In this document: piece after piece, positions 1 to 64,000 of the stretch | How positions within the stretch are numbered: the stretch's first letter is position 1 | Layout: the number at the start of each line of letters is the position of its first letter | DNA from: Idiomarina tyrosinivorans | GTDB lineage: Bacteria > Pseudomonadota > Gammaproteobacteria > Enterobacterales > Alteromonadaceae | Reading direction: 5' to 3' | DNA: 64,000 nt | Assembly: GCF_003987475.1 (NCBI RefSeq) | Contig: NZ_PIQH01000001.1 | Location: forward strand, 186,001-250,000 | Notes under the pieces: model-generated | What the model was told of the DNA's origin: nothing | Databases searched by the model: none | Seen by the model: the letters and a program-made list of their open reading frames with translations, nothing else | Position numbers and translations under genes: made by a program

Positions 1-1
1 A

Positions 2-70
2 CCGTTAAGTCCCGAGCAGATCCGGCAACAAATGACCCAAGATCTGCGCGGGGAACTGAGCAGCAATTAA
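2..70 (+). CDS. C-terminal end of an unidentified protein (partial)
   Basis: An open frame enters from the left edge and ends in TAA at 68-70. It encodes 22 residues ending in ELSSN, charged and Gln-rich ([15 protein letters not shown]), which looks like a soluble helical C-terminus. Its stop overlaps the prpD stop on the other strand by three bases, so the two genes would converge tail to tail. The fragment is too short to assign, and an open frame of this length can occur by chance. Confidence 0.35.
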
Positions 71-1560
71 GTCGCTTTCTGGGTCCAAAGCGTTAACCAC
101 TCATTAACCGGTGTAGCCAGCAGCGCCTGATGATCGTCGTAGCTGGCAAAAATCCTATCCGCTTTTTGGCGCGGGAATTGGGTCAGCAAATTGCGATAAA
201 ACTTATCCGCAAGCACAGGTATCCCCTCCTCGCGACGACGTCGATGGCCAATCGGATACTCCACCGCCACTTGCTCGGTGCTACTGCCGTCGCTGAAGGT
301 TATCTGGATGGCGTTAGCAATTGAGCGCTTTTGCGGATCTAAGTAATCCTTTGAATACTGGTCCGATTCAACGACCACCATTTTCTCCCGTAAACGATCA
401 ATTTCGGGATGTTGTTGGTGGTATTCATCTTCGTAGTGATCGGCAGTAACCTCTCCCTCCAATAGCGCCACCGCTGTCATATACTGCAAACAATGATCGC
501 GATCTGCCGGGTTGGCTAAATCGCCCTCTTTAGAAATAATCCGAATAGCTGATTCGTGGGTTGTCAGAGTGATTTTCTCAATCTCTTCCACTCGATCCAC
601 CACTTCAGGATGCAGCTTAACGCCTGCCTCACAGGCTGTTTGGGCGTGAAATTCGGCTGGAAAAGACAGCTTAAACAAAATATTCTCCATCACATAGCTG
701 CCAAAATCGCGATCGAAGCTGAATTGCCACTGTTGTTTGGGTTTGAGCTGTTGGTCGCTATTGCGTTTGTTGAATAAGACCTCGTAAAACCCCCATTGTG
801 GCGCGGTCAATGCACCTGGCACGCCCATTTCGCCACGCATTGCAATGTCGGCCAAGCGCACTGCGCGTGAGGTCGCGTCGCCAGCAGCCCAGGACTTACG
901 AGAGCCCGCATTTGGGGCATGGCGGTAGGTCCGTAAAGCCTGGCCGTCCACCCAAGCATGCGATATCGCGGCCATTAGCTGCTCTCTGCTACCCCCCATA
1001 AGCCAAGTTGCAACAGCCGTTGAGGCCACTTTAACCAGCACCACATGGTCTAAACCCACACGATTGAAACTGTTTGCTAGCGCCAGAACTCCCTGAATTT
1101 CATGGGCTTTAATCATAGCTTCTAGGACAGTTTTCATTGTTAACGGCGCTTTACCTGCGGCGACACGTTGCTGCGATAGGTAGTCACAGACGGCGAGAAT
1201 AGCGCCGAGATTATCTGATGGATGGCCCCATTCCGCTGCAAGCCAAGTGTCGTTATAGTCTAGCCAGCGGATGATACAGCCAATATCCCAAGCGCTTTTC
1301 ACCGGGTCCATGCGATAGTCGGTGCCAGGCACGCGCGCGCCATGGGGAACCTGAGTCCCTTCAACCAGTGGGCCCAAATGTTTAGTACATTCTGGATAGC
1401 GCAACGCTAGCATGCCACAACCGAGGGTATCGGCTAGGCAATGCCTTGCAGTTTGCCACGCTTCATCAGACTCAACGTTGTAATTCAGCACGTAGTCAGC
1501 AATATCTTGTATGACGTGATCGTAATCAGGACGTTTATTCGCTTCTACCGTGGCAGACAT
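67..1560 (-). CDS. prpD: 2-methylcitrate dehydratase (PrpD / MmgE family)
   Basis: PrpD removes water from 2-methylcitrate in the methylcitrate cycle, which turns propionyl-CoA into pyruvate and succinate in the cytosol. The 497-residue product has the family length and typical blocks: [12 protein letters not shown] near residue 45, [20 protein letters not shown] near 100 and the C-terminal [12 protein letters not shown] region. I chose ATG at 1560 because GAGGAG lies five bases upstream; a GTG at 1566 is also in frame but lacks that spacing. The gene stands alone: tatD and a terminator lie upstream and no prpB or prpC is visible, although such genes could lie outside the window. A CRP-like site lies about 50 bases upstream. 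Confidence 0.93.
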
Positions 1561-1608
1561 AATCACTCCTCGTTGAAAAATGCGTGCTATTTAAGTCTAC
1601 GAGATAAC

Positions 1609-1624
1609 TGAGATTTTGCTCACA
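1609..1624 (-). promoter_or_regulatory. CRP-like operator upstream of prpD
   Basis: On the minus strand the sequence reads TGTGA-GCAAAA-TCTCA, nine of ten bases of the CRP consensus TGTGA-N6-TCACA. It lies about 50 bases before the prpD start, downstream of the small terminator. Carbon-catabolite control of propionate use is common in gammaproteobacteria, so the site fits, but a single match of this length is not proof. Confidence 0.4.
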
Positions 1625-1630
1625 ATAGGC

Positions 1631-1665
1631 AAAAAAAACCCGGAACCAATCCAGATTGTTCCGGG
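1631..1665 (-). terminator. intrinsic terminator
   Basis: The arms CCCGGAAC and GTTCCGGG (1639-1646 and 1658-1665) pair perfectly and are followed on the minus strand by eight T residues (1638-1631). It ends transcription coming from the tatD side before the prpD promoter region. Confidence 0.85.
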
Positions 1666-1740
1666 TATAGGGGAATGGCTCAATGAAGAGCCGTGCGCTA
1701 ACTCATGATGCCACAATGATTGTGGAAATTTTGAGCAGTA
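1631..1740 (-). ncRNA. candidate small RNA between tatD and prpD
   Basis: A possible promoter, TTTCCA-N17-TATGCT (minus strand, 1775 to 1747), would start a transcript near 1740. That transcript folds into three successive perfect stem-loops: CCACAAT/ATTGTGG (1711-1725), GGCTC/GAGCC (1677-1692) and a strong terminator with eight U residues (1631-1665). No credible ORF lies inside. About 110 nt ending in a U-rich terminator is the usual form of an Hfq-bound small RNA. The alternative is that this is simply the 3' end of the tatD transcript. Confidence 0.4.
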
Positions 1741-1872
1741 CACACAAGCATAGACAACTTTTTAAAAAATGGAAAATTTTTCTTTGGAACTTTTAACCTC
1801 ATGAAAAGTAAAGATTTTGTAAAAATTCTACAAAAATTAATCACAGCTTATTCGCGCTTTATCCCCAGCTTT
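1666..1872. other. AT-rich intergenic region between tatD and prpD
   Basis: This is the remainder of a roughly 310-base non-coding gap (1561-1872). It holds two small hairpins and a possible promoter, both covered under the candidate small RNA, in a strongly AT-rich stretch at 1750-1850. I see no further gene. Confidence 0.5.
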
Positions 1873-2664
1873 TTACACATGCTGCTTGAACAACTCATTG
1901 AAGTTATTGGTGGTCACTTCGGCCACTTCTTCAATGCTTACCCCCTTCACTTCTGCCAGACACTTCGCGACATCTGCGACATAGGCTGGCTGGTTTTGTT
2001 TGCCGCGGTGCGGCACCGGCGCAAGCCAGGGACTGTCAGTTTCAATCAACAGGCGCTCTAACGGCAATGCTTTAGCCGTCGCACGCAATTCTTCAGCATT
2101 ACGGAACGATAAAATGCCGGATAAAGAGACGTAAAAATCCAATTCATCGATGGCTTGTTGGGCCATTTCAAGCGACTCGGTAAAACAATGCAGTACGCCC
2201 TTACACTTCTCCGCTTTGCCTTCCTTCAGAATCGCCAAGGTGTCTTGTTGCGCATCTCGGGTATGAATAATTAATGGCTTCTTCAGCGTATTTGCTGCAG
2301 CAATATGCTTAGCAAATGCCTGCTGCTGAATGGCTTTGCTATCCGGGTCGTAAAAGTAGTCTAACCCGGTTTCGCCGACAGCGATGACACGAGGGTCCGC
2401 GCCTAGTTCTACCAAGGTTTTATAGAAATCATCTGCAGGGGTTTTCTCATCTTTAACGTACAGTGGATGCAAGCCACAAGACAACGATACGTTATCAAAC
2501 GGCTCTACCGCTGCTGCCATCGGACGAAATTGGTCTAGCGTGACACACACGCAAAGCATGTGGCGTACGCCTTTGCGTTCGGCATTCTTTACGATTGTTG
2601 CTAGGTCTGTGCCTAACTTATCGGTATCGATTTTATCTAAATGGCAATGGGAATCGACAAACAC
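1873..2664 (-). CDS. tatD: TatD-family metal-dependent deoxyribonuclease
   Basis: TatD-type enzymes are TIM-barrel hydrolases of the amidohydrolase superfamily with Mg-dependent DNase activity, linked to DNA repair. The 263-residue product shows the metal ligands in order: DSHCHLD at the N-terminus, GETGLDY near residue 97, IIHTRDA near 133, LHCFTES near 159 and ETDSPWLAP near 209. The start is GTG at 2664, six bases after GGAG. It follows the PilZ-like gene by three bases, so holB, the PilZ gene and tatD are probably one transcript, as in Pseudomonas. Which of the TatD/YcfH/YjjV paralogues it matches is not settled; its position favours YcfH. Confidence 0.9.
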   Translation of the reverse strand: MFVDSHCHLDKIDTDKLGTDLATIVKNAERKGVRHMLCVCVTLDQFRPMAAAVEPFDNVSLSCGLHPLYVKDEKTPADDFYKTLVELGADPRVIAVGETGLDYFYDPDSKAIQQQAFAKHIAAANTLKKPLIIHTRDAQQDTLAILKEGKAEKCKGVLHCFTESLEMAQQAIDELDFYVSLSGILSFRNAEELRATAKALPLERLLIETDSPWLAPVPHRGKQNQPAYVADVAKCLAEVKGVSIEEVAEVTTNNFNELFKQHV

Positions 2665-2667
2665 AGA

Positions 2668-2994
2668 TTACTCCGCTAATTGCTGTAATAACTGTAACCA
2701 ACGGCGCTCGCTCGCTTGGCTATCCGCCTGTTGCTGATGCTGAGTGAGCGCCTGTCGGCTAGCGACATTTTCATCGCAACATTGTAACACGAGCAAGTGC
2801 TTATGCTCGACGTTGCCGACGACCCAAATCACCTGTGCGGCGAACGGCTCAGTCAATCCGCTAAGATTGACCTGCATCATTGTACCAAGCCCTGCTCCAC
2901 GCTCGGCGCAGGTTAAGCACCAGAACGTAGGACTCGAGAAGTGCCCTAAAAAGCCCATTGTTTGTGAGTCGAGTTGCAGATATAAAGCGGCCAT
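2668..2994 (-). CDS. divergent PilZ-like protein
   Basis: The 108-residue product sits between holB and tatD, the place of pilZ in Pseudomonas, where PilZ is needed for type IV pilus assembly and does not itself bind c-di-GMP. The segment LGTMMQVNLSGLTEPFAAQV followed by IWVV can be laid over the PilZ core (LGDEV...PVAGKVIW). The N-terminal half contains a CLTC pair and is unlike standard PilZ, and the C-terminus is a Gln-rich helix. AGGAG five bases before the ATG supports the start. The call rests mainly on position plus a weak motif match. Confidence 0.6.
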   Translation of the reverse strand: MAALYLQLDSQTMGFLGHFSSPTFWCLTCAERGAGLGTMMQVNLSGLTEPFAAQVIWVVGNVEHKHLLVLQCCDENVASRQALTQHQQQADSQASERRWLQLLQQLAE

Positions 2995-3015
2995 TTACGC
3001 TCCTGAGAAGCGGAT

Positions 3016-3882
3016 TTAGCCGTTTAGTTTAGCACGCAGTGATTGCCATAATTGCCGCAGTTGGTTGGCTATCGCCAAACCGGCAATGTGGAAAGACTGG
3101 CGCTTAATCACTGCCAGCTCGCGTTGGCTGCGTAAAATTACATCAGCGTGGTGGGGATAACGTTTATGGTGCGCGCTTAAGTCGTCTGCCAAGGCTGGCA
3201 TGGTGAGCGCTTGAAAGGGTGCTCGATGTGCAACTTTTAGCCAATCACTGAACAGCCATTCGGTGATCACCAGCCACTCCTGTGCGGCAGATTTACTGTC
3301 CAAACTCGGCAACAACTGTTTACCCTGCAATGCTGCAAGTAATTGTTGCGCATGCGCACGTTGCTCATCGGTTATCGTTGCGTGGTTATCTGCACGGCTT
3401 AATACGATTTTCTGCAAGCGACTGCGAATGGTCGGCAATAACAAGCCTTGGCGTTTCGCAGTGATCAACCAGTAACTATTTTGTGGTGGCTCTTCTAACA
3501 TCTTTAATAAGGCATTAGCCGCCGCTTCTGTCATCCGTTCCGCCTGATAAATGACCACGACTTTGTTACCGCTTTGGTTGGCTGTCTGGTACAAGTTCTG
3601 GCTTAACTGGCGAATACTATCTACCCCAATGCTGGCCTTGTCATCGTCACTGACCACTTGTAAATCGGGATGATTTCCGGCGTTGTAGAGTTCGCAGGCT
3701 TTACATTGACCACAGGCCTTTCCACTAGGCCTTTGGCATAACAAGTAGTTCACCACTTGCTCGACAAACACGTCGCTTCCTAACTGCTTATCCCAGTTAA
3801 TGCTGTAGGCGTGGGCCAGACGATGTTGTTTTGCCGCCGCAAGAAAATTCATCCATGGCTGCTTTAACCAAGCGTAGCTCAT
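3016..3882 (-). CDS. holB: DNA polymerase III subunit delta'
   Basis: Delta' is the fixed wrench of the clamp loader, which places the beta sliding clamp on DNA. The 288-residue product has the AAA+ fold without a working P-loop, a four-cysteine zinc module near residues 50-65 (CQRPSGKACGQCKACELY) and the LLKMLEEPPQNSYWLI motif followed by a TIRSR arginine-finger region. The ATG overlaps the tmk stop by four bases, showing translational coupling. It lies in the conserved pabC-mltG-tmk-holB order. Confidence 0.95.
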   Translation of the reverse strand: MSYAWLKQPWMNFLAAAKQHRLAHAYSINWDKQLGSDVFVEQVVNYLLCQRPSGKACGQCKACELYNAGNHPDLQVVSDDDKASIGVDSIRQLSQNLYQTANQSGNKVVVIYQAERMTEAAANALLKMLEEPPQNSYWLITAKRQGLLLPTIRSRLQKIVLSRADNHATITDEQRAHAQQLLAALQGKQLLPSLDSKSAAQEWLVITEWLFSDWLKVAHRAPFQALTMPALADDLSAHHKRYPHHADVILRSQRELAVIKRQSFHIAGLAIANQLRQLWQSLRAKLNG

Positions 3883-4499
3883 ATAAAAAGTTGCTCTTCA
3901 ATTGCCCGTAAAATGTCTTTATGCACTGCCGGCATTGGTTGGTTGGCATCAATCACCACAATGTTTGGCTCACGTGCCGCAATGGCTAAATAGTGGCGCC
4001 GAGTGCGTTCAAAAAACGCTAATGATTCTTGTTCGATACGGTCGAGCTCTCCGCGCTCTTGCGCGCGTTGTAAACCAGTTTCGGCATCTACATCCAGTAA
4101 CAGGGTCAAATCTGGCGCGAAGTTTCCTAGGGTCAGTGACTTTAGTGCTTGCAAGCGCTCGTCACCAAGCTCCCTGCCACCACCTTGGTAGGCACGAGAA
4201 CTCAAGTCATGGCGGTCGCCGATCACCCATTTACCGTTCTTCAAAGCGGGCATAATCACGTTTTCCACAAGCTGAACCCGGCTCGCGTACATCAGCAACA
4301 GTTCTGTAGAGGGGCTAATGTACTCTTCCCAAGAACGTTTTACCAGTTCTCGCAGCGCTTCAGCCAACGGTGTTCCACCCGGTTCACGAACCGTTTCCAA
4401 TGGAATGCCCTTGGCCTGTAAATGGGAAAGTATGGTGGCGATTGCCGAGCTTTTACCCGCGCCCTCAAGGCCCTCAACTACAATAAACTTTCCTTGCAT
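3879..4499 (-). CDS. tmk: thymidylate kinase (dTMP kinase)
   Basis: Tmk phosphorylates dTMP to dTDP for DNA synthesis. The 206-residue product has the P-loop GLEGAGKS at residues 9-16, the REPGGTPLAE substrate motif near 39, DRH(D)LSSRAYQGGGR near 96 and the LID segment ERGELDRIE. Length and motifs are typical of the E. coli-type enzyme. It overlaps holB by four bases and follows mltG by seven. Confidence 0.97.
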   Translation of the reverse strand: MQGKFIVVEGLEGAGKSSAIATILSHLQAKGIPLETVREPGGTPLAEALRELVKRSWEEYISPSTELLLMYASRVQLVENVIMPALKNGKWVIGDRHDLSSRAYQGGGRELGDERLQALKSLTLGNFAPDLTLLLDVDAETGLQRAQERGELDRIEQESLAFFERTRRHYLAIAAREPNIVVIDANQPMPAVHKDILRAIEEQLFI

Positions 4500-4506
4500 A
4501 GCGTGA

Positions 4507-5517
4507 TTACTGTCCTTTTTGATATTTATTAACCGCTTTTTGGTGTTCCGCTAGCGTCTTTGAAAACACGTGCTGGCCATCGGCGTTCGCCACAAAATAC
4601 AAATAATCGGTATCTGCCGGTTTTGCCGCCGCTTGTAACGATGCGATTCCCGGCAGCGCGATAGGCGTTGGCGGTAACCCATCAATACGGTAGGTATTGT
4701 AAGGTGTTCGTTCGCGCAGGTGGGCGCGAGTCAGGTTCCCGTCAAAATCCTTTATACCATAAATTGTGGTCGGGTCAGACTGTAGCCGCATACCTTTACG
4801 CAAACGATTAGCAAACACCGATGCCACTAACTCGCGTTCACTATTCAAGCCCGTTTCCTTTTCGATGATCGAGGCTAAAATTAGCAGTTGGTAAGGAGTG
4901 TCTACGGCACAAGGCGCTGCGCACTGCTGCCAGGCCTCCATCAGGTGTTGATGCATGCTTTCATACGCATGTTGCAGTATATCCCAATCACTACTACCTG
5001 CCTGATAAGCGTAGGTCTCGGGCAGTAGGAGTCCCTCGAGGTTGTGAAATGCTCCGTCGCTTAACCGCTCTGCAATAGCCGTCATCGATAATCCTGCGGT
5101 ATCGTGAGTTAAATGCGGCGCCTGCTGCAGTGTCGCCAGTGCTTGGGCGGCGGTTTGCCCCTCAATAACCGTCACTTGGAACAACATTTGTTCGCCGTTT
5201 ATCAGTTTGCCCCAAAATGTCTGCCAGTCCGTCGCGGCAGCAAATTCATAGTAGCCCTGTTTAATTGGTCCTAATTGGCCGCTTAACTTCGCTAACCAAT
5301 AGTGTAGTCGTGCAGAACTGATGAGTTGTTGCTGTTGCAGACGCATCAATACATCGCGACTGGTGTCACCACGCTCAACCGCAATAACTAATGGCGTGTC
5401 TTCTGACACAGCTAAACGTGTTTGCGGATAGTAAGATCGTAACGCGAAGATTATCGCTAAAACGATAACAACAACGGTAAATAACAGCGCTAACGCCGAT
5501 TTTATTGATTTAAGCAT
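4507..5517 (-). CDS. mltG: endolytic murein transglycosylase MltG (YceG-like)
   Basis: MltG cuts nascent glycan strands at the inner membrane and is thought to end peptidoglycan chain growth. The 336-residue product starts with a single membrane anchor (residues 8-26) and carries the catalytic region IIEKETGLNSERELVASVF with the key Glu, followed by MRLQSDPTTIYG and the C-terminal GLPPTPIALPG and YLYFVA blocks. I chose ATG at 5517, which overlaps pabC by 16 bases; a TTG nine bases upstream is in frame but less likely. Confidence 0.94.
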   Translation of the reverse strand: MLKSIKSALALLFTVVVIVLAIIFALRSYYPQTRLAVSEDTPLVIAVERGDTSRDVLMRLQQQQLISSARLHYWLAKLSGQLGPIKQGYYEFAAATDWQTFWGKLINGEQMLFQVTVIEGQTAAQALATLQQAPHLTHDTAGLSMTAIAERLSDGAFHNLEGLLLPETYAYQAGSSDWDILQHAYESMHQHLMEAWQQCAAPCAVDTPYQLLILASIIEKETGLNSERELVASVFANRLRKGMRLQSDPTTIYGIKDFDGNLTRAHLRERTPYNTYRIDGLPPTPIALPGIASLQAAAKPADTDYLYFVANADGQHVFSKTLAEHQKAVNKYQKGQ

Positions 5518-6263
5518 AATTCCCAATCTTTATAATCGAGCACTTCTAACGCGCGGCCATCAAGCTGTGCAATCGGTTGAATACCTCGCACACAATTACA
5601 CAAGAACGCTTGTTCCGCTTCAGCAAGATGTTGGCAAGGAAACTCTGCCACTTCCACCTCGCCCATTAAGCCGCTACTCAGCAACTGTTGTCGTGCAATC
5701 CCGTTAACTCCGGCACCACTTATTTGTGGTGTATGCCAGCGGCCGTTGACGCGCCAGAATAGGTTGGCTTGGACCCCACCATAAATTTGCTGGTCATGAT
5801 CAGCCACCCACAACTGACATTGGCGCCGTTGTTGTTCTTGGCTTAATAGCACCTGTTCCAAGCGGTTCAAGGTTTTTATACCGGCCAGAAGTGGCTGTAT
5901 ACTCAGGGTTAATTCCGCTTTAAACAGGTTTAGCGGTGTGGGAGCTGGCAGTTGCAAAGCCTTGCCATTCAAGTAAATATGGCTGCTGATATCGTCACTA
6001 TAGCCATAGCCTTGGGTGGAATCACCACGAGTGACGATCACTTTCAATACGCCCTCGCCGATTTGCTGCGCACGGTTACATGCTGCGGTGCTTAGCTGTT
6101 CCGGATCAAAATTCGGCATCAGCAACTGTGCTTGTGCAGTGAGTAAGCGGTTTAAATGCTGAGGCCATAAACACAATTGCCCTGCCCGCACTCGTACGGT
6201 GGTAAAATGGCCGTCGCCGAACTGTAAGCCACGATCAGTGGCTTCCGGGAAGCACTCTTCCAC
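5502..6263 (-). CDS. pabC: aminodeoxychorismate lyase
   Basis: PabC is a PLP enzyme that splits 4-amino-4-deoxychorismate into p-aminobenzoate and pyruvate for folate synthesis. The 253-residue product is a class IV aminotransferase-fold protein: DRGLQFGDGHFTTVRV near residue 10, KTLNRLEQVL near 125 with the PLP lysine, and NCVRGIQPI near the end. The start is GTG at 6263 with AAGGAG six bases upstream. The gene starts a transcript behind the acpP terminator. Confidence 0.92.
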   Translation of the reverse strand: MEECFPEATDRGLQFGDGHFTTVRVRAGQLCLWPQHLNRLLTAQAQLLMPNFDPEQLSTAACNRAQQIGEGVLKVIVTRGDSTQGYGYSDDISSHIYLNGKALQLPAPTPLNLFKAELTLSIQPLLAGIKTLNRLEQVLLSQEQQRRQCQLWVADHDQQIYGGVQANLFWRVNGRWHTPQISGAGVNGIARQQLLSSGLMGEVEVAEFPCQHLAEAEQAFLCNCVRGIQPIAQLDGRALEVLDYKDWELCLNQ

Positions 6264-6357
6264 ACTCTGCTCCTTGAATTAGACTGCTCGCCATTTGTAC
6301 CATCATCACCGTAAAAATCCTAGCTGCCGGAATGCCAATTGGCCGATATTCGGGCAT

Positions 6358-6382
6358 AAAAAAAGGCGGATAATCATCCGCC
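6358..6382 (-). terminator. intrinsic terminator downstream of acpP
   Basis: The arms GGCGGAT and ATCCGCC close a four-base loop and are followed on the minus strand by seven T residues. It separates acpP from pabC, so pabC must have its own promoter in 6264-6357. Confidence 0.88.
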
Positions 6383-6403
6383 CTTTCTAGCACTACCTAA
6401 CGA

Positions 6404-6643
6404 TTAGTCGTCAGAGTGTGCTTTAACGTAATCAATCGCGGCTTGAACCGTTTTGATTTTTTCTGCTTCTTCGTCTGGAATTTCGGTCTCGAATTCTTCT
6501 TCCAGAGCCATAACCAGTTCAACAGTATCCAATGAATCTGCACCCAAGTCGTTTTCAAAAGAAGCTTCTGCTTTTACTTCTTCTTCTTTAACGCCCAGCT
6601 GCTCAATGATGATTTTCTTTACGCGTTCTTCGATATTACTCAT
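6404..6643 (-). CDS. acpP: acyl carrier protein
   Basis: AcpP carries growing acyl chains on a 4'-phosphopantetheine arm during fatty acid synthesis. The acidic 79-residue product has the attachment site [10 protein letters not shown] with Ser37 as the modified residue and the normal four-helix pattern. The start is ATG at 6643, giving the family N-terminus MSNIEERV; the frame stays open a few codons further upstream without need. fabG lies 119 bases upstream, leaving room for a separate acpP promoter. fabF, the usual next gene, is absent. Confidence 0.98.
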
Positions 6644-6762
6644 GGTATTAAAATCCCTCAATAGTGTTCGCGAGAGTGAAAAATTGGCTGTAGTTTAGAG
6701 AAACCGACAGCATTAATAAAGCAAAAATTGCGATTATGCCGAGAGGTCGTACCCCTACACGG

Positions 6763-7497
6763 TTAAATCATCGCCATTCCACCATTCACATGGATGGTTT
6801 CACCAGTGATATAAGCGGCGCCAGGGCTCGCTAAGAATGCTACAGCAGCAGCGACTTCTTCCGGCGCACCTAAACGTGCAGCGGGAATATTAGCAAAAAT
6901 TGCCGATTTTTGCTCTTCGGTCAATGCTTTTGTCATATCGGTATCAATAAAGCCAGGAGCTACACAGTTCACGGTAATGCCGCGCGCAGCCACTTCTTTT
7001 GCTAATGACTTAGTGAAACCGGTTAAGCCCGCCTTCGCGGCACAGTAATTGACCTGGCCTGGGTTACCCGTTGTTCCAACCACCGAACTGATATTAATGA
7101 TGCGACCTTCACGGCGCTTCATCATGCCGCGAATAACAGCTTTAGCGAGGCGGAATACAGCCGTTAGGTTGGTTTCGATAACGCTATCCCACTCGTCTTC
7201 CTTCATTCGCATCATCAAGTTATCACGAGTAATACCCGCGTTATTGACTAAGATATCGATACTGCCGAATTGTTCCTCGATAGCTTTCAATACCTCAGCA
7301 ACTTGCTCGCTATCCGTTACGTTCAGCGCCATTCCTTTACCGTTGTCGCCAAGGTATTCACTGATCGCTGCCGCGCCATTTTCTGAGGTTGCCGTACCAA
7401 TGACTTTTGCTCCAGCAGCAACCAGTTGTTGTGCAATGGCTTTACCAATCCCACGACTGGCGCCGGTAACGAGTGCAACTTTGTTTTCCAAACTCAT
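6763..7497 (-). CDS. fabG: 3-oxoacyl-ACP reductase
   Basis: FabG reduces 3-ketoacyl-ACP with NADPH in each elongation cycle. The 244-residue SDR has the cofactor motif TGASRGIG at 11-18, NNAG near 86, catalytic Ser in NISSVVG, YCAAK with the Tyr-Lys pair near 151-155, and the C-terminal GGMAMI typical of FabG. AAAGGA seven bases upstream supports the ATG. It sits 11 bases after fabD. Confidence 0.97.
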   Translation of the reverse strand: MSLENKVALVTGASRGIGKAIAQQLVAAGAKVIGTATSENGAAAISEYLGDNGKGMALNVTDSEQVAEVLKAIEEQFGSIDILVNNAGITRDNLMMRMKEDEWDSVIETNLTAVFRLAKAVIRGMMKRREGRIINISSVVGTTGNPGQVNYCAAKAGLTGFTKSLAKEVAARGITVNCVAPGFIDTDMTKALTEEQKSAIFANIPAARLGAPEEVAAAVAFLASPGAAYITGETIHVNGGMAMI

Positions 7498-7508
7498 AAA
7501 CGATTCCT

Positions 7509-8432
7509 TTACCCTTTTAATGCTTGCAGCGCATCAACCGTATTCAACGGTGTGCACGTTAACTGCTTATCAATACGTTTAACTAGGCCGCTTAACACTT
7601 TACCTGGGCCAACCTCATAACTCTCGGTAACCGCCATAGCGGCTATTTTTTGTACCGACTCAGTCCATCGTACTGGTGAGTATAGTTGTCTAACTAGCGC
7701 ATCACGAATGGCGTCTTCCGCCATCGCCGATTCCACATCAACGTTATTAATGACGGCGATTTTTGGCTGGGCAATACTAATTTCCGCCAATCGTTGCTTT
7801 AATTGTTCCGCCGCAGGCTTCATTAATTCACAGTGAGATGGCACGCTCACGGGCAACGGCAACACTCGCTTAGCGCCCTTTTCTTTTAACGCTTCACCAG
7901 CACGCGCAACCGCCGCTTTATGGCCAGCAATGACCACTTGCCCTGGCGAGTTATAGTTCACTGGCGCCACAACTTGGCCTTGCTGAGCTTCAGCACAACA
8001 CTGCCGAATAACGTCGTCATCAACGCCTATAACTGCCGCCATCGCACCCTCACCCTCTGCAACCGCCTGTTGCATAAACTGGCCACGATCGCGTACCAGT
8101 TTTACTGCATCTTCAAAGCCCAAAGCGCCTGCACAAACTAACGCAGAGTATTCGCCAAGGCTGTGTCCGGCCATTACTGTGACGTCAGCTAACCCTTCGG
8201 CAACCGCCGCTTTATACAAAGCAACGCTTGCGGTTAACAACGCCGGTTGAGTATTCTCGGTTTGATTGAGGCGACTATCAGGACCATCTTGAACCAACGC
8301 CCACAAATCGAACCCTAGAGCATCACTGGCTTGGGCGAAAGTGTCTTTAATTAATGACGTATGCTCAGCAACATCTGCTAGCATACCGACGGTTTGCGAT
8401 CCCTGTCCGGGAAACAATAATGCTTTACTCAT
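7509..8432 (-). CDS. fabD: malonyl-CoA:ACP transacylase
   Basis: FabD moves malonyl from CoA to ACP. The 307-residue product has FPGQGSQTVGM at the N-terminus, the nucleophile in GHSLGEYSAL near residue 92 and SVPSHCELM with the catalytic His near 200. I chose ATG at 8432 over the in-frame ATG at 8438 because AAAGGA is eight bases from the former and only two from the latter. It is coupled to fabH, with 12 bases between them. Confidence 0.96.
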   Translation of the reverse strand: MSKALLFPGQGSQTVGMLADVAEHTSLIKDTFAQASDALGFDLWALVQDGPDSRLNQTENTQPALLTASVALYKAAVAEGLADVTVMAGHSLGEYSALVCAGALGFEDAVKLVRDRGQFMQQAVAEGEGAMAAVIGVDDDVIRQCCAEAQQGQVVAPVNYNSPGQVVIAGHKAAVARAGEALKEKGAKRVLPLPVSVPSHCELMKPAAEQLKQRLAEISIAQPKIAVINNVDVESAMAEDAIRDALVRQLYSPVRWTESVQKIAAMAVTESYEVGPGKVLSGLVKRIDKQLTCTPLNTVDALQALKG

Positions 8433-8444
8433 CGTCATTATCCT

Positions 8445-9404
8445 TTAAAACGTGACTAATGCTGAGCCCCAGGCGAATCCACCACCAAAGGCTTCTAATA
8501 ATAATCGGTGACCCCGTTTAACACGACCATCGCGCACGGCAACATCTAGGGCAATGGGTACCGATGCAGCAGAGGTGTTACCTGTGTAATCCAAGGTCAT
8601 AATAACCTGATCCATCGGCATCCGTAATTTTTTTGCGGTAGCGGCGATAATTCGGCGGTTCGCTTGATGCGGAATTAACCAGTCTAATTGATCTGCGGAC
8701 AGGTTGTTGTGTTTCAAGGTGTCAGTGACCAATTCACTGAGTTTGGTAACGGCGACGCGAAACACTTCATTACCACGCATATACATCCAACGGTCGCTGT
8801 CTTCCGAACTATCGCGGGTCGCTTGTTTAGCCCCCAATAATTCGGTGTATTCGCCGGCACTATATATGTGTGTTGAATGAACGCCAGGTTGCTCACTGGC
8901 TGACAACACCACAGCTCCAGCGCCGTCGCCAAACAATACTAAGGTATTACGATCTTGAGGATGACAAAGCCGCGCCAAAACATCGCTACCGACAACTAAC
9001 ACGTTTTTACACTGGCCTGATTTAATATATTGGTCGGCAACACTGAGGGCGAAAATAAACCCAGAACACGCCGCTCCGACATCAAAGGCTGGGATGGTGC
9101 TAATACCTAGTTGCTGTTGGATGTAGCAAGCCGCGGAGGGAAAAGCATGTTCAGCAGAGGTGGTTGCACAGACAATCATATCGACATCTGTTGCGGTTAA
9201 CTCTGCCATTTCCAAGGCATTTTTCGCAGCCAAGGTTGCCATCGAGTGCACCGTTTCTGTTGCACTCGCTATACGCCGTTCACGAATGCCGGTTCGCTCA
9301 CGGATCCATTCATCGGAAGTGTCGACACGCTGCTCAAGTTCAGCGTTAGTTAAGCGTTGAGACGGTAAATAATGACCCGTTCCAACGATTCGAGAAAATG
9401 TCAT
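8445..9404 (-). CDS. fabH: 3-oxoacyl-ACP synthase III
   Basis: FabH starts fatty acid synthesis by joining acetyl-CoA to malonyl-ACP. The 319-residue product has the catalytic triad in its usual contexts: Cys113 in GAACSGF, His246 in IPHQANRRI and Asn276 in YTGNTSAAS, and ends in [11 protein letters not shown]. The Shine-Dalgarno sequence is weak. It lies eight bases after plsX, in the conserved plsX-fabH-fabD-fabG order. Confidence 0.97.
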
Positions 9405-9412
9405 GATAGCTT

Positions 9413-10438
9413 TTACGCTTGTTCTAAGAGAACGGACTCTACCCGACTTTTAATTTGTTCAGGCAGCTCTTCGCGTGCTTCAGTCACCGCCTGTTGGATA
9501 GCACTATAAAATGCTTCACTGTTGGCACTGCCGTGACTTTTTATCACCACGCCGCGTAAGCCTATCAAACTTGCGCCGTTATAGTGGTCGGGCTTCAACC
9601 AATCCCATGACTGCTGAAGCTTTTTCGAAAATAACCGAAAAAACCAGCGATATGCCCAATGGGAAGCAATTGTCGATTTTACGTTGGCAACCAGAAGCTC
9701 TGCTAAGCCCTCGCAACTTTTTAGCGCGATGTTACCAACAAAACCATCACAGACAATCACATCAGCTTTGCCGGTAAACATATCGTTACCCTCAATAAAG
9801 CCGATATAGTCTACCGCCTCCGATGATTGCAGCAGTTGTGCGGCATGGCGTACCACGTCGCTACCCTTAATTTCCTCTTCCCCCATGTTCAGCAATGCCA
9901 CCCGAGGTTTACTGATAGCAAGGGTTTGTTGTGCTGCGACTGAGCCCATAACGCCAAACTGGAATAGCGTATCGGAATCGCACACCGGGTTTGCACCCAA
10001 ATCAAGTAAATACGATTGGCCACCACGCTGATTCGGTAGCGCCGTCATCAACGCCGGGCGTAATACGCCGGGTAAGGTTTTTAACACAAAATAGGCTTTG
10101 GTCATCAATGCGCCGGTATTGCCGCCACTAACGACACCTTGGGCGTGACCATCGGCAAGGAGTTCGAGAGCCTTGCGCATTGAAGACTCAGGTTTTGCAC
10201 GCAGTGCATAGCCAGGCTTGTCCGCCATAGTAACAACGTCCTCTGCATGGACGATTGAAATGGCTGGATGATCGTTGAGAGCTTGGCTTTGAAGGAGTTG
10301 TTGCAGCTCTTGTTGGCGGCCAACAACAGCAAACTCGACATCGGGGAATTGGGAAACCGCCTTTTTTAGTGCGGCAATAACAATAGAGGGGCCATGATCG
10401 CCCCCCATTGCATCAATTGCTAAACGCAATTTTATCAC
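9413..10438 (-). CDS. plsX: phosphate acyltransferase PlsX
   Basis: PlsX makes acyl-phosphate from acyl-ACP, the first step toward phosphatidic acid in the PlsX/PlsY route. The 341-residue product opens with [12 protein letters not shown] and has SGGNTGALM near 104, [12 protein letters not shown] near 148 and [12 protein letters not shown] near 233. The start is GTG at 10438 (N-terminus [10 protein letters not shown]). It lies seven bases after rpmF. Confidence 0.95.
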
Positions 10439-10445
10439 TCAATAA

Positions 10446-10616
10446 TTACTTATTGACGACTTTACGACCCTTGTAGTAACCGTCAGCAGTGACATGGTGA
10501 CGACGATGAGTCTCACCTGAAGTCGAATCTACCGACAGTGTAGGGCCGCTTAATGCGTCGTGTGAACGGCGCATGTCGCGCTTTGAACGACTTTTACGAT
10601 TCTGTTGTACAGCCAT
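10446..10616 (-). CDS. rpmF: 50S ribosomal protein L32
   Basis: This gene encodes 56 residues beginning [20 protein letters not shown] and ending [11 protein letters not shown], the full length of the bacterial L32 protein. It lies between yceD and plsX as in E. coli. It has no zinc-ribbon cysteines, so it is the zinc-free L32 form, which is usual for gammaproteobacteria. Confidence 0.97.
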
Positions 10617-10632
10617 TTACGCTATCTCCTGG

Positions 10633-11160
10633 TTATTTACGCGTTAATTCTTGCAACACCGCGAATGGGTTTTCAGATTTGGCTTCTGCCTCTTCGTCAA
10701 TTTCGCCCCACGTCATGGCGTCGCGATCTACCGAACATTCACTTGGCTCGTGCTTCGGAACGAGTGGCATTGCCAAGATCAATTCATCCTCAATCAGCCC
10801 ATGCAAGGCAATCTCACCAAATTCATTGGGTTCGATTGCTTCATAAGCCTCTGGAAAATCTTCTGCTGTCTGCTTTTGAGTCACGGGAGCATACGCAAAC
10901 TGTGCCTCAATAGCAACTGCCAGCGGTTCACCACACCGTTCGCATTTGACGCTGGCTTCGACACTGGCCTTACCGCTAAAAAACATCAACCCTTGCGGGT
11001 CTGTGCCAAAACCTATTTCAACAATAGGATCCTGACTCGGTTCAAGCAGCAATTCTTGAAATCGTTTCAACGTTTGTGCAGGGACCACGCCGTCATATTG
11101 TGCACGCTTAACGGCACATTTAACCGGGTCGACCTGTACGGGTATACGAACATTTTGCAT
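10633..11160 (-). CDS. yceD: YceD / DUF177 ribosome-associated protein
   Basis: DUF177 proteins are linked to 23S rRNA maturation and accumulation in bacteria and plastids. The 175-residue acidic product has the family CERC motif near residue 75 and a later single Cys near 142, and ends in the ENPFAVLQELTRK tail shared by the family. It is 16 bases from rpmF; the yceD-rpmF pair is conserved and likely transcribed together. Confidence 0.93.
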   Translation of the reverse strand: MQNVRIPVQVDPVKCAVKRAQYDGVVPAQTLKRFQELLLEPSQDPIVEIGFGTDPQGLMFFSGKASVEASVKCERCGEPLAVAIEAQFAYAPVTQKQTAEDFPEAYEAIEPNEFGEIALHGLIEDELILAMPLVPKHEPSECSVDRDAMTWGEIDEEAEAKSENPFAVLQELTRK

Positions 11161-11210
11161 AGCGGCCGAATAGTAAAGGAATTACGGGTCAAAAACAAGG
11201 GTAATTTGCG

Positions 11211-11807
11211 CTAACCCGCCAAGGTTAACGGGTTTATCTGGTGTTTTCTTAGCATTTCAAGCAACCGGATGGTTGGCAAGCCGATCAACGCGTTCGGGTC
11301 GTCGCCGACCATGCGTGTAAACAAACTAATCCCAAGCCCTTCACTTTTAAAACTGCCAGCACAGTTTAGCGGCTGTTCCAACCGCACGTAGCCGGCAATT
11401 TCCTCATCCGTTAACGAACGAAACTCAACGCTGAATGGCTCCACCACACTATCCATCTGCTGTATGCCTGAGTGGTATAACGCCAGACCGGTCAGAAAAG
11501 TTACACGCTTCCCGCTGCAGCGTTGTAGTTGTTGTCGAGCATTGGCCTCGCTACCTGGTTTACCGAGAATCATCCCGTCGCATACCGCGACTTGGTCCGA
11601 GCCAATGATTAATGCTGCTTTATTTAACCGTTCAGCTACCGCCAACGCTTTTTGTTGCGCCAACCTTAACACCAGTTGTTCCGCCGACTCATCCGCCCGC
11701 GCGGTTTCATCAATTTCCGGCTTACAGACCTGATAAGGCAGGTGCAACTTATCTAATATCGCGCGGCGGTACGGTGAACTGGAGCCGAGAACGAGTTCAA
11801 CTGACAT
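11211..11807 (-). CDS. maf: Maf-type nucleoside triphosphate pyrophosphatase (YceF-like)
   Basis: Maf proteins hydrolyse non-canonical or modified NTPs; the YceF subgroup prefers 7-methyl-GTP. The 198-residue product has LGSSSPYRRAIL at the N-terminus, IGSDQVAVCDG near 68, SGKRVTFLTGLAL near 98 and CAGSFKSEGLG near 148, matching YceF. The other common paralogue (YhdE, a dTTP/UTPase) usually sits near mreBCD. It overlaps the upstream HAD gene by 11 bases. Confidence 0.9.
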   Translation of the reverse strand: MSVELVLGSSSPYRRAILDKLHLPYQVCKPEIDETARADESAEQLVLRLAQQKALAVAERLNKAALIIGSDQVAVCDGMILGKPGSEANARQQLQRCSGKRVTFLTGLALYHSGIQQMDSVVEPFSVEFRSLTDEEIAGYVRLEQPLNCAGSFKSEGLGISLFTRMVGDDPNALIGLPTIRLLEMLRKHQINPLTLAG

Positions 11808-12483
11808 GGCTAAGATCCTCTGGTGATTGCGGCAGTACGGTTTCGAGGTAATGGTGCAAGGCAGCGGGTGAATCTACCACCGTGCTGGCCCCTGCAGCTA
11901 GCAACTGCGCATGACTATGCACGCCATAGCTGACCCCGATAGCGGTAACGCCAGCATTCTTCGCCATTTCCATGTCGTAAATAGAATCACCTACCATAAT
12001 AGTACGCGCAGCGCTGGTTTGTGCCTCATTAATGAGTTGTTGCAACATTAACGGGTCTGGTTTCCCCGCCGTTTCGTCCGCTGTTCGGGTTGCGACAAAG
12101 TGGGTATGTAAGGACGTCTCTGCTAAAACGCGGTTAAGGCCGCGCCGTGCTTTGCCGGTTGCAACTGCTAACAGGTGATGCTTTCGCAAGCTGTCGAGCA
12201 TCACTTCAATACCGTTGAATAACGGCGTTGGGGTTTGGTTAAAAGTGACATACTCATCGCTGTAGCGACGAATAAATTGGCGTAATTGTGGCTCAGCTAA
12301 ACCACCGAATAGCTGTTCGATGGCGGGCGCCAGGCTTAAACCAATAATGTGTTGTACATCGGTTGCTAGCGGAACTGGAAGTTCTAGCGCTTTAGCGGTG
12401 GCTTGCATCGACGACACAATTCGCCCCACTGAGTCCATCAGTGTGCCGTCCCAATCGAAGATTATTAGGTGTTTTTGGCTCAT
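11797..12483 (-). CDS. HAD-superfamily hydrolase next to rluC
   Basis: This is a subfamily IA haloacid-dehalogenase-type phosphatase of 228 residues. The four motifs are visible: FDWDGTLMDS near residue 9, ATGKAR near 109, a Lys in AGKPDP near 139, and VGDSIYDMEMAKNAG near 163. HAD genes beside rluC are common in gammaproteobacteria and are often annotated as phosphoglycolate phosphatase-like, but the true substrate is unknown. A second, more Gph-like gene is at 31429. It overlaps maf and follows rluC by 10 bases. Confidence 0.85.
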   Translation of the reverse strand: MSQKHLIIFDWDGTLMDSVGRIVSSMQATAKALELPVPLATDVQHIIGLSLAPAIEQLFGGLAEPQLRQFIRRYSDEYVTFNQTPTPLFNGIEVMLDSLRKHHLLAVATGKARRGLNRVLAETSLHTHFVATRTADETAGKPDPLMLQQLINEAQTSAARTIMVGDSIYDMEMAKNAGVTAIGVSYGVHSHAQLLAAGASTVVDSPAALHHYLETVLPQSPEDLSHVS

Positions 12484-12493
12484 CAGTGACCTA

Positions 12494-13453
12494 CTACATA
12501 ACGGTTAGACGGCTGAGTACCGTTTCTAAAACAGTATCTAAAGGCGCTTCAAATTGCATCGCCTTACCCGTTTTCGGATGATTAAAACGCAACTGCCAAG
12601 CATGTAAAAAGAGTCGATTCAAGCCGCGCTCCGTCATCATCTGGTCGAACTTTTGGTCACCATATTTCGGGTCGCCGGCAATAGGATGGCCGGCATGAAG
12701 CGTATGAACACGAATTTGGTGCGTGCGCCCAGTAATCGGCGATGCTTCCACTAGCGTTGCTTCCGCATAACGACGATAAATGCGAAAAGCAGTTTCTGAC
12801 GGTTTGCCCTGTTCGTCTACGCGAACAATACGTTCACCACTCTGCAGGGTATTCTTTTTCAACGGTGCGGCAACTTTGCGGGTGGTTTTCTGCCACTGTC
12901 CGCGTACCAGTGCTAAATAGCGTTTATCCACTTGCTTATCGCGCAACTGTTGATGCAGCACGCGCAGCATCGAACGCTTCTTCGCGACCAACAGCAAACC
13001 ACTGGTATCGCGGTCTAGGCGGTGAACCAGTTCTAGCTGTTTACTATTTGGGCGCAGCGCGCGAAGCCCTTCAATCAACCCGAATTGCAAACCACTACCG
13101 CCATGCACTGCCATTCCTGATGGCTTGTTAATCACCATGAAGGCGTCATCTTCGTATAAAATGGCGCTTTCAAGTTGTTGTACTTGCTCTAACTTACTGG
13201 ACGGCAAAGGCGCTTTTTCTTGCACTTTTACCGGTGGAATACGTACCTGGTCGCCCACTTGCAACTTATAGTCTGGCTTACAGCGCTTTTTGTTCACCCG
13301 CACCTCGCCTTTGCGGAGAATGCGATAAACAAGCGATTTCGGCACGCCTTTCAATTGCGCGATGAGATAGTTGTCGATGCGCTGCCCAGCGTGACCATCG
13401 TCGATGGACTGCCACTGCACTTGGCGCTGTTCGGTAGTTACGGCTTTGTTCAT
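12494..13453 (-). CDS. rluC: 23S rRNA pseudouridine synthase RluC
   Basis: RluC makes pseudouridine at positions 955, 2504 and 2580 of 23S rRNA in E. coli. The 319-residue product has an N-terminal S4 RNA-binding domain ([20 protein letters not shown]) and the catalytic motif [13 protein letters not shown] near residue 141, then [10 protein letters not shown] chose ATG at 13453 ([10 protein letters not shown]); a longer reading from 13552 adds 33 residues with no family support. It is divergent from rne, as in many relatives. Confidence 0.93.
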
Positions 13454-13502
13454 GGCGCGTAGTTTATCACTTAAAAAGCGGTGACGGAAAACAAATTGGC
13501 TC

Positions 13503-13532
13503 TTGTAATGGCACGGCTTTTCGTGGAATAAT
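13503..13532 (+). promoter_or_regulatory. possible rne promoter
   Basis: TTGTAA, an 18-base spacer and AATAAT form a plausible sigma-70 promoter. It would start a leader of about 450 nt whose first element is the ACCGCC hairpin. Other weak matches exist in the region. Confidence 0.3.
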
Positions 13533-13869
13533 TGCGTGTCAAAAACCGCCAAGGGGCGGTCTGATTAAACGAAAAATGATTCGCGAGATCTGATAGACAC
13601 TGTCGGCAACAACAGGTCCACATCAGCATACGGTGAACGCACCGAGATGTTGAAGGCACGGAAACGTTGAAATATTACGCCACAGGTCAAGCTCAGGTCT
13701 TAAGTTGAAATCGCGGCAATATGGCACGTGAAAATAACGTCAAGCCGCAGAGTGTTCGACACTAATTTATTCGGCTTATCCATTCAGTAATGGGTAGCTA
13801 CTACGTAAGCCATGCACGTTGTGACGCATGGTCGTCAGCAACCAAGTCAGACATAGCGGAGGACAGACA

Positions 13870-13923
13870 ATGTGTTTTTACATCCTATCCCCTATGCCGC
13901 AGGCTAATTGCTTACAAAAGTAA
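13870..13923 (+). CDS. 17-residue leader peptide in the rne 5' region
   Basis: The ORF reads MCFYILSPMPQANCLQK. Its ATG is preceded by a near-perfect GGAGG (13858-13862) with seven bases of spacing, much better than the weak site in front of rne itself. It ends 70 bases before the rne ATG. A translated leader ORF here could tie ribosome passage to rne leader structure or decay. The evidence is the ribosome binding site only; no known family matches. Confidence 0.4.
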   Translation: MCFYILSPMPQANCLQK

Positions 13924-13993
13924 CGAATGCGTTAATTGCTCGAACGTTTTTGCGAACGTGTCATATTGTGGCCCAATACATTGAGTCACAAAA

Positions 13994-16987
13994 ATGAAGA
14001 GAATGTTAATTAATGCCACGCAGCTTGAAGAGTTGCGTGTAGCGTTGGTAGATGGCCAACGTTTGTACGACCTAGATATTGAAAGCCCTGGCCATGAGCA
14101 AAAGAAGGCCAACATCTATAAAGGTAAGATCACTCGCATCGAGCCCAGTTTAGAAGCCGCGTTCGTTGACTATGGCGCTGAGCGCCATGGCTTCCTCCCG
14201 CTAAAAGAAATTGCCAAAACCTACTTTCCTGAAGGCTACACGTTCCAAGGTCGTCCCAACATTAAAGAAGTTGTGTCTGAGGGCCAGGAAGTTATCGTCC
14301 AAATCGATAAAGAAGAACGTGGCCAGAAAGGTGCAGCGTTAACCACGTTTATTTCACTAGCCGGTAGCTATTTGGTGCTTATGCCAAACAATCCGCGCGC
14401 GGGTGGAATTTCTCGACGTATCGAGGGTGATGAGCGTTCGGCGTTAAAAGAAGCGTTGTCAGAATTAAACCTGCCTGCCGAAATGGGCTTAATTGTTCGT
14501 ACCGCCGGCGTAGGAAAATCGAAAGATGAACTGGAATGGGACCTTAACGTATTGATGCACCATTGGCAGGCGATCACCAAAGCCGCCAATGAGCGACCTG
14601 CTCCGTTCCTTATTCACCAAGAAAGTAACGTGATTTTCCGCGCACTGCGTGACTACTTGCGACGTGATATTGGCGAAGTACTGATCGACAGCAAAAAAGT
14701 TTACGACCAAGTTCGTGAGCACATTCAACTGATTCGCCCCGATTTTGTTCAGCGCGTGAAACAGTACGAAGGCGATGTACCACTGTTCAGTCACTACCAA
14801 ATCGAAAGCCAAATTGAATCAGCGTTCCAGCGTGAAGTGCGCCTGCCATCAGGGGGTTCTATCGTGATCGACCCCACTGAGGCACTAACGTCGATCGATA
14901 TTAACTCATCACGGGCCACTAAAGGTGGTGACATTGAAGAAACCGCCCTGCAAACCAACTTAGAAGCCGCAGAAGAGATCGCTCGGCAGCTACGCTTACG
15001 CGATGTTGGTGGCTTGATTGTTATCGACTTCATCGATATGACACCGGCACGGCATCAGCGTGAAGTAGAAAATCGCTTGCGCGACAGCGTTGCACAAGAC
15101 CGTGCGCGTATTCAAGTATCAAGGATTTCGCGTTTTGGTTTGTTAGAAATGTCACGGCAGCGCCTTCGCCCATCATTGGGTGAGTCCTCTAACCACGTCT
15201 GCCCGCGTTGCTCTGGGCAAGGCACTATCCGTTCAAATGAGTCGCTAGCACTGTCTGTGTTGCGCTTGATTGAAGAAGAAGCCATTAAAGACAACACCAT
15301 GCAAGTGCATGCGCAAGTGCCGGTGCCGGTTGCGACCTACTTATTGAATGAAAAGCGCCAAGCGTTAGGCAAAATTGAAGGCCGTCACGATGTTCGTGTG
15401 GTGATCATCCCTAACCACCATCTTGAAACGCCACATTTTGATGTGTTGCGTATACGTGATGATGAAGTTCCAGAAGAAGCCAGTTTTGAACTGGTACAGA
15501 AGCCAGAACAAGAAGCGTCTGTCTCGATTACATTAAGCAAAGATAAAAAGTCGTTAGAAGAGCCAGCAATTAAAGGCTTAAAAGCGCCGGCCGCACCGCC
15601 AGTACAAGCGACACCGGTAACCACTGGACCGTCTCTGTTAAGTCGCTTATTGAAGAAAATTGCTGACTGGTTTAGTAGCGACGAAGACAGCAAAGACAAA
15701 AATAAGGGTCGTGGTAACCGTCAGGGTCAACGTAACGGCCAGAACAACCGTCGCCGCAATAACAATCGCCGTGGTGGACAACGCTCTCGCCAACGTAATC
15801 GTCGCGACAACCAAGGTACTAACAAAGACGAAAGCACGGCACAAACCACGACGACTGAGAGCAATAAGCCGAATCAAGAGCGTACTGGTGAAACCCGCGG
15901 GCGTAATCGTCGCGGTCGTGGTCGCGGCCGTAACCGTCAACGCCAAAACAGCGACGCTCAAAACGCCAATCAAGCAACAACCAATGAAGCTGTAGCGCAG
16001 GAGTCTGCGGATAAGGCTGAAGTAGCAGAACAGCAACAACAGCGTGCGCCGAAACCTCGTCGTGCTCGCAAACCTATTGAAAAATCGGTTCGCATGAAAG
16101 CACAGGAAGCCGAGCAAGATAGTCAAAATGTCGCACCCGAAGCTGACGCGCCGCAGAATGCTCAACCGCAAGCCAACGCGAAAGCAGAAACGCAAAGCCC
16201 GGCAAAAGCTGAGCAAAGCCAACGCAAAGTCGCCGCGGATGACGCTGACAGCAAAGCACAGGGTCGAGCCAACGATCCAAGAATGCAGGCTGCGGCAGAG
16301 AAAGTGGCGCAACAACAGAAAACTGACAACGCAGCAACACAAGCGGTGGAACAGCAGACTGAAGCGCCAACAGCAGCGACAGACGACACAGCGCCACAAT
16401 CTCCCGCTCAGCCAACGTCTGAACAGCAGGAACTCAGCGCAGAATCGGTTGCTAGCGATAGTGAATCAGATACTACTGAAGAACGTACACCACGTAACCG
16501 TTCACGTCGCTCACCGCGACACATGCGTGCGGCTGGGCAGAAACGCAAACGTGAAAAGCAAGAAGCAGAACACGCTGAGCCGAGTGATGACAGTGCGCCA
16601 ACCGCGGCTGACGAAGCCCAGCCTAATGAGGCAGCAACGGATCTAACGCCTGCATCAGAAGCACCTGTAGATAAGCCAGAAGATGCGGTAGAAGTGGTTG
16701 CTGCAGAAGTGCAGACAGACACCGTTGCTGCGGAAGCTCCGGTTGCCCAAGCGCAAAGTATGGATGTTAGCAAGCCGGTATTACCGCAGCGGGAAATCAA
16801 AGGCCAAGCGTTCGCGCCAATGACAAAAGCGGTTAGCCAGCCTCGCCAAGGTGAATTCCGAGCCTTCGGCATTGCTGCTGACAGCTCGCGTAAAGCCATC
16901 GCGAAGTCTTCGCAGATTGCATCAATTCATTCGGCGAAATCTACTGCATCAGCGGCAATGGCAAAGTGTGAGACACCACTGTATTAG
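13994..16987 (+). CDS. rne: ribonuclease E
   Basis: RNase E is the main endonuclease of mRNA decay and rRNA/tRNA processing and the scaffold of the degradosome at the inner membrane. The 997-residue product has the full N-terminal catalytic half: an S1 domain (about 38-118), Asp302 in [13 protein letters not shown] and Asp345 in VIDFIDM as metal ligands, and the zinc-link CPRC (Cys403, Cys406). After about residue 515 comes a low-complexity scaffold with an amphipathic segment ([13 protein letters not shown]) likely to bind membrane, Arg-rich RNA-binding stretches ([25 protein letters not shown]), a long Ala/Gln/Glu-rich linker and a distinct C-terminal block ([11 protein letters not shown] to CETPLY) that may hold the PNPase site. 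Confidence 0.97.
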
Positions 16988-17000
16988 GCCCTAAAAGCGA

Positions 17001-17036
17001 CTCGCCGGCGATAATGCCGGCGAGCGTGTTTTACTT
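17001..17036 (+). terminator. intrinsic terminator after rne
   Basis: The arms CTCGCCGGC and GCCGGCGAG (nine base pairs, six-base loop) are followed by CGTGTTTTACTTT. The U-tract runs into the end of comEA on the other strand. Confidence 0.75.
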
Positions 17037-17345
17037 TAAGCGTAAATTAGCCTTATTCTTTTCCAGCGTCCGCTGGCCTATTCCTTTCACCTCCAATAAC
17101 TGTTCTAGCGAAGTAAATCCCCCTAGTTTTTCGCGCAGGGCGACGATTCGCTCAGCCTTTCTCAATCCGACACCGCGCATGGCAGCGGCTATAGCCTCAG
17201 GTGAAGCAGTGTTAATATCAATACTCTCGTCAACGGTTTGTTGTTGAGGAACAGTTGCAGCCTGAAGCGGCAGGACCACACTGCTACAGGTTAACGCAGC
17301 GGCTAAGGCCACGCTGGTAAGGTATTTGTTCACGGTCATCGCCAT
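17031..17345 (-). CDS. ComEA-like helix-hairpin-helix DNA-binding protein
   Basis: The 104-residue product has a signal peptide (residues 1-30, ending LPLQAA) and one ComEA-type double helix-hairpin-helix: IDINTASPEAIAAAMRGVGL then LLEVKGIGQRTLEKNK. Such periplasmic proteins bind incoming DNA during natural transformation in Vibrio and other gammaproteobacteria. The start at 17345 has GGAG six bases upstream. It begins only 10 bases after the U-tract of the terminator of the peptidase gene, which leaves no room for a normal promoter in between. Confidence 0.88.
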   Translation of the reverse strand: MAMTVNKYLTSVALAAALTCSSVVLPLQAATVPQQQTVDESIDINTASPEAIAAAMRGVGLRKAERIVALREKLGGFTSLEQLLEVKGIGQRTLEKNKANLRLK

Positions 17346-17355
17346 AGTTCACTCC

Positions 17356-17385
17356 AAAAAAAAGCGCTGCATCATTGCAGCGCTT
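17356..17385 (-). terminator. intrinsic terminator between M1 peptidase and comEA genes
   Basis: AAGCGCTGCA and TGCAGCGCTT pair perfectly around a four-base loop and are followed on the minus strand by an eight-base T run (17363-17356). It is a strong terminator immediately before the comEA ribosome binding site. Confidence 0.88.
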
Positions 17386-17404
17386 GTGACTATAGTTTCC
17401 CGCT

Positions 17405-19156
17405 CTACTGTTGCGATGTTTTGTTACGATAATCCGCAAACTCTTCAATGTATTCGCGCTGTTGGAGTACGGCGAAATCGGGATCGGCGGTGACATGACT
17501 GCGGCTATCTGGCAGCATAATTGTTTGCGGTTGTTTGTTTGCATTCACCCGCACCACCTTGCCATCAATCCGAATATTAACCGGCATCGGGAATGGCGAG
17601 CTGGATTCGGTCTGCCAATATACCGTAAGTTGTTTACCATCGCGTTCAGTGACTAACTTTGGTAATGCCGCTTGGTACAAATAGGTATCAAAAAACCATT
17701 GGTAGTTTTTTCCGGTTTCCTCGTTAACCGCATCGATAAAACGTTGAGAATCAGCGAAGTACGGTTTGAAGTTTCCAGGTTTCGGATCGTCACGGTCATA
17801 CACCAACTGCTTGGTTGCTGCGAAAAACGCTTGATCACCAATCAACTGCCGTAGCGTATGCAGAACCCAAGCCCCTTTTGCATAGATGTCCGAGCCTGGA
17901 CCACGACCATTTTGATAAACGTCATCTTCTGTCATTGAATGGTTAGAGACCAAAGGATACTCATTGATCAAGCCCTGACGGAGCTTGTACATTTCTGCAT
18001 CGTAAGCCATTTTGCCATGCAAATATTCACTGTAAAGCGGTTGCATATAGCTACCAAAGCCTTCGTGAAGCCACATATGATCCCAGTCGGTATTCGTGAT
18101 CTGATTACCGAACCATTCATGCGCGAGCTCGTGTTGCATTAACCAGTCATAACCATATGGACCCTTTTTGTAACCGTTTCCGTAAGCATTGATGGTCTGG
18201 TGTTCCATCCCCAAATGAGGCGTTTCAACCACGCCCATCTTTTCTGCATGAAACGGATATGGACCGATCATGTCTTCAAAAAAGTTAAGCATTTCGGGAA
18301 ACTCTTTATACAGCTCTTTTGCTTTTGCTTCGTTGCCCTCTAGGTAATAAAACACCATCGGGTAGTCGTTACCGTAACGGCTATGATAGGTCGATTTTAG
18401 GGTTTTATAGGGGCCGATATTCAGTGCAATCGCATAGGTATTGATAGGTTCATCTGTATGCCAAATGTAACGGCTCCAGTCACCATCCTGAACGACGTCT
18501 TGCAGCATGCCATTACTCGCAGCTACTAAGCCTTTTGGCACGGTAACGCGAATAGTGGCACTTTGCGGCTCTGCCATGGGATGATCGATACACGGCCAAA
18601 TCAGATCGCAGCCTTCCCCTTGTACTGCCGTAGCAATCCAGGGTTTACCATCTTCGGTGTGGCTCCAAACAAAGCCGCCGTCCCACGGCGCTTTTTCTGC
18701 TACATGGGGAACGCCATGATAACTAATACCAAGCTTAACTGTGTCTCCTGCAGCGATGCTTTGCGGTAGGCTCGCTGTCACTTGCCCTTGCTGATGCGTA
18801 AATTGGCCAGTGGGCAATGCTTCACCATTAACGGTAACCCCATCCAGTTGGAACAGATCATCAAGATCAACGACCAGTTTTGAGCGCTGACGATCGGTTT
18901 TTAGGGTCAGCACGGTAGTACCAGAAACTGCCCGCTGCTCCGGCATCACCTTTAATGCGATATCTGCATCGACAATCGTAATGCCCTGCTGATCGGCACT
19001 TAAGGTACCACCTGAACTCATCGTATAGCTACGGTCTAACGCGTTGGAATCAGCCGCGCTAACTGCTGAGGGCGACGTTGAGCAGGCGCTTAATAACGCG
19101 ACCGCAGTCGCAGATAGCGCAAAAGAAGCAAGGGATTTTGTCGGGCGTATTTTCAT
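17405..19156 (-). CDS. M1-family metallopeptidase, lipoprotein
   Basis: The 583-residue product is a zinc aminopeptidase of family M1. It carries a lipoprotein signal (ALLSACSTSPS, lipobox Cys at residue 25), so it should sit on the outer or inner membrane facing the periplasm. The zinc motif HELAHEW with the distal Glu in WLHEGFGSY lies near residues 340-370, and the exopeptidase motif appears as GMEHQTINAYG. I chose ATG at 19156 with AGGTG upstream; a longer frame from 19216 would bury the signal peptide. Relatives in Shewanella and Idiomarina are annotated as M1 peptidases with broad substrates. Confidence 0.93.
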   Translation of the reverse strand: MKIRPTKSLASFALSATAVALLSACSTSPSAVSAADSNALDRSYTMSSGGTLSADQQGITIVDADIALKVMPEQRAVSGTTVLTLKTDRQRSKLVVDLDDLFQLDGVTVNGEALPTGQFTHQQGQVTASLPQSIAAGDTVKLGISYHGVPHVAEKAPWDGGFVWSHTEDGKPWIATAVQGEGCDLIWPCIDHPMAEPQSATIRVTVPKGLVAASNGMLQDVVQDGDWSRYIWHTDEPINTYAIALNIGPYKTLKSTYHSRYGNDYPMVFYYLEGNEAKAKELYKEFPEMLNFFEDMIGPYPFHAEKMGVVETPHLGMEHQTINAYGNGYKKGPYGYDWLMQHELAHEWFGNQITNTDWDHMWLHEGFGSYMQPLYSEYLHGKMAYDAEMYKLRQGLINEYPLVSNHSMTEDDVYQNGRGPGSDIYAKGAWVLHTLRQLIGDQAFFAATKQLVYDRDDPKPGNFKPYFADSQRFIDAVNEETGKNYQWFFDTYLYQAALPKLVTERDGKQLTVYWQTESSSPFPMPVNIRIDGKVVRVNANKQPQTIMLPDSRSHVTADPDFAVLQQREYIEEFADYRNKTSQQ

Positions 19157-19228
19157 AGTCAGACACCTATTGTTATTAAGTGCCTTAACCTTCGAGAAAA
19201 TTACGTAAGAATGCAATCATTTACACCA

Positions 19229-19256
19229 CCACTTGCGACCAATAGACCGCAAGTGG
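19229..19256 (-). terminator. inverted repeat after pyrF, possible terminator or processing hairpin
   Basis: CCACTTGCG and CGCAAGTGG form a perfect nine-base stem with a ten-base loop, 15 bases past the pyrF stop on the minus strand. There is no T-run, so it may stabilise the 3' end or act as a Rho-dependent stop instead of an intrinsic terminator. Confidence 0.45.
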
Positions 19257-19270
19257 CGATTGCTTGCGAG

Positions 19271-19966
19271 TTATTCAATACTCGCTAGAATTTGTTCAGC
19301 ACTCTCGCGCGGATTGGGCGCTTGTGTGATGGGGCGGCCGATAACCATCGCATCAACGCCCCAACTGAGCGCCTGCTCTGGCGTAACCACACGTTTCTGG
19401 TCATCGTTACTGGTTCCTTGCGGACGAATACCAGGCGTCACTAACAAAAAGTCTTTGCCAAACCGTTGTTTCAAGGCTTGCGCTTCAAGTGCAGAACAGA
19501 CTACCCCATCAAGCCCTGCTTTATGGGTGAGTTCAGTGAGAGCCATGACCTGCTCAGCAACCGCTAAGTTAATACCTAACTCGCGCAAATCGTCGTCTGA
19601 GCTACTGGTTAATACTGTGACCGCGATCAGTTTTGGAGCATTTTTGCCGTAGGGTTGCAGCGCTTGTTTCGCCGCTGTCATCATTGCACTGCCGCCACTG
19701 GCATGTACATTAACGATATCAACGCCTAGCTCAGCGGCCGCGGTAACGGCTTTGGCAACGGTGTTAGGAATATCATGAAATTTCAAATCGAGGAAAATCG
19801 AAAAGCCCTGCTTGATCCATTCGCGAATGGGTTCTGGACCATAGTAGGTGAAGAACTCTTTACCCACTTTTAACCCCACACCTAAACCTTGTAACTGCGT
19901 TGCCCATTGTTGTGCTTGGCTCAGGCTATCGGTATCTAACGCGACATAGACTTTAGTTAACGACAT
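19271..19966 (-). CDS. pyrF: orotidine 5'-phosphate decarboxylase
   Basis: PyrF performs the last step of UMP synthesis. The 231-residue TIM barrel has VALDTDSL near the N-terminus, the catalytic [11 protein letters not shown] near residue 60, VNVHASGG near 85 and TPGIRPQG near 185. Its ATG directly follows the lapB TAA, so it is the last gene of the lapA-lapB-pyrF unit as in E. coli (yciS-yciM-pyrF). Confidence 0.97.
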
Positions 19967-21124
19967 TTATTCTCCATCCAGTCCACTGATTGGTTTACTC
20001 GTTGCCCAGGCCTTACAGGATGGGCAATGCCAATATAAGGTTTGTGCTGAAAAACCACATTGCCGGCACTTGTATTTCGGCCGTTGCTTAATTTGCTGTT
20101 CGACCATAAATTGCAGCATCACCAAGCTGTCTCGCGCGCGCCCAACATCTGCTGCACGAATATGAAAATCCATCAGTTGATGGAAGCCGCGCATGGTTGG
20201 ATGCTTGCGTAGGGTTTGCTCAATAAATTGCTCAGCAGCCTCTACCCCATTCTCTTCGGCAATAAGCTCCGACAGCATAATTGCGGCAGAACTAGAGCCA
20301 GCATACTGAAGGCACTCGTGCAAAAATGTGACTAAGCCGGCGCGGTCACCTAAATAGTCAAAGGATTCTTTTATTAATGGTAAGGCTTCAGCAATAAAAT
20401 CGGCATCTTGATGCAAGATCGGCAGTAACCGTTTAAGCGCTTTTTGGTACTGCTGTTGCGCAAATAACGCATGCCCAAGCGCCAGAGAGGCTCTGACACA
20501 TTGAGAGTCGTGGTCGAGCGCCTTCAGGTAAAATTTAGTCGTGGATTGTTCATCGTTCTGTTGTTCGGCCAGTTCGCAGTACAACTGCGCAACCACACGA
20601 TGCACCGATTTATCGTTTCGGCTAAGACGCAGCGCCACTTTAATGGCCTTGTCCCACTCGTGGGTAGCCTCATAGATTTCAAGTAAATGGCCACGGCTGG
20701 CTTGCTGAAAGTCTTTATGTTGCTGTAATTCGGTAAACATTTGTTCAGCACGGTCGTAAAGCCCTGCTGAAAGATAATCTTGGCCTAATTCGTACATGGC
20801 CATGCGCCGATCAGACTCTTCTAAACTCGGGCGGGAGGTGAGGTTCTGATGAATTTTAATGGCGCGTTCAATTTCCCCACGGCGGCGGAACAATTTGCCG
20901 AGCGCCCAGTGGGTCTCTAGCGTTTCGGAGTCTACATCGAGTAACTCCACGAACAAATCGACGGCTTTATCCGGTTGGTCCGAAAGCAGTAAATTAAGTC
21001 CGGTAACATACTGTTGTGAAAATTTCTGTTGCTCGCGTCGCCCTTCACTGCGGACACTGTTGCGACCCATAAACCAGCCATAAGCTGCGGCAACAGGAAG
21101 TAACAGGAACAACAGTTCTAACAT
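19967..21124 (-). CDS. lapB: lipopolysaccharide assembly protein B
   Basis: LapB (YciM) is an inner-membrane protein that brings LpxC to the FtsH protease and so balances LPS and phospholipid synthesis. The 385-residue product has an N-terminal membrane anchor (residues 1-20), a run of tetratricopeptide repeats and a C-terminal rubredoxin-like metal site with two CxxC pairs (CRQCG and CPSC, near 355-371). It overlaps lapA by seven bases. Confidence 0.96.
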   Translation of the reverse strand: MLELLFLLLPVAAAYGWFMGRNSVRSEGRREQQKFSQQYVTGLNLLLSDQPDKAVDLFVELLDVDSETLETHWALGKLFRRRGEIERAIKIHQNLTSRPSLEESDRRMAMYELGQDYLSAGLYDRAEQMFTELQQHKDFQQASRGHLLEIYEATHEWDKAIKVALRLSRNDKSVHRVVAQLYCELAEQQNDEQSTTKFYLKALDHDSQCVRASLALGHALFAQQQYQKALKRLLPILHQDADFIAEALPLIKESFDYLGDRAGLVTFLHECLQYAGSSSAAIMLSELIAEENGVEAAEQFIEQTLRKHPTMRGFHQLMDFHIRAADVGRARDSLVMLQFMVEQQIKQRPKYKCRQCGFSAQTLYWHCPSCKAWATSKPISGLDGE

Positions 21125-21393
21125 GCGCTATCCGTTGAGTCTTTTTGCAGACGCTGGAGTTTTTTCTCAGCCCGCGACGCTTTAATGCGCCATTTCCAGT
21201 TCGATAACAGCATCATCAGCAAACCTAAACCAATACCAATGGCTAAAAAATAGGCCATTAGCTCAGCGACAGTGAGTTGCTTCTGAACGAAAAGTAGATT
21301 TACGGTGACCGATTGGGGGTTATTTGCACCAAAAGCGATGGCAAATAAAAGCACCGTAATGATGGGTAGTAAAATCAGCAAACGCTTAAGCAT
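21118..21393 (-). CDS. lapA: lipopolysaccharide assembly protein A
   Basis: LapA (YciS) is a 91-residue inner-membrane protein that works with LapB. Two membrane helices are visible (residues about 5-22 and 42-62), the region between them containing NNPQSVTVNLLF, with a basic cytosolic C-terminal coiled tail. I chose ATG at 21393 with AAGGA five bases upstream; the frame remains open further but without signals. Confidence 0.92.
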   Translation of the reverse strand: MLKRLLILLPIITVLLFAIAFGANNPQSVTVNLLFVQKQLTVAELMAYFLAIGIGLGLLMMLLSNWKWRIKASRAEKKLQRLQKDSTDSAC

Positions 21394-21413
21394 CACAGTC
21401 CTTGCAGCCCTAA

Positions 21414-21450
21414 AATAAAAAACGGCCTGCCAGTATAGCACGCCGTTTTC
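21414..21450 (-). promoter_or_regulatory. ihfB terminator-like hairpin containing an extended -10 promoter for lapA
   Basis: On the minus strand AAAACGGC and GCCGTTTT flank a 15-base loop and are followed by TTATTTTA, which looks like a terminator after ihfB. The loop contains TG-C-TATACT, an extended -10 element (TATACT at 21437-21432), about 40 bases before the lapA start. So one transcript may end and another begin at the same place. Confidence 0.45.
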
Positions 21451-21461
21451 CTATCCATTGA

Positions 21462-21752
21462 CTAATTTTGACCGCCGTTATCCACGCGTTCTCTAAGTGC
21501 CTTGCCGGCTTTAAAGTGCGGAACGTATTTCCCTTGCAACGACACTTTAGCGCCGGTCTTAGGATTACGCCCCACTCGTGGTGCACGGTAATGAAGTGAG
21601 AAGCTACCGAAGCCTCGGATTTCGATACGGTCTCCCGAACTGAGAGTCTGTACCATTTGCTCCAAAACATCTTTTACAGCAGCTTCCACTTCACGAGGGG
21701 GAAGGTGCTCAAACTTCAGTGCTAATCGCTCAATCAACTCTGACTTGGTCAT
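21462..21752 (-). CDS. ihfB: integration host factor subunit beta
   Basis: IHF-beta pairs with IhfA to bend DNA sharply in replication, recombination and transcription. The 96-residue product shows [11 protein letters not shown], the DNA-intercalating arm around [10 protein letters not shown] and the [13 protein letters not shown] core. It follows rpsA by 46 bases, the conserved rpsA-ihfB pair. Confidence 0.97.
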
Positions 21753-21770
21753 CGCCCTTTTCCCTCCTCA

Positions 21771-21790
21771 CAATATCCAGCTGGATATTG
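21771..21790 (-). promoter_or_regulatory. perfect palindrome just before the ihfB ribosome binding site
   Basis: CAATATCCAGCTGGATATTG is a perfect 20-base palindrome able to form an eight-pair stem with an AGCT loop in RNA. It ends directly before the GAGGAGGG that serves ihfB. It could be an mRNA processing or translation-control hairpin in the rpsA-ihfB transcript, or a protein-binding operator. Confidence 0.45.
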
Positions 21791-21798
21791 TTTTACTA

Positions 21799-23475
21799 TT
21801 AGTCGTCTGACTTCGCTGCTTTGAAAGCGTCAGCCATTGCGCTGTTAATACCAGCTTTTTCTTGCTGCTTATTAACTTGTTCAACGGCTTCTTTCTCTTC
21901 AACTTCGTCTTTCGCACGAATTGACAGGCTCAACGTACGGTTTTTACGATCCACACCCATGAAGCGCGCTTCAACGTTATCACCAACGCTTAACTCTGTG
22001 CTTGCGTCTTCAACACGCTCGCGTGCGATGTCTGCTGCACGGATGTAGCCTTCAACGCTGTCCGCCAATTCAACTTTAGCACCTTTAGCGTCAACTTCGG
22101 TAACTTTACCGTTAACGATAGCACCTTTTTTGTTTGCCGCTAGGTAATTGTTGAATGGGTCTTCTTCAAGCTGCTTGATGCCTAAAGAAATGCGCTCGCG
22201 CTCTGCGTCGACTTGCAATACAACGGCAGTAACTTCTTCGCCTTTTTTGTATTCGCGAACCGCTTCTTCACCGCTAACATTCCAGTCGATGTCAGACAAG
22301 TGAACGAGGCCGTCGATGCCGCCGTCAAGACCGATGAAGATACCGAAGTCAGTAATAGACTTGATCTTACCAGAGACTTGTTCACCTTTGTTGTGGTTCT
22401 TCGCGAACTCTTCCCAAGGGTTCGGTTTGCACTGTTTAAGGCCAAGAGAAATACGACGACGCTCTTCGTCGATTTCCAATACCATAACTTCAACAGTGTC
22501 ATCCAAGTTAACCACTTTAGATGGGTGAACGTTTTTGTTGGTCCAATCCATTTCAGATACGTGAACCAAACCTTCAACGCCTTCTTCGATTTCTACGAAG
22601 CAGCCGTAGTCAGTCAGGTTGGTTACGCGGCCAGTAAGACGTGTGCCTTCTGGGTAACGGTTAGCGATATCTGCCCATGGATCTTCACCCAACTGCTTAA
22701 GGCCAAGTGATACACGAGTACGCTCGCGGTCAAACTTAAGAACCTTAACCAAGATTTCGTCACCAACATTAACGATTTCGCTTGGGTGCTTAACGCGTTT
22801 CCAAGCCATGTCAGTGATATGCAGAAGACCGTCAACGCCGCCCAAGTCAACGAACGCGCCATAATCAGTAAGGTTCTTAACGATACCTTTAACTTCTTGG
22901 CCTTCTTGCAAGTTCTCAAGCAATTCTTCGCGCTCGGCACTGTTTTCTTTCTCGATAACAGCACGGCGAGAAACCACAACGTTGTTACGTTTCTGGTCAA
23001 GCTTGATCACTTTGAATTCTAAGTCTTTGTTTTCCAGGTGAGCCGTTTCACGTACTGGACGCACGTCAACTAATGAACCTGGTAAGAATGCACGCACACC
23101 GCCTAAGTCGACAGTGAAACCGCCTTTGACCTTACCGCTGATAATACCGGTAACCGTCGCATCATCTTCGTAAGCTTTTTCCAGCTGCAGCCATGCTTCG
23201 TAGCGTTTCGCTTTTTCGCGAGATAAGATCGTTTCACCGAAACCATCTTCAACAGCGTCAAGTGCTACGTCGATCTCATCGCCAACGGCAATTTCAACTT
23301 CGCCTTCCGCATTACGGAACTGGTCAGCAGGAATTGCGCTTTCAGATTTCAGGCCTGCGTCGACTAAAACAATGTCTTTCTGGATAGCAACGACAGTACC
23401 TTTAACGATTGAGCCCGGGCGAGTTTCGATCTCTTTTAGGCTTTCTTCAAACAGCTGTGCAAAATTTTCTGACAT
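21799..23475 (-). CDS. rpsA: 30S ribosomal protein S1
   Basis: S1 binds mRNA at the small subunit and is needed to start translation on structured or weakly marked messages. The 558-residue acidic product contains six S1 repeats; clear repeat signatures include [37 protein letters not shown] and [19 protein letters not shown]. Length matches E. coli S1. There is no true Shine-Dalgarno sequence before its ATG, a feature shared with E. coli rpsA, which S1 represses on its own message. Confidence 0.98.
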
Positions 23476-23487
23476 AGTAAATTTACT
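23476..23487 (-). promoter_or_regulatory. palindrome at the rpsA start in place of a Shine-Dalgarno sequence
   Basis: AGTAAATTTACT is a perfect 12-base palindrome whose last base touches the ATG of rpsA. No GGAGG-like element is present, only GTGAAG further up. E. coli rpsA is known to start with a degenerate site and AU-rich structure used for autogenous repression; this resembles that arrangement. Confidence 0.4.
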
Positions 23488-23603
23488 TCACTTTTAATGA
23501 CGTCCACCAAACAATCCTGTTTTAGCGGGGTTATTTAAATTATCCACTTGCATCCTTGCAGCAGATCCCTAAATAAGATGACAGACGTGTAACCGCCACT
23601 CAC

Positions 23604-24296
23604 CTACTTAGTTTGAGACAATTTGCTATGCGCAAATGTCATTACCTGTTCCAAAACCTCTGCAATCGGCATTGCCGTTGAGTCAACGGTCAAAGCATCC
23701 TCTGCGGGTTTTAATGGCGCCACGCTGCGATTCATGTCGCGATCGTCACGCTCTTTGATTTCGTTTATTAATTGTTCAATATTAGCATCAAATCCAGCGC
23801 CCTTCAATTGCTCAAAACGCCGTCTGGCGCGTTCTTCAGCACTGGCAGTTAAAAATATCTTAGCATCGGCATCTTTGAACACCACCGTACCCATATCGCG
23901 ACCGTCCGCAATCAATCCCGGAAGCTCGCGAAAGCCGCGCTGGCGGCGCAATAGCGCTTCCCTTACTCGCGGCAGCGCAGCGACTTTAGAGGCCATATTA
24001 CCCACCTGTTCAGTGCGAATGGTCATGGTGACATCTTCGCCCTCAAGAATAATATGCGTTAGCGCATTGTCTTCTTCGGTCACAAACTTCACATCGAGGT
24101 GGGCTGCTAACGCCACCAAACTTTCCTCGTTATCCGGGGTAAAGTCGTGGTGAATCGCTGCCAATGCCAAAACGCGATAAATCGCGCCACTGTCTAACAA
24201 GTGCCAGCCAAGCTTGTCTGCCAATAATCGGCTTATCGTGCCTTTGCCCGAACCACTGGGTCCATCAATGGTGATCACAGGAATATGGCTTGTCAT
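23604..24296 (-). CDS. cmk: cytidylate kinase
   Basis: Cmk phosphorylates CMP and dCMP. The 230-residue product has the P-loop [10 protein letters not shown] at 11-20, [11 protein letters not shown] near 34, [10 protein letters not shown] near 132 and the [13 protein letters not shown] segment near 186. It lies between aroA and rpsA as in most gammaproteobacteria, with its own 107-base upstream gap. Confidence 0.97.
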
Positions 24297-24403
24297 AACA
24301 TCCTCTAGGTTGCACTGCAGACGCAGTCATTCGGCGCGCAATTATACGCACTTGTAAAAAAATTGCATCATTGATCAGGAATTGCGCAACACCGTAACGT
24401 CAG

Positions 24404-25690
24404 TTAATGACAAAGACGTGAAAACTCGGCAAAAAAGTGAGGATAGGTTTTAGCAACACAATCAGGGTCTTCGATGGTGACGCTAGCGGGCGAAAATGCG
24501 CAAAGTGCAAAACACATCGCCATGCGGTGATCATCGTAGGTCGCAATGCTGGCGTCCTGCCACTGCGTTGGCGGTGTAATACAGATACTCGAGCGGGTGG
24601 TGGTGACCTGCGCACCCAGCTTCGTCAATTCATTCGCCATTGCGCTAAGTCGGTCAGTTTCCTTCACCCGCCAGTTAGCCACACCGTAAATTTCGCTAAC
24701 GCCATTAGCAAACAATGCCAGCGGCGCAAATGTCATTGCGGCATCTGGAATATCGGTGCCATCATGCTGCATCACGGGTAACGGCAGCTTTGCATCGCGG
24801 CTGACAATCAGCGATTGATGCCGATATTCAATGTTTGCCCCCATTTGTTCAGCGATAGCGGCAAAGGCGATATCGCCTTGTATACTGTGCTTACCGACAC
24901 CAACAATTTCTAGCGGACCGCCACCCAGCATAGCCGCCGCAATCCAATACGAGGCTGCACTTGCGTCGCCCTCTACCCATACTTCATCGGCCGCACGATA
25001 CTGCTGTCCGCCAGGAATATGAAATTCGGCATCGTTGATTTCATTAATGGTAATACCAAACTCTGCAAGCAGCTTACAGGTGAGCGTAATGTATGGCCGA
25101 GAAACAATTTCCCCGGTAAGTTGAAGGACTGAATCTTGCGCAAGCAGTGGCAACGCCATCAGCATGGCCGAAATGTATTGGCTGGAAACATTACCTTTGA
25201 TGGTGAAATGGCCACTTTGCAGCCCACCTTTTACCGTCAACGGCGGAAATCCTGCCTCACCTTGATAGCTGATAGCGGCATTTCCTTGCTCCAAACAGTC
25301 GACTAAATCTGCAATTGGGCGCTGTTGCATGCGCGGATTGCCGGTGAGCTGATACTCCTGCTGCGCTGTTGCGCTCAAAACGGCTAACAGAGGTCTCATG
25401 GCGGTGCCGGCATTACCTAAGTCTAGTGTCGCAGACGCTTGCGTCCAGCGACCGCCGTTGCCATGAACAACAACGCTATCTTGTTGCTTCTCGAGCCTAA
25501 CCCCCAACGCGGTTAACGCCTCCATCATCCGCGCCGTATCATCACTGAACAACATATTCTGCAATGTCACTGGCCGCTGGCATAACGCCGCCATTAGCAA
25601 CGCTCGGTTAGCGATACTTTTTGAGCCAGGTAGAACGACTTTGCCCTCGGCTTTTGACACCGAGGGCAATAGATAAGATGAACTCGACAA
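24404..25690 (-). CDS. aroA: 5-enolpyruvylshikimate-3-phosphate synthase
   Basis: AroA makes EPSP from shikimate-3-phosphate and PEP in the chorismate pathway. The 428-residue product has VVLPGSKSIANRALLMAA near residue 18, LGNAGTAMRPLLA near 91, and the KETDRLSAMANELTKLG region near 340. It belongs to the glyphosate-sensitive class I type by the LGNAGTAMRPL motif. The start is a TTG at 25690, four bases after the hisC stop, supported by GAGG at good spacing; no ATG fits. Confidence 0.95.
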   Translation of the reverse strand: MSSSSYLLPSVSKAEGKVVLPGSKSIANRALLMAALCQRPVTLQNMLFSDDTARMMEALTALGVRLEKQQDSVVVHGNGGRWTQASATLDLGNAGTAMRPLLAVLSATAQQEYQLTGNPRMQQRPIADLVDCLEQGNAAISYQGEAGFPPLTVKGGLQSGHFTIKGNVSSQYISAMLMALPLLAQDSVLQLTGEIVSRPYITLTCKLLAEFGITINEINDAEFHIPGGQQYRAADEVWVEGDASAASYWIAAAMLGGGPLEIVGVGKHSIQGDIAFAAIAEQMGANIEYRHQSLIVSRDAKLPLPVMQHDGTDIPDAAMTFAPLALFANGVSEIYGVANWRVKETDRLSAMANELTKLGAQVTTTRSSICITPPTQWQDASIATYDDHRMAMCFALCAFSPASVTIEDPDCVAKTYPHFFAEFSRLCH

Positions 25691-25693
25691 GCG

Positions 25694-26797
25694 CTAGCCT
25701 CGAAGTTTTTTCATGGCCTGAATGAAGGCGTCATTTTCTTCTGGCAGGCCGATACTGACACGCAAATGACGTGGCAATTGATAGCCTGCTACTGGGCGCA
25801 CGATCACACCTTCGTGTAGCAGTTGCTGATAAAGCTCAGCGGCATCATCGCCCACTTCAATGGTCAAGAAGTTGCCGTATGAAGGAATGTAATTCAGTCC
25901 CTGCTGTTCGCAAAATTCGGTCAACTGCTGCATACCTTGGCGATTGATTTCGACCGAACGCTGAATATAATCATGGTCGTCTAACACCACTTCTGCCGCT
26001 TTCAACGACAATGAATTCATATTGAAAGGCTGGCGAATGCGGTTCATCAAGTCCGCAACATCAACATGCGAGACCGCATAACCGGCGCGCAATCCAGCCA
26101 GGCCATAAGCTTTTGAGAACGTCCGGCTAACCACTAAATTAGAGTGTTCAGCAACCCAATCCGTCGACGGCGCGCGCTCCGCTTCCGGAACATACTCGTA
26201 ATAAGCCTCATCAAGCACCACGATCACATGTTCAGGCACTTTTTCCACAAACGCTTTTAGCTCCGCGGTGGTCAAAAAGGTGCCAGTGGGATTGTTCGGG
26301 TTAGCAATAAATACCATCCGCGTTTTTTCGTTAATCGCCGCCAGCATGGCATCTAAGTCGTGGCCATAGTCTTTCGCTGGAACCGCCACCGGTGTCGCAC
26401 CAATTGCCTGGGTCACTAACGGATAAACCACGAAAGCGTGTTGTGAGAACACCACTTGGTGTTCTGGACCAACGAACGTACGAGCCAGAATCTCTAGTAC
26501 GTCATTTGAGCCATTACCCAAAGTAATTTGCTTGATGTCTACGCCATGCAATTCTGCTAACCGTGACTTTAAGTAATAACCGTTGGCATCAGGATAGCGC
26601 GGTAAATCGGCCAATTCCGCAGCCAACGCTTGCTTTACTTTACTGCTGAGCCCTAGCGGGTTTTCATTAGACGCCAGCTTAACCACTTTGGTTAAACCAA
26701 GTTCACGTTGCAATTCGGTTACTGGCTTTCCTGCTTGATACGGCTGCAATTGTCGAACACCTGGGTTCGCCAATTCGGAAGCATTGAAAGTACTCAT
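25694..26797 (-). CDS. hisC: histidinol-phosphate / aromatic aminotransferase (HisC2 type)
   Basis: This fold-type I PLP aminotransferase (367 residues) has NENPLGLS near residue 45, NPNNPTGT near 167, LDEAYYEY near 196 and the PLP lysine in SRTFSKAYGLAGLRAGY. It sits between serC and aroA and not in a his operon. In Pseudomonas and relatives this locus-linked HisC2 is thought to serve aromatic amino acid synthesis as well as, or instead of, histidine. pheA and tyrA, which often flank it, are absent here. Confidence 0.9.
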   Translation of the reverse strand: MSTFNASELANPGVRQLQPYQAGKPVTELQRELGLTKVVKLASNENPLGLSSKVKQALAAELADLPRYPDANGYYLKSRLAELHGVDIKQITLGNGSNDVLEILARTFVGPEHQVVFSQHAFVVYPLVTQAIGATPVAVPAKDYGHDLDAMLAAINEKTRMVFIANPNNPTGTFLTTAELKAFVEKVPEHVIVVLDEAYYEYVPEAERAPSTDWVAEHSNLVVSRTFSKAYGLAGLRAGYAVSHVDVADLMNRIRQPFNMNSLSLKAAEVVLDDHDYIQRSVEINRQGMQQLTEFCEQQGLNYIPSYGNFLTIEVGDDAAELYQQLLHEGVIVRPVAGYQLPRHLRVSIGLPEENDAFIQAMKKLRG

Positions 26798-26847
26798 AGC
26801 GGTTACATCCTTCGGTCTTATTATTTCTGTGATCGGGTATCGTTTTG

Positions 26848-27933
26848 TTAACCGTTTGCCCGTTCAAACGTTTTCATGAAATCGATTAACGCCTCTACTC
26901 CAGCAACTGGCATTGCGTTATAGATACTGGCGCGCATACCGCCGACAAAGCGGTGGCCTTTTAGCCCGACCAAACCCGCTTCGCGAGCTTCGCGTAAAAA
27001 CCGTTCGTCTAGGCTATCGTCGACGAGCTGAAAGGGTACATTCATTATCGAACGATAGTCAGTATGCACGTGGTTATGGTAGAACTCGCTACTGTCAATA
27101 AAGCCATACAATAGCGCCGCTTTATGGCGGTTTTGCTGCCCCATGGCAGCCAAACCACCCTGCGCTTTAAGCCACTCAAACACCAGCCCCGACAAATACC
27201 AAGCAAAGGTGTTCGGCGTGTTATACATCGAGTGGTCTTTCGCCTGAATGGCGTAATCCATAATCGAGCAGAGCGAGGATTGCGGCTGACCTAACAGCGA
27301 TTGCTTGACGATGGCAATCGCAAAGCCTGATGGTCCGATGTTCTTCTGCGCACCCGCGTAAATAACACCAAATTTTGATACATCAAGCGGCTCAGACAGA
27401 ATATTCGACGACATATCGGCAACAATGGGTGCATTAACCTCTGGGATTTGATGCAATGCAATGCCATCAACGGTTTCATTCGGGCAATAATGGAAGTAAG
27501 CCGCGTTATCGCTTAATTGCCATTGCTCAGGCAGCATAATGGCTTTGCCGCCGGCACGTTGCTCGGTAGAACCGACAACATTCACCTTGCCAACGAATTT
27601 TTTCGCTTCCCGAATCGCATAACCTGACCAAATGCCGGTATCAAGATAGTCTACCGTGGCTTCCGGACCAGCAATATTTTGCGGTACGGCAGAAAACTGC
27701 CCGCGACCACCACCCTGCAGAAACAGCACATGGTAATCGTCTGGCACCGCCATCAAATCCCGTAAATCCTGCTCTGCTTGTTGCGCGATGCGAACATACT
27801 CGGGGTCTCGGTGACTGATTTCCATCACCGATAACCCCAAGCCATTCCACTCTAGCAGTTCTTGCTGGGCGCGTTTCAACACCTCTTCAGGTAATGTTGC
27901 AGGCCCGGCAGAGAAGTTGAAAACGCGGCTCAT
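26848..27933 (-). CDS. serC: phosphoserine aminotransferase
   Basis: SerC transfers an amino group to 3-phosphohydroxypyruvate in serine synthesis and also acts in pyridoxal-phosphate synthesis. The 361-residue product opens with [16 protein letters not shown], has the PLP lysine in [12 protein letters not shown] near residue 195 and ends in [12 protein letters not shown] and VEALIDFM. Its ATG shares one base with the gyrA stop, so the two are translationally coupled. Confidence 0.97.
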
Positions 27934-30566
27934 TATGCTTCGTCACCCTCTGTTGGAGTCTCATCGCTCGCTGCTGCTGGGGTTTCTTCGCCCTCAGCCA
28001 ATTCAGCGAGTTCCTCTTCATCATCGATTTCGTCAATCCGCTGCAAGCCGACAACCAGTTCGTCATCGCCGGTGCGAATTAAGCGCACGCCTTGGGTATT
28101 ACGACCAACCACCGACACCTCGTTAACACGAGTTCGAACTAACGTGCCTTTGTTACTGATGAGCATAATTTGGTTGTCGTCGATCACTTCCATCGCGCCA
28201 ACCACTGCACCGTTACGCTCGCTCACTTTAATCGACACAACCCCTTTGGTTGCCCGACTTTTCGCTGGGTAATCTTCGATTGGCGTACGTTTACCAAAGC
28301 CATTTTCGGTGACGGTAAGAATAGCTGCTGACTGACCGTCTTCGTACTCACGTGGCACAATCAGCGATACGACATGTTGCTCTGGCTCCATGCGGATACC
28401 ACGAACCCCCGTTGCCGTACGTCCCATTGAACGCACTTGTGACTCATCAAAACGGACCACTTTACCGGCATCAGAAAACAACATGATTTCACTTTCACCG
28501 TTGGTGATATCCACGCCAATAAGCTCATCGCCTTCGACCAGGTTCAAGGCGATAATACCGCCGTTACGTGGCCGCGAATATTCCGTGAGCGGGGTTTTCT
28601 TAACCGTACCGTTGCGAGTCGCCATGATCACAAACTTATCTTCTGGGTAGTCACGGGTTGGCAAAATGGCGGTAATTCGCTCTTCCGCCTCTAGCGGCAA
28701 CAAGTTAACAATTGGTTTACCGCGTGCGGTGCGTGTAGCTAACGGCAATTGGTAAACCTTCATCCAATAAATTCGACCACGGGTCGAGAAGCACAAGATG
28801 GTATCGTGGGTATTGGCCACCCATAACCGTTCAACGAAGTCTTCATCTTTCATTCGCGTTGCGGCTTTACCTTTACCGCCGCGGCGCTGCGCTTCGTATT
28901 CGGTTAACGGTTGATACTTCACGTAACCTTCGTGCGACAGCGTCACCACAACGTCTTCTTCGTTAATCAAGTCTTCCATGCTGATGTCGTGCGCCGCAGC
29001 GGTAATTTCAGTACGTCGGGCATCACCGAACTCGTCGCGAACCGCTTCGAGTTCTTCACGAATCACTTCCATCAAACGCTCAGAGCTGCGCAAAATATGG
29101 AGTAGCTCTTCAATTTGTTCGAGCAACGATTTGTATTCGTCCAAAATCTTTTCGTGCTCTAGACCGGTCAGTTTGTGCAACCGTAAGTCCAAAATCGCTT
29201 GCGCTTGGTCGTCGGTTAAGCGGTATTCTTCGCCGTGGATACCATACTCTTCTGGCAGGTGGTCAGGTCGCGCTGCGTCTGAACCGGCACGCTCTAGCAT
29301 TGCTGCGACTGCGCCCAGTTTCCAAACTTGCGATACTAAACCGGCTTTCGCTTCTGCCGGCGTAGGTGAACGCCGTATCAGCTCGATCACCTCGTCAATA
29401 TTAGCCAGCGCGATCGCCAAACCTTCTAGAATGTGCGCTCGCTCACGCGCTTTGCGTAATTCGTAGACTGAACGGCGGGTAACAACTTCACGACGATGCA
29501 GAATAAAGGCATCGAGCATGTCACGCAGGTTAAACAAACGTGGCTGGTTTTTGTCCAGCGCCACCATGTTCATACCAAACACAACCTGCATCTGGGTATT
29601 CGCATACAAGTGGTTCAATACCACTTCAGCAACGTCACCACGACGAATTTCGATAACGATACGCATACCGTCTTTATCAGATTCGTCACGTAGCCCGGAA
29701 ATCCCCTCAATGCGTTTGTCTTTAACCAACTCTGCAATCTTTTCAATGAGTTTGGCTTTATTCACTTGGTAAGGTATTTCGGTCACGATAATCGATTCGC
29801 GACCGGATTTTTCGTCAACTTCAACCTCAGCTTTGGCACGCAGGTGAATACGCCCACGCCCGGTTTTATAAGCCTCGATGATGCCGGCGCGGCCTGAAAT
29901 CGACGCCGCTGTAGGGAAATCTGGCCCCGGAATATACTCCATCAGTTCATCGACGGTAATTTCCGGATTTTCGATCATGGCCAACGAGCCATTGATGACT
30001 TCAGTCAGGTTATGTGGCGGAATATTCGTCGCCATACCCACCGCAATACCGGACGAACCGTTGACTAATAAGTTTGGAATACGAGTCGGCAGAACATCAG
30101 GAATGCGTTCAGTACCGTCGTAGTTATCAACAAAATCGACCGTTTCTTTATCTAAATCGGCAAGTAAGCGATGGGCAATTTTGGCCATCCGAATTTCGGT
30201 ATAACGCATGGCCGCGGCAGAGTCACCATCGACAGACCCAAAGTTACCTTGGCCGTCTACCAGCATGTAACGCAGTGAGAATGGCTGAGCCATACGAACG
30301 ATAGTGTCGTATACCGCACTGTCACCGTGAGGGTGATATTTACCGATAACGTCACCAACCACACGCGCGGATTTTTTATATGGCTTATTGAAGTCGTTGC
30401 GGAGTTCGTTCATCGCGAACAAAACGCGACGGTGAACTGGCTTCAAACCATCGCGAACATCGGGCAAGGCCCGCCCTACGATTACGCTCATGGCATAATC
30501 AAGGTAAGAACTTTTCAGCTCGTCTTCGATATTTACCGGTACTACTTCTCTGGCAAGATCGCTCAT
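27933..30566 (-). CDS. gyrA: DNA gyrase subunit A
   Basis: GyrA cuts and rejoins DNA while GyrB uses ATP to introduce negative supercoils. The 877-residue product has the catalytic Tyr122 in [10 protein letters not shown] and the C-terminal beta-pinwheel with the GyrA box QRRGGKGK. In the quinolone-resistance region Ser83 and Asp87 (GDSAVYDTI) are the sensitive residues. An acidic tail ([12 protein letters not shown]) ends the protein. It heads the gyrA-serC-hisC-aroA chain. A possible -10 TACAAT lies about 50 bases before the start (30621-30616). Confidence 0.98.
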
Positions 30567-30715
30567 ATGATTGTCCCTAAAAGATCTGCGAGTTCGTTGT
30601 TATTTTAATTCTGCCATTGTAACCATACCTGACCCGCCACGCACCCTCTTTTTCTTTTTTGGGTGGTCAGGTAGACTGACCGCCCCCTGCGGCAAAATCA
30701 GAGAGCATCGAGGCC
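30567..30715. promoter_or_regulatory. divergent gyrA/ubiG control region
   Basis: The gap holds a possible gyrA -10 (minus strand TACAAT, 30621-30616), a long pyrimidine run on the plus strand (about 30646-30659) and a perfect inverted repeat GGTCAG-N5-CTGACC (30665-30681) about 35 bases before ubiG. The repeat could be an operator; no known regulator is matched. Confidence 0.35.
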
Positions 30716-31429
30716 ATGACATCAGAGCACACCAACAACGTTGATCCAAAGGAAATTGAGAAGTTTTCCGCAATCGCTTCGCGGTGGTGGGATACCGAAG
30801 GTGAGTTTGCTCCTTTGCACAAAATTAATCCGCTCCGGACACAGTTTATCCAGGAGCAAAGCCACGGGTTGTTTGGTAAAAAGGTGCTTGATGTTGGCTG
30901 TGGTGGAGGCCTGTTGGCGGAGGCCATGGCCAAACACAAAGCGGATGTCACCGCCATCGATTTGGCACAAGACTCGCTGCAGGTTGCCAAACTTCACGCC
31001 CTCGAGTCTGGGTTAACCATAGACTATCAATGCATCGCCGTAGAACAGTTAGCACAGCAACAGGCGGGACAGTTTGACGTCGTCACCTGTTTGGAAATGC
31101 TTGAGCACGTTCCCGATCCGCAAGCTATCGTCGCGGCGTGTGGGCAGTTGCTAAAACCCGGTGGTGTCGCCATTTTCTCGACGTTGAATCGCAATCCGAA
31201 ATCTTGGTTACTGGGCATCGTAGCCGCAGAGTATATTCTGCAGTGGGTTCCCAAAGGAACACATCAACATCAACGTTTCATTAAGCCGTCAGAGCTACTG
31301 CGTTGGACCGATGCGGCAGGATTGCATGCCAAAGCCATGAACGGTTTAACCTACAACCCTTGGGGTGGTTTCGCACTGCATCCGACAGATGTTGATGTCA
31401 ATTACATCGTCGCGCTGGAAAAACGCTAA
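30716..31429 (+). CDS. ubiG: ubiquinone biosynthesis O-methyltransferase
   Basis: UbiG carries out both O-methylations of ubiquinone synthesis. The 237-residue SAM enzyme has the family N-terminus [20 protein letters not shown], motif [16 protein letters not shown] near residue 60, [11 protein letters not shown] near 122 and LNRNPKSWL. Its position next to gyrA and before gph matches E. coli and Pseudomonas. It shares one base with gph. Confidence 0.97.
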
Positions 31430-32091
31430 TGATAGAAACCACAGATAAGCCGCAAGCGGTATTATTCGACCTTGATGGTACGTTGTTAGATACCGCGCCA
31501 GATTTGGGCGCTGCGCTTAATCAGGTGTTACGCGACCACGGCCAAGCAGAAGTAGCGGAGCAGCATTACACGCCGTTAGCTTCGCACGGCGCCAAAGGAC
31601 TTTTACAACTGGGCTTCGGCGAGTTTTACCACGCCAATCAACAAGCCCTTCGGAAGGCTTTTTTGGCCGCGTACCAAAACAATATTGCCCAGCATACCCG
31701 GCTCTACGACGGTGTAGAGGAAGTACTGAACGGGCTTGCTGAACGCCGTATTAAGGTCGCCATTGTCACTAACAAGCCGGCATTTCTCACGGAACAACTA
31801 CTGCCCTACTTTGCTTCGCTCGCGACTATCGACGTTGTGGTAAGCGGCGATACCCTTGCTGAAGCCAAACCATCGCCAGCGCCTTTGCTCTATGCTGCTG
31901 AACAATTGGGTGTTGATGCCAAACAGTGTTGGTATGTTGGCGATGCCGAACGTGATATGCAGGCAGGCAAGGCAGCCGACATGCGAACCGCCTTGGCTGA
32001 GTACGGCTATATTTTACCCGCGGAGCAGCCCGAAAAGTGGCTAGCCGACCACCGCTTAAAACACCCAACCGAATTACTGGCGTTGCTTTAA
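31429..32091 (+). CDS. gph: phosphoglycolate phosphatase-like HAD hydrolase
   Basis: The 220-residue HAD protein follows ubiG as in Pseudomonas, where the gene is called mupP or gph and, in that genus, acts on N-acetylmuramate 6-phosphate for cell-wall recycling. Motifs are FDLDGTLLDTAPDL near residue 13, VTNKPAF near 106, AKPSPAPLL near 145 and VGDAERDMQAG near 164. Fold and activity class are clear; the choice between phosphoglycolate and muramate phosphate cannot be made from sequence here. Confidence 0.9.
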   Translation: MIETTDKPQAVLFDLDGTLLDTAPDLGAALNQVLRDHGQAEVAEQHYTPLASHGAKGLLQLGFGEFYHANQQALRKAFLAAYQNNIAQHTRLYDGVEEVLNGLAERRIKVAIVTNKPAFLTEQLLPYFASLATIDVVVSGDTLAEAKPSPAPLLYAAEQLGVDAKQCWYVGDAERDMQAGKAADMRTALAEYGYILPAEQPEKWLADHRLKHPTELLALL

Positions 32092-32135
32092 GCGACAAGT
32101 TCAAGCGCTATCAGTGAATCGCTGCTGCAATCTTT

Positions 32136-32160
32136 AGACCACAAGATATAGTGGTCTTTA
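32136..32160 (+). terminator. possible gph terminator
   Basis: AGACCAC and GTGGTCT form a seven-base stem with an eight-base loop, followed by TTTAGC. The T-run is short, so it is a weak intrinsic terminator at best. Confidence 0.45.
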
Positions 32161-32161
32161 G

Positions 32162-32190
32162 CAAAACACAGTCGCACCCCTTGTGTTTTG
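32162..32190. repeat. inverted repeat in the gph-nrdA gap
   Basis: CAAAACACA and TGTGTTTTG are perfect nine-base arms around an 11-base loop, immediately after the gph hairpin. The rest of the 395-base gap is AT-rich and holds the nrdA promoter and NrdR boxes; I see no gene in it. Confidence 0.5.
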
Positions 32191-32343
32191 GGCGTTAGAT
32201 TATTCTCCTTTAAACAGCCTTTTTAATCGAAAAAAATATTATTAAAAAATTCAACATTTGTCGCAGCGTAAGCTCCGCAAAGGGTTGCAATAAATCAAGC
32301 CCAGCGACCCCAGTTTTTTTCTCTTTTTTTCACTCCGCGCGAC

Positions 32344-32372
32344 TTGATCAAGCTGCGCCTTACGCCTAGCAT
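32344..32372 (+). promoter_or_regulatory. nrdA promoter candidate
   Basis: TTGATC, a 17-base spacer and TAGCAT form a good sigma-70 promoter about 115 bases before nrdA. The first NrdR box lies about ten bases past the expected start, where a bound repressor would block transcription. Confidence 0.5.
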
Positions 32373-32388
32373 ACGGGTTAATCAACAA

Positions 32389-32404
32389 CCCCAAGATATT
32401 GTGT
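32389..32404 (+). promoter_or_regulatory. NrdR box 1
   Basis: CCCCAAGATATTGTGT matches 13 of 16 positions of the NrdR consensus acaCwATATaTwGtgt. NrdR is the (d)ATP-sensing repressor of ribonucleotide reductase genes and normally binds two such boxes. Confidence 0.7.
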
Positions 32405-32429
32405 AAAAACCGTACTGAACAACAAATCA

Positions 32430-32445
32430 ACACTATATCTAGTGG
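32430..32445 (+). promoter_or_regulatory. NrdR box 2
   Basis: ACACTATATCTAGTGG matches 14 of 16 consensus positions. It begins 41 bases after box 1, about four helical turns, so both boxes face the same side of the DNA as expected for cooperative NrdR binding. Confidence 0.75.
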
Positions 32446-32486
32446 CTACAAATTAATAACAAACATACAAGAGTCGAGCGCTAACC

Positions 32487-34829
32487 ATGAACCAACAGCT
32501 ATTTGTCACCAAACGCAGCGGCGAACGCGAACCGTTGAACTTGGACAAAATCCACCGAGTGATTTTGTGGGCAGCAGAAGGTCTTCACAATGTCTCCGCC
32601 TCACAAGTGGAAATTAAGTCTCACATTCAGTTTTACGACGGTATAAAAACCGAAGACATTCACGAGACCATCATCAAGGCTGCGGCTGACCTGATTTCGG
32701 AAGATGCGCCCGACTATCAATACATGGCTGCGCGCCTCGCCATTTTCCATCTTCGCAAAAAGGCCTTTGGTCAGTTCGAACCGCCGCGGTTATACGACCA
32801 TGTGCGCTCGATGGTGGAATCAGGCCGCTATGACAAACATTTGTTGGAAGACTATAGCCAAGCTGAATTCGAAGAAATGGAAGACTTCATCGATCATTGG
32901 CGTGACATGAACTTCTCTTACGCTGCGGTGAAGCAATTAGAAGGTAAGTATTTAGTCCAAAACCGCGTCTCTGGAGAAATTTACGAAAGTGCCCAGTTCT
33001 TGTATGTGTTGGTGGCGGCGTGCTTGTTTGCTAACTATCCGAAAAACGAGCGGATGGACTATGTTCGTCGCTTCTACGACGCTACTTCAACCTTCAAAAT
33101 TTCGCTGCCTACGCCAATCATGTCTGGTGTTCGTACGCCAACGCGTCAGTTCAGCTCTTGCGTACTCATCGAGACCGGCGACAGCTTAGATTCGATCAAC
33201 GCCACCGCGAGCGCGATTGTGAAGTATGTGTCACAGCGTGCAGGGATCGGTATTAACGCCGGTCGCATCCGTGCTTTAGGTAGCCCTATCCGCAACGGCG
33301 AAGCCTTCCACACCGGTTGTATCCCATTCTACAAATATTTCCAAACGGCTGTGAAAAGCTGCTCGCAAGGCGGTGTCCGTGGTGGTGCAGCAACCCTATT
33401 CTACCCGCTATGGCACTTAGAAGTAGAAAGCCTGTTGGTGTTGAAAAATAACCGTGGTGTTGAAGAAAACCGTGTTCGCCACCTAGATTACGGTGTGCAA
33501 TTTAACCGTTTAATGTATCAGCGTTTGATCAAAGACGACTATATTACATTGTTTAGTCCTTCAGACGTACCGGGGCTTTACGACGCATTCTTCCAAGATC
33601 AGAACGAGTTTGAACGGCTCTACGTGCAATATGAAGCGGATGACAGCATTCGTAAAAAACGCATTAAAGCCATTGAGCTGTTTGGTTTATTTATGCAAGA
33701 GCGAGCAAGCACCGGGCGTATTTATTTGCAGAACGTTGACCACTGCAATACCCACAGCCCGTTTGATGCTAAAGTCGCGCCTATCAAACAGAGTAACCTG
33801 TGCTTGGAAATTGCTCTACCGACCAAGCCATTGGCGCATGTTAATGACGAAGAAGGCGAAATTGCGCTATGTACCCTGTCAGCATTTAACCTTGGCGCTA
33901 TCGAGTCGTTAGACGACTTAGAAGGCTTAGCTGAACTGGCCGTTCGCGCGCTGGACAGCTTATTAGACTATCAAGAGTACCCGGTGCCCGCGGCACGTAA
34001 CGCGACCATGAACCGTCGTACCTTGGGTATTGGTGTGATTAACTTTGCCTATTACCTAGCAAAACACGGTGTACGTTATTCTGACGGTTCTGCTAACGGC
34101 CTCATTCATAAAACCTTTGAGGCGATTCAGTACTACCTGATGAAGGCGTCGATGGAATTGGCAAAAGAGAAAGGTGCTTGTCCGAAATTTAACGAAACCA
34201 CCTACTCGCAAGGCAAAATGCCAATTGATACGTACAAGAAAGATGTGGATGCGATCTGCAACGAGCCACTGCATCTTGATTGGGATCAGTTGCGCAAAGA
34301 TATTCAGCAACACGGCATGCGTAACTCAACGCTATCGGCGCTGATGCCGTCAGAGACCTCGTCGCAGATTTCTAACGCAACCAACGGCATTGAGCCGCCG
34401 CGTGGCTACGTCAGTATCAAAGCCTCAAAAGATGGTGTAACTAAGCAAGTTGTACCGGACTACGAGAACCTTAAAGACCAGTACGAACTGTTGTGGAGTA
34501 TTCCAAATAACAAAGGTTACTTGGAATTGGTGGGCATTATGCAGAAATTCGTAGACCAGACCATTTCTGCCAATACCAACTACGACCCAGGCAAATTTGA
34601 TGCCGGCAAAGTACCGATGAAACAGTTGTTACAAGACTTGCTGTACGCCTACAAACTGGGTGTAAAAACCATGTACTACCACAACACCCGTGACGGTGCA
34701 GCGGATAACCAGTCAGACTTAGCAGCGAAGATGGCGAAGCACTCGCCCAAAACGGCAGAGCAACTTGAACAACAAGCGGCTGTGATTGAAGAAGATGATG
34801 ATTGCGCCGGCGGCGCTTGCAAAATTTAA
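32487..34829 (+). CDS. nrdA: class Ia ribonucleotide reductase, alpha subunit
   Basis: NrdA reduces ribonucleoside diphosphates to deoxy forms under aerobic conditions. The 780-residue product has the N-terminal ATP-cone that senses ATP/dATP, the active-site region RQFSSCVLIETGDSLDS near residue 218, the second redox Cys and radical residues in NLCLEIALP, and the C-terminal shuttle pair CAGGAC. The operon order nrdA-nrdB-yfaE-grxA supplies both the reductase and its electron and radical maintenance partners. Confidence 0.98.
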   Translation: MNQQLFVTKRSGEREPLNLDKIHRVILWAAEGLHNVSASQVEIKSHIQFYDGIKTEDIHETIIKAAADLISEDAPDYQYMAARLAIFHLRKKAFGQFEPPRLYDHVRSMVESGRYDKHLLEDYSQAEFEEMEDFIDHWRDMNFSYAAVKQLEGKYLVQNRVSGEIYESAQFLYVLVAACLFANYPKNERMDYVRRFYDATSTFKISLPTPIMSGVRTPTRQFSSCVLIETGDSLDSINATASAIVKYVSQRAGIGINAGRIRALGSPIRNGEAFHTGCIPFYKYFQTAVKSCSQGGVRGGAATLFYPLWHLEVESLLVLKNNRGVEENRVRHLDYGVQFNRLMYQRLIKDDYITLFSPSDVPGLYDAFFQDQNEFERLYVQYEADDSIRKKRIKAIELFGLFMQERASTGRIYLQNVDHCNTHSPFDAKVAPIKQSNLCLEIALPTKPLAHVNDEEGEIALCTLSAFNLGAIESLDDLEGLAELAVRALDSLLDYQEYPVPAARNATMNRRTLGIGVINFAYYLAKHGVRYSDGSANGLIHKTFEAIQYYLMKASMELAKEKGACPKFNETTYSQGKMPIDTYKKDVDAICNEPLHLDWDQLRKDIQQHGMRNSTLSALMPSETSSQISNATNGIEPPRGYVSIKASKDGVTKQVVPDYENLKDQYELLWSIPNNKGYLELVGIMQKFVDQTISANTNYDPGKFDAGKVPMKQLLQDLLYAYKLGVKTMYYHNTRDGAADNQSDLAAKMAKHSPKTAEQLEQQAAVIEEDDDCAGGACKI

Positions 34830-34850
34830 TCAATAGGACGCATTTGAATT

Positions 34851-35981
34851 ATGTCGTACTCAACGTTTAATCAGGAACAAACGAACCCTTTAGCGGAACC
34901 GATGTTTTTCGGTAACCCGGTGAATGTGGCCCGATATGACCAGCAAAAGCACAGCATTTTTGAAAAGCTTATCGAAAAGCAAATCAGCTTTTTCTGGCGT
35001 CCTGAGGAAGTCGATGTAAGCCGTGACCGTGTCGACTTCGATAAACTGACCAACAGCGAAAAGCATATTTTTATTTCTAACCTAAAATATCAAACGTTGT
35101 TAGATTCAGTGCAGGGTCGCAGTCCAAATATTGCCCTGCTGCCGATTGTCTCTATCCCGGAGTTAGAAACGTGGATTGAGACGTGGTCGTTTTTCGAAAC
35201 CATTCACTCGCGCTCATATACCCATATTCTGCGGAATTTATTCTCTGATCCGAGCGAAGTGTTTGAAGACATCGTGATTAACCGCGAAATTAAAGTCCGT
35301 GCTAACGATATTTCACGTTACTACGATGACTTAATTTTCCATACCCAGCTTTGGCAAACCCATGGCGAAGGTGAAGTGGAAGTCGACGGCAAAACGTATA
35401 ACATCAGCCAACGCGAACTGAAGAAAAAGCTGTTTTTATGCATCAACTCGGTGAATGCATTAGAAGCCATTCGCTTTTATGTCAGCTTCGCCTGTACCTT
35501 TGCTTTCGCCGAACGTGAATTGATGGAAGGTAACTCAAAAATCATCCGTCTGATTGCTCGCGACGAAAACTTACACTTAACTTCAACTCAACACATCTTG
35601 AACTTATGGCAATATGGCGAAGATGATCCAGAGATGAAGGAGATTGCTGAGGAACTTCGCGAAGAAGCTAAGCAAATATTCATGACCGCCGTAGAGCAAG
35701 AAAAGCAATGGGCACATTACCTCTTCCGTGACGGTTCTATGATCGGTCTTAACGAGAGCATGCTGTGCCAGTACGTCGAATATATTGCGAACCTTCGGAT
35801 GGAGGCCATCGGCTTTGACGCACCATTCGAACAACGCTCTAACCCACTACCTTGGATGAACAAGTACTTGGTATCAGACAATGTTCAAGTGGCGCCACAA
35901 GAAGCGGAAATCAGTTCTTACTTAGTGGGACAAATCGATAGCGAAGTGAGTGCCTCCGATTTAGGCGATTTTGATCTGTAA
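34851..35981 (+). CDS. nrdB: class Ia ribonucleotide reductase, beta subunit
   Basis: NrdB houses the diiron-tyrosyl radical that starts the reaction in NrdA. The 376-residue product has [14 protein letters not shown] near residue 45, the metal-ligand helices [14 protein letters not shown] near 120 and [17 protein letters not shown] near 228, and an acidic C-terminal tail ([10 protein letters not shown]) that docks on NrdA. It starts 21 bases after nrdA. Confidence 0.98.
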
Positions 35982-35986
35982 CGCCA

Positions 35987-36247
35987 ATGTCGAATTCTTT
36001 TAAAGTGGTAGTCAACGGTCAGCAAACGCTGACCGTTGATGCTTCCGAGGGCACACTTTTAGACGCTCTCGAATCGCAACAAGTTGAAGTACATTACCAC
36101 TGTCGTAATGGTTTTTGCGGTGCCTGCCGGACTAAATTAAAAAGCGGCAGCGTCAGCTATATCAATGAGCCCTTAGCATTTGTCAGGCCTGGAGATATTC
36201 TACCCTGTTGTTGTGTGCCAACCTCAGACTTAGAAATCGACCATTAA
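35987..36247 (+). CDS. yfaE: 2Fe-2S ferredoxin YfaE
   Basis: YfaE delivers electrons for making and repairing the NrdB diiron-tyrosyl cofactor. The 86-residue plant-type ferredoxin has the cluster ligands CRNGFCGACR (residues 38-47) and a later Cys in DILPCCCVP. It starts five bases after nrdB, so it is in the same transcript, as in E. coli. Confidence 0.95.
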   Translation: MSNSFKVVVNGQQTLTVDASEGTLLDALESQQVEVHYHCRNGFCGACRTKLKSGSVSYINEPLAFVRPGDILPCCCVPTSDLEIDH

Positions 36248-36282
36248 TCGAAATTTTCGATAACAGATATCGCTCGACTCCA

Positions 36283-36312
36283 TTGTCAATGTCCCCTGCA
36301 ATTAGCGATAAT
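36283..36312 (+). promoter_or_regulatory. possible grxA promoter
   Basis: TTGTCA, an 18-base spacer and GATAAT lie about 50 bases before grxA. In E. coli grxA has its own OxyR-controlled promoter; I cannot confirm an OxyR site here. Confidence 0.4.
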
Positions 36313-36360
36313 ACGCCCACGCCATTAGGCAACAGTTAATCAATTAAGGAAGGTGAAACA

Positions 36361-36627
36361 ATGTTTACCGTGATTTTTGGCCGTCCAGGCTGTCCATTTT
36401 GCGTACGTGCCAAAGATGCTGCCGAGCAGTTGAAAGCAGACCGCGACGATTTCGATTATCGCTACGTGGACATTCATGCAGAAGGCATTTCCAAAGCAGA
36501 CTTGGAAAAAACGGTCGGTAAGCCGGTTCATACCGTACCGCAAATTTTTATCGATGAAACCCACATTGGTGGCTATACCGAATTCGAAGCCTACGCGCGT
36601 GAACACTTAGGATTATTTGCCGCTTAA
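36361..36627 (+). CDS. grxA: glutaredoxin 1
   Basis: GrxA is a GSH-dependent dithiol reductant for ribonucleotide reductase. The 88-residue product has the active site GCPFC (Cys11, Cys14), TVPQIFIDETHIGGY with the cis-proline, and the GrxA-type N-terminus MFTVIFGRPG. A strong AGGAAGGTG precedes the ATG. It follows the nrd genes, consistent with electron supply to NrdA. Confidence 0.97.
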   Translation: MFTVIFGRPGCPFCVRAKDAAEQLKADRDDFDYRYVDIHAEGISKADLEKTVGKPVHTVPQIFIDETHIGGYTEFEAYAREHLGLFAA

Positions 36628-36663
36628 ATTACTACTTTAGCGCGTCAAATCATCCCAAGACGA

Positions 36664-36697
36664 AGCCCTGCTAGTCACGCACTAGCGGGGCTTTTTA
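36664..36697 (+). terminator. intrinsic terminator after grxA
   Basis: AGCCCTGCTAGT and ACTAGCGGGGCT form a 12-pair stem with one G-U pair and a five-base loop, followed by CTTTTTAA. It separates grxA from the convergent hrpA. Confidence 0.88.
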
Positions 36698-36703
36698 ATG
36701 GCC

Positions 36704-39700
36704 TCAGGATTCACTGACTTCAGCAAGCGCTTGTTTGACCCGTTTTTCGGAGATGGGATAACGCGTTCCGAGCGTTTGAGCAAAGAACGACACCCTCAAC
36801 TCCTCGATCATCCAACGAATTTCGCGTACCTCATCGGACAATGGCAGATGCTTCGGCTGTTTCTCACAAAGGGCCTGATAACGCTGCTGTAACTCGTTCA
36901 AGGTAAGAGTATGCAACCGATCTTTGTTGGCATCTACCCGCAACTTCTCTTGCCGACGTTGTAATGCTTTTAAGTAACGCACAATGTCAGCGAGTCGCTC
37001 AGCACCATGGGCGACCACGAATCCAGGGAAAATCAAACCATCCAGTTGTGCTTTCATATCAGCATGCGATTGCACCTGTTGCAGCGACACATTGCCTTTT
37101 AGACGCTTTTTAACCTGTTGTGCGATCACCAAGCATTGTTCAACCGAACTGGCGATCGCTTCTACCTGATCGTTCAATTCCGCTCGAACATGCTCTTTCG
37201 CCGCTTCGTAGCGTTCGCCATCGCGTACTTGTTGATAATCAACCAACAGGTCAACGGCAGCGGCAATACAATCTTCTATCAGAGCATCGACCTTGCCCCA
37301 TGGGTTAAAGTACATTGCTAACTTGGTTTTGTTCGACAAAGCCTTTTGCAAGTGTTTACGTGGCGACGGTATTTCTTTTAATAACAACGCCCTGACACCC
37401 TCGCGATGTGCCTGTTGCGCTTTTAGTGGGTGATCAAAAATGGCAATTTTCAACGCTTGCTTAGCCACGGTTAGCGCTGGATAAGCGCGTATTTCGTAAC
37501 CTTGATGACGCTCTCGCGTCTCTTCCGGCAACTGCCCAAAGTCCCAACGTTCAATAGCCTGCTTATGCCAATCTGACTGTTGGCTAGATTTTTCTAAGCG
37601 TTGTTTTACTTTGCCGGATAGTCGTTGTTGTAGTTCGCTTAAATCTCGACCTTGGGCGACCACTTTTTGGTTATCAACAATGCGAAAGTTCATCCGCAGA
37701 TGCGGCGCTAAACTCTGTATATCCCAGGCATCTTCGTCGATCGTAACCCCGGTCATTCGCCGCAACTTCGCGCTCATTGCGCTAAGTAATTCGCCATCGT
37801 ACGGGCGTAAGTCGTCCATTAATGCTTTGGCAAAGTTTGGTGCTGGAACAAAATTCTTGCGCCATTGCTTTGGCAAAGACTTTATCAGCCCTACCAACTT
37901 CTCTTCCCGCAAAGCCGGAATGTGCCATTCAAATTCTGTCGCATCCACTTGGTTTAGGAGCGCCAGCGGAATTTCTACCGTCACTCCGTCGTCTTCTGCA
38001 GTAGGCTCAAAGTGGTAATGTAATGGCAAACGGATACTGCCATGTTGCCAATGGTCCGGATAATCTTTTTCGGTAACATGGGAGGTGTCACCACCGATTA
38101 AATCATCGCGCGTGAAATACAGACACTGCGGGTGACTTTTGACCGCCTTATGCCACCAGCCGGCGAGTAATTTTTCGTTGTAGATACCGTCGGGAATATG
38201 CGAATCGTACGCGTTAAACAGCTCTTGCTCATCGATCAAGATATCGCGCCGCCGGGATTTGTCTTCGAGCGTCTGAATTTCCTCAATTAGCGCTAAATTA
38301 TGGGTAATAAAAGGTAACTTGCGTTGAAGCTGCGCGTGTACCAACGCTTCCCGAATGAAGATTTCCCGCGCCTCGGCCGCCGCAATCGGACCATACTGAA
38401 CCCGACGCTTGGGTACGATGACCAAGCCAAATAAACTGATCTGTTCGTCGGCGACCACACTGCCCTGCTTCTTCTCAAAACGGGGATTGTGATAACGCCG
38501 ATTGACCAAATGTAATGCTTCACGTTCAACCCACTCTGGTTCTATTGCCGCATTAACGCGAGCGAACAGCTTAGAAGTTTCCACTAATTCGGCGGTCAAT
38601 ACCCACTTCGGTGGCTTACCAAACAGTTGTGAGCCGGGAAATATGTGGAAATGGGTCTGGCGCGCACCAATATACTCGTGGCGATCATGCTTTTGCCCGA
38701 GTTGCGATAACAACCCGCTAATTAACGCCCGATGAATGGCTTCATAGGATGCCGGCTCTTGGTTTATTGCAAACCCTAACTCACGCACTGTTTGCCGGGT
38801 TTGGGTATAAATGTCCTGCCACTCGCGCAAGCGCATTACGTGCAAAAATTCGCGACCTAGTTGCTTGCGAAACTGATTCCCCGAGAGCGCCTTCTGACGT
38901 GCTTTTACATAGTCCCAGAGTTTCAGAAACGAGATGAAATCCGAGTCTTTATCGGCAAACCGCTGATGCTGCTCATCGGCTTTTTGCTTCATATCCTGAG
39001 GCCGTTCGCGCGGATCCTGAATACTCAGCGCGGCGGTGATCACCATGATCTCTCGCATGCAGCCGTAATCTTTTGCCGCCAACACCATCCGTCCAAGACG
39101 AGGGTCTAGTGGTAAGCTTGCAAGTTGACGCCCTAACTGGGTAAGTTTAACGGTTTTATGTTTGCGCCCCGTCTCTATTGCATTGAGTTCTTCTAATAAA
39201 TTCAAGCCATCACGGATATACCGCTCATCCGGCTTTTGCACGAACGGAAAACGACGAATATCACCTAGCCGCAACGCCGTCATCTGCAAAATAACCGCAG
39301 CCAAATTGGTGCGCAGAATTTCTGGGTCGGTATATTCTGGACGCTGCTCGAAATCCTCTTCACTGTATAAACGAATCGCGATGCCCGGCGCCGTGCGACC
39401 ACACCGACCTTTACGCTGATTAGCGCTGGCTTGCGACACTGGCTCAATCGGCAGGCGTTGCACTTTGGTGCGGTAACTGTAGCGGCTAATACGCGCGGTG
39501 CCCGGATCAATGACATAGCGTATGCCTGGCACTGTTAATGAGGTTTCCGCAACGTTGGTGGCAATAACAATTCGGCGTGCCGAGCTAGACTGAAAAATAC
39601 GGTTTTGCTCATGGGTCGATAAGCGTGAATAAAGCGGCAAAATTTCCGTATTGGGTAGCGTTAAGTCGCCAATAGCGTCGGCAAAATCACGAATCTCGCG

Positions 39701-40615
39701 TTCACCACTCGCGAACAGCAAGATATCTCCCGGACCTTCGCTCTGCAGTTCAAGAACGGCCTCATTGACCGCGTCAGTTAATTCGCGTTTCGCGCCAGTG
39801 CTATTGTCGAGTGGTCGATATCGTACCTCAACGGGGTAGGTGCGCCCGCTCACCTCCACTACTGGAGCATCATTAAAATGTTTTGAGAAACGCTCTGTCT
39901 CAATGGTTGCTGAGGTGATGACGACTTTTAAATCGGGCCGCTTGGGCAGGATCTGGTGAATGACGCCGAGCAAAAAGTCGATATTCAGGCTGCGTTCGTG
40001 CGCCTCATCGATCACTAGCGCGTCGTACTGCAACAGCAACGGGTCACGTTGCAACTCAGCCAACAAAATACCGTCGGTCATTAATTTAATGGCTGTGAGT
40101 TCGCCTGTTTCATCGGTAAACCGCACTTTATAGCCGACTTGCTCTGCATAGTGGTCTTTCAGCTCATCTTGCAGGCGTTTGCAGACACTCCTTGCCGCCA
40201 AGCGCCGCGGTTGGGTATGCCCCACCATGCCATTGCGGCCGTAACCTAGCTCGAGCAGCATTTTTGGAATTTGCGTGGTTTTACCCGAACCGGTTTCACC
40301 GGCAATCACCACCACTTGATGTTCGCGCAAGGTTTTCAGTAACGCTTGGCGCTGCTCCGATACTGGCAATTGTGGCGGATACTCGAGGTGAAAATGCTGT
40401 TGTTGCCGCAGTTGCCAGCGTAACTGAGCTTGTTCCGCGTCTTCGACGATTTGCGCAATGACCACATCACGCCGCGCCTTGTCGGTAATTTTTTTACTAC
40501 CACGCATGCGCGCGCGCAAAACCGCGGCATCTGCCCGGCTACATTGGTCTAAAGAAAGTGAGGTTTCTGGCTCAGTTTTTCGCTCTACTTTTCGCTCTAC
40601 TTTTCGCACAACCAC
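36704..40615 (-). CDS. hrpA: ATP-dependent RNA helicase HrpA
   Basis: HrpA is a DEAH-box helicase that rescues collided ribosomes on mRNA in E. coli and processes fimbrial mRNA. The 1303-residue product has the Walker A motif GETGSGKTTQ near residue 103, DEAHERS near 203, SATIE near 236, then the QRKGRCGRTAPG motif VI, followed by the long HrpA-specific C-terminal region that is known to be required for ribosome rescue. The start is uncertain (GTG at 40615 or 40609). The first residues are a short repeat RKVERKVERK made by a duplicated 12-base DNA unit. Confidence 0.95.
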   Translation of the reverse strand: MVVRKVERKVERKTEPETSLSLDQCSRADAAVLRARMRGSKKITDKARRDVVIAQIVEDAEQAQLRWQLRQQQHFHLEYPPQLPVSEQRQALLKTLREHQVVVIAGETGSGKTTQIPKMLLELGYGRNGMVGHTQPRRLAARSVCKRLQDELKDHYAEQVGYKVRFTDETGELTAIKLMTDGILLAELQRDPLLLQYDALVIDEAHERSLNIDFLLGVIHQILPKRPDLKVVITSATIETERFSKHFNDAPVVEVSGRTYPVEVRYRPLDNSTGAKRELTDAVNEAVLELQSEGPGDILLFASGEREIRDFADAIGDLTLPNTEILPLYSRLSTHEQNRIFQSSSARRIVIATNVAETSLTVPGIRYVIDPGTARISRYSYRTKVQRLPIEPVSQASANQRKGRCGRTAPGIAIRLYSEEDFEQRPEYTDPEILRTNLAAVILQMTALRLGDIRRFPFVQKPDERYIRDGLNLLEELNAIETGRKHKTVKLTQLGRQLASLPLDPRLGRMVLAAKDYGCMREIMVITAALSIQDPRERPQDMKQKADEQHQRFADKDSDFISFLKLWDYVKARQKALSGNQFRKQLGREFLHVMRLREWQDIYTQTRQTVRELGFAINQEPASYEAIHRALISGLLSQLGQKHDRHEYIGARQTHFHIFPGSQLFGKPPKWVLTAELVETSKLFARVNAAIEPEWVEREALHLVNRRYHNPRFEKKQGSVVADEQISLFGLVIVPKRRVQYGPIAAAEAREIFIREALVHAQLQRKLPFITHNLALIEEIQTLEDKSRRRDILIDEQELFNAYDSHIPDGIYNEKLLAGWWHKAVKSHPQCLYFTRDDLIGGDTSHVTEKDYPDHWQHGSIRLPLHYHFEPTAEDDGVTVEIPLALLNQVDATEFEWHIPALREEKLVGLIKSLPKQWRKNFVPAPNFAKALMDDLRPYDGELLSAMSAKLRRMTGVTIDEDAWDIQSLAPHLRMNFRIVDNQKVVAQGRDLSELQQRLSGKVKQRLEKSSQQSDWHKQAIERWDFGQLPEETRERHQGYEIRAYPALTVAKQALKIAIFDHPLKAQQAHREGVRALLLKEIPSPRKHLQKALSNKTKLAMYFNPWGKVDALIEDCIAAAVDLLVDYQQVRDGERYEAAKEHVRAELNDQVEAIASSVEQCLVIAQQVKKRLKGNVSLQQVQSHADMKAQLDGLIFPGFVVAHGAERLADIVRYLKALQRRQEKLRVDANKDRLHTLTLNELQQRYQALCEKQPKHLPLSDEVREIRWMIEELRVSFFAQTLGTRYPISEKRVKQALAEVSES

Positions 40616-40660
40616 GTCATCACCGCACTACTAAAAAGGTTGCCATTATTCTACCTGAGT

Positions 40661-41077
40661 TTAGTGCTTGGGATAACCGTCATGTAGGTGAATATCCAAC
40701 GCGCGCAAAACATCGGTACGGGTAATTATGCCGACCAATTGTTGGCTGTGATTCAACACCGGGTAAATTTTCGGCTTTTCTAGCGTCATGCGTTCTGCCA
40801 AGTCGACGATCGCGTCATCTTCATTCACGGTTAATACTGGGTGAAACATGCAATCTGCAACGGTCGCAGTTTGTTCTTGGTGGTAGACCCCTTTGAGGAG
40901 TGCCGCAATACAGTCTTGTTCAGATAAAAAGCCGATGACATTGCGTTCAGCATCAATCACCGGGCCGCCACGTTGGCGACTCTGGAGCAGACGTTCTACA
41001 GCCGCCTCCACGGCTAACTGCGAAGTAAATACCACAGGATGACGGTTCATATAATCGCTGACTTTAACGGATTTCAT
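40661..41077 (-). CDS. CBS-domain pair protein
   Basis: The 138-residue product is almost entirely two CBS domains (DYMNRHPVVFTSQLAVEAAV and DCMFHPVLTVNEDDAIVDLA), which usually bind adenine nucleotides and regulate a partner. No catalytic domain is attached. I chose ATG at 41077, with GAAGG close upstream, over a longer frame from 41251. It is divergent from sbcB. The partner is not evident from the neighbours. Confidence 0.88.
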   Translation of the reverse strand: MKSVKVSDYMNRHPVVFTSQLAVEAAVERLLQSRQRGGPVIDAERNVIGFLSEQDCIAALLKGVYHQEQTATVADCMFHPVLTVNEDDAIVDLAERMTLEKPKIYPVLNHSQQLVGIITRTDVLRALDIHLHDGYPKH

Positions 41078-41189
41078 CGCCTTCGCTCCATTGCTCGAAA
41101 TCTTCGGCACCCAGGCCCTGTTGCCATAAGTGTAGCCAAAATTAGCCAAATAAAAACGTCGGTTAGCTGGCTCAAGCGGTGAAAAACTC

Positions 41190-41230
41190 GGCACATGGCT
41201 GTGCCGCTCTGAGGGGATGTTTGCTATGAT
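41190..41230 (+). promoter_or_regulatory. sbcB promoter with inverted repeat
   Basis: TG-C-TATGAT (TATGAT at 41225-41230) is an extended -10 about 30 bases before sbcB. A perfect six-base inverted repeat GGCACA-TGGC-TGTGCC (41190-41205) lies at the -35 position and could be an operator. The rest of the 182-base gap shows nothing clear. Confidence 0.4.
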
Positions 41231-41259
41231 GCGGAAAACCCAGAATAACAAAGAGACTC

Positions 41260-42696
41260 ATGCCGACAGCACCACATGACGCACAGCCTAGCTTTTACTG
41301 GCACGATTACGAAACGTGGGGAGTGAACCCATTAGTCGACCGCCCTGCACAGTTTGCGGGTATTCGTACCGACGCGAGCTTTAATCCAATCGGTCGCCCA
41401 CTAAATGTCTATGCCCAACCGACACCCGACTTTTTACCGCACCCAGAGGCCTGTTTAATTACTGGCATTACGCCGCAATTAGCGCTTCAACAAGGGACGC
41501 ACGAGGCGCATTTTGCACAATTGATTGAGGCCGAGTTCTCGCAGCCAAACACAACGGTGATCGGGTATAACAATATTGCCTTTGATGATGAGGTCACCCG
41601 GGCGTTATTTTACCGCAATTTCTACGACCCTTATCAGCATACCTGGCAGCACAATAATTCGCGTTGGGATCTGATTAATGTGGTGCGTGCTTGTTATGCC
41701 TTGCGTCCTGACGGCATTGTCTGGCCTCAGCATGATGATGGGCGAGTGAGTATGAAACTGGAGCATCTGACACAAGCAAATGGAATCGACCACGGCCAAG
41801 CCCACGATGCTATGTCAGACGTTTACGCCACCATCGGAATAGCGAAATTGATTGCCACAAAACAACCTAAATTGTGGAACTTCGCTTTTGGTATCCGCAA
41901 AAAAGCGGCAGTCAACGATTTATTCGTTTGGCACAGGCCTGAACCCTTAGTCCACGTTAGTGGCTTTTATGGCGCGGACAAACGTTTTTTGTCGCTGTTG
42001 CAGCCGGTGGCGTACCATCCGCAACAAAAAGCCCAAGTCATCGCTTGGGATTTACGGCATGATCCGCAGCAATTTCAACACCTCACCGCCGAGCAATTAG
42101 CCGAACAAACGTTTCAGCGGCGGTCGCCCGAAAATCCGGGCACAGGACTAACGACGGTGCATACTGGACGGTGTCCGTTCTTAGCGCCGCAAAAAACCCT
42201 AGGTGCCGAGTCAGCGCAAGCGGCGAATATCGATGTTGCCGAATGTCAACGCCGGGCACAGTGGCTATTTAATAACCCTCAGTTTAAAGAGTTACTGATT
42301 GCGTGCTTCGAGTTACCGCGCGATATGGAGCAGCCAAGCGATGTTGATCAACAGTTGTACAGTGGTTTCTTCTCTGAACAAGACAAGCAGAATATGCAGA
42401 TCATTCGCCAAGCCGCGCCAGAGCAATTGGCGGCCTTGCAACTCAATAGCGATGATTCGCGCCTGCCGCAGTTATTGTTCCGCTACCGGGCGCGGAACTT
42501 CCCAGCGACACTCAACGATACCGAGTTGGCACGCTGGCAAGGCTTTTGTCGAGACCGTTTAGAACACCCGCCGCGCGGCGCGCTGTCTGCCCAAGACTTT
42601 GTTTTAGCGTTAGAAAACCTTGCGGAACGGCATCAAAACGACGGCCAAAAAATGGCCTTACTAAAATCGCTGTATGACTATGCGGCACAGCTTTGA
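41260..42696 (+). CDS. sbcB: exodeoxyribonuclease I
   Basis: SbcB digests single-stranded DNA 3' to 5' in recombination and mismatch repair. The 478-residue DnaQ-fold product has ExoI WHDYETWGVNP near residue 14, ExoII IGYNNIAFDDEVTR near 106 and ExoIII HDAMSDVYATIG near 183, followed by the SH3-like and C-terminal parts typical of E. coli exonuclease I. It is complete. Confidence 0.97.
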   Translation: MPTAPHDAQPSFYWHDYETWGVNPLVDRPAQFAGIRTDASFNPIGRPLNVYAQPTPDFLPHPEACLITGITPQLALQQGTHEAHFAQLIEAEFSQPNTTVIGYNNIAFDDEVTRALFYRNFYDPYQHTWQHNNSRWDLINVVRACYALRPDGIVWPQHDDGRVSMKLEHLTQANGIDHGQAHDAMSDVYATIGIAKLIATKQPKLWNFAFGIRKKAAVNDLFVWHRPEPLVHVSGFYGADKRFLSLLQPVAYHPQQKAQVIAWDLRHDPQQFQHLTAEQLAEQTFQRRSPENPGTGLTTVHTGRCPFLAPQKTLGAESAQAANIDVAECQRRAQWLFNNPQFKELLIACFELPRDMEQPSDVDQQLYSGFFSEQDKQNMQIIRQAAPEQLAALQLNSDDSRLPQLLFRYRARNFPATLNDTELARWQGFCRDRLEHPPRGALSAQDFVLALENLAERHQNDGQKMALLKSLYDYAAQL

Positions 42697-42720
42697 TGTG
42701 GTACAAAAAAGCATCACCTT

Positions 42721-44358
42721 TTGCTGTTAAGCGCCACATTGAGCAACCAATATCAACGTTACCACTATGACTATGTGATTGTCGGTGCCGGCTCTGCCGG
42801 CAGCGTTCTAGCTAACCGGCTTTCGGCTGACTGCAGCAAGCGCGTGCTGTTACTGGAGGCAGGTGGCAGCGATGGCGGCTTGTTCTCATCGATGCCCGCG
42901 GGATTTGCCCGCTTCATGCATTCAGCCAAACACAATTGGTTATTCCGCAGCCTTCCAACAACTGACAGCACTGTCAGCAAGGGTCATTACACCCCGCGCG
43001 GCAAAATGCTCGGCGGCAGCAGTGCCATGAACGCCATGATTTACACCCGCGGTGCACCCAGTGATTACGACCAATGGGCGCAACAAGGCTGTGAACAATG
43101 GGGCTACCAGCAGTTGTTGCCGTACTTTATTCGCAGTGAAGGCAACCAACATATTCACGATGCCTATCATGGCAACGATGGTCCGCTGAAAGTATCCCGT
43201 CAACAACCATTTTACCCCGTTTCTCAGCAGTTTTTAGCGGCCTGCGCAGAAGCTGGCATAGCCCCTAACCCGGACTTTAATGGCGCGCAATTAGCCGGTT
43301 CCGGCGCGTTCCAATTCACCATCAATAACGGTCAACGGTGTAGCGCTTATAAAGCCTATGTGAAGCCCATCCGCAAGCGTGAGAATCTCAGCATTCTCAA
43401 GGAATGCTTGGTCGAACGGGTGGTGTTCTCAGGCAAGCGTGCAACCGGTGTATGCTTTCAGCGCGCCGGTCAGCGGTTTATTGCCGCCGCAGAAAAAGCG
43501 GTGATATTGTCAGCCGGTACCTTTCAGTCACCGGCTATTCTCGAACGCTCTGGTATTGGTTCAAGTAAAAGGTTACATCGGCTTGGCATTGAATGTTTAG
43601 TCGATAACCCAAATGTTGGCGAAAACTTACAAGAGCACGTCGATATTTGTCTGCACTATCGCAACGCAGCAAAGGACGGCCTCACTCTTACCCCTTGGGG
43701 TTTATTGAAGCTCACGCCTGCCCTTCTACAATACCTTACTCGGCGGAGCGGTCAACTTGCCCATTCGCTAGCAGAAACGGGGGCATTTTTGCGCAGCAGT
43801 GACAGCGTCGAAACGCCAGATATTCAACTGCACTTACTGCCAGTCATGTTTAATGACAGTGGCTATGATTGGTGGCCCACCCTTCAGCATGGCTTTACCT
43901 GCCATGTCTGTTTGTTACGCCCACAAAGCCGCGGCTGCAGCCACATTGATAGCAACCGTGCGAGCGCTAAGCCGCGGATTGACTATCAATTTTTACAAAC
44001 GGCACAGGATCGGCAGCGACTGGCGCAAGGCGTACGCCAAGCGCATAGCATTATTAGCCAACCGGCTTTAGCTAAACATAATGGCGGCGCATTGTGGGAT
44101 ATTGATGCACTAACTGATGCGCAACTGTTCGAGGGGTTACGCGCCCGTGCCGGGCTCATTTATCACCCCGTAGGAACATGCAAAATGGGCGTTGATGACA
44201 GCGCGGTGGTTGACCCAAGCTTGCGCGTGAAAGGTACCGAAAAACTGTATGTGGTCGATGCGTCGATCATGCCGACGATCATATCGGGCAATACCAACGC
44301 CCCAACCATCGCCATTGCAGAAAAAGGCGCCGACATCATCACTGCCGACGCCCATTAG
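42721..44358 (+). CDS. GMC-family FAD oxidoreductase (choline/alcohol dehydrogenase-like)
   Basis: The product of up to 545 residues is a glucose-methanol-choline oxidoreductase with DYVIVGAGSAGSVLANRLS for FAD, KMLGGSSAMNAMIYTRG near residue 93, the catalytic His in HPVGTCKMG and a C-terminal NTNAPTIAIAEKGADI. Such enzymes in marine bacteria oxidise choline or long-chain alcohols (AlkJ type); here no betaine aldehyde gene is nearby, so an aliphatic or aromatic alcohol is as likely. No ATG or GTG precedes the FAD motif in frame: the start must be TTG (42721 or 42739) without a good ribosome binding site. The frame is the same as that of sbcB, whose TGA lies 24 bases before 42721. Confidence 0.87.
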   Translation: MLLSATLSNQYQRYHYDYVIVGAGSAGSVLANRLSADCSKRVLLLEAGGSDGGLFSSMPAGFARFMHSAKHNWLFRSLPTTDSTVSKGHYTPRGKMLGGSSAMNAMIYTRGAPSDYDQWAQQGCEQWGYQQLLPYFIRSEGNQHIHDAYHGNDGPLKVSRQQPFYPVSQQFLAACAEAGIAPNPDFNGAQLAGSGAFQFTINNGQRCSAYKAYVKPIRKRENLSILKECLVERVVFSGKRATGVCFQRAGQRFIAAAEKAVILSAGTFQSPAILERSGIGSSKRLHRLGIECLVDNPNVGENLQEHVDICLHYRNAAKDGLTLTPWGLLKLTPALLQYLTRRSGQLAHSLAETGAFLRSSDSVETPDIQLHLLPVMFNDSGYDWWPTLQHGFTCHVCLLRPQSRGCSHIDSNRASAKPRIDYQFLQTAQDRQRLAQGVRQAHSIISQPALAKHNGGALWDIDALTDAQLFEGLRARAGLIYHPVGTCKMGVDDSAVVDPSLRVKGTEKLYVVDASIMPTIISGNTNAPTIAIAEKGADIITADAH

Positions 44359-44362
44359 CCGC

Positions 44363-46693
44363 TTATGCGCTGTTACGACCTATTCTGAAAAGTCGCGCCA
44401 AAGCTGGAATGAGAATCAACGCGCCCAGCATATTCCACAAGAACATGAAGGTGAGCAATATTCCCATATCAGCCTGGAATTTAATCGGCGAGAAAATCCA
44501 GGTAGCAACGCCAATAGCCAAGGTTAAACCGGTAAATCCAACGGCTTTACCGGTATTGGCCAACGCATATTGGTAAGTTTCATAAAGCGGTAAGCCACGC
44601 TCGAGCGCCTCTTTCACGCGGCTGTAAATATAGATACCGTAGTCGACACCGATACCGACACCGAGTGCAATTACCGGTAATGTCGCAACTTTGATACCTA
44701 TACCCATTACTGCCATTAGCCCTTGTGACATTACCGTGGTAAACGCCAACGGTAGGATGATACAAGCAACAGTACGGAAACGCCGGAAGGTGATGAAACA
44801 CAACACAATCACTACGCCATACACCCATAGCAACATCTTGGTTTGCGCCGATTCAATAACCGAGTTGGTTGCCGCCTCAATACCGGCATTACCCGCCGCC
44901 ATTAGGAACTCAACACCTTGAGGCTGGTATTGTTGCTTAAACTCTTCCACTGCAGCAACAACCGTCTTCAGGGTTTCGGCTTTATGGTCGTCTAGATATA
45001 TAATGATCGGTGCCATCGAACACTCAGGGTTTATCAAGCCATCTGGCGCTTTGCCCACCGACGCGTTGATCACATACTGATTGCGATTTAGGCTAAACCA
45101 CTTTAGGTTGCCCTCGTTTAACCCAAACATGCCCATTTTAGACACATAAACGATGGATTTAACGTCTTGAACACCCTTCGTGTTTTCCATGACCCAACTG
45201 AACCGATCCATCATTTCCAGATTTTGGTACGCTATACATTTTTGCGGTTCGGTTTTTGCCATCACCACAAAAATGTCGGTACTGGAACTGTAGTTGTCTA
45301 CTAAGAAGGCATTATCTTTGTTGTAGCGCGAATCTTGACGTAATTCTGGCGCCCCTGAATCTAAATCACCAATGGCCAATTGTTGGCTGTAATACAGCCC
45401 CCACGACAGCAACACTAGCGATACGGCTATTGCGCTATATGCCCATTTGGGTTTGGCGAAGCGTGAGAAAAAAGTCAGCAATGGGTGCGATTGTTGCTCT
45501 GATTTTTGTAGATATTTCACGCCGTGCTCTGACACCCCAACGTAAGACATTAATACCGGAAGCAGACCAAGGTTGGTTAACACGACAACCGCAACACCAA
45601 TACTCGCCGCAATCGCCAGTTCTTTTATAACCTCAATGTCTATGACCATCAGCGTAGTAAAGCCAATCGCATCCGAGGCTAACGCCGTTAAGCCGGCAAT
45701 ATACAAGCCTCTAAATGCCAACCGGCTGGCTTGCAATTTATCATTGCCATGAATTCGATTGGCACCGACGGCATTGATAATTTGCACACCATGCGACACC
45801 CCAATGGCGAATACCAAGAACGGCACCAACATTGAGTACGGGTTAATTCCGCTGCCAATCAATTTAATGATGCCCAATTGCCAAATCACGGCGATGATGG
45901 AACAACTCAGCACCGTCAGGGTGCTGCGCCAACAACGGCTATACCAATAGAGCATCACCAAGGTTATGACAATAGCTAGCAAAAAGAACAAGCCCACTTG
46001 CTTGGCACCTTCAATCAGATCCCCGATTAATTTGGCGAACCCGGTAATGTGAATGGCGATATCTTTGCTGGCATATTTGTCGCGAATGGTGCTTTCTAAC
46101 TTGTCAGAAAAAGCGCTGTAATCCAGTTGTTCTCCGGTGTCTGGATTAATTTCGTCTAACGGAATATAGATCACTGCCGACTTGAAGTTGTTGGCAACCA
46201 AGTTACCGACTTCGCCCGAACGCAATACGTTGGTGCGCAATTCTTCTAACGCATGTTCACTGCCATCGTAGTCGTCAGGAATTACCGGACCGCCAACGAA
46301 GCCTTCCTCGGTGACTTCCATCCAGCGAACATTCGGTGTCCAAAGGCTTCTGAGACCGCTGCGATTAACACCCGGAATATAGAACACCTCGTCGGTAATT
46401 TTCTGCAACGTCTGTTGATAAGACTTTTCGAAAATCGTACCGTTTTTATTCTCAACCACCACCCGAACGACGTTACCTAAGGTGGCAAGATCAGAACGGT
46501 AATCAAAATAGTTTTGAATAAATGGATGCTTGGCCGGAATCATTTTGCTTAAGCTCGCATCGGGACGAACTTGTGCAGCCTGATAACCTAGAAACACGGT
46601 CAGAATGGCGAAAATAATAAACCACGTTTTGCGGAAGCTAAACAGTAGCTTCTCAATGGCACCTGGCTTCTTTTGTGTTGTTAAATCTTCCAT
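44363..46693 (-). CDS. RND-superfamily (MMPL-like) transporter
   Basis: The 776-residue inner-membrane protein has the RND repeat layout: one helix near the N-terminus, a large periplasmic loop, five or six helices (about 240-385), then a second single helix, loop and helix bundle (about 640-765). Conserved blocks are LVPFLVFAIGVSHGVQ and LPVIALGVGIGVDYGIYIYSR. It lacks the AcrB-type long form and resembles HpnN/MMPL-like exporters of hydrophobic molecules. It follows the YCF48 gene by nine bases and converges with the GMC gene, leaving four bases between the stops. Substrate unknown. Confidence 0.9.
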   Translation of the reverse strand: MEDLTTQKKPGAIEKLLFSFRKTWFIIFAILTVFLGYQAAQVRPDASLSKMIPAKHPFIQNYFDYRSDLATLGNVVRVVVENKNGTIFEKSYQQTLQKITDEVFYIPGVNRSGLRSLWTPNVRWMEVTEEGFVGGPVIPDDYDGSEHALEELRTNVLRSGEVGNLVANNFKSAVIYIPLDEINPDTGEQLDYSAFSDKLESTIRDKYASKDIAIHITGFAKLIGDLIEGAKQVGLFFLLAIVITLVMLYWYSRCWRSTLTVLSCSIIAVIWQLGIIKLIGSGINPYSMLVPFLVFAIGVSHGVQIINAVGANRIHGNDKLQASRLAFRGLYIAGLTALASDAIGFTTLMVIDIEVIKELAIAASIGVAVVVLTNLGLLPVLMSYVGVSEHGVKYLQKSEQQSHPLLTFFSRFAKPKWAYSAIAVSLVLLSWGLYYSQQLAIGDLDSGAPELRQDSRYNKDNAFLVDNYSSSTDIFVVMAKTEPQKCIAYQNLEMMDRFSWVMENTKGVQDVKSIVYVSKMGMFGLNEGNLKWFSLNRNQYVINASVGKAPDGLINPECSMAPIIIYLDDHKAETLKTVVAAVEEFKQQYQPQGVEFLMAAGNAGIEAATNSVIESAQTKMLLWVYGVVIVLCFITFRRFRTVACIILPLAFTTVMSQGLMAVMGIGIKVATLPVIALGVGIGVDYGIYIYSRVKEALERGLPLYETYQYALANTGKAVGFTGLTLAIGVATWIFSPIKFQADMGILLTFMFLWNMLGALILIPALARLFRIGRNSA

Positions 46694-46702
46694 CCTGGCT
46701 CC

Positions 46703-47848
46703 CTACTTCTGTGCCGCTTGTTGTGATTCTGACCACGACAAAACACCTTGCCGACCGACTAGCCACCAACCACCATTGGGGTTGGGGTGAATGTTAGTGA
46801 GCACAGCACCTGATGGATGGGTGTATACCTTAACGTCGTCGGCGCGCCATTTAACGATGGTTCCCGAGTGACCGACAAGATAGGTTGTGCCATCGGCTGT
46901 ACTGTAACCGCCAGATAAATTGACCGAGGTATTGGTTGTCACTGCGCTAAAGCTATCCCCCCAGTCGCTTGAGCGAAACGCATGACCGCGTAAACCATAA
47001 ATCCAAAGGTTATCTTGCGCATCGACATGGCAACCAAAAAACGACCCATTATAGGGTGAGGTTAAGGTTTGCCACGTTGCCCCCGCATCGTTACTGCGGA
47101 ACACTAGTCCAGCCTCGCCGGCAATAAACAACTTATTGCCAGAACCACACAGCGCGTTTAAGTGAAAACCGTTTGGGTTATCAATAGCATCCGACGCTAA
47201 GCGCCACTGCTTACCGCCGTCATCACTTTTTAACAAAGTGCCGTAGGCTCCGCTAGCAAGCAAAGTATTAGCATCCACCGCGTATACACTTAGCAGAGGC
47301 TTAGAAGGTCCCTCTTGCTGAGCAATCTCAACGTTCTGCAATTGGAACTGCGCATCGTCAAGTGCGTAACTCAAATCGCTATCATCGGGGTTCGCGGCAA
47401 GTTGCTGCTGTAATTGCTTGACTTTATTTTGATAAAACTGCGCTTCTAGGCTGATCAGATCAAACCCGGTGAACTGTCGTTGCCAGCTCTGGCCGCCATC
47501 ACTGGTATGGATAATGACACCATGGTGGCCTACCGCCCAACCTTGTTTGGGGTTGGCAAAATCAACCGAGGTTAACAACACACTGGTTGCGACTTGCGCT
47601 TTCTGCCACTGATCTTGCTCATTGCTACGAAATAGAACATCGCCATGAGCACCCACCGTAACAGTGCGCGAACCAGCGTCTGCAAAATCAATAAGAACGG
47701 CCTGATCGGCAATATTCGATGGCAAAGAATCGGCATAGATAACGTCAAACCCTTGCTCTGCTTGTTGTTCGTTGTTCGATTGAGCTGCCGTCACAGCGCC
47801 GCTAAACAGCACGACAACTAACCCCCAATGCGCGGAACGCAAACGCAT
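46703..47848 (-). CDS. YCF48 / BNR-repeat periplasmic protein
   Basis: The 381-residue product has a signal peptide (ending near AVTAAQS) and several Ycf48-type beta-propeller repeats, for example GWAVGHHGVIIHTSDGGQSW and LFIAGEAGLVFRSNDAGATW. Ycf48 helps assemble photosystem II in cyanobacteria, but bacterial homologues next to RND genes have no known photosynthetic role; they are thought to act with the transporter. It is first in the two-gene YCF48-RND operon and divergent from the DUF1329 gene. Confidence 0.88.
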   Translation of the reverse strand: MRLRSAHWGLVVVLFSGAVTAAQSNNEQQAEQGFDVIYADSLPSNIADQAVLIDFADAGSRTVTVGAHGDVLFRSNEQDQWQKAQVATSVLLTSVDFANPKQGWAVGHHGVIIHTSDGGQSWQRQFTGFDLISLEAQFYQNKVKQLQQQLAANPDDSDLSYALDDAQFQLQNVEIAQQEGPSKPLLSVYAVDANTLLASGAYGTLLKSDDGGKQWRLASDAIDNPNGFHLNALCGSGNKLFIAGEAGLVFRSNDAGATWQTLTSPYNGSFFGCHVDAQDNLWIYGLRGHAFRSSDWGDSFSAVTTNTSVNLSGGYSTADGTTYLVGHSGTIVKWRADDVKVYTHPSGAVLTNIHPNPNGGWWLVGRQGVLSWSESQQAAQK

Positions 47849-48098
47849 GGAACCTCCTGCGTAAATGAAAATACCGTCTGATTGTATAAGGTGACCAGAA
47901 TTTGAAAACCTTTTTTCGGTAATTTCCCGTAAATTTCCGATCAGTTTGCCGATTTTTCAAACATTCTCAAGAAACATCGAAATTGTTTTACGCAACGGTT
48001 GCAAAAAAACTGCAGTCGATACATGCTTAGCCTATTGCCTTACAGGTCAGTCCTCTGGCAAAGTTGAACAACAAGTAGAATTAACAAGGATAACTACA
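47849..48098. promoter_or_regulatory. divergent control region between YCF48 and DUF1329 genes
   Basis: The 250-base gap is AT-rich and must hold two divergent promoters. A near-repeat GTAATTTCC / GTAAATTTCC occurs in tandem at about 47919-47938 and may be an operator. I cannot pick a confident -10 or -35 here. Confidence 0.3.
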
Positions 48099-49448
48099 AT
48101 GAATAAACTGATCCTTAAAGCCAGTTTTTTCGCGCTTTCAGTGGTTTCAGCCAGTGTTATTGCTAAGGTCAGTCCAGAAGAAGCCGCCCGCTTAGGACAA
48201 GACTTAACCTTCATTGGTGCAGAGAAGGCTGGCAACGCCGACGGCTCGATACCAGCATGGACTGGTGGTTACAGTGATCATAGCGTCGAAGAAGTTCGCG
48301 GCACGAATCCATTTGCAAGCGATAAAATTCTGTTTACCATTACTGCGCAAAACGTTGCTCAGTACAAAGACCAGCTTAGCCCGGGACAAGTCGCGATGTT
48401 CAAAAAATATCCCGACTATAAAATGAACGTGTATCCAACGCACCGTTCTGCCACTTACCCAGACAAACTAATGCCGGTAATTCAGAAAAACGCAAAAAAC
48501 ACCGAGTTAGTTGCAGGTGGTAATGGTTTAGAAAACTTTGATACCACCATACCGTTCCCAATTCCGCAAAATGGTTTGGAAATTATATGGAACCACATTA
48601 CCCGTTATCGCGGCGGTAAAGTGACGCGTCACGTGAACCAGTTTCCTGTGCTAGCGAATGGCGATTACGTTCCTGTGGAATTGCGCGAAACCTTGGTATT
48701 CCCGGAATATTTGCGGAGTGGCCGCCAAGCTGCAGACGACAATGTATTGTTCTACTTCATGCAAGAAGTTTTAGCCCCCGCTCGATTAACCGGGACAGTA
48801 TTGTTGGTTCACGAAACCATCAACCAAGTTAAAGAAGCGCGTCGTGCGTGGATTTATAATGCCGGTCAACGTCGTGTGCGTCGCGCGCCGAACGTTGCCT
48901 ATGACGGTCCAGGTACCGCATCTGATGGTCTTCGTACATCGGATAACCTTGACATGTTCAACGGTGCGCCAGACAAGTACAACTGGAAGTTGGTGGGTAA
49001 AAAAGAGATGTATATCCCATACAACAACTACAAAATGATGGATCCGAAACTCAGCTATGATCAAATCATTAATGCTGGGCACATGAATCCAGAATATGTT
49101 CGTTACGAAAAACACCGTGTTTGGGTGGTTGAAGGAACCCTGAAAGACGGCGAACGCCATATTTACTCTAAACGTACCCTGTACGTAGACGAAGATACTT
49201 GGACAGCGTCTGTAATCGACCATTACGACGGTCGTGGTGATTTGTGGCGTGTAGCAGAAGCCTACAACGTACAATTCTACAACCAAGACGTTCCGTGGAT
49301 GGCTGCTGAGGCACTTTATGACCTTAACTCTGGCCGCTACTTAGTGCTCGGTCTTGCTAATGAAGAAAGTGAATACATAGACTGGGATATTGAACCAGAG
49401 CGTGATGACTTCACCACCAACGCCCTTCGTCGCATGGGTATCCGCTAA
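48099..49448 (+). CDS. DUF1329 outer-membrane-associated protein
   Basis: The 449-residue product has a signal peptide (MNKLILKASFFALSVVSASVIA) followed by the DUF1329 signature KVSPEEAARLGQDLTFIGAE and SIPAWTGGY. DUF1329 proteins have a LolB-like fold and nearly always go with a DUF1302 outer-membrane protein and an RND/YCF48 pair. The start at 48099 has AAGGA eight bases upstream. DUF1302 is not in this window: a terminator follows at once, then an unrelated gene on the other strand. The function is unproven, with a role in hydrophobic compound or lipid traffic suspected. Confidence 0.9.
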   Translation: MNKLILKASFFALSVVSASVIAKVSPEEAARLGQDLTFIGAEKAGNADGSIPAWTGGYSDHSVEEVRGTNPFASDKILFTITAQNVAQYKDQLSPGQVAMFKKYPDYKMNVYPTHRSATYPDKLMPVIQKNAKNTELVAGGNGLENFDTTIPFPIPQNGLEIIWNHITRYRGGKVTRHVNQFPVLANGDYVPVELRETLVFPEYLRSGRQAADDNVLFYFMQEVLAPARLTGTVLLVHETINQVKEARRAWIYNAGQRRVRRAPNVAYDGPGTASDGLRTSDNLDMFNGAPDKYNWKLVGKKEMYIPYNNYKMMDPKLSYDQIINAGHMNPEYVRYEKHRVWVVEGTLKDGERHIYSKRTLYVDEDTWTASVIDHYDGRGDLWRVAEAYNVQFYNQDVPWMAAEALYDLNSGRYLVLGLANEESEYIDWDIEPERDDFTTNALRRMGIR

Positions 49449-49470
49449 GCCATTAGCAATCCATTGACAG

Positions 49471-49500
49471 AAAAAAGGCCAACAAGTGTTGGCCTTTTTT
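49471..49500. terminator. bidirectional intrinsic terminator
   Basis: AAAAAAGGCCAACA and TGTTGGCCTTTTTT are perfect arms, with A and T runs on both sides, serving the DUF1329 gene on the plus strand and the dehydrogenase gene on the minus strand. Confidence 0.92.
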
Positions 49501-49523
49501 ATTGTCGTTCTTTTACCGCGGGA

Positions 49524-50393
49524 TTAATCGTCGCGTTCTAAACGCGCTAACAGACTTGAAGTATCCCAACGGCTTCCGCCCATTTTCTGCACTTCCGCGT
49601 AAAATTGGTCAACCAGCGCGGTTAACGGCAAGCTAACGCCTTTGGCATCGGCTTCAGTAAGCGCAATTTTTAAATCCTTGCGCATCCAGTCTACGGCAAA
49701 ACCGTGTTCATACTCACCCTGCCACATGGTTTGGTAACGGTTAACCATTTGCCACGAACCGGCAGCCCCTTGGCTGATGGCAGCAATCAGCGAGTCAGGG
49801 TTTAACCCAACTTTGCGAGCGAATGACAAACCTTCCGCGAGTCCTTGTACAACGCCAGCAATACAGATCTGATTCACCATTTTAGCTAACTGCCCGGTTC
49901 CAGCTTCGCCCATCCATTGGCGGGTTTTAGCGTAGCACTGGAGCAGCTCATCGGCTTGTTCCGCGATGCTCTGTTCGCCACCGATCATTGTGGTTAATAC
50001 GCCATTTTCGGCGCCCGCTTGGCCACCTGAGACGGGTGCGTCAAGGAAATGTCCTTGCTGTTTTGCCACTGCCTCAGCCAGCTCACGCGCTAACTCGGCC
50101 GACGCGGTGGTATGGTCGATCACTACTGTACCAGGCTGTAATCCGGCTAGAATGCCATCTTCACCGTAAAACACTGAACGCACATCGTCATCGTTACCCA
50201 CACAGACCATCACGTAATCTGCATTCTCAGCGGCTTGTCGCGGTGTTTCAGTGAACGCTCCTGAGTAGGTTTGCTGCCAGGTTTTGGCCTTTTCTTGGGT
50301 GCGGTTGTAGACCGTCACCTGATGGCCATTATTCTGTAAGTGTCCAGCCATGGGGTAGCCCATGACACCAAGACCGATAAAGCCACATTTCAT
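49524..50393 (-). CDS. beta-hydroxyacid dehydrogenase (3-hydroxyisobutyrate / tartronate semialdehyde type)
   Basis: The 289-residue NAD(P) enzyme has the Rossmann motif CGFIGLGVMGYPMAGHL at residues 3-19, the substrate motif FLDAPVSGGQAGAENG near 117 and the catalytic Lys in GTGQLAKMVNQ near 170. This family includes GarR, MmsB and GLYR-type succinic semialdehyde reductases. No valine or glycerate pathway genes are nearby, so the substrate is open. It overlaps the lipid kinase gene by four bases. Confidence 0.9.
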   Translation of the reverse strand: MKCGFIGLGVMGYPMAGHLQNNGHQVTVYNRTQEKAKTWQQTYSGAFTETPRQAAENADYVMVCVGNDDDVRSVFYGEDGILAGLQPGTVVIDHTTASAELARELAEAVAKQQGHFLDAPVSGGQAGAENGVLTTMIGGEQSIAEQADELLQCYAKTRQWMGEAGTGQLAKMVNQICIAGVVQGLAEGLSFARKVGLNPDSLIAAISQGAAGSWQMVNRYQTMWQGEYEHGFAVDWMRKDLKIALTEADAKGVSLPLTALVDQFYAEVQKMGGSRWDTSSLLARLERDD

Positions 50394-51262
50394 TGTTCTG
50401 TCCTGTCGTTATTTTGCGAATGAATGGGAACACGAAAACGTGCGGGTTGTGGTAAAATACGTAAATGCTTTGGCGATAGATGATAGGTTTCACCATCCAT
50501 TTCTACCATGGTGGCATCACTTAGCAACGGCTGTTCTTGCTCCTGCACCTGTTCTGTCAGCCATTGGCGCGGGTAACGCCGACGTAGCACGGCACAAATT
50601 AAACGGCACTGCTGCCAGCGCGAGATCTTTTCTACTGCAACCTGTGTTACCGATTGACGCTGGCGATCAGTATCTTCAGCGAGGTAAAAGCCACCGCCAA
50701 AGCGCGGTCCAATATGCCAGGTCACGGCAAGCATGGCCTTGCCATTAAATTGCACACTGCGCTGATTGAATAACCACACCAGCAGGCCAATGGCGTAACT
50801 GAGGTGCGCAATGCCGAGCTTTTGTAGCAACCGTTTAACAACGCGCGGAATGTTATTATTCACCTGTGGGCTTAAGCCGATACCCGCCGAATTGATAAAC
50901 CGAATACCGTCGATTTCAGCGATAGCAGAAAGCACCACCGTAGATTGCGGCAGCCACCGCCAATCATTATCGGCTAACCCTAAACCCGCTGCCGTATCAT
51001 TGCCTGAACCACAAGCAACCAACGTGATCACCGGGCGATTATTACCAAGCGCGTTAATGACGGCGTGTAAGGTACCGTCGCCACCGTACACCCAAACCGC
51101 CTCGCAATCGTTGAGCAACGAGCGTAACGCCGCTTTATCCTCTAAGCCATTGGCTGAGGTAAAAAACGCCCTAACGTCGCCGTTGGCTTGCAGCTTTTGC
51201 TGGTCGGCGTGAGCCAATCGTTTAGCCTGCAATGCAGGGCCTGCAACCTGAAGGGTGGTCAC
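50390..51262 (-). CDS. diacylglycerol kinase-family lipid kinase (YegS-like)
   Basis: The 290-residue product has the catalytic DAGK motif VYGGDGTLHAVIN near residue 58 and ACGSGNDTA near 83, followed by a beta-sandwich domain, as in YegS and DgkB. These soluble enzymes phosphorylate lipids such as diacylglycerol or phosphatidylglycerol. The N-terminus lacks the usual NP.sG leader and begins with a short divergent segment. The start is GTG, overlapping the cmoM stop (GTGA). Confidence 0.87.
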   Translation of the reverse strand: MTTLQVAGPALQAKRLAHADQQKLQANGDVRAFFTSANGLEDKAALRSLLNDCEAVWVYGGDGTLHAVINALGNNRPVITLVACGSGNDTAAGLGLADNDWRWLPQSTVVLSAIAEIDGIRFINSAGIGLSPQVNNNIPRVVKRLLQKLGIAHLSYAIGLLVWLFNQRSVQFNGKAMLAVTWHIGPRFGGGFYLAEDTDRQRQSVTQVAVEKISRWQQCRLICAVLRRRYPRQWLTEQVQEQEQPLLSDATMVEMDGETYHLSPKHLRILPQPARFRVPIHSQNNDRTEQ

Positions 51263-52026
51263 TCTGCCGTTTTCCTAATCAGCCAATGTTGATAGCGACC
51301 CAACGGCTGAAACGGTTGGGTTTGGTTATAGCGCATCTCAATCGCCAGTAACTCATGGTAGCGCTGTTGGTCAGCCGGGTCGCGCAAGTAATCATGAAAG
51401 CAGCGCACCCCGGTTTTGCTGATAACCTCAAGCTTCTGCTGGTCCAGCCAAGACGTCATATCGGCTAACGCAATGGGATGCTTAGGACTCATCCGCACGG
51501 TCTTTTTTACCTTTAAGCCGCGTTCAATGTAATCAAAGTTACCGTATATTGCGTTGGCGAGCAGCTTGGCATCCCGGTTGTAAAACATCAGCGATAACTG
51601 CCCACCCGGCTTTACCCAAGATAACGCGTCCAGCAGGCCCTGTCGTGGGTCATCTAACCACTCTAGCACCGCATGACAGAGCACAAGATCAAACTGTTGC
51701 TGACCTAAATGCTGTGGTAACTGCTGCAGCGGACAGGCTAAATATCTGACGTTGTCAGTCAGTCCTTGTTGTTGATGATAAGCTTTGGCATCCGCCACCA
51801 TTTCCGCGGCTATATCGCTATGCACTAAGCGATGCCCCGCGGCTAAAAACCAACTGTTCACCTGCCCCAAGCCGGCGCCAATATCTAATACGTCCAGCGT
51901 CGGAGCTTGAACGAGTGGCTGCAAATCCCGCGCTAATACCGCCATCCGCAATTTACCCTTACTCGAAGCGTAAATTGATTTTGCGAATTTCTCGCTGATG
52001 CCGTTAAAATTCCCTTTATTAGCCAT
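51259..52026 (-). CDS. cmoM: tRNA 5-carboxymethoxyuridine methyltransferase
   Basis: CmoM methylates cmo5U34 of tRNA to mcmo5U, widening wobble decoding. The 255-residue product follows E. coli CmoM closely: FAKSIYASSKGKLR near residue 14, LDIGAGLGQVNSWF near 46, HAVLEWLDDPRQGL near 118, LSLMFYNRDAKLL and GVRCFHDYLRD near 211. It is coupled to the lipid kinase and seven bases after the NIF3 gene. Confidence 0.93.
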   Translation of the reverse strand: MANKGNFNGISEKFAKSIYASSKGKLRMAVLARDLQPLVQAPTLDVLDIGAGLGQVNSWFLAAGHRLVHSDIAAEMVADAKAYHQQQGLTDNVRYLACPLQQLPQHLGQQQFDLVLCHAVLEWLDDPRQGLLDALSWVKPGGQLSLMFYNRDAKLLANAIYGNFDYIERGLKVKKTVRMSPKHPIALADMTSWLDQQKLEVISKTGVRCFHDYLRDPADQQRYHELLAIEMRYNQTQPFQPLGRYQHWLIRKTAE

Positions 52027-52032
52027 CTTGCA

Positions 52033-52788
52033 CTACGCTGGGTTATCGATATCGATAAAGCTAACATCAAGCTGATGTTGCTCAGCAAGGTACCCGCCCA
52101 GAGCTTTTACGCCGTAGCGCTCGGTCGCGTGGTGGCCTGCCGCGAAAAAGCCCAACCCATGCTCGCGCGCACTGTGTATGGTCTGCTCTGAGACCTCGCC
52201 GGTAATAAAGGCATCAACGCCGTAATCGGCAGCAGCATCAATGAAGCCTTGCCCACCACCGGTACACCAAGCCAACGTTTTGATCTTACCCGGAGCCGCT
52301 TGCATTGCCGTTAGCGACCTCCCTAATCGTTGTTGCAACGACTGTTGTAGGGTTTCGCTATCGACTGCTTGCGCTAATTCGCCTGTCATAACACAAGCCA
52401 GTGGCCCTTCTGTTGCCAAACTACCGGTTACCTGCCACTGCATCAGTTTTGCGAGTTGCGCGTTGTTACCCAATTGCGGATGGATATCCAACGGTAAATG
52501 ATAGGCATAAAGGTTAATATCATGGGCCAACAACGCCGCGATACGGCGCTTTTTCATACCAACGATAGCGTCCGCTTCGCCTTTCCAGAAGTACCCATGA
52601 TGAACCAACAGAGCATCTGCGTTTTGCTCAATCGCTTTGTCAATTAACGCCTGTGAAGCGGTAACGCCGGTCACAATACGTTGCACCTCAGCCCGCCCCT
52701 CTACTTGCAGGCCGTTTGGGCAGTAATCTTTAACCTTGGTTGGCTGCAGTAGCGCATTCAGAGTCTTAGTGAGTTGTTGACGTTGCAT
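52033..52788 (-). CDS. NIF3 / YbgI-family metal-binding hydrolase-like protein
   Basis: The 251-residue product has the dinuclear-metal motifs of YbgI: VHHGYFWKG near residue 62, YAYHLPLDIHPQLGNN near 94 and the late HHATERYGVKALG. YbgI-type proteins form toroidal hexamers; some act as GTP cyclohydrolase-like or ring-opening enzymes, but most roles are unproven. It is the first gene of a four-gene minus-strand unit with cmoM, the lipid kinase and the dehydrogenase. Confidence 0.92.
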   Translation of the reverse strand: MQRQQLTKTLNALLQPTKVKDYCPNGLQVEGRAEVQRIVTGVTASQALIDKAIEQNADALLVHHGYFWKGEADAIVGMKKRRIAALLAHDINLYAYHLPLDIHPQLGNNAQLAKLMQWQVTGSLATEGPLACVMTGELAQAVDSETLQQSLQQRLGRSLTAMQAAPGKIKTLAWCTGGGQGFIDAAADYGVDAFITGEVSEQTIHSAREHGLGFFAAGHHATERYGVKALGGYLAEQHQLDVSFIDIDNPA

Positions 52789-52922
52789 AACGCCCCCTTT
52801 TTACTTCGAATGCGTCGATTTTACCCGAAATTAGACAATAATCCGAAAAAACGGTATAAAAAGTACGTAGGATAAAGTTTGACCATTAAATTGATTACGA
52901 TGACATAAATAGGACGACTTGA

Positions 52923-53330
52923 ATGAGCAAACTGGATAAAGAGAAAGTACTTGCTGAATACACTGAAGCTTATAAAAAGGCTCACGGCAAGGCGCCTAAA
53001 ATTGAGAGTAGTAACGGCTGGTATAGCGTCGACGGCGGTAAAAACGTACGTTTAACTGCACTAGCTGAGGAAGCAAAATCTTTGTCTTCAGGCGGTAACG
53101 CTAAAGCTGAGAAGCCAGCGGCCAAGAAAACCACAACGAAAAAAGAAACGGCTGCAAGCAAAAAGGCACCCGCTAAGAAAACTGCTGCGAAAAAATCAAC
53201 AGCGAAAAAGCCTGCCGCTAAAACAGCCACAGTGAAAAAGTCATCAGGTGGTCTTACTGCGAAAGAACTTTGGAAACAAAAACTTGAAAGTGACGCATCG
53301 GCTTGCCGCTTGCCTCGCGGAAAGTTCTAA
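52923..53330 (+). CDS. Lys/Ala-rich histone H1-like protein
   Basis: The 135-residue product has an N-terminal globular part of about 55 residues (KVLAEYTEAYKKAHGKAPKI, then NGWYSVDGGKNVRL) followed by a tail of KKTTTKK, KKAPAKK, KKSTAKK and KKPAAK blocks and a short end with RLPRGKF. The tail resembles histone H1 and bacterial AlgP/HC1-like proteins that coat DNA. AGGA eight bases before the ATG and a strong terminator make it a single-gene unit. DNA binding is inferred from composition, and the N-terminal domain is unknown to me. Confidence 0.8.
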   Translation: MSKLDKEKVLAEYTEAYKKAHGKAPKIESSNGWYSVDGGKNVRLTALAEEAKSLSSGGNAKAEKPAAKKTTTKKETAASKKAPAKKTAAKKSTAKKPAAKTATVKKSSGGLTAKELWKQKLESDASACRLPRGKF

Positions 53331-53347
53331 TCGAGCAAGGTTAAAAC

Positions 53348-53375
53348 AAAAAAGCGACCTTCGGGTCGCTTTTTT
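53348..53375. terminator. bidirectional intrinsic terminator with UUCG loop
   Basis: AAAAAAGCGACC, TTCG and GGTCGCTTTTTT form a very stable hairpin closed by a C-G pair on a UUCG tetraloop, with T runs in both directions. It serves the H1-like gene and the small gene on the other strand. Confidence 0.93.
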
Positions 53376-53391
53376 ATTGGTGTTTTATCGC

Positions 53392-53643
53392 TTATAACAC
53401 TTCTGGCGTTCTGCCGGTTACCCGGTCAATCGGTACCTTGATTTTACGGAATCGATAGACCAAAAACTCTTCGCGTTTAAACGATACTTCGTCTTTACCG
53501 AAGTCGCCTTGCGACACAACGTATTCTTCGTTGTCGATAATTTTACTAACAATTCCCAACTTACCCTGATGCTGGCCACGTTTAATAAAAACCGTCTGCC
53601 CTTGAATTCGTGGGTTGTTGTAACTGAATGTTGGACCGGTCAT
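53392..53643 (-). CDS. small unknown protein with a KOW-like segment
   Basis: The 83-residue basic product contains QTVFIKRGQHQGKLGIVSKI, which resembles the KOW motif of NusG and L24, then a short beta-rich part and RVTGRTPEVL. A terminator follows, which supports a real gene. I see no clear Shine-Dalgarno sequence. The function is unknown; an RNA or ribosome contact is only a guess. Confidence 0.6.
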   Translation of the reverse strand: MTGPTFSYNNPRIQGQTVFIKRGQHQGKLGIVSKIIDNEEYVVSQGDFGKDEVSFKREEFLVYRFRKIKVPIDRVTGRTPEVL

Positions 53644-53720
53644 AAATGCGATGCGTGGTTCCGAAAAGTGTTGATACTTAGGTTATCGCCCAAGCCGCAT
53701 TATTCTTTAGCTAAGGACGC

Positions 53721-54257
53721 TTACAGGCGCCCAATATACAGCGTAATTTCACCGACGGGCAAGCCATATTTATACATTTGCGACCGATTGATTAGATTAT
53801 TTTCATCAACCAGATACATCCAGTCGTCCAAGGTGATCGTCATGGGTTCGCCGTCCACCTCAACCTGCAACTGATACTCCCAATTCAATGCGTTGCCTTT
53901 GGTGGTGCCAACCGCTACCCCGTTTACGTCACCTGCCCGCCCCTCATAAGTATCTGGGCCGGTTTTAGTCAGTTTCCAGACCCGTTCTTGAGTACGACCA
54001 TCGGCGTAAACGAAGTGTTCTTCCAACGTTCCTTTATTGCCTTCCCAACTACCTTCAAGCTGCGCAGTGAAACGCTGAATAACTTTGCCTGAGTAATCTT
54101 GGACAATGCCATGCGCTACCAATTTACCGGAAAAGAACTGCTCAAGTTGTAGCTTCGGTTGCTCCCCTTGGTAGTCATCAATACTCGCTGAACAGGCGCT
54201 GAGTAGCATCAGCGCCGACAGTGCGGCAAACAACGGTTTGATCAATGCAAATCGCAT
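53721..54257 (-). CDS. DUF3833 lipoprotein
   Basis: The 178-residue product has a lipoprotein signal (LSALMLLSACSAS, Cys at 22) and a DUF3833 domain with FFSGKLVAHGIVQDYSGKV near residue 41 and WMYLVDENNLINRSQMYKYG near 146. It resembles lipocalin-like beta barrels. It is the last gene of the minus-strand photo-oxidative stress run, one base after the chalcone-isomerase-like gene. Its role is unknown; lipid handling is inferred from the company of the Cfa-like enzyme. Confidence 0.88.
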   Translation of the reverse strand: MRFALIKPLFAALSALMLLSACSASIDDYQGEQPKLQLEQFFSGKLVAHGIVQDYSGKVIQRFTAQLEGSWEGNKGTLEEHFVYADGRTQERVWKLTKTGPDTYEGRAGDVNGVAVGTTKGNALNWEYQLQVEVDGEPMTITLDDWMYLVDENNLINRSQMYKYGLPVGEITLYIGRL

Positions 54258-54258
54258 A

Positions 54259-54777
54259 TTACTCTCCTATTAGCTCTTTCCGTTCATCTGGATAATCGGT
54301 TTGCGGCGACAGCCAAATGGCTAAAAATTGCTCGGTAAAGGTTTCGCTATCAATGGTGCCTAAAAGCGTTGTTCCCTGATAAAACTGGCTAGCGCCGGTT
54401 TCGGTTTGTAGTAGCAATAAACAGTCATTTTCTTTGATGTCAGGCCAAATATCTCTGAGGGTCTGTAACCATTGTGACTGCCGCTGGTCAGAAAAACCCA
54501 TTCGTTGCCATTCTTCGGCGGTTTTATCGACCAAATCGGCAGCGTCAATATCTCGCAGGTAGTCTAATTGGAGTGCCACCTGTTGTTGCCCCAATGGCCA
54601 ATTAAAATCTCCGGACTTGCTGTACAGTGTGGCGTCATAGACATCCCAAAACAGCACACTTAGGCGCGTTTTACCGACGCTTTTGAAGTCGCTGGGCACT
54701 TCACTTTTACATTGGCTCAACGCCCATGCAGGGCTCGCCAGTAGAGCCAGCGCAAGCAGCGCTATTCTTGCCTTCAT
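54259..54777 (-). CDS. chalcone-isomerase-like periplasmic protein
   Basis: The 172-residue product has a signal peptide (MKARIALLALALLASPAWA) and a CHI-like core with VGKTRLSVLFWDVYDATLYS near residue 34 and LDYLRDIDAADLVDKTAEEW. In plants the same fold includes fatty-acid-binding proteins, and bacterial members are exported and unassigned. The ATG at 54777 overlaps the upstream DUF2878 stop by four bases; a much longer frame upstream is the out-of-frame shadow of that gene. Confidence 0.87.
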   Translation of the reverse strand: MKARIALLALALLASPAWALSQCKSEVPSDFKSVGKTRLSVLFWDVYDATLYSKSGDFNWPLGQQQVALQLDYLRDIDAADLVDKTAEEWQRMGFSDQRQSQWLQTLRDIWPDIKENDCLLLLQTETGASQFYQGTTLLGTIDSETFTEQFLAIWLSPQTDYPDERKELIGE

Positions 54778-55277
54778 GTCGTCCTCCCCATGCGTTGCAT
54801 TAGGTGACTGAATAACCACAGGTATATACCCCAAGCGATGGCATAACCACACACCATGGCTAGCACGGACGGCGTCGTCGCCGCGCCGAGTTTTAGCCCG
54901 GCGTAATAAGTGCTCGCGCCAGCCAATGCCCCCAAACAACACGCTAACTTCGGCATGCCAACCAACCAAGTTAATGCCACTGGCGCCATCACCGCGAAGC
55001 CTAGCCACAAACACAGCAACCAAGCAGGGAACCACCAAATGCCGTTAAAGCTGACTAAACCAAGCACTTGCATCAACGATTCCATCAGCAAGCCGAGGAA
55101 CAGACAGCTCAGCACCGCAGCGAATGGCGGGCGCCAAAAGTAACTGCCGATAACAACAAACAACAGCGTTAATGTCGCTGTTAATGCAATGCCTTGGTCG
55201 CCACCAACCACGGCTAAATACCAAATAAGGTTAAAGCCGATAAAGCTGCTGACTTTATCGATTACACGCTGAGACAT
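54774..55277 (-). CDS. DUF2878 membrane protein
   Basis: The 167-residue product has five or six membrane helices in its whole length, with FIGFNLIWYLAVVGG at the start and NGIWWFPAWLLCLWLGFA in the middle, the DUF2878 pattern. It is coupled on both sides: it overlaps the Cfa-like gene by 16 bases and the chalcone-isomerase-like gene by four. The function is unknown. Its steady presence in Cfa/DUF1365/photolyase clusters suggests a membrane lipid step. Confidence 0.87.
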   Translation of the reverse strand: MSQRVIDKVSSFIGFNLIWYLAVVGGDQGIALTATLTLLFVVIGSYFWRPPFAAVLSCLFLGLLMESLMQVLGLVSFNGIWWFPAWLLCLWLGFAVMAPVALTWLVGMPKLACCLGALAGASTYYAGLKLGAATTPSVLAMVCGYAIAWGIYLWLFSHLMQRMGRTT

Positions 55278-56506
55278 CGTGGTTTGGTTGCCATTAGCTG
55301 TACCACCGAAATGGTGCGTTCACGGAAGCCCCCCTCGCAATAGTGGAAATAGTAATTCCACAACCGCGCAAAACGTTCGTCGTAACCCAATGGCCGCAAT
55401 TCCTCAAGCCGCTGATTAAAGCGTTTAGACCAATCGCTGAGCGTACGCGCGTAATCCAACCCGTGATCGTGGATTTGCCGCACCACTAAATCGGTGTGGG
55501 TGCGCAACAATTCACTCATCATCGTAATTGAGGGCAAAAAGCCGCCAGGGAAAATATGCTTTTGGATAAAATCCACAGAGTTGGCATAGCTTGCCATCCG
55601 TTGATCAGCAATAGTGATAGCCTGCAGCGCCATGCGTCCGTTGTCTTTCAACAACTCACTGCATTTAGCGAAAAAGGTTGGTAGAAAAGATTTACCAACG
55701 GCCTCAATCATTTCTACCGACACCAATTTATCGTATTGCCCGGTCAAATCACGATAGTCTTGTTTCAATAACGTGATTTGCTGTTGCAATCCGTGTTTTT
55801 CCACCTGCTCTTGGGCATAGCGATATTGCTCTTCCGAAATTGTGGTGGTGGTGACCTTACAGCCATAATGTTGAGCCGCATAAATCGCTAACCCACCCCA
55901 GCCGGTACCGATTTCCAATAAATGGTCATCGGCGGTTAATCGCAAGTCTTCGCACAGGCGGCGGATTTTGTATTCTTGCGCCTCATCCAAGCTGCTGTCA
56001 GCGGCAGGGTACACTGCACTGGAATATTGCATGCGTTGGTCTAAAAACCGCGTGTAGAGTTCATTACCCAAGTCGTAATGCGCGGCGATGTTGGCTTTTG
56101 CTTGTTGCTTGTTGTTGCGATTTTTCCAGTGGGCGAACTTTTGGAATGGCAAGGTTAACCACGCAAAGCGTTGTTCTAATTTATCCAACGCAGGTAAGTT
56201 GCGAGCGAATAAGCGGATAACCGAGGTTAAGTCGGGCGTCTCCCAAGCATGCTCAACATAAAGTTCACCCGCGGCAATACTACCGCCCATCACTAAACGG
56301 CGGTAGAAGTCCGAGCGGCGGACATTCACTTCGGCGTGGATATCACTGCCTTTGCGACCGAACTCGGCAATCAACTGATCATTTTCGCGTAAAACCAAAT
56401 GACCGTCTTGCAAGTGTGCTAATAGTTTTAGCGCTAACTCACGAAACGTCTTATTTAGGCCCTTATAGCGCAACTGCTGGGTCATCACATTTTCACCATT
56501 CGACAT
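55262..56506 (-). CDS. Cfa-family SAM-dependent fatty acid methyltransferase
   Basis: Cfa enzymes add a methylene from SAM to unsaturated acyl chains of membrane phospholipids. The 414-residue product has the lipid-binding N-terminus, YDLGNELYTRFLD near residue 144, SAM motif LEIGTGWGGLAIYAA near 197 and QDYRDL near 249. Of the bicarbonate ligands of E. coli Cfa, Glu (268), Ile (297) and the late Tyr remain, but Cys139 is Ser163 (MQYSSAVY) and His266 is Gln295 (LQAITI). It therefore belongs to the FAD/DUF1365-linked paralogue group and may not make a cyclopropane. It lies five bases after the DUF1365 gene. Confidence 0.9.
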   Translation of the reverse strand: MSNGENVMTQQLRYKGLNKTFRELALKLLAHLQDGHLVLRENDQLIAEFGRKGSDIHAEVNVRRSDFYRRLVMGGSIAAGELYVEHAWETPDLTSVIRLFARNLPALDKLEQRFAWLTLPFQKFAHWKNRNNKQQAKANIAAHYDLGNELYTRFLDQRMQYSSAVYPAADSSLDEAQEYKIRRLCEDLRLTADDHLLEIGTGWGGLAIYAAQHYGCKVTTTTISEEQYRYAQEQVEKHGLQQQITLLKQDYRDLTGQYDKLVSVEMIEAVGKSFLPTFFAKCSELLKDNGRMALQAITIADQRMASYANSVDFIQKHIFPGGFLPSITMMSELLRTHTDLVVRQIHDHGLDYARTLSDWSKRFNQRLEELRPLGYDERFARLWNYYFHYCEGGFRERTISVVQLMATKPRCLSV

Positions 56507-56511
56507 CTACA

Positions 56512-57279
56512 TTAATCCTTCTCAGTGTTCTTATTATTCGTTTTCGGGTGCCCATACACGGGCACGCCTTTTATAAAGAGTTTCAATGCCTGCCAGTAAA
56601 TACCCCCGAGCACTTGCAAGGTCATTAGCGGAAAGCGCTTAGCGAATTTCCGAATCGCTTTAGACGTTAGCGCCTCTCGCTCAAGTTGTATACCCGCATA
56701 GAAGGCTTTTTCACTGGTTTTCACATCAATATGAATAGATACGTTGGAAGTAGGAGATTGGATGCGCCAATGGTAGGTCATTGCCATCGGGTTAAAGGGA
56801 GAAACATGCAGTTTTTTTTCATCAACGGGACGTTTTTCAGCAAGATCCACCACATAGTACTGCTTCTCTAGCCATGGAGTGTTGGTCACTTCGGCAAGCA
56901 TGTAGCGGTAACGCGGAATATCCTCGGTGTTGGCGCTGCCTGCTTCAGCAATAAAGAAACAATTAATCGGGCTAAAATAGAGCCCCATGGTTCGCACAGC
57001 ACCGAGAAAGAACACCTCCCCCGCCAAGTATTCTCCGGTCTGCTGGTAAACCTTGTCACGTACTGCCTGAGCGAGATCGCCGTTATGCCCTGGCAAATAG
57101 TCAGCACTGTTAAACCGAAAAGGTGCCCATTTATTTACCGAAAATGCGCGTGAAATGCTGTCAAGTTGCGGCAATTCCGATAAAGCGATCCCCCACAGTG
57201 TTGTGGGGTAGCTAAATTTATGGGGCTTTGGAATGAACCGTTGGTGTACCACCCGCCCCGAATACAAACTACTCAGCAT
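56512..57279 (-). CDS. DUF1365 protein
   Basis: The 255-residue product has the family start [20 protein letters not shown], then [20 protein letters not shown] near residue 120 and [19 protein letters not shown] near 180. DUF1365 proteins always travel with an FAD amine-oxidase-like protein and a Cfa-family enzyme, so a lipid-modification role is inferred. The ATG at 57279 overlaps the FAD gene by 11 bases; an ATG 15 bases upstream is also possible. Much longer readings run antiparallel into the FAD gene and have no family support. Confidence 0.9.
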
Positions 57280-58558
57280 GGTGGACAGCTTCATAACACG
57301 CCGGCAACGCATCAAAGCGCTCGAGAACGTCCATAGCGCTACGCACACCATCTTCATGGAATCCGCTATACCAGTACGCCCCGCAGAAATGGGTATGGTT
57401 TTTACCGCAAATCTGCTGCCGTTGTTCACGCGCCCGGAATGAATCGATGCTATAGCTCGGATGGTCATACTGAAAGCGTTGGCGAATTTTAGCCGGATCA
57501 ATGGCTTGTGTATTGTTTAGTGTTACACAAAAAGTTTCCGACGCTTCAATGCCCTGCAGGATATTCATATTGTACGTTACAGAGCTAGGCTGTTGTTGCG
57601 CATCTTCAGCTTCGCGCAAGCGGTAGTTCCAACTCGCCCAAGCGGCTTTACGCTTTGGCAGTAGCGCCGTATCGGTATGCAACACAACGTCGTTGGGTTG
57701 GTAGCCAATACGACCAAGGATATCTTTTTCGTCGGCGCTTGCATCAGCCAGTAACCGCAATGCTTGGTCGCTGTGACAAGCCAAAATGACCTCATCAAAG
57801 TATTGTTCTTCGCCTTGCTCAGTCACTAACATAACTTGCTCTTGCTGACGCTCAATTCGCGCGATACCGCACTGCAGGTGAATATTATCCTGCCATTGTT
57901 GGGTTAACGCGGGAATGTATGCGCGAGAACCACCAATCAAGGTATGCCACTGCGGTCGGTCAGCAATATTGAGCAAACCGTGATGGTTAAAGAAGCGCAG
58001 GAAAAAGCCTAACGGAAATTGCTCTGCCTCTGCCAGCGTCGATGACCAGATAGCGGAAATCATTGGTAGTAAATAAAGCTCTGAGACCCGTTTGTTAATC
58101 CGCTTCTCGCGTAAAAACTCCCCTAAGGTCTGGTGGTCGACATCCTCACCCTGCTCCAGCGCTTGCTTTGCTAAGCGGTTGAAACGCACAATACCGAACA
58201 GCAGTTGATAAAAACTGGGGCGCAATAAATTGCGCTTCTGCGCAAACAGTGTGGCTAGTGTGTGACCGTTGTACTCTAACCCGGTTTTCGGATCTTGCAC
58301 CGAAAAACTCATTTCGGTATCGCGCCACTGGACATCTATCTCATTCAACAACTTTTTAAAGCGCGGGTAGGTTCTGTCGTTAAATACAATAAACCCTGTA
58401 TCTATGTAATAGTGGCTAGCACCAATTTTTTCATCGACCGTGTGGGTGTGGCCACCGAGATAATCATTCTTCTCAAACAGATGTACATCAAACTTCTTTG
58501 CTAAAAAATGGCCCGCAACCAGACCAGAAATACCACTACCTACAATTGCAATTTTCAT
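57269..58558 (-). CDS. FAD-dependent amine oxidase-like oxidoreductase
   Basis: The 429-residue flavoprotein has [18 protein letters not shown] at residues 3-20, [13 protein letters not shown] near 29, [13 protein letters not shown] near 53 and the C-terminal [19 protein letters not shown] that closes the FAD site. In plants this domain is fused to the N-terminus of cyclopropane synthases; here it is a separate gene two genes before the Cfa-like gene. It may desaturate or oxidise the modified acyl chain. It starts 12 bases after the SDR gene. Confidence 0.92.
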
Positions 58559-58570
58559 GGAAATCCCAAA

Positions 58571-59290
58571 TTACGAGGCCATACGACGCGAAATTGCGAC
58601 TTGCCAGCTCTGCGGCATTAACGATAAACATTTTAACAAGGTGGCAAATACCCAAGGGAAAGCAATATCGCGCTTACCTTTGGCAATACCCTTACGAATA
58701 GCACTAGAGGCAAACTCTACCGACACCTCCATTGGCATTTCAAAGTCATTTGCCGCCGTCATTGGAGTTTTCACAAAGCCGGGCGATACCGACGAAACCT
58801 TAATGCCGCGCTGCCCCAAATCCACTTCCAGCGAGCGTGTAATATAATGGATGGCGGCTTTAGAACTGCCGTACACCTCAGCTTTGGTAAACGGCAGTAG
58901 TCGCGCTGTGCTCCCGACTAAGACCAAGTGACTGCCACGTTTCAAATTAGGTAGTAGTGCTTGCACACAATACATCGTGCCAAAAATATTGACCTGATAA
59001 ACCCGTTCAAACATCGCGGCATCAAAATTTTCAACGTCTAGATATTCACAAACGCCAGCACTCAAAATGACCAAGTCGATGCCCGTTAAGGTACGCAACT
59101 TAGCCAATGTTTGCGCTTTGTCGGCGATATCAAACGCCAAGCTGCCAATGCGATCAGGGTACTTCTGCGTTAATTGCTGCAAGGTCTCTTGGTTGCGACC
59201 GCAGGCAATCACTCTATGGCCTTGTTCGGCATAATCCAGCGCGAGTTGCTGACCAATGCCCGAAGTTGCTCCGGTAATTACGATGTTCAT
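58571..59290 (-). CDS. short-chain dehydrogenase/reductase
   Basis: The 239-residue classical SDR has TGATSGIG at residues 6-13, a changed NNAG motif (LSAGVCEY), the catalytic Ser in VGSTARL and YGSSK near 140. C-terminal hydrophobic helices (WVFATLLKCLSLMP) suggest membrane contact, as in lipid-acting SDRs. It shares one base with the NTF2-like gene. The substrate is unknown, but its cluster mates suggest a lipid. Confidence 0.92.
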   Translation of the reverse strand: MNIVITGATSGIGQQLALDYAEQGHRVIACGRNQETLQQLTQKYPDRIGSLAFDIADKAQTLAKLRTLTGIDLVILSAGVCEYLDVENFDAAMFERVYQVNIFGTMYCVQALLPNLKRGSHLVLVGSTARLLPFTKAEVYGSSKAAIHYITRSLEVDLGQRGIKVSSVSPGFVKTPMTAANDFEMPMEVSVEFASSAIRKGIAKGKRDIAFPWVFATLLKCLSLMPQSWQVAISRRMAS

Positions 59291-59724
59291 TAGTCACCAA
59301 TCAAGCGTTGTTTAATTTTGTCGATGACATAACCAACGAGTGGCACGTGCTCATAGAGCATTGCACCCATGTCGTAGTAGTCTTCTTGTTCTAACACCTT
59401 GCCGTCTTTAAGACGGACTTTTGAAACGCCAGGCAGCACAATTTCTTTGCCGTCGGCGAGCTTAGGATGGCTAAAACGCATCTGCCAAGACAAGAACGCG
59501 CGGTCATCATTGACCACTTGGTCATCAAAGGCAAAATGACAATATTTGACATTTTCCATGGTGTTTTTTAGATAGCCACGCAAATCTTCCAACCCTACCA
59601 CTTGGTGAATAGGGTCAGAAAAAGAGACATTATCGTGGTAAATCTCATCTAACTCGTCCAAACGTTCTACGGTAAATTCGTCGTATAACGACTGCAATTT
59701 ATCTAACACGTCTTCCTTAGCCAT
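59290..59724 (-). CDS. SnoaL/NTF2-like protein
   Basis: The 144-residue product has an NTF2-like cone fold: LQSLYDEFTVERLDELDEIY, YHDNVSFSDPIHQVVGLEDL and LSWQMRFSHPKL. Such proteins act as isomerases, hydrolases or binding partners. It overlaps the photolyase stop by eight bases and the SDR start by one, so its expression is tied to both. Steady company in ChrR-sigma clusters is known; the reaction is not. Confidence 0.88.
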   Translation of the reverse strand: MAKEDVLDKLQSLYDEFTVERLDELDEIYHDNVSFSDPIHQVVGLEDLRGYLKNTMENVKYCHFAFDDQVVNDDRAFLSWQMRFSHPKLADGKEIVLPGVSKVRLKDGKVLEQEDYYDMGAMLYEHVPLVGYVIDKIKQRLIGD

Positions 59725-61123
59725 TTTTCACCTGCTTGAAAGTCTCTAAAAATCGTTTGCGAGCGTCTTGGTGGTCAACCATCGGTTGTGGGTAACCGTT
59801 TAATTCGTTCCCAGTGAGTTGCTCATGCGGCCAGTGAATATACTTAGCTGGCACTGCCTTCAGCTCTTTAACCCATTTACGAATGTAGTCACCCTCGGGA
59901 TCAAACTTTTTACTCTGCGTAATTGGGTTAAATACCCGAAAATACGGCACTGCGTCAGTCCCTACAGAGGCACTCCACTGCCAACCGCCATTGTTTGCCG
60001 GAAAGCTGCCATCAATAAGATGCGTCATAAAGTGCTTCTCACCCCAGCGCCAATCCAATAGCAGGTCTTTCACCAGAAAGTTTGCCACTATCATGCGCAA
60101 CCGGTTATGCATGTATCCTTCATGCAGTAACTGCCGCATGCCGGCATCAACAATCGGGTAGCCCGTGCGCCCTTCACACCAGCGACGGAAGTCTTCCTCG
60201 TTATCACGCCAGCGAATGTCATCGCCCATTTCAATAAAGCTATTGCCGCGACTGAGTTTGTCCTCATGAAACATTAAATGTTGATAAAACTCACGCCAGG
60301 CAATTTCGGTGAGCCAGGTGTCTGGGCCCGGCGGTAAGCCGTGAGGAAATTCCGGCGAAAATTGTTGCAAGCCTCTGGCCGCGGTTTTCGGCGACAGCAT
60401 TCCTAGTTCCCAGTACGGCGATAACCGAGACGTAGCATCTTCATAGGGAATATCTCTAAGCTTTTTATATGTGCTCACACTGTGGCCGATATACTGCCCT
60501 AATTTACCGAGCACTTGTTGCTCACCAACCACCCATGCACTGCTGTCCTTACGCGTTAACGGACAGTCTGGAAGTGCAGGAGCGCTGACGGCCTCACGGC
60601 CACTGTATTGTTTCTGTTGCCAGTCGACTGCCTGGCTTACATAGTCGCGCCAAGCCCGATTAAACGGAGTGAACTTCTGGTAGTAATGGTGGCTTTGTGT
60701 TTTGACACATTCAGGCGGCACGATAACCACCCCGTCATACAGTTCTAACGACACCTCATCGTAACTCAAACGCGCTTTTACATTCTTGTCACGGCGCCGC
60801 TCATGCAGCGGATATTCGCGATTGGCAAACACCTGTTTCGCACCGTGACGGCGACAGAAGTCCGCTAATGCTTGCGGAACGTCGGTAAAACTGTCGATGA
60901 CTTGCACCTGCAGCGGCACCCCCTTGGCGGCAAGTTCTTGCGAAAACGCTGCTAAATGCCGCCACAACAAGTCAACTTTTATCGGTGCCCAGTCATGCTC
61001 TTTAAAGGTCTGCGTGGTAAAAAAGTACACGGCTTTAACGTCGTCTGTTGTCGCCATTGCCGCTTCAAAAGCCGGTTGATCAACCGTTCGTAAATCGTTT
61101 TTAAACCATACAATTCGGGTCAT
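59717..61123 (-). CDS. phr: deoxyribodipyrimidine photolyase (class I CPD)
   Basis: Phr repairs UV-made cyclobutane dimers with blue-light energy. The 468-residue product has the antenna-domain start TRIVWFKNDLRTVDQPAF, the FAD domain with GRTGYPIVDAGMRQL near 335 and the Trp electron chain in ITEIAWREFYQ-like, LDWRWGEKHFM and NNGGWQWSAS contexts. These all agree with an active photolyase instead of a cryptochrome. It follows the DUF523/DUF1722 gene by three bases. In Rhodobacter a photolyase gene is a direct target of the ChrR-controlled sigma factor. Confidence 0.95.
   Translation of the reverse strand: MTRIVWFKNDLRTVDQPAFEAAMATTDDVKAVYFFTTQTFKEHDWAPIKVDLLWRHLAAFSQELAAKGVPLQVQVIDSFTDVPQALADFCRRHGAKQVFANREYPLHERRRDKNVKARLSYDEVSLELYDGVVIVPPECVKTQSHHYYQKFTPFNRAWRDYVSQAVDWQQKQYSGREAVSAPALPDCPLTRKDSSAWVVGEQQVLGKLGQYIGHSVSTYKKLRDIPYEDATSRLSPYWELGMLSPKTAARGLQQFSPEFPHGLPPGPDTWLTEIAWREFYQHLMFHEDKLSRGNSFIEMGDDIRWRDNEEDFRRWCEGRTGYPIVDAGMRQLLHEGYMHNRLRMIVANFLVKDLLLDWRWGEKHFMTHLIDGSFPANNGGWQWSASVGTDAVPYFRVFNPITQSKKFDPEGDYIRKWVKELKAVPAKYIHWPHEQLTGNELNGYPQPMVDHQDARKRFLETFKQVKNG
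59874..59903 (-). promoter_or_regulatory. possible internal ECF promoter inside phr
   Basis: On the minus strand TGATCC, an 18-base spacer ending in CG, and TAAATG match the pattern of the rpoE-upstream promoter. It would start a transcript about 150 bases before the NTF2-like gene. The same bases encode FDPEGDYIRKW, which is strongly conserved in photolyases, so the match may come only from coding constraint. Confidence 0.2.
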
Positions 61124-61126
61124 CTT

Positions 61127-62059
61127 TTACAGTCCATAGCGAAGTTTTAATTGCTCTGGGTAAGGCACCAAATACCACTGTTGCTCAAGGTAGTCACTGG
61201 GGAATTCGCGTAAGTAGTGGCGTAACAAGGTGAGTGGTGCCATCAACGGCATAACACCATCGTGGTAATCATCGATCACCTGACGCAACTCTGCTTTCTG
61301 TTGTTTACTCAGTTGCTGTTTAAAGTAGCCCTGAATATGTTGCAGAACATTGGTATGGTTGGCGCGGGTTGCGGGCTTACTCAGTGCTGCCATCACATCT
61401 TCGATATACGCAACGCAAAACGCCTCATCAATCGCTTTTGCCTCGCCCAGACGCTGGCCTAATTCGCGATAGGCGGGTTGATTATGCGCTAACAACATCA
61501 GTTTTAACTGTGAATGAAACTGGATCAACTGCGCTTTAGTGAGTGGCTTAGGCAAGTTTTGCCAGCGCGCGTAAACAAACACACGCAACACAAAGTTCTC
61601 GCGCAATAGCGGATCGTTAAGGCGCCCATCTTCTTCCATGGGCAGTGCTGGAAACCGTTGTTTTAGTCTCGCAACAACAATGCCTTCTGCGGCTTTCTGC
61701 GCATGGCCTGTTTCCGGGTCGTAAAGTTTAACCCGCTCCATACCGCAACTCGGCGATTTTGCGCACCAAACATAACCGCTGAAGGTCCCAACCTTATCGG
61801 CGATTTTGTCGGCATAAGCAGCCAGCTTATCGGTCACATCTTCCCCGGTTTTCGGAATAATGGCTCTGATTGTTTGGTGTTGTTCTAAACGAATGGTCGG
61901 TCGGGGTACGGGCAGACCAATGCCCACCTCTGGACAGAATTTTACAAACTCTACGTACTTGGTTAATTCATCATCGCAAAATGCCGAGCGTTTGTGGCCG
62001 CCGTCGAAACGCACGGTATCCCCTAGTAAACAAGCGCTGATCCCAACTTGTATTTTCAT
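61127..62059 (-). CDS. ybgA: DUF523-DUF1722 protein (YbgA-like)
   Basis: The 310-residue product joins two domains. The N-terminal DUF523 (1-150) has ISACLLGDTVRFDGGHKRS, FCPEVGIGLPVPRPTIRL and CAKSPSCGM, giving Cys10, Cys42, Cys99 and Cys105. A DUF523 enzyme, TudS, is a thiouracil desulfidase that uses an Fe-S cluster held by three such cysteines. DUF1722 (about 185-300) is all-helical with no known activity. YbgA genes lie beside phr in many bacteria, including E. coli. It heads the long minus-strand run. Confidence 0.9.
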   Translation of the reverse strand: MKIQVGISACLLGDTVRFDGGHKRSAFCDDELTKYVEFVKFCPEVGIGLPVPRPTIRLEQHQTIRAIIPKTGEDVTDKLAAYADKIADKVGTFSGYVWCAKSPSCGMERVKLYDPETGHAQKAAEGIVVARLKQRFPALPMEEDGRLNDPLLRENFVLRVFVYARWQNLPKPLTKAQLIQFHSQLKLMLLAHNQPAYRELGQRLGEAKAIDEAFCVAYIEDVMAALSKPATRANHTNVLQHIQGYFKQQLSKQQKAELRQVIDDYHDGVMPLMAPLTLLRHYLREFPSDYLEQQWYLVPYPEQLKLRYGL

Positions 62060-62138
62060 TCGTTATTATGACCTCACTGCGTTATTTAGCCCTGATACGC
62101 CGCGATTCGTAAATTAGATTGCAGCAATCGGTTTTTTT

Positions 62139-62168
62139 AGATCCAATTTGCTTTGCTGTCTCGTAATG
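62139..62168 (+). promoter_or_regulatory. ECF (ChrR-controlled sigma) promoter for the LON-domain gene
   Basis: AGATCC, 19 bases and TAATG lie about 35 bases before the LON-domain gene. The element shares GATCCAATT, a following GCT and CGTAAT with the promoter before the sigma gene, which is too much for chance and points to the same sigma factor. The known Rhodobacter RpoE consensus is TGATCC-N18-TAA-type. Confidence 0.65.
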
Positions 62169-62202
62169 ACACTAGCAATACCCTAGTTTTACGTTGGAGA
62201 TT

Positions 62203-62781
62203 ATGTCATTTAGCCAAGAAATCCCTTTGTTTCCGCTGACTGCGCAAGTTTTGCCAGGCGGCAAAATGAAGCTTCGAATATTTGAGGCTCGCTACACGCG
62301 CATGGTTAAAGAAGCGTTGCGCAATGCCAGCCCTTTCGCTATTTGCATGATCAATCAAAGCGTCGACAAAGACCATGATAACTATATTTTGCCTCTTGCG
62401 ACATTAGTACAAGTTATTGATTTTGAACCCTTAAACGACGGCTTCTTAGGAATTACGGTGGAAGGTACGGAGCGCTGTCGGGTGACTCCATTGAGAATAG
62501 AGAAAGACGGTCTGCGGATCGGCAACGTCGAGCCGTTGGGGCAATGGCAAGAGCTGCCGTGCAGCGATAAAGACCAAAGCTTACAGCAGCGTCTTAAAGA
62601 GATTTACCGCGTCTACCCTGAGCTTGGCGAGCTTTATCCCGAGCCGGAACTCAACAGTGCGACCTGGGTTTGCCAGCGTTGGCTTGAAATTTTGCCGCTG
62701 GAGCCCGAAGTTAAACAGCAGCTTCTTGATCACGATAGCTGCCAGTCAGCTCGTGAATATTTGCAACAACTGGTACAATGA
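62203..62781 (+). CDS. stand-alone LON substrate-binding domain protein
   Basis: The 192-residue product matches the N-terminal domain of Lon protease (IPLFPLTAQVLPGGKMKLRI, FEARYTRMVKEAL, LATLVQVIDFEPL, ITVEGTERCRV) and lacks ATPase and protease domains. Such orphan LON proteins occur in ChrR-sigma clusters; they may deliver or shield protein clients, but this is not shown. I chose ATG at 62203 with GGAG just upstream; a TTG nine bases earlier is in frame. It is transcribed away from the photolyase run. Confidence 0.88.
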   Translation: MSFSQEIPLFPLTAQVLPGGKMKLRIFEARYTRMVKEALRNASPFAICMINQSVDKDHDNYILPLATLVQVIDFEPLNDGFLGITVEGTERCRVTPLRIEKDGLRIGNVEPLGQWQELPCSDKDQSLQQRLKEIYRVYPELGELYPEPELNSATWVCQRWLEILPLEPEVKQQLLDHDSCQSAREYLQQLVQ

Positions 62782-62822
62782 AATCACATTCATCGACTAA
62801 GGGCTGTCTGGGCCTCCACAAG

Positions 62823-62852
62823 TGATCCAATTAGCTAACGTATCCGTAATCG
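62823..62852 (+). promoter_or_regulatory. ECF promoter for rpoE-chrR (autoregulation)
   Basis: TGATCC, an 18-base spacer and TAATCG match the promoter recognised by the singlet-oxygen ECF sigma factor of Rhodobacter. It lies about 40 bases before the sigma gene, giving the usual positive autoregulation of such pairs. Confidence 0.75.
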
Positions 62853-62891
62853 TTTTTACAACAGGCTAATAAGCAATAATAGGGCTACACT

Positions 62892-63512
62892 ATGGAAACC
62901 GTGTCAGGACACGCATCGCAACGGAAAGTTATGAAACGTGCTCAGCAAGACACTGCCGAAAGAGCGGCAGAGCTGCTCGCCACTGTGGCCGAAAAACGCA
63001 GTCGTGCAGCATTTAGTGAGTTGTTCAGCCATTTTGCGCCAAAGCTCCAAGCGTACGGCACGCGTCAGTTTGGCAACGAGCAAACAGCAATGGACTTGGT
63101 TCAAGAAACCATGACCAACGTTTGGCACAAAGCACACCTTTTTAAGCCGGATCGCGGCTCCCCATCTACGTGGATTTTTACTATCGCTCGAAACATTCGT
63201 TTCGACTTGTTGCGTAAAAATAAACGTCGTAAAGACGAAATCAGTGCAGATGAGTTGTGGCCGATTTTGTCAGAACAAAACGATAATTTGGATGATGACT
63301 ACGCGTTAGATCATGATGTGCTAATGCAAGAAATCAAACACTATTATCATCAGCTTCCTGATGCGCAGCGCATCGTTGTAGAGAAGATATATGTGGAAGG
63401 GAAATCTCAGCAAGAAGTCTCGGACTCGCTGAATATTCCTCTAGGTACGGTTAAATCCCGTACCCGTTTAGCGCTAAAGAAATTGAAAGAGTTGATTGTA
63501 GAACATGATTAA
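62892..63512 (+). CDS. rpoE: ECF RNA polymerase sigma factor (ChrR-partner type)
   Basis: The 206-residue product has ECF sigma region 2 (AFSELFSHFAPKLQAYGTRQ, DLVQETMTNVWHKAH, GSPSTWIFTIARNIRFDLLR) and region 4 (LPDAQRIVVEKIYVEGKSQQ, then VSDSLNIPLGTVKSRTRLAL). Together with the ChrR-like gene that overlaps it by eight bases, it is the sigma factor freed by singlet oxygen, known from Rhodobacter. The ATG at 62892 has AGGG eight bases upstream. It is not the envelope-stress RpoE of E. coli, which goes with rseA; the gene symbol follows Rhodobacter use. Confidence 0.93.
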   Translation: METVSGHASQRKVMKRAQQDTAERAAELLATVAEKRSRAAFSELFSHFAPKLQAYGTRQFGNEQTAMDLVQETMTNVWHKAHLFKPDRGSPSTWIFTIARNIRFDLLRKNKRRKDEISADELWPILSEQNDNLDDDYALDHDVLMQEIKHYYHQLPDAQRIVVEKIYVEGKSQQEVSDSLNIPLGTVKSRTRLALKKLKELIVEHD

Positions 63513-64000
63513 AGCACATCCTTCTGAAGCACTGCTCTACCAATACTCGTCGGGCGAATTGAGTTGCGCGATGTCGTTAATGGTGGCAACCCACATTGAT
63601 ATGTGCCCGAGTTGCCAAAGAGTGAGTGCCGAAATTGAACAGCATTTGTGCGAGAAGCACTTTGATGAAATTGCCGCTAAGTGGGATCAAAAGCAATGTG
63701 ATGACATGCTGGCAGCCATTTTTTCGTCAGAGTCTAGCCACCCGCTGATTCATAATGACCCGAACAATATGATTTGCTTGCAAGGTCGACGATTTAATTT
63801 GCCGCCAACGCTAGCGAACAATGCCTACCGCATTGGTGATTGGAATCATATGTTAGGAAAGTTATGGCGTGCCCCGGTCTCTATTGGTGGTGTTGAGAAT
63901 ACGAATCTCATTTACATGGAGCCCGGCGCCACAGTGCCAGAACATACGCACAAAGGTGTAGAGGCCACATTGGTCGTCAATGGCACCTTCAGTGATGAAT
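63505..64000 (+). CDS. chrR: ChrR-type zinc anti-sigma factor (partial, cut by window edge)
   Basis: The first 165 residues are visible. The N-terminal zinc anti-sigma domain has His5, His30, Cys34 and Cys37 (the HxxxCxxC of HIDMCPSC), the same four ligands as Rhodobacter ChrR. A cupin domain then begins (IGGVENTNLIYMEPGATVPE) with His147, His149 and Glu153 as metal ligands in EHTHKGVE. Singlet oxygen acts through the cupin part to release the sigma factor. The ATG overlaps the sigma gene by eight bases, so both are made together. Confidence 0.93.
   Translation, partial: MIKAHPSEALLYQYSSGELSCAMSLMVATHIDMCPSCQRVSAEIEQHLCEKHFDEIAAKWDQKQCDDMLAAIFSSESSHPLIHNDPNNMICLQGRRFNLPPTLANNAYRIGDWNHMLGKLWRAPVSIGGVENTNLIYMEPGATVPEHTHKGVEATLVVNGTFSDE

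Follow-up and report, generated by a model that had tools for sequence, protein, structure and literature searches.

The 64,000-nucleotide stretch of Idiomarina tyrosinivorans DNA analysed here (the window) carries a gene for a protein of the cyclopropane fatty acid synthase (Cfa) family which, compared with the Escherichia coli enzyme, is altered at two residues of the bicarbonate site, and which lies beside genes for an FAD-dependent oxidoreductase and a DUF1365 protein. Does this enzyme close a cyclopropane ring, or does it make another methylated lipid? The family to which the protein belongs, its residue states, the packing of its operon, orthology, co-occurrence with partner genes and the presence of a canonical Cfa elsewhere in the genome all point the same way, and make it highly probable that the gene belongs to a ufaD-ufaO-ufaM operon for furan fatty acids and that its product is UfaM, the methylase that modifies fatty-acyl chains with SAM. 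Furan fatty acids occur in membranes and have been connected with light and oxidative stress.

The ufaM-like protein

The 414-aa frame at 55262-56506 is intact on the minus strand, and the plus strand there contains many stops. E. coli Cfa (PDB 6bqc) is its best solved relative by sequence in phmmer searches. In the phmmer alignment, as in MAFFT alignments of 129 and 131 proteins, S163, E268, Q295, I297 and Y352 of the window protein stand opposite C139, E239, H266, I268 and Y317 of E. coli Cfa; phmmer against 6bqc places a small gap after Q295 which is absent with MAFFT. Both kinds of alignment therefore confirm the substitutions read by the first-pass annotation (Ser163 for Cys139 and Gln295 for His266, with Glu, Ile and Tyr kept), and the protein has S,E,Q,I,Y in place of the canonical Cfa ligand set C,E,H,I,Y. 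It scores 283.8 bits against the NCBI Cfa equivalog NF008686, below the cut-off of 400. The whole fold is nevertheless held in common with E. coli Cfa, as are E239, I268 and Y317: residues 19-412 of an AlphaFold2 model (mean pLDDT 84.3, from a 10-row alignment) superpose on 6bqc with Z 41.6 and an rmsd of 2.0 over 339 aligned residues, and this model and the PF02353 match place the protein in the Cfa fold with its SAM motif.

The same annotation had also spoken of two bicarbonate ligands being replaced. Both residues are indeed changed, but probably one side-chain ligand (His) is lost rather than two. In Cfa the bicarbonate is held by the side chains of E239, H266 and Y317 (PMC11387697) and two of its five contacts are backbone amides (PMC3132707); C139 is by exclusion probably a backbone-amide contact, hence the lower count. 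Strict conservation of the ligands C, E, H, I and Y is claimed for every synthase outside plants (PMC3132707).

A residue class that forms one group

A search of 150 Pseudomonadota genomes with the window protein gave a match at E ≤1e-20 in 73, and 131 Cfa-like proteins from the matches listed were aligned, among them E. coli Cfa, the window protein, a canonical Cfa of the same genome (L001) and a Luteovulum protein (L236, see below). Ser, Ala or Gly at the Cys place together with Gln at the His place was found in 54/131 (the UfaM class). C, E, H, I/V, Y was found in 66, the Cfa class, in which Cys and His are thus fixed by definition and which includes one protein (L153) that is in fact of coclaurine-methyltransferase type; the other 11 carry different combinations. 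In a quick tree from which the five ligand columns were excluded, 53 of the 54 S/A/G+Q proteins, including the window protein and L236, form a single group (SH-aLRT 99), while the lone outsider, L128, differs at other marker positions. Given its presence in 54 of 131 proteins, 53 of them in one group, the signature is neither a chance change nor a sequencing slip.

Positions that separate the group from the Cfa class were picked at an 85% cut in each, which gave 139, 173, 236, 240 and 266 (E. coli numbering). At position 139 the 53-row group has Ser in 46 proteins, Ala in six and Gly in one. H266Q is present in 53/53, G236E (Glu265 in the window protein) in 53/53 and in all 54 S/A/G+Q proteins, H240A (Ala269) in 52/53, and D173E likewise sets the group apart. 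E. coli Cfa and the window protein thus differ as C139, D173, G236, H240 and H266 against S, E, E, A and Q. Literature searches found no paper tying Glu265, Ala269 or the Gln to UfaM chemistry, and the main text of PMC7380195 does not contain the word bicarbonate.

Two other sets of sequences came up in this comparison. In the same quick tree L125:4755-6059, L140 and L147 form a single group with support 100; they make up another Cfa-like class that reads MEHCY at the ligand positions, Met standing in for Cys and Cys for Ile. A UfaM-class frame (L239:3-1220, with YSSA, SIEMIEAV and LQAIT) lies on a contig filed as viral (IMG/VR), which is perhaps host DNA.

The operon and its neighbours

Ten minus-strand genes follow one another from 62059 to 53721 with intergenic gaps of -26 to +12 bases, in the order DUF523/DUF1722, photolyase, NTF2-like, SDR, UfaD, UfaO, UfaM, DUF2878, chalcone-isomerase-like and DUF3833 (Table 1). 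The start of the ufaO-like gene was chosen by the Pfam limits, which leaves a 26-base overlap with ufaD; its product is the sole DUF1365 match in the genome. At E ≤1e-10 the ufaD-like protein has a single match in this genome, and the Luteovulum record likewise has one. Both partners of UfaM are therefore present in the same genome. The canonical C,E,H,I,Y Cfa, L001, lies on another contig, which would leave ordinary cyclopropane formation with a gene to itself.

Table 1. Features of the ufa operon and of the adjoining ECF-ChrR pair in the window
Feature	Position	Strand	Evidence and remarks
DUF3833 protein, last gene of the run	53721..54257	minus	PF12915; homologue in Luteovulum cluster
Chalcone-isomerase-like protein	54259..54777	minus	PF16036 E 6e-8 (longer frame 54259-55038); 4-base overlap
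DUF2878 protein	54774..55277	minus	PF11086; 16-base overlap with ufaM
ufaM-like, Cfa-family SAM methyltransferase, 414 aa	55262..56506	minus	PF02353 E 5.8e-86; S163, E198, E265, E268, A269, Q295, I297, Y352
ufaO-like, DUF1365 protein, 260 aa	56512..57294	minus	PF07103 E 7e-68
ufaD-like FAD amine-oxidase-family protein, 429 aa	57269..58558	minus	PF01593/PF13450
SDR oxidoreductase	58571..59290	minus	PF00106; related SDR in Luteovulum cluster, 30%
NTF2/SnoaL-like protein	59290..59724	minus	PF12680
DNA photolyase family protein, upstream in operon	59717..61123	minus	PF03441, PF00875
DUF523/DUF1722-type protein, first gene of the run	61127..62059	minus	PF04463, PF08349; 3-base gap to photolyase
RpoE-type promoter-like site TGATCC-N16-CGTA	62823..62848	plus	exact match, 43 bases before ECF gene
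ECF sigma factor, R. sphaeroides RpoE kind	62892..63512	plus	phmmer to 2q1z_A RpoE E 9e-32
ChrR-like anti-sigma factor, runs off window	63505..64000	plus	phmmer to 2q1z_B ChrR E 8e-14

The chalcone-isomerase-like protein has no sequence match in the PDB (best E 0.44), and a DUF2878 neighbour is reported in Aeromonas too (PMC10012899). For the last three genes of the run (53721-55277, minus) a putative role in lipid binding or furan-lipid transport is conceivable. Beyond the run, a small Lys/Ala-rich protein (52923-53330, plus) looks histone H1-like by eye and has no Pfam match.

Relationship to the Rhodobacter-type UfaM

The studied UfaM enzymes of Rhodobacter sphaeroides (RSP2144) and Rhodopseudomonas palustris (RPA2569) belong to the same family, and the sister species Luteovulum (Cereibacter) azotoformans stands in here for their sequences. 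With R. sphaeroides RpoE from PDB 2q1z as the query, the matches listed included L. azotoformans chromosome 1 (L155), whose RpoE is 94% identical to that of R. sphaeroides. Its rpoE-chrR pair adjoins, on the opposite strand, genes for a UfaD-like protein in the RSP1091 position (40% identical to that of the window), a UfaO-like protein (29% over 209 residues), a DUF3833 protein and SDR proteins, and this arrangement fits the published listing of RSP1091-1087 (PMC7074977). In the 80 RpoE loci listed (L155 included), a UfaO-like frame was present in 75 and a UfaD-like frame in 70; a Cfa-like frame at E 1e-5 was found in none of the 80 within the fetched stretches.

The single Cfa-like match on the 3.1-Mb L. 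azotoformans chromosome-1 record, L236, lies beside a photolyase gene, reads S,E,Q,I,Y and is 41% identical to the window protein, with which it agrees at all five ligand positions and shares the 53-row group. The R. sphaeroides genes ufaM and phrA have adjacent locus numbers, RSP2144 and RSP2143 (PMC7074977). L236 is taken as the orthologue of RSP2144 on three grounds, the organism (RpoE 94%), its being the sole match on the record and its photolyase neighbour; with this sole, photolyase-linked match reading S,E,Q,I,Y, the UfaM kind that has been studied experimentally very probably carries the residue states of the window protein. The window protein itself groups with this Rhodobacter-type UfaM and not with Cfa.

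R. sphaeroides thus shares the ufaD, ufaO, photolyase and ECF-ChrR partners with the window locus. The two differ in arrangement, ufaM being in one run with ufaD, ufaO and the photolyase gene in the window but far from ufaD/ufaO in R. sphaeroides (PMC12089945). In Halomonas sp. YLGW01 (UfaM YLGW01_00254) ufaM, ufaD and ufaO are described as consecutive, as they are here (PMC12089945).

Conservation of the gene context

Homologues of ufaO lie within 5 kb of 37/52 UfaM-class genes, and those of ufaD likewise of 37/52. The 15 UfaM-class genes with neither stand by a photolyase (10), by an ECF-ChrR pair (one) or by none of the tested genes (four). Near the Cfa class, ufaO/ufaD occur in one case of 65, explained by its adjoining a UfaM cluster. 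A photolyase homologue is found within 5 kb at 24/52 UfaM-class loci versus 0/65 Cfa-class loci, and an NTF2/SnoaL-like one at 18/52 UfaM-class loci.

The same association holds at the level of whole genomes. Both the UfaM class and DUF1365 were present in 43 of the 150 genomes, the UfaM class by itself in seven, DUF1365 by itself in none and neither in 100 (Fisher 1.3e-30, kinship ignored); one of the 43 (G122) has a DUF1365 remnant of 45 positions only. For the Cfa class and DUF1365 the corresponding counts are 24 with both, 29 with Cfa only, 19 with DUF1365 only and 78 with neither. Among the listed genomes, families f5, f6, f7, f9, f11, f22, f23, f32 and f35 each hold genomes with both genes and genomes with neither; of these nine only f35 also has the UfaM class alone, the remaining UfaM-only genomes belonging to f25 and f29.

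UfaM-class genes in genomes where no intact UfaO was found (L058-L060, L073, L078, L079, L081 and L083, in genomes G122, G071, G051, G008, G125, G128, G087 and G146) may have lost furan formation or may serve another product. As seven of these genomes have no DUF1365 and the eighth (G122) has the remnant mentioned above, membership of the class need not in every case mean furan synthesis. Elsewhere, methyltransferase frames of about 345-480 aa with an E-x-x-E-H loop lie near ufaD/ufaO (L150, L151, L045:10852-11889, L050:7184-8635, L051:7342-8637 and L052:3128-4213), and L151 matches coclaurine N-methyltransferase at E 3e-61. Judged by sequence, these are candidate FufM enzymes and could lead to dimethyl furan fatty acids there.

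The ECF-ChrR pair and promoter-like sites

The Pfam models for the ChrR cupin and zf-HC2 fall slightly below their cut-offs on the ChrR-like frame. Scanning for the RpoE-type motif gave four sites in the window, a number reached in 6/100 shuffles and thus not clearly above chance; scans of the window that allowed two mismatches did no better than chance, and the window scans revealed no clean RpoE-type site upstream of the first ufa operon gene. A one-mismatch RpoE-like site (62139-62165, plus), from a scan at chance level, precedes a LON-substrate-binding-domain gene (PF02190) at 62194, which is divergent from the ufa operon.

Upstream of the 54 UfaM-class genes the pattern TGATC[C/T/A]-N14-17-CGTA gave 22 sites (19 genes with one) versus 1.1 expected from first-order resampling, and one site upstream of the 66 Cfa-class genes. 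We rejected this apparent enrichment because 11/22 sites fall inside frames of known genes, although a few of these frames are perhaps too long. Those in the window (59878-59903), L038 and L039 are photolyase codons for a DPxGxxIR peptide, and none of the 11 sites outside frames comes from the window. The exact match at 59878-59903 (minus), which encodes DPEGxYIR, can mislead motif scans for ChrR regulons.

Proposed pathway

In the bacteria where the pathway was described, the chains are modified while bound in phospholipids: UfaM turns cis-vaccenoyl into 11-methyl-12t-18:1, from which UfaD produces the 10t,12t diene, and UfaO forms the furan by adding an oxygen derived from O2 (PMC7380195). 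The UfaM of Halomonas, expressed in E. coli, gave a peak assigned to 11-methyl-12-octadecenoate; cyclic fatty acids were present in that strain too, and the E. coli host without the cfa plasmid had 11.0% Cy17:0 (PMC12089945). A similar gene order, with the gene annotated as cfa, is reported in Aeromonas (PMC10012899), the P. syringae homologues carry neighbouring locus numbers (PMC5507510) and a putative CFA synthase of V. cholerae is induced by blue light (PMC5241685). A literature search combining furan fatty acids with gammaproteobacterial genus names returned no fitting paper among the matches listed.

By analogy with the characterised enzymes, the window UfaM would act on a membrane phospholipid and methylate a cis-vaccenoyl chain in it, or a comparable monounsaturated one; the resulting cation would give up a proton from the chain and not from the new methyl, leaving a methyl-branched trans alkene such as 11-methyl-12t-18:1. 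UfaD would then desaturate this alkene to a conjugated diene, into which UfaO would insert the oxygen derived from O2, allowing the methylfuran ring to close. The operon, adjoined by the ECF-ChrR pair, would probably be under its control. The suggestion in the first-pass annotation that a changed site beside FAD and DUF1365 genes points to a different methylated product, for example a furan fatty acid, is supported by these two neighbours, by orthology to the Rhodobacter-type UfaM and by the adjacent ECF-ChrR pair. Of the methylene, methyl-branched and furan products it had listed, the best fit is the furan pathway, which passes through a methyl-branched alkene. The enzyme is of a known kind: the pathway is already described in bacteria, and the window gene adds a member.

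Active-site residues and alternative products

What does not hold is the step from the ligand swap alone to the product. Cotton GhCPS1, by its printed residues, has Ser602 and Gln737 at the same two places, the Glu, Ile and Tyr being unchanged, and in yeast its cyclopropane fatty acids reach 5.28%; GhCPS2 (Ser595, with a printed I729 at the His place) gives 0.36%, whereas GhCPS3 (Cys, Gln) and an Agrobacterium homologue give no cyclopropane in yeast (PMC3132707). E. coli Cfa C139S retains 31% of its catalytic efficiency (PMC3132707). The methylene-forming BfaB genes were selected for their conserved bicarbonate site, as is said of BfaB and not of TmpB (PMC7791843). GhCPS1 breaks the rule in one direction and BfaB in the other, and we therefore rejected reading the product off residues 139 and 266; given all these results, the two positions bear no simple relation to whether a ring, an alkene or a methylene is formed.

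The cotton data are also what speaks for an ordinary cyclopropane synthase in the window, one that tolerates Ser and Gln and whose FAD and DUF1365 neighbours act on the cyclopropane: a plant enzyme with these residues and the C139S mutant both work, and the plant enzymes carry an oxidase domain fused in front (PMC3132707). We consider this reading very unlikely, since the genome has its separate canonical Cfa, the bacterial UfaM enzymes tested make 11-methyl-12-enes (PMC7380195, PMC12089945), GhCPS3 and the Agrobacterium homologue produced no ring, and DUF1365 occurs in 0/150 genomes without the UfaM class. A 10-methylene synthase of the BfaB/TmpB type, whose product the FAD protein would reduce to a methyl branch, seems barely credible. 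There a PF02353 protein is likewise found beside a flavoprotein, and tmpBA operons have been cloned from Marinobacter and other proteobacteria (PMC7791843), but the conserved bicarbonate site for which BfaB genes were chosen is not that of the window protein. The window flavoprotein, moreover, belongs to the amine-oxidase family and shares 40% identity with the RSP1091-position protein, while TmpA is described as geranylgeranyl reductase-like and BfaA as unrelated to TmpA; DUF1365 is not mentioned in the main text of that paper (PMC7791843).

A different doubt concerns the end of the pathway, where a methyl-branched alkene could be made but lead to something other than a 9M5-type furan, through another chain, as a dimethyl furan, or as a further product formed by way of the SDR, NTF2, DUF2878 and chalcone-isomerase-like proteins. 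The run extends beyond ufaDOM and includes several genes without an assigned role, and single deletions of RSP1087, RSP1088 and RSP1089 left the fatty acid profile of R. sphaeroides the same (PMC7380195). We nonetheless hold this outcome to be unlikely: no methylase of the FufM/coclaurine-methyltransferase kind was found among the three PF02353 matches of the genome, the third of which reaches only 36 bits, and a monomethyl furan is for that reason the simplest prediction from a UfaM enzyme here.

As for how a Cfa fold might make an alkene, the UfaM class could be a base-switched branch of Cfa in which H266Q, Cys to Ser, G236E and H240A shift proton abstraction from the methyl to the neighbouring chain carbon, so that ring closure would be turned into methyl-alkene formation; we put this forward as a doubtful idea. 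The H206A mutant of pavine N-methyltransferase aligns at the His240 place, and the deposited mutants E204A and E207A of tetrahydroprotoberberine N-methyltransferase (known from their titles) presumably lie in the same loop, their place being taken from the numbering. Should the base switch be true, the plant cyclopropane synthases would be a UfaM-like branch in which ring closure was regained by other means. An Arabidopsis protein related to GhCPS1 has been named AtUFAMD1 (PMC10940516).

Implications

The residues that are the ligands of bicarbonate do not by themselves reveal the product of a Cfa-family enzyme, and annotation should be warned accordingly. Gln at 266, Glu at 236 and Ala at 240 (E. 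coli numbering) offer markers for telling UfaM from Cfa, and as these swaps are group-wide, the steering between ring and alkene in enzymes of the Cfa fold is open to tests with mutants. Our data suggest that many genes annotated as cyclopropane synthases serve furan fatty acid synthesis instead, where FAD and DUF1365 genes adjoin them in the neighbourhood of ChrR.
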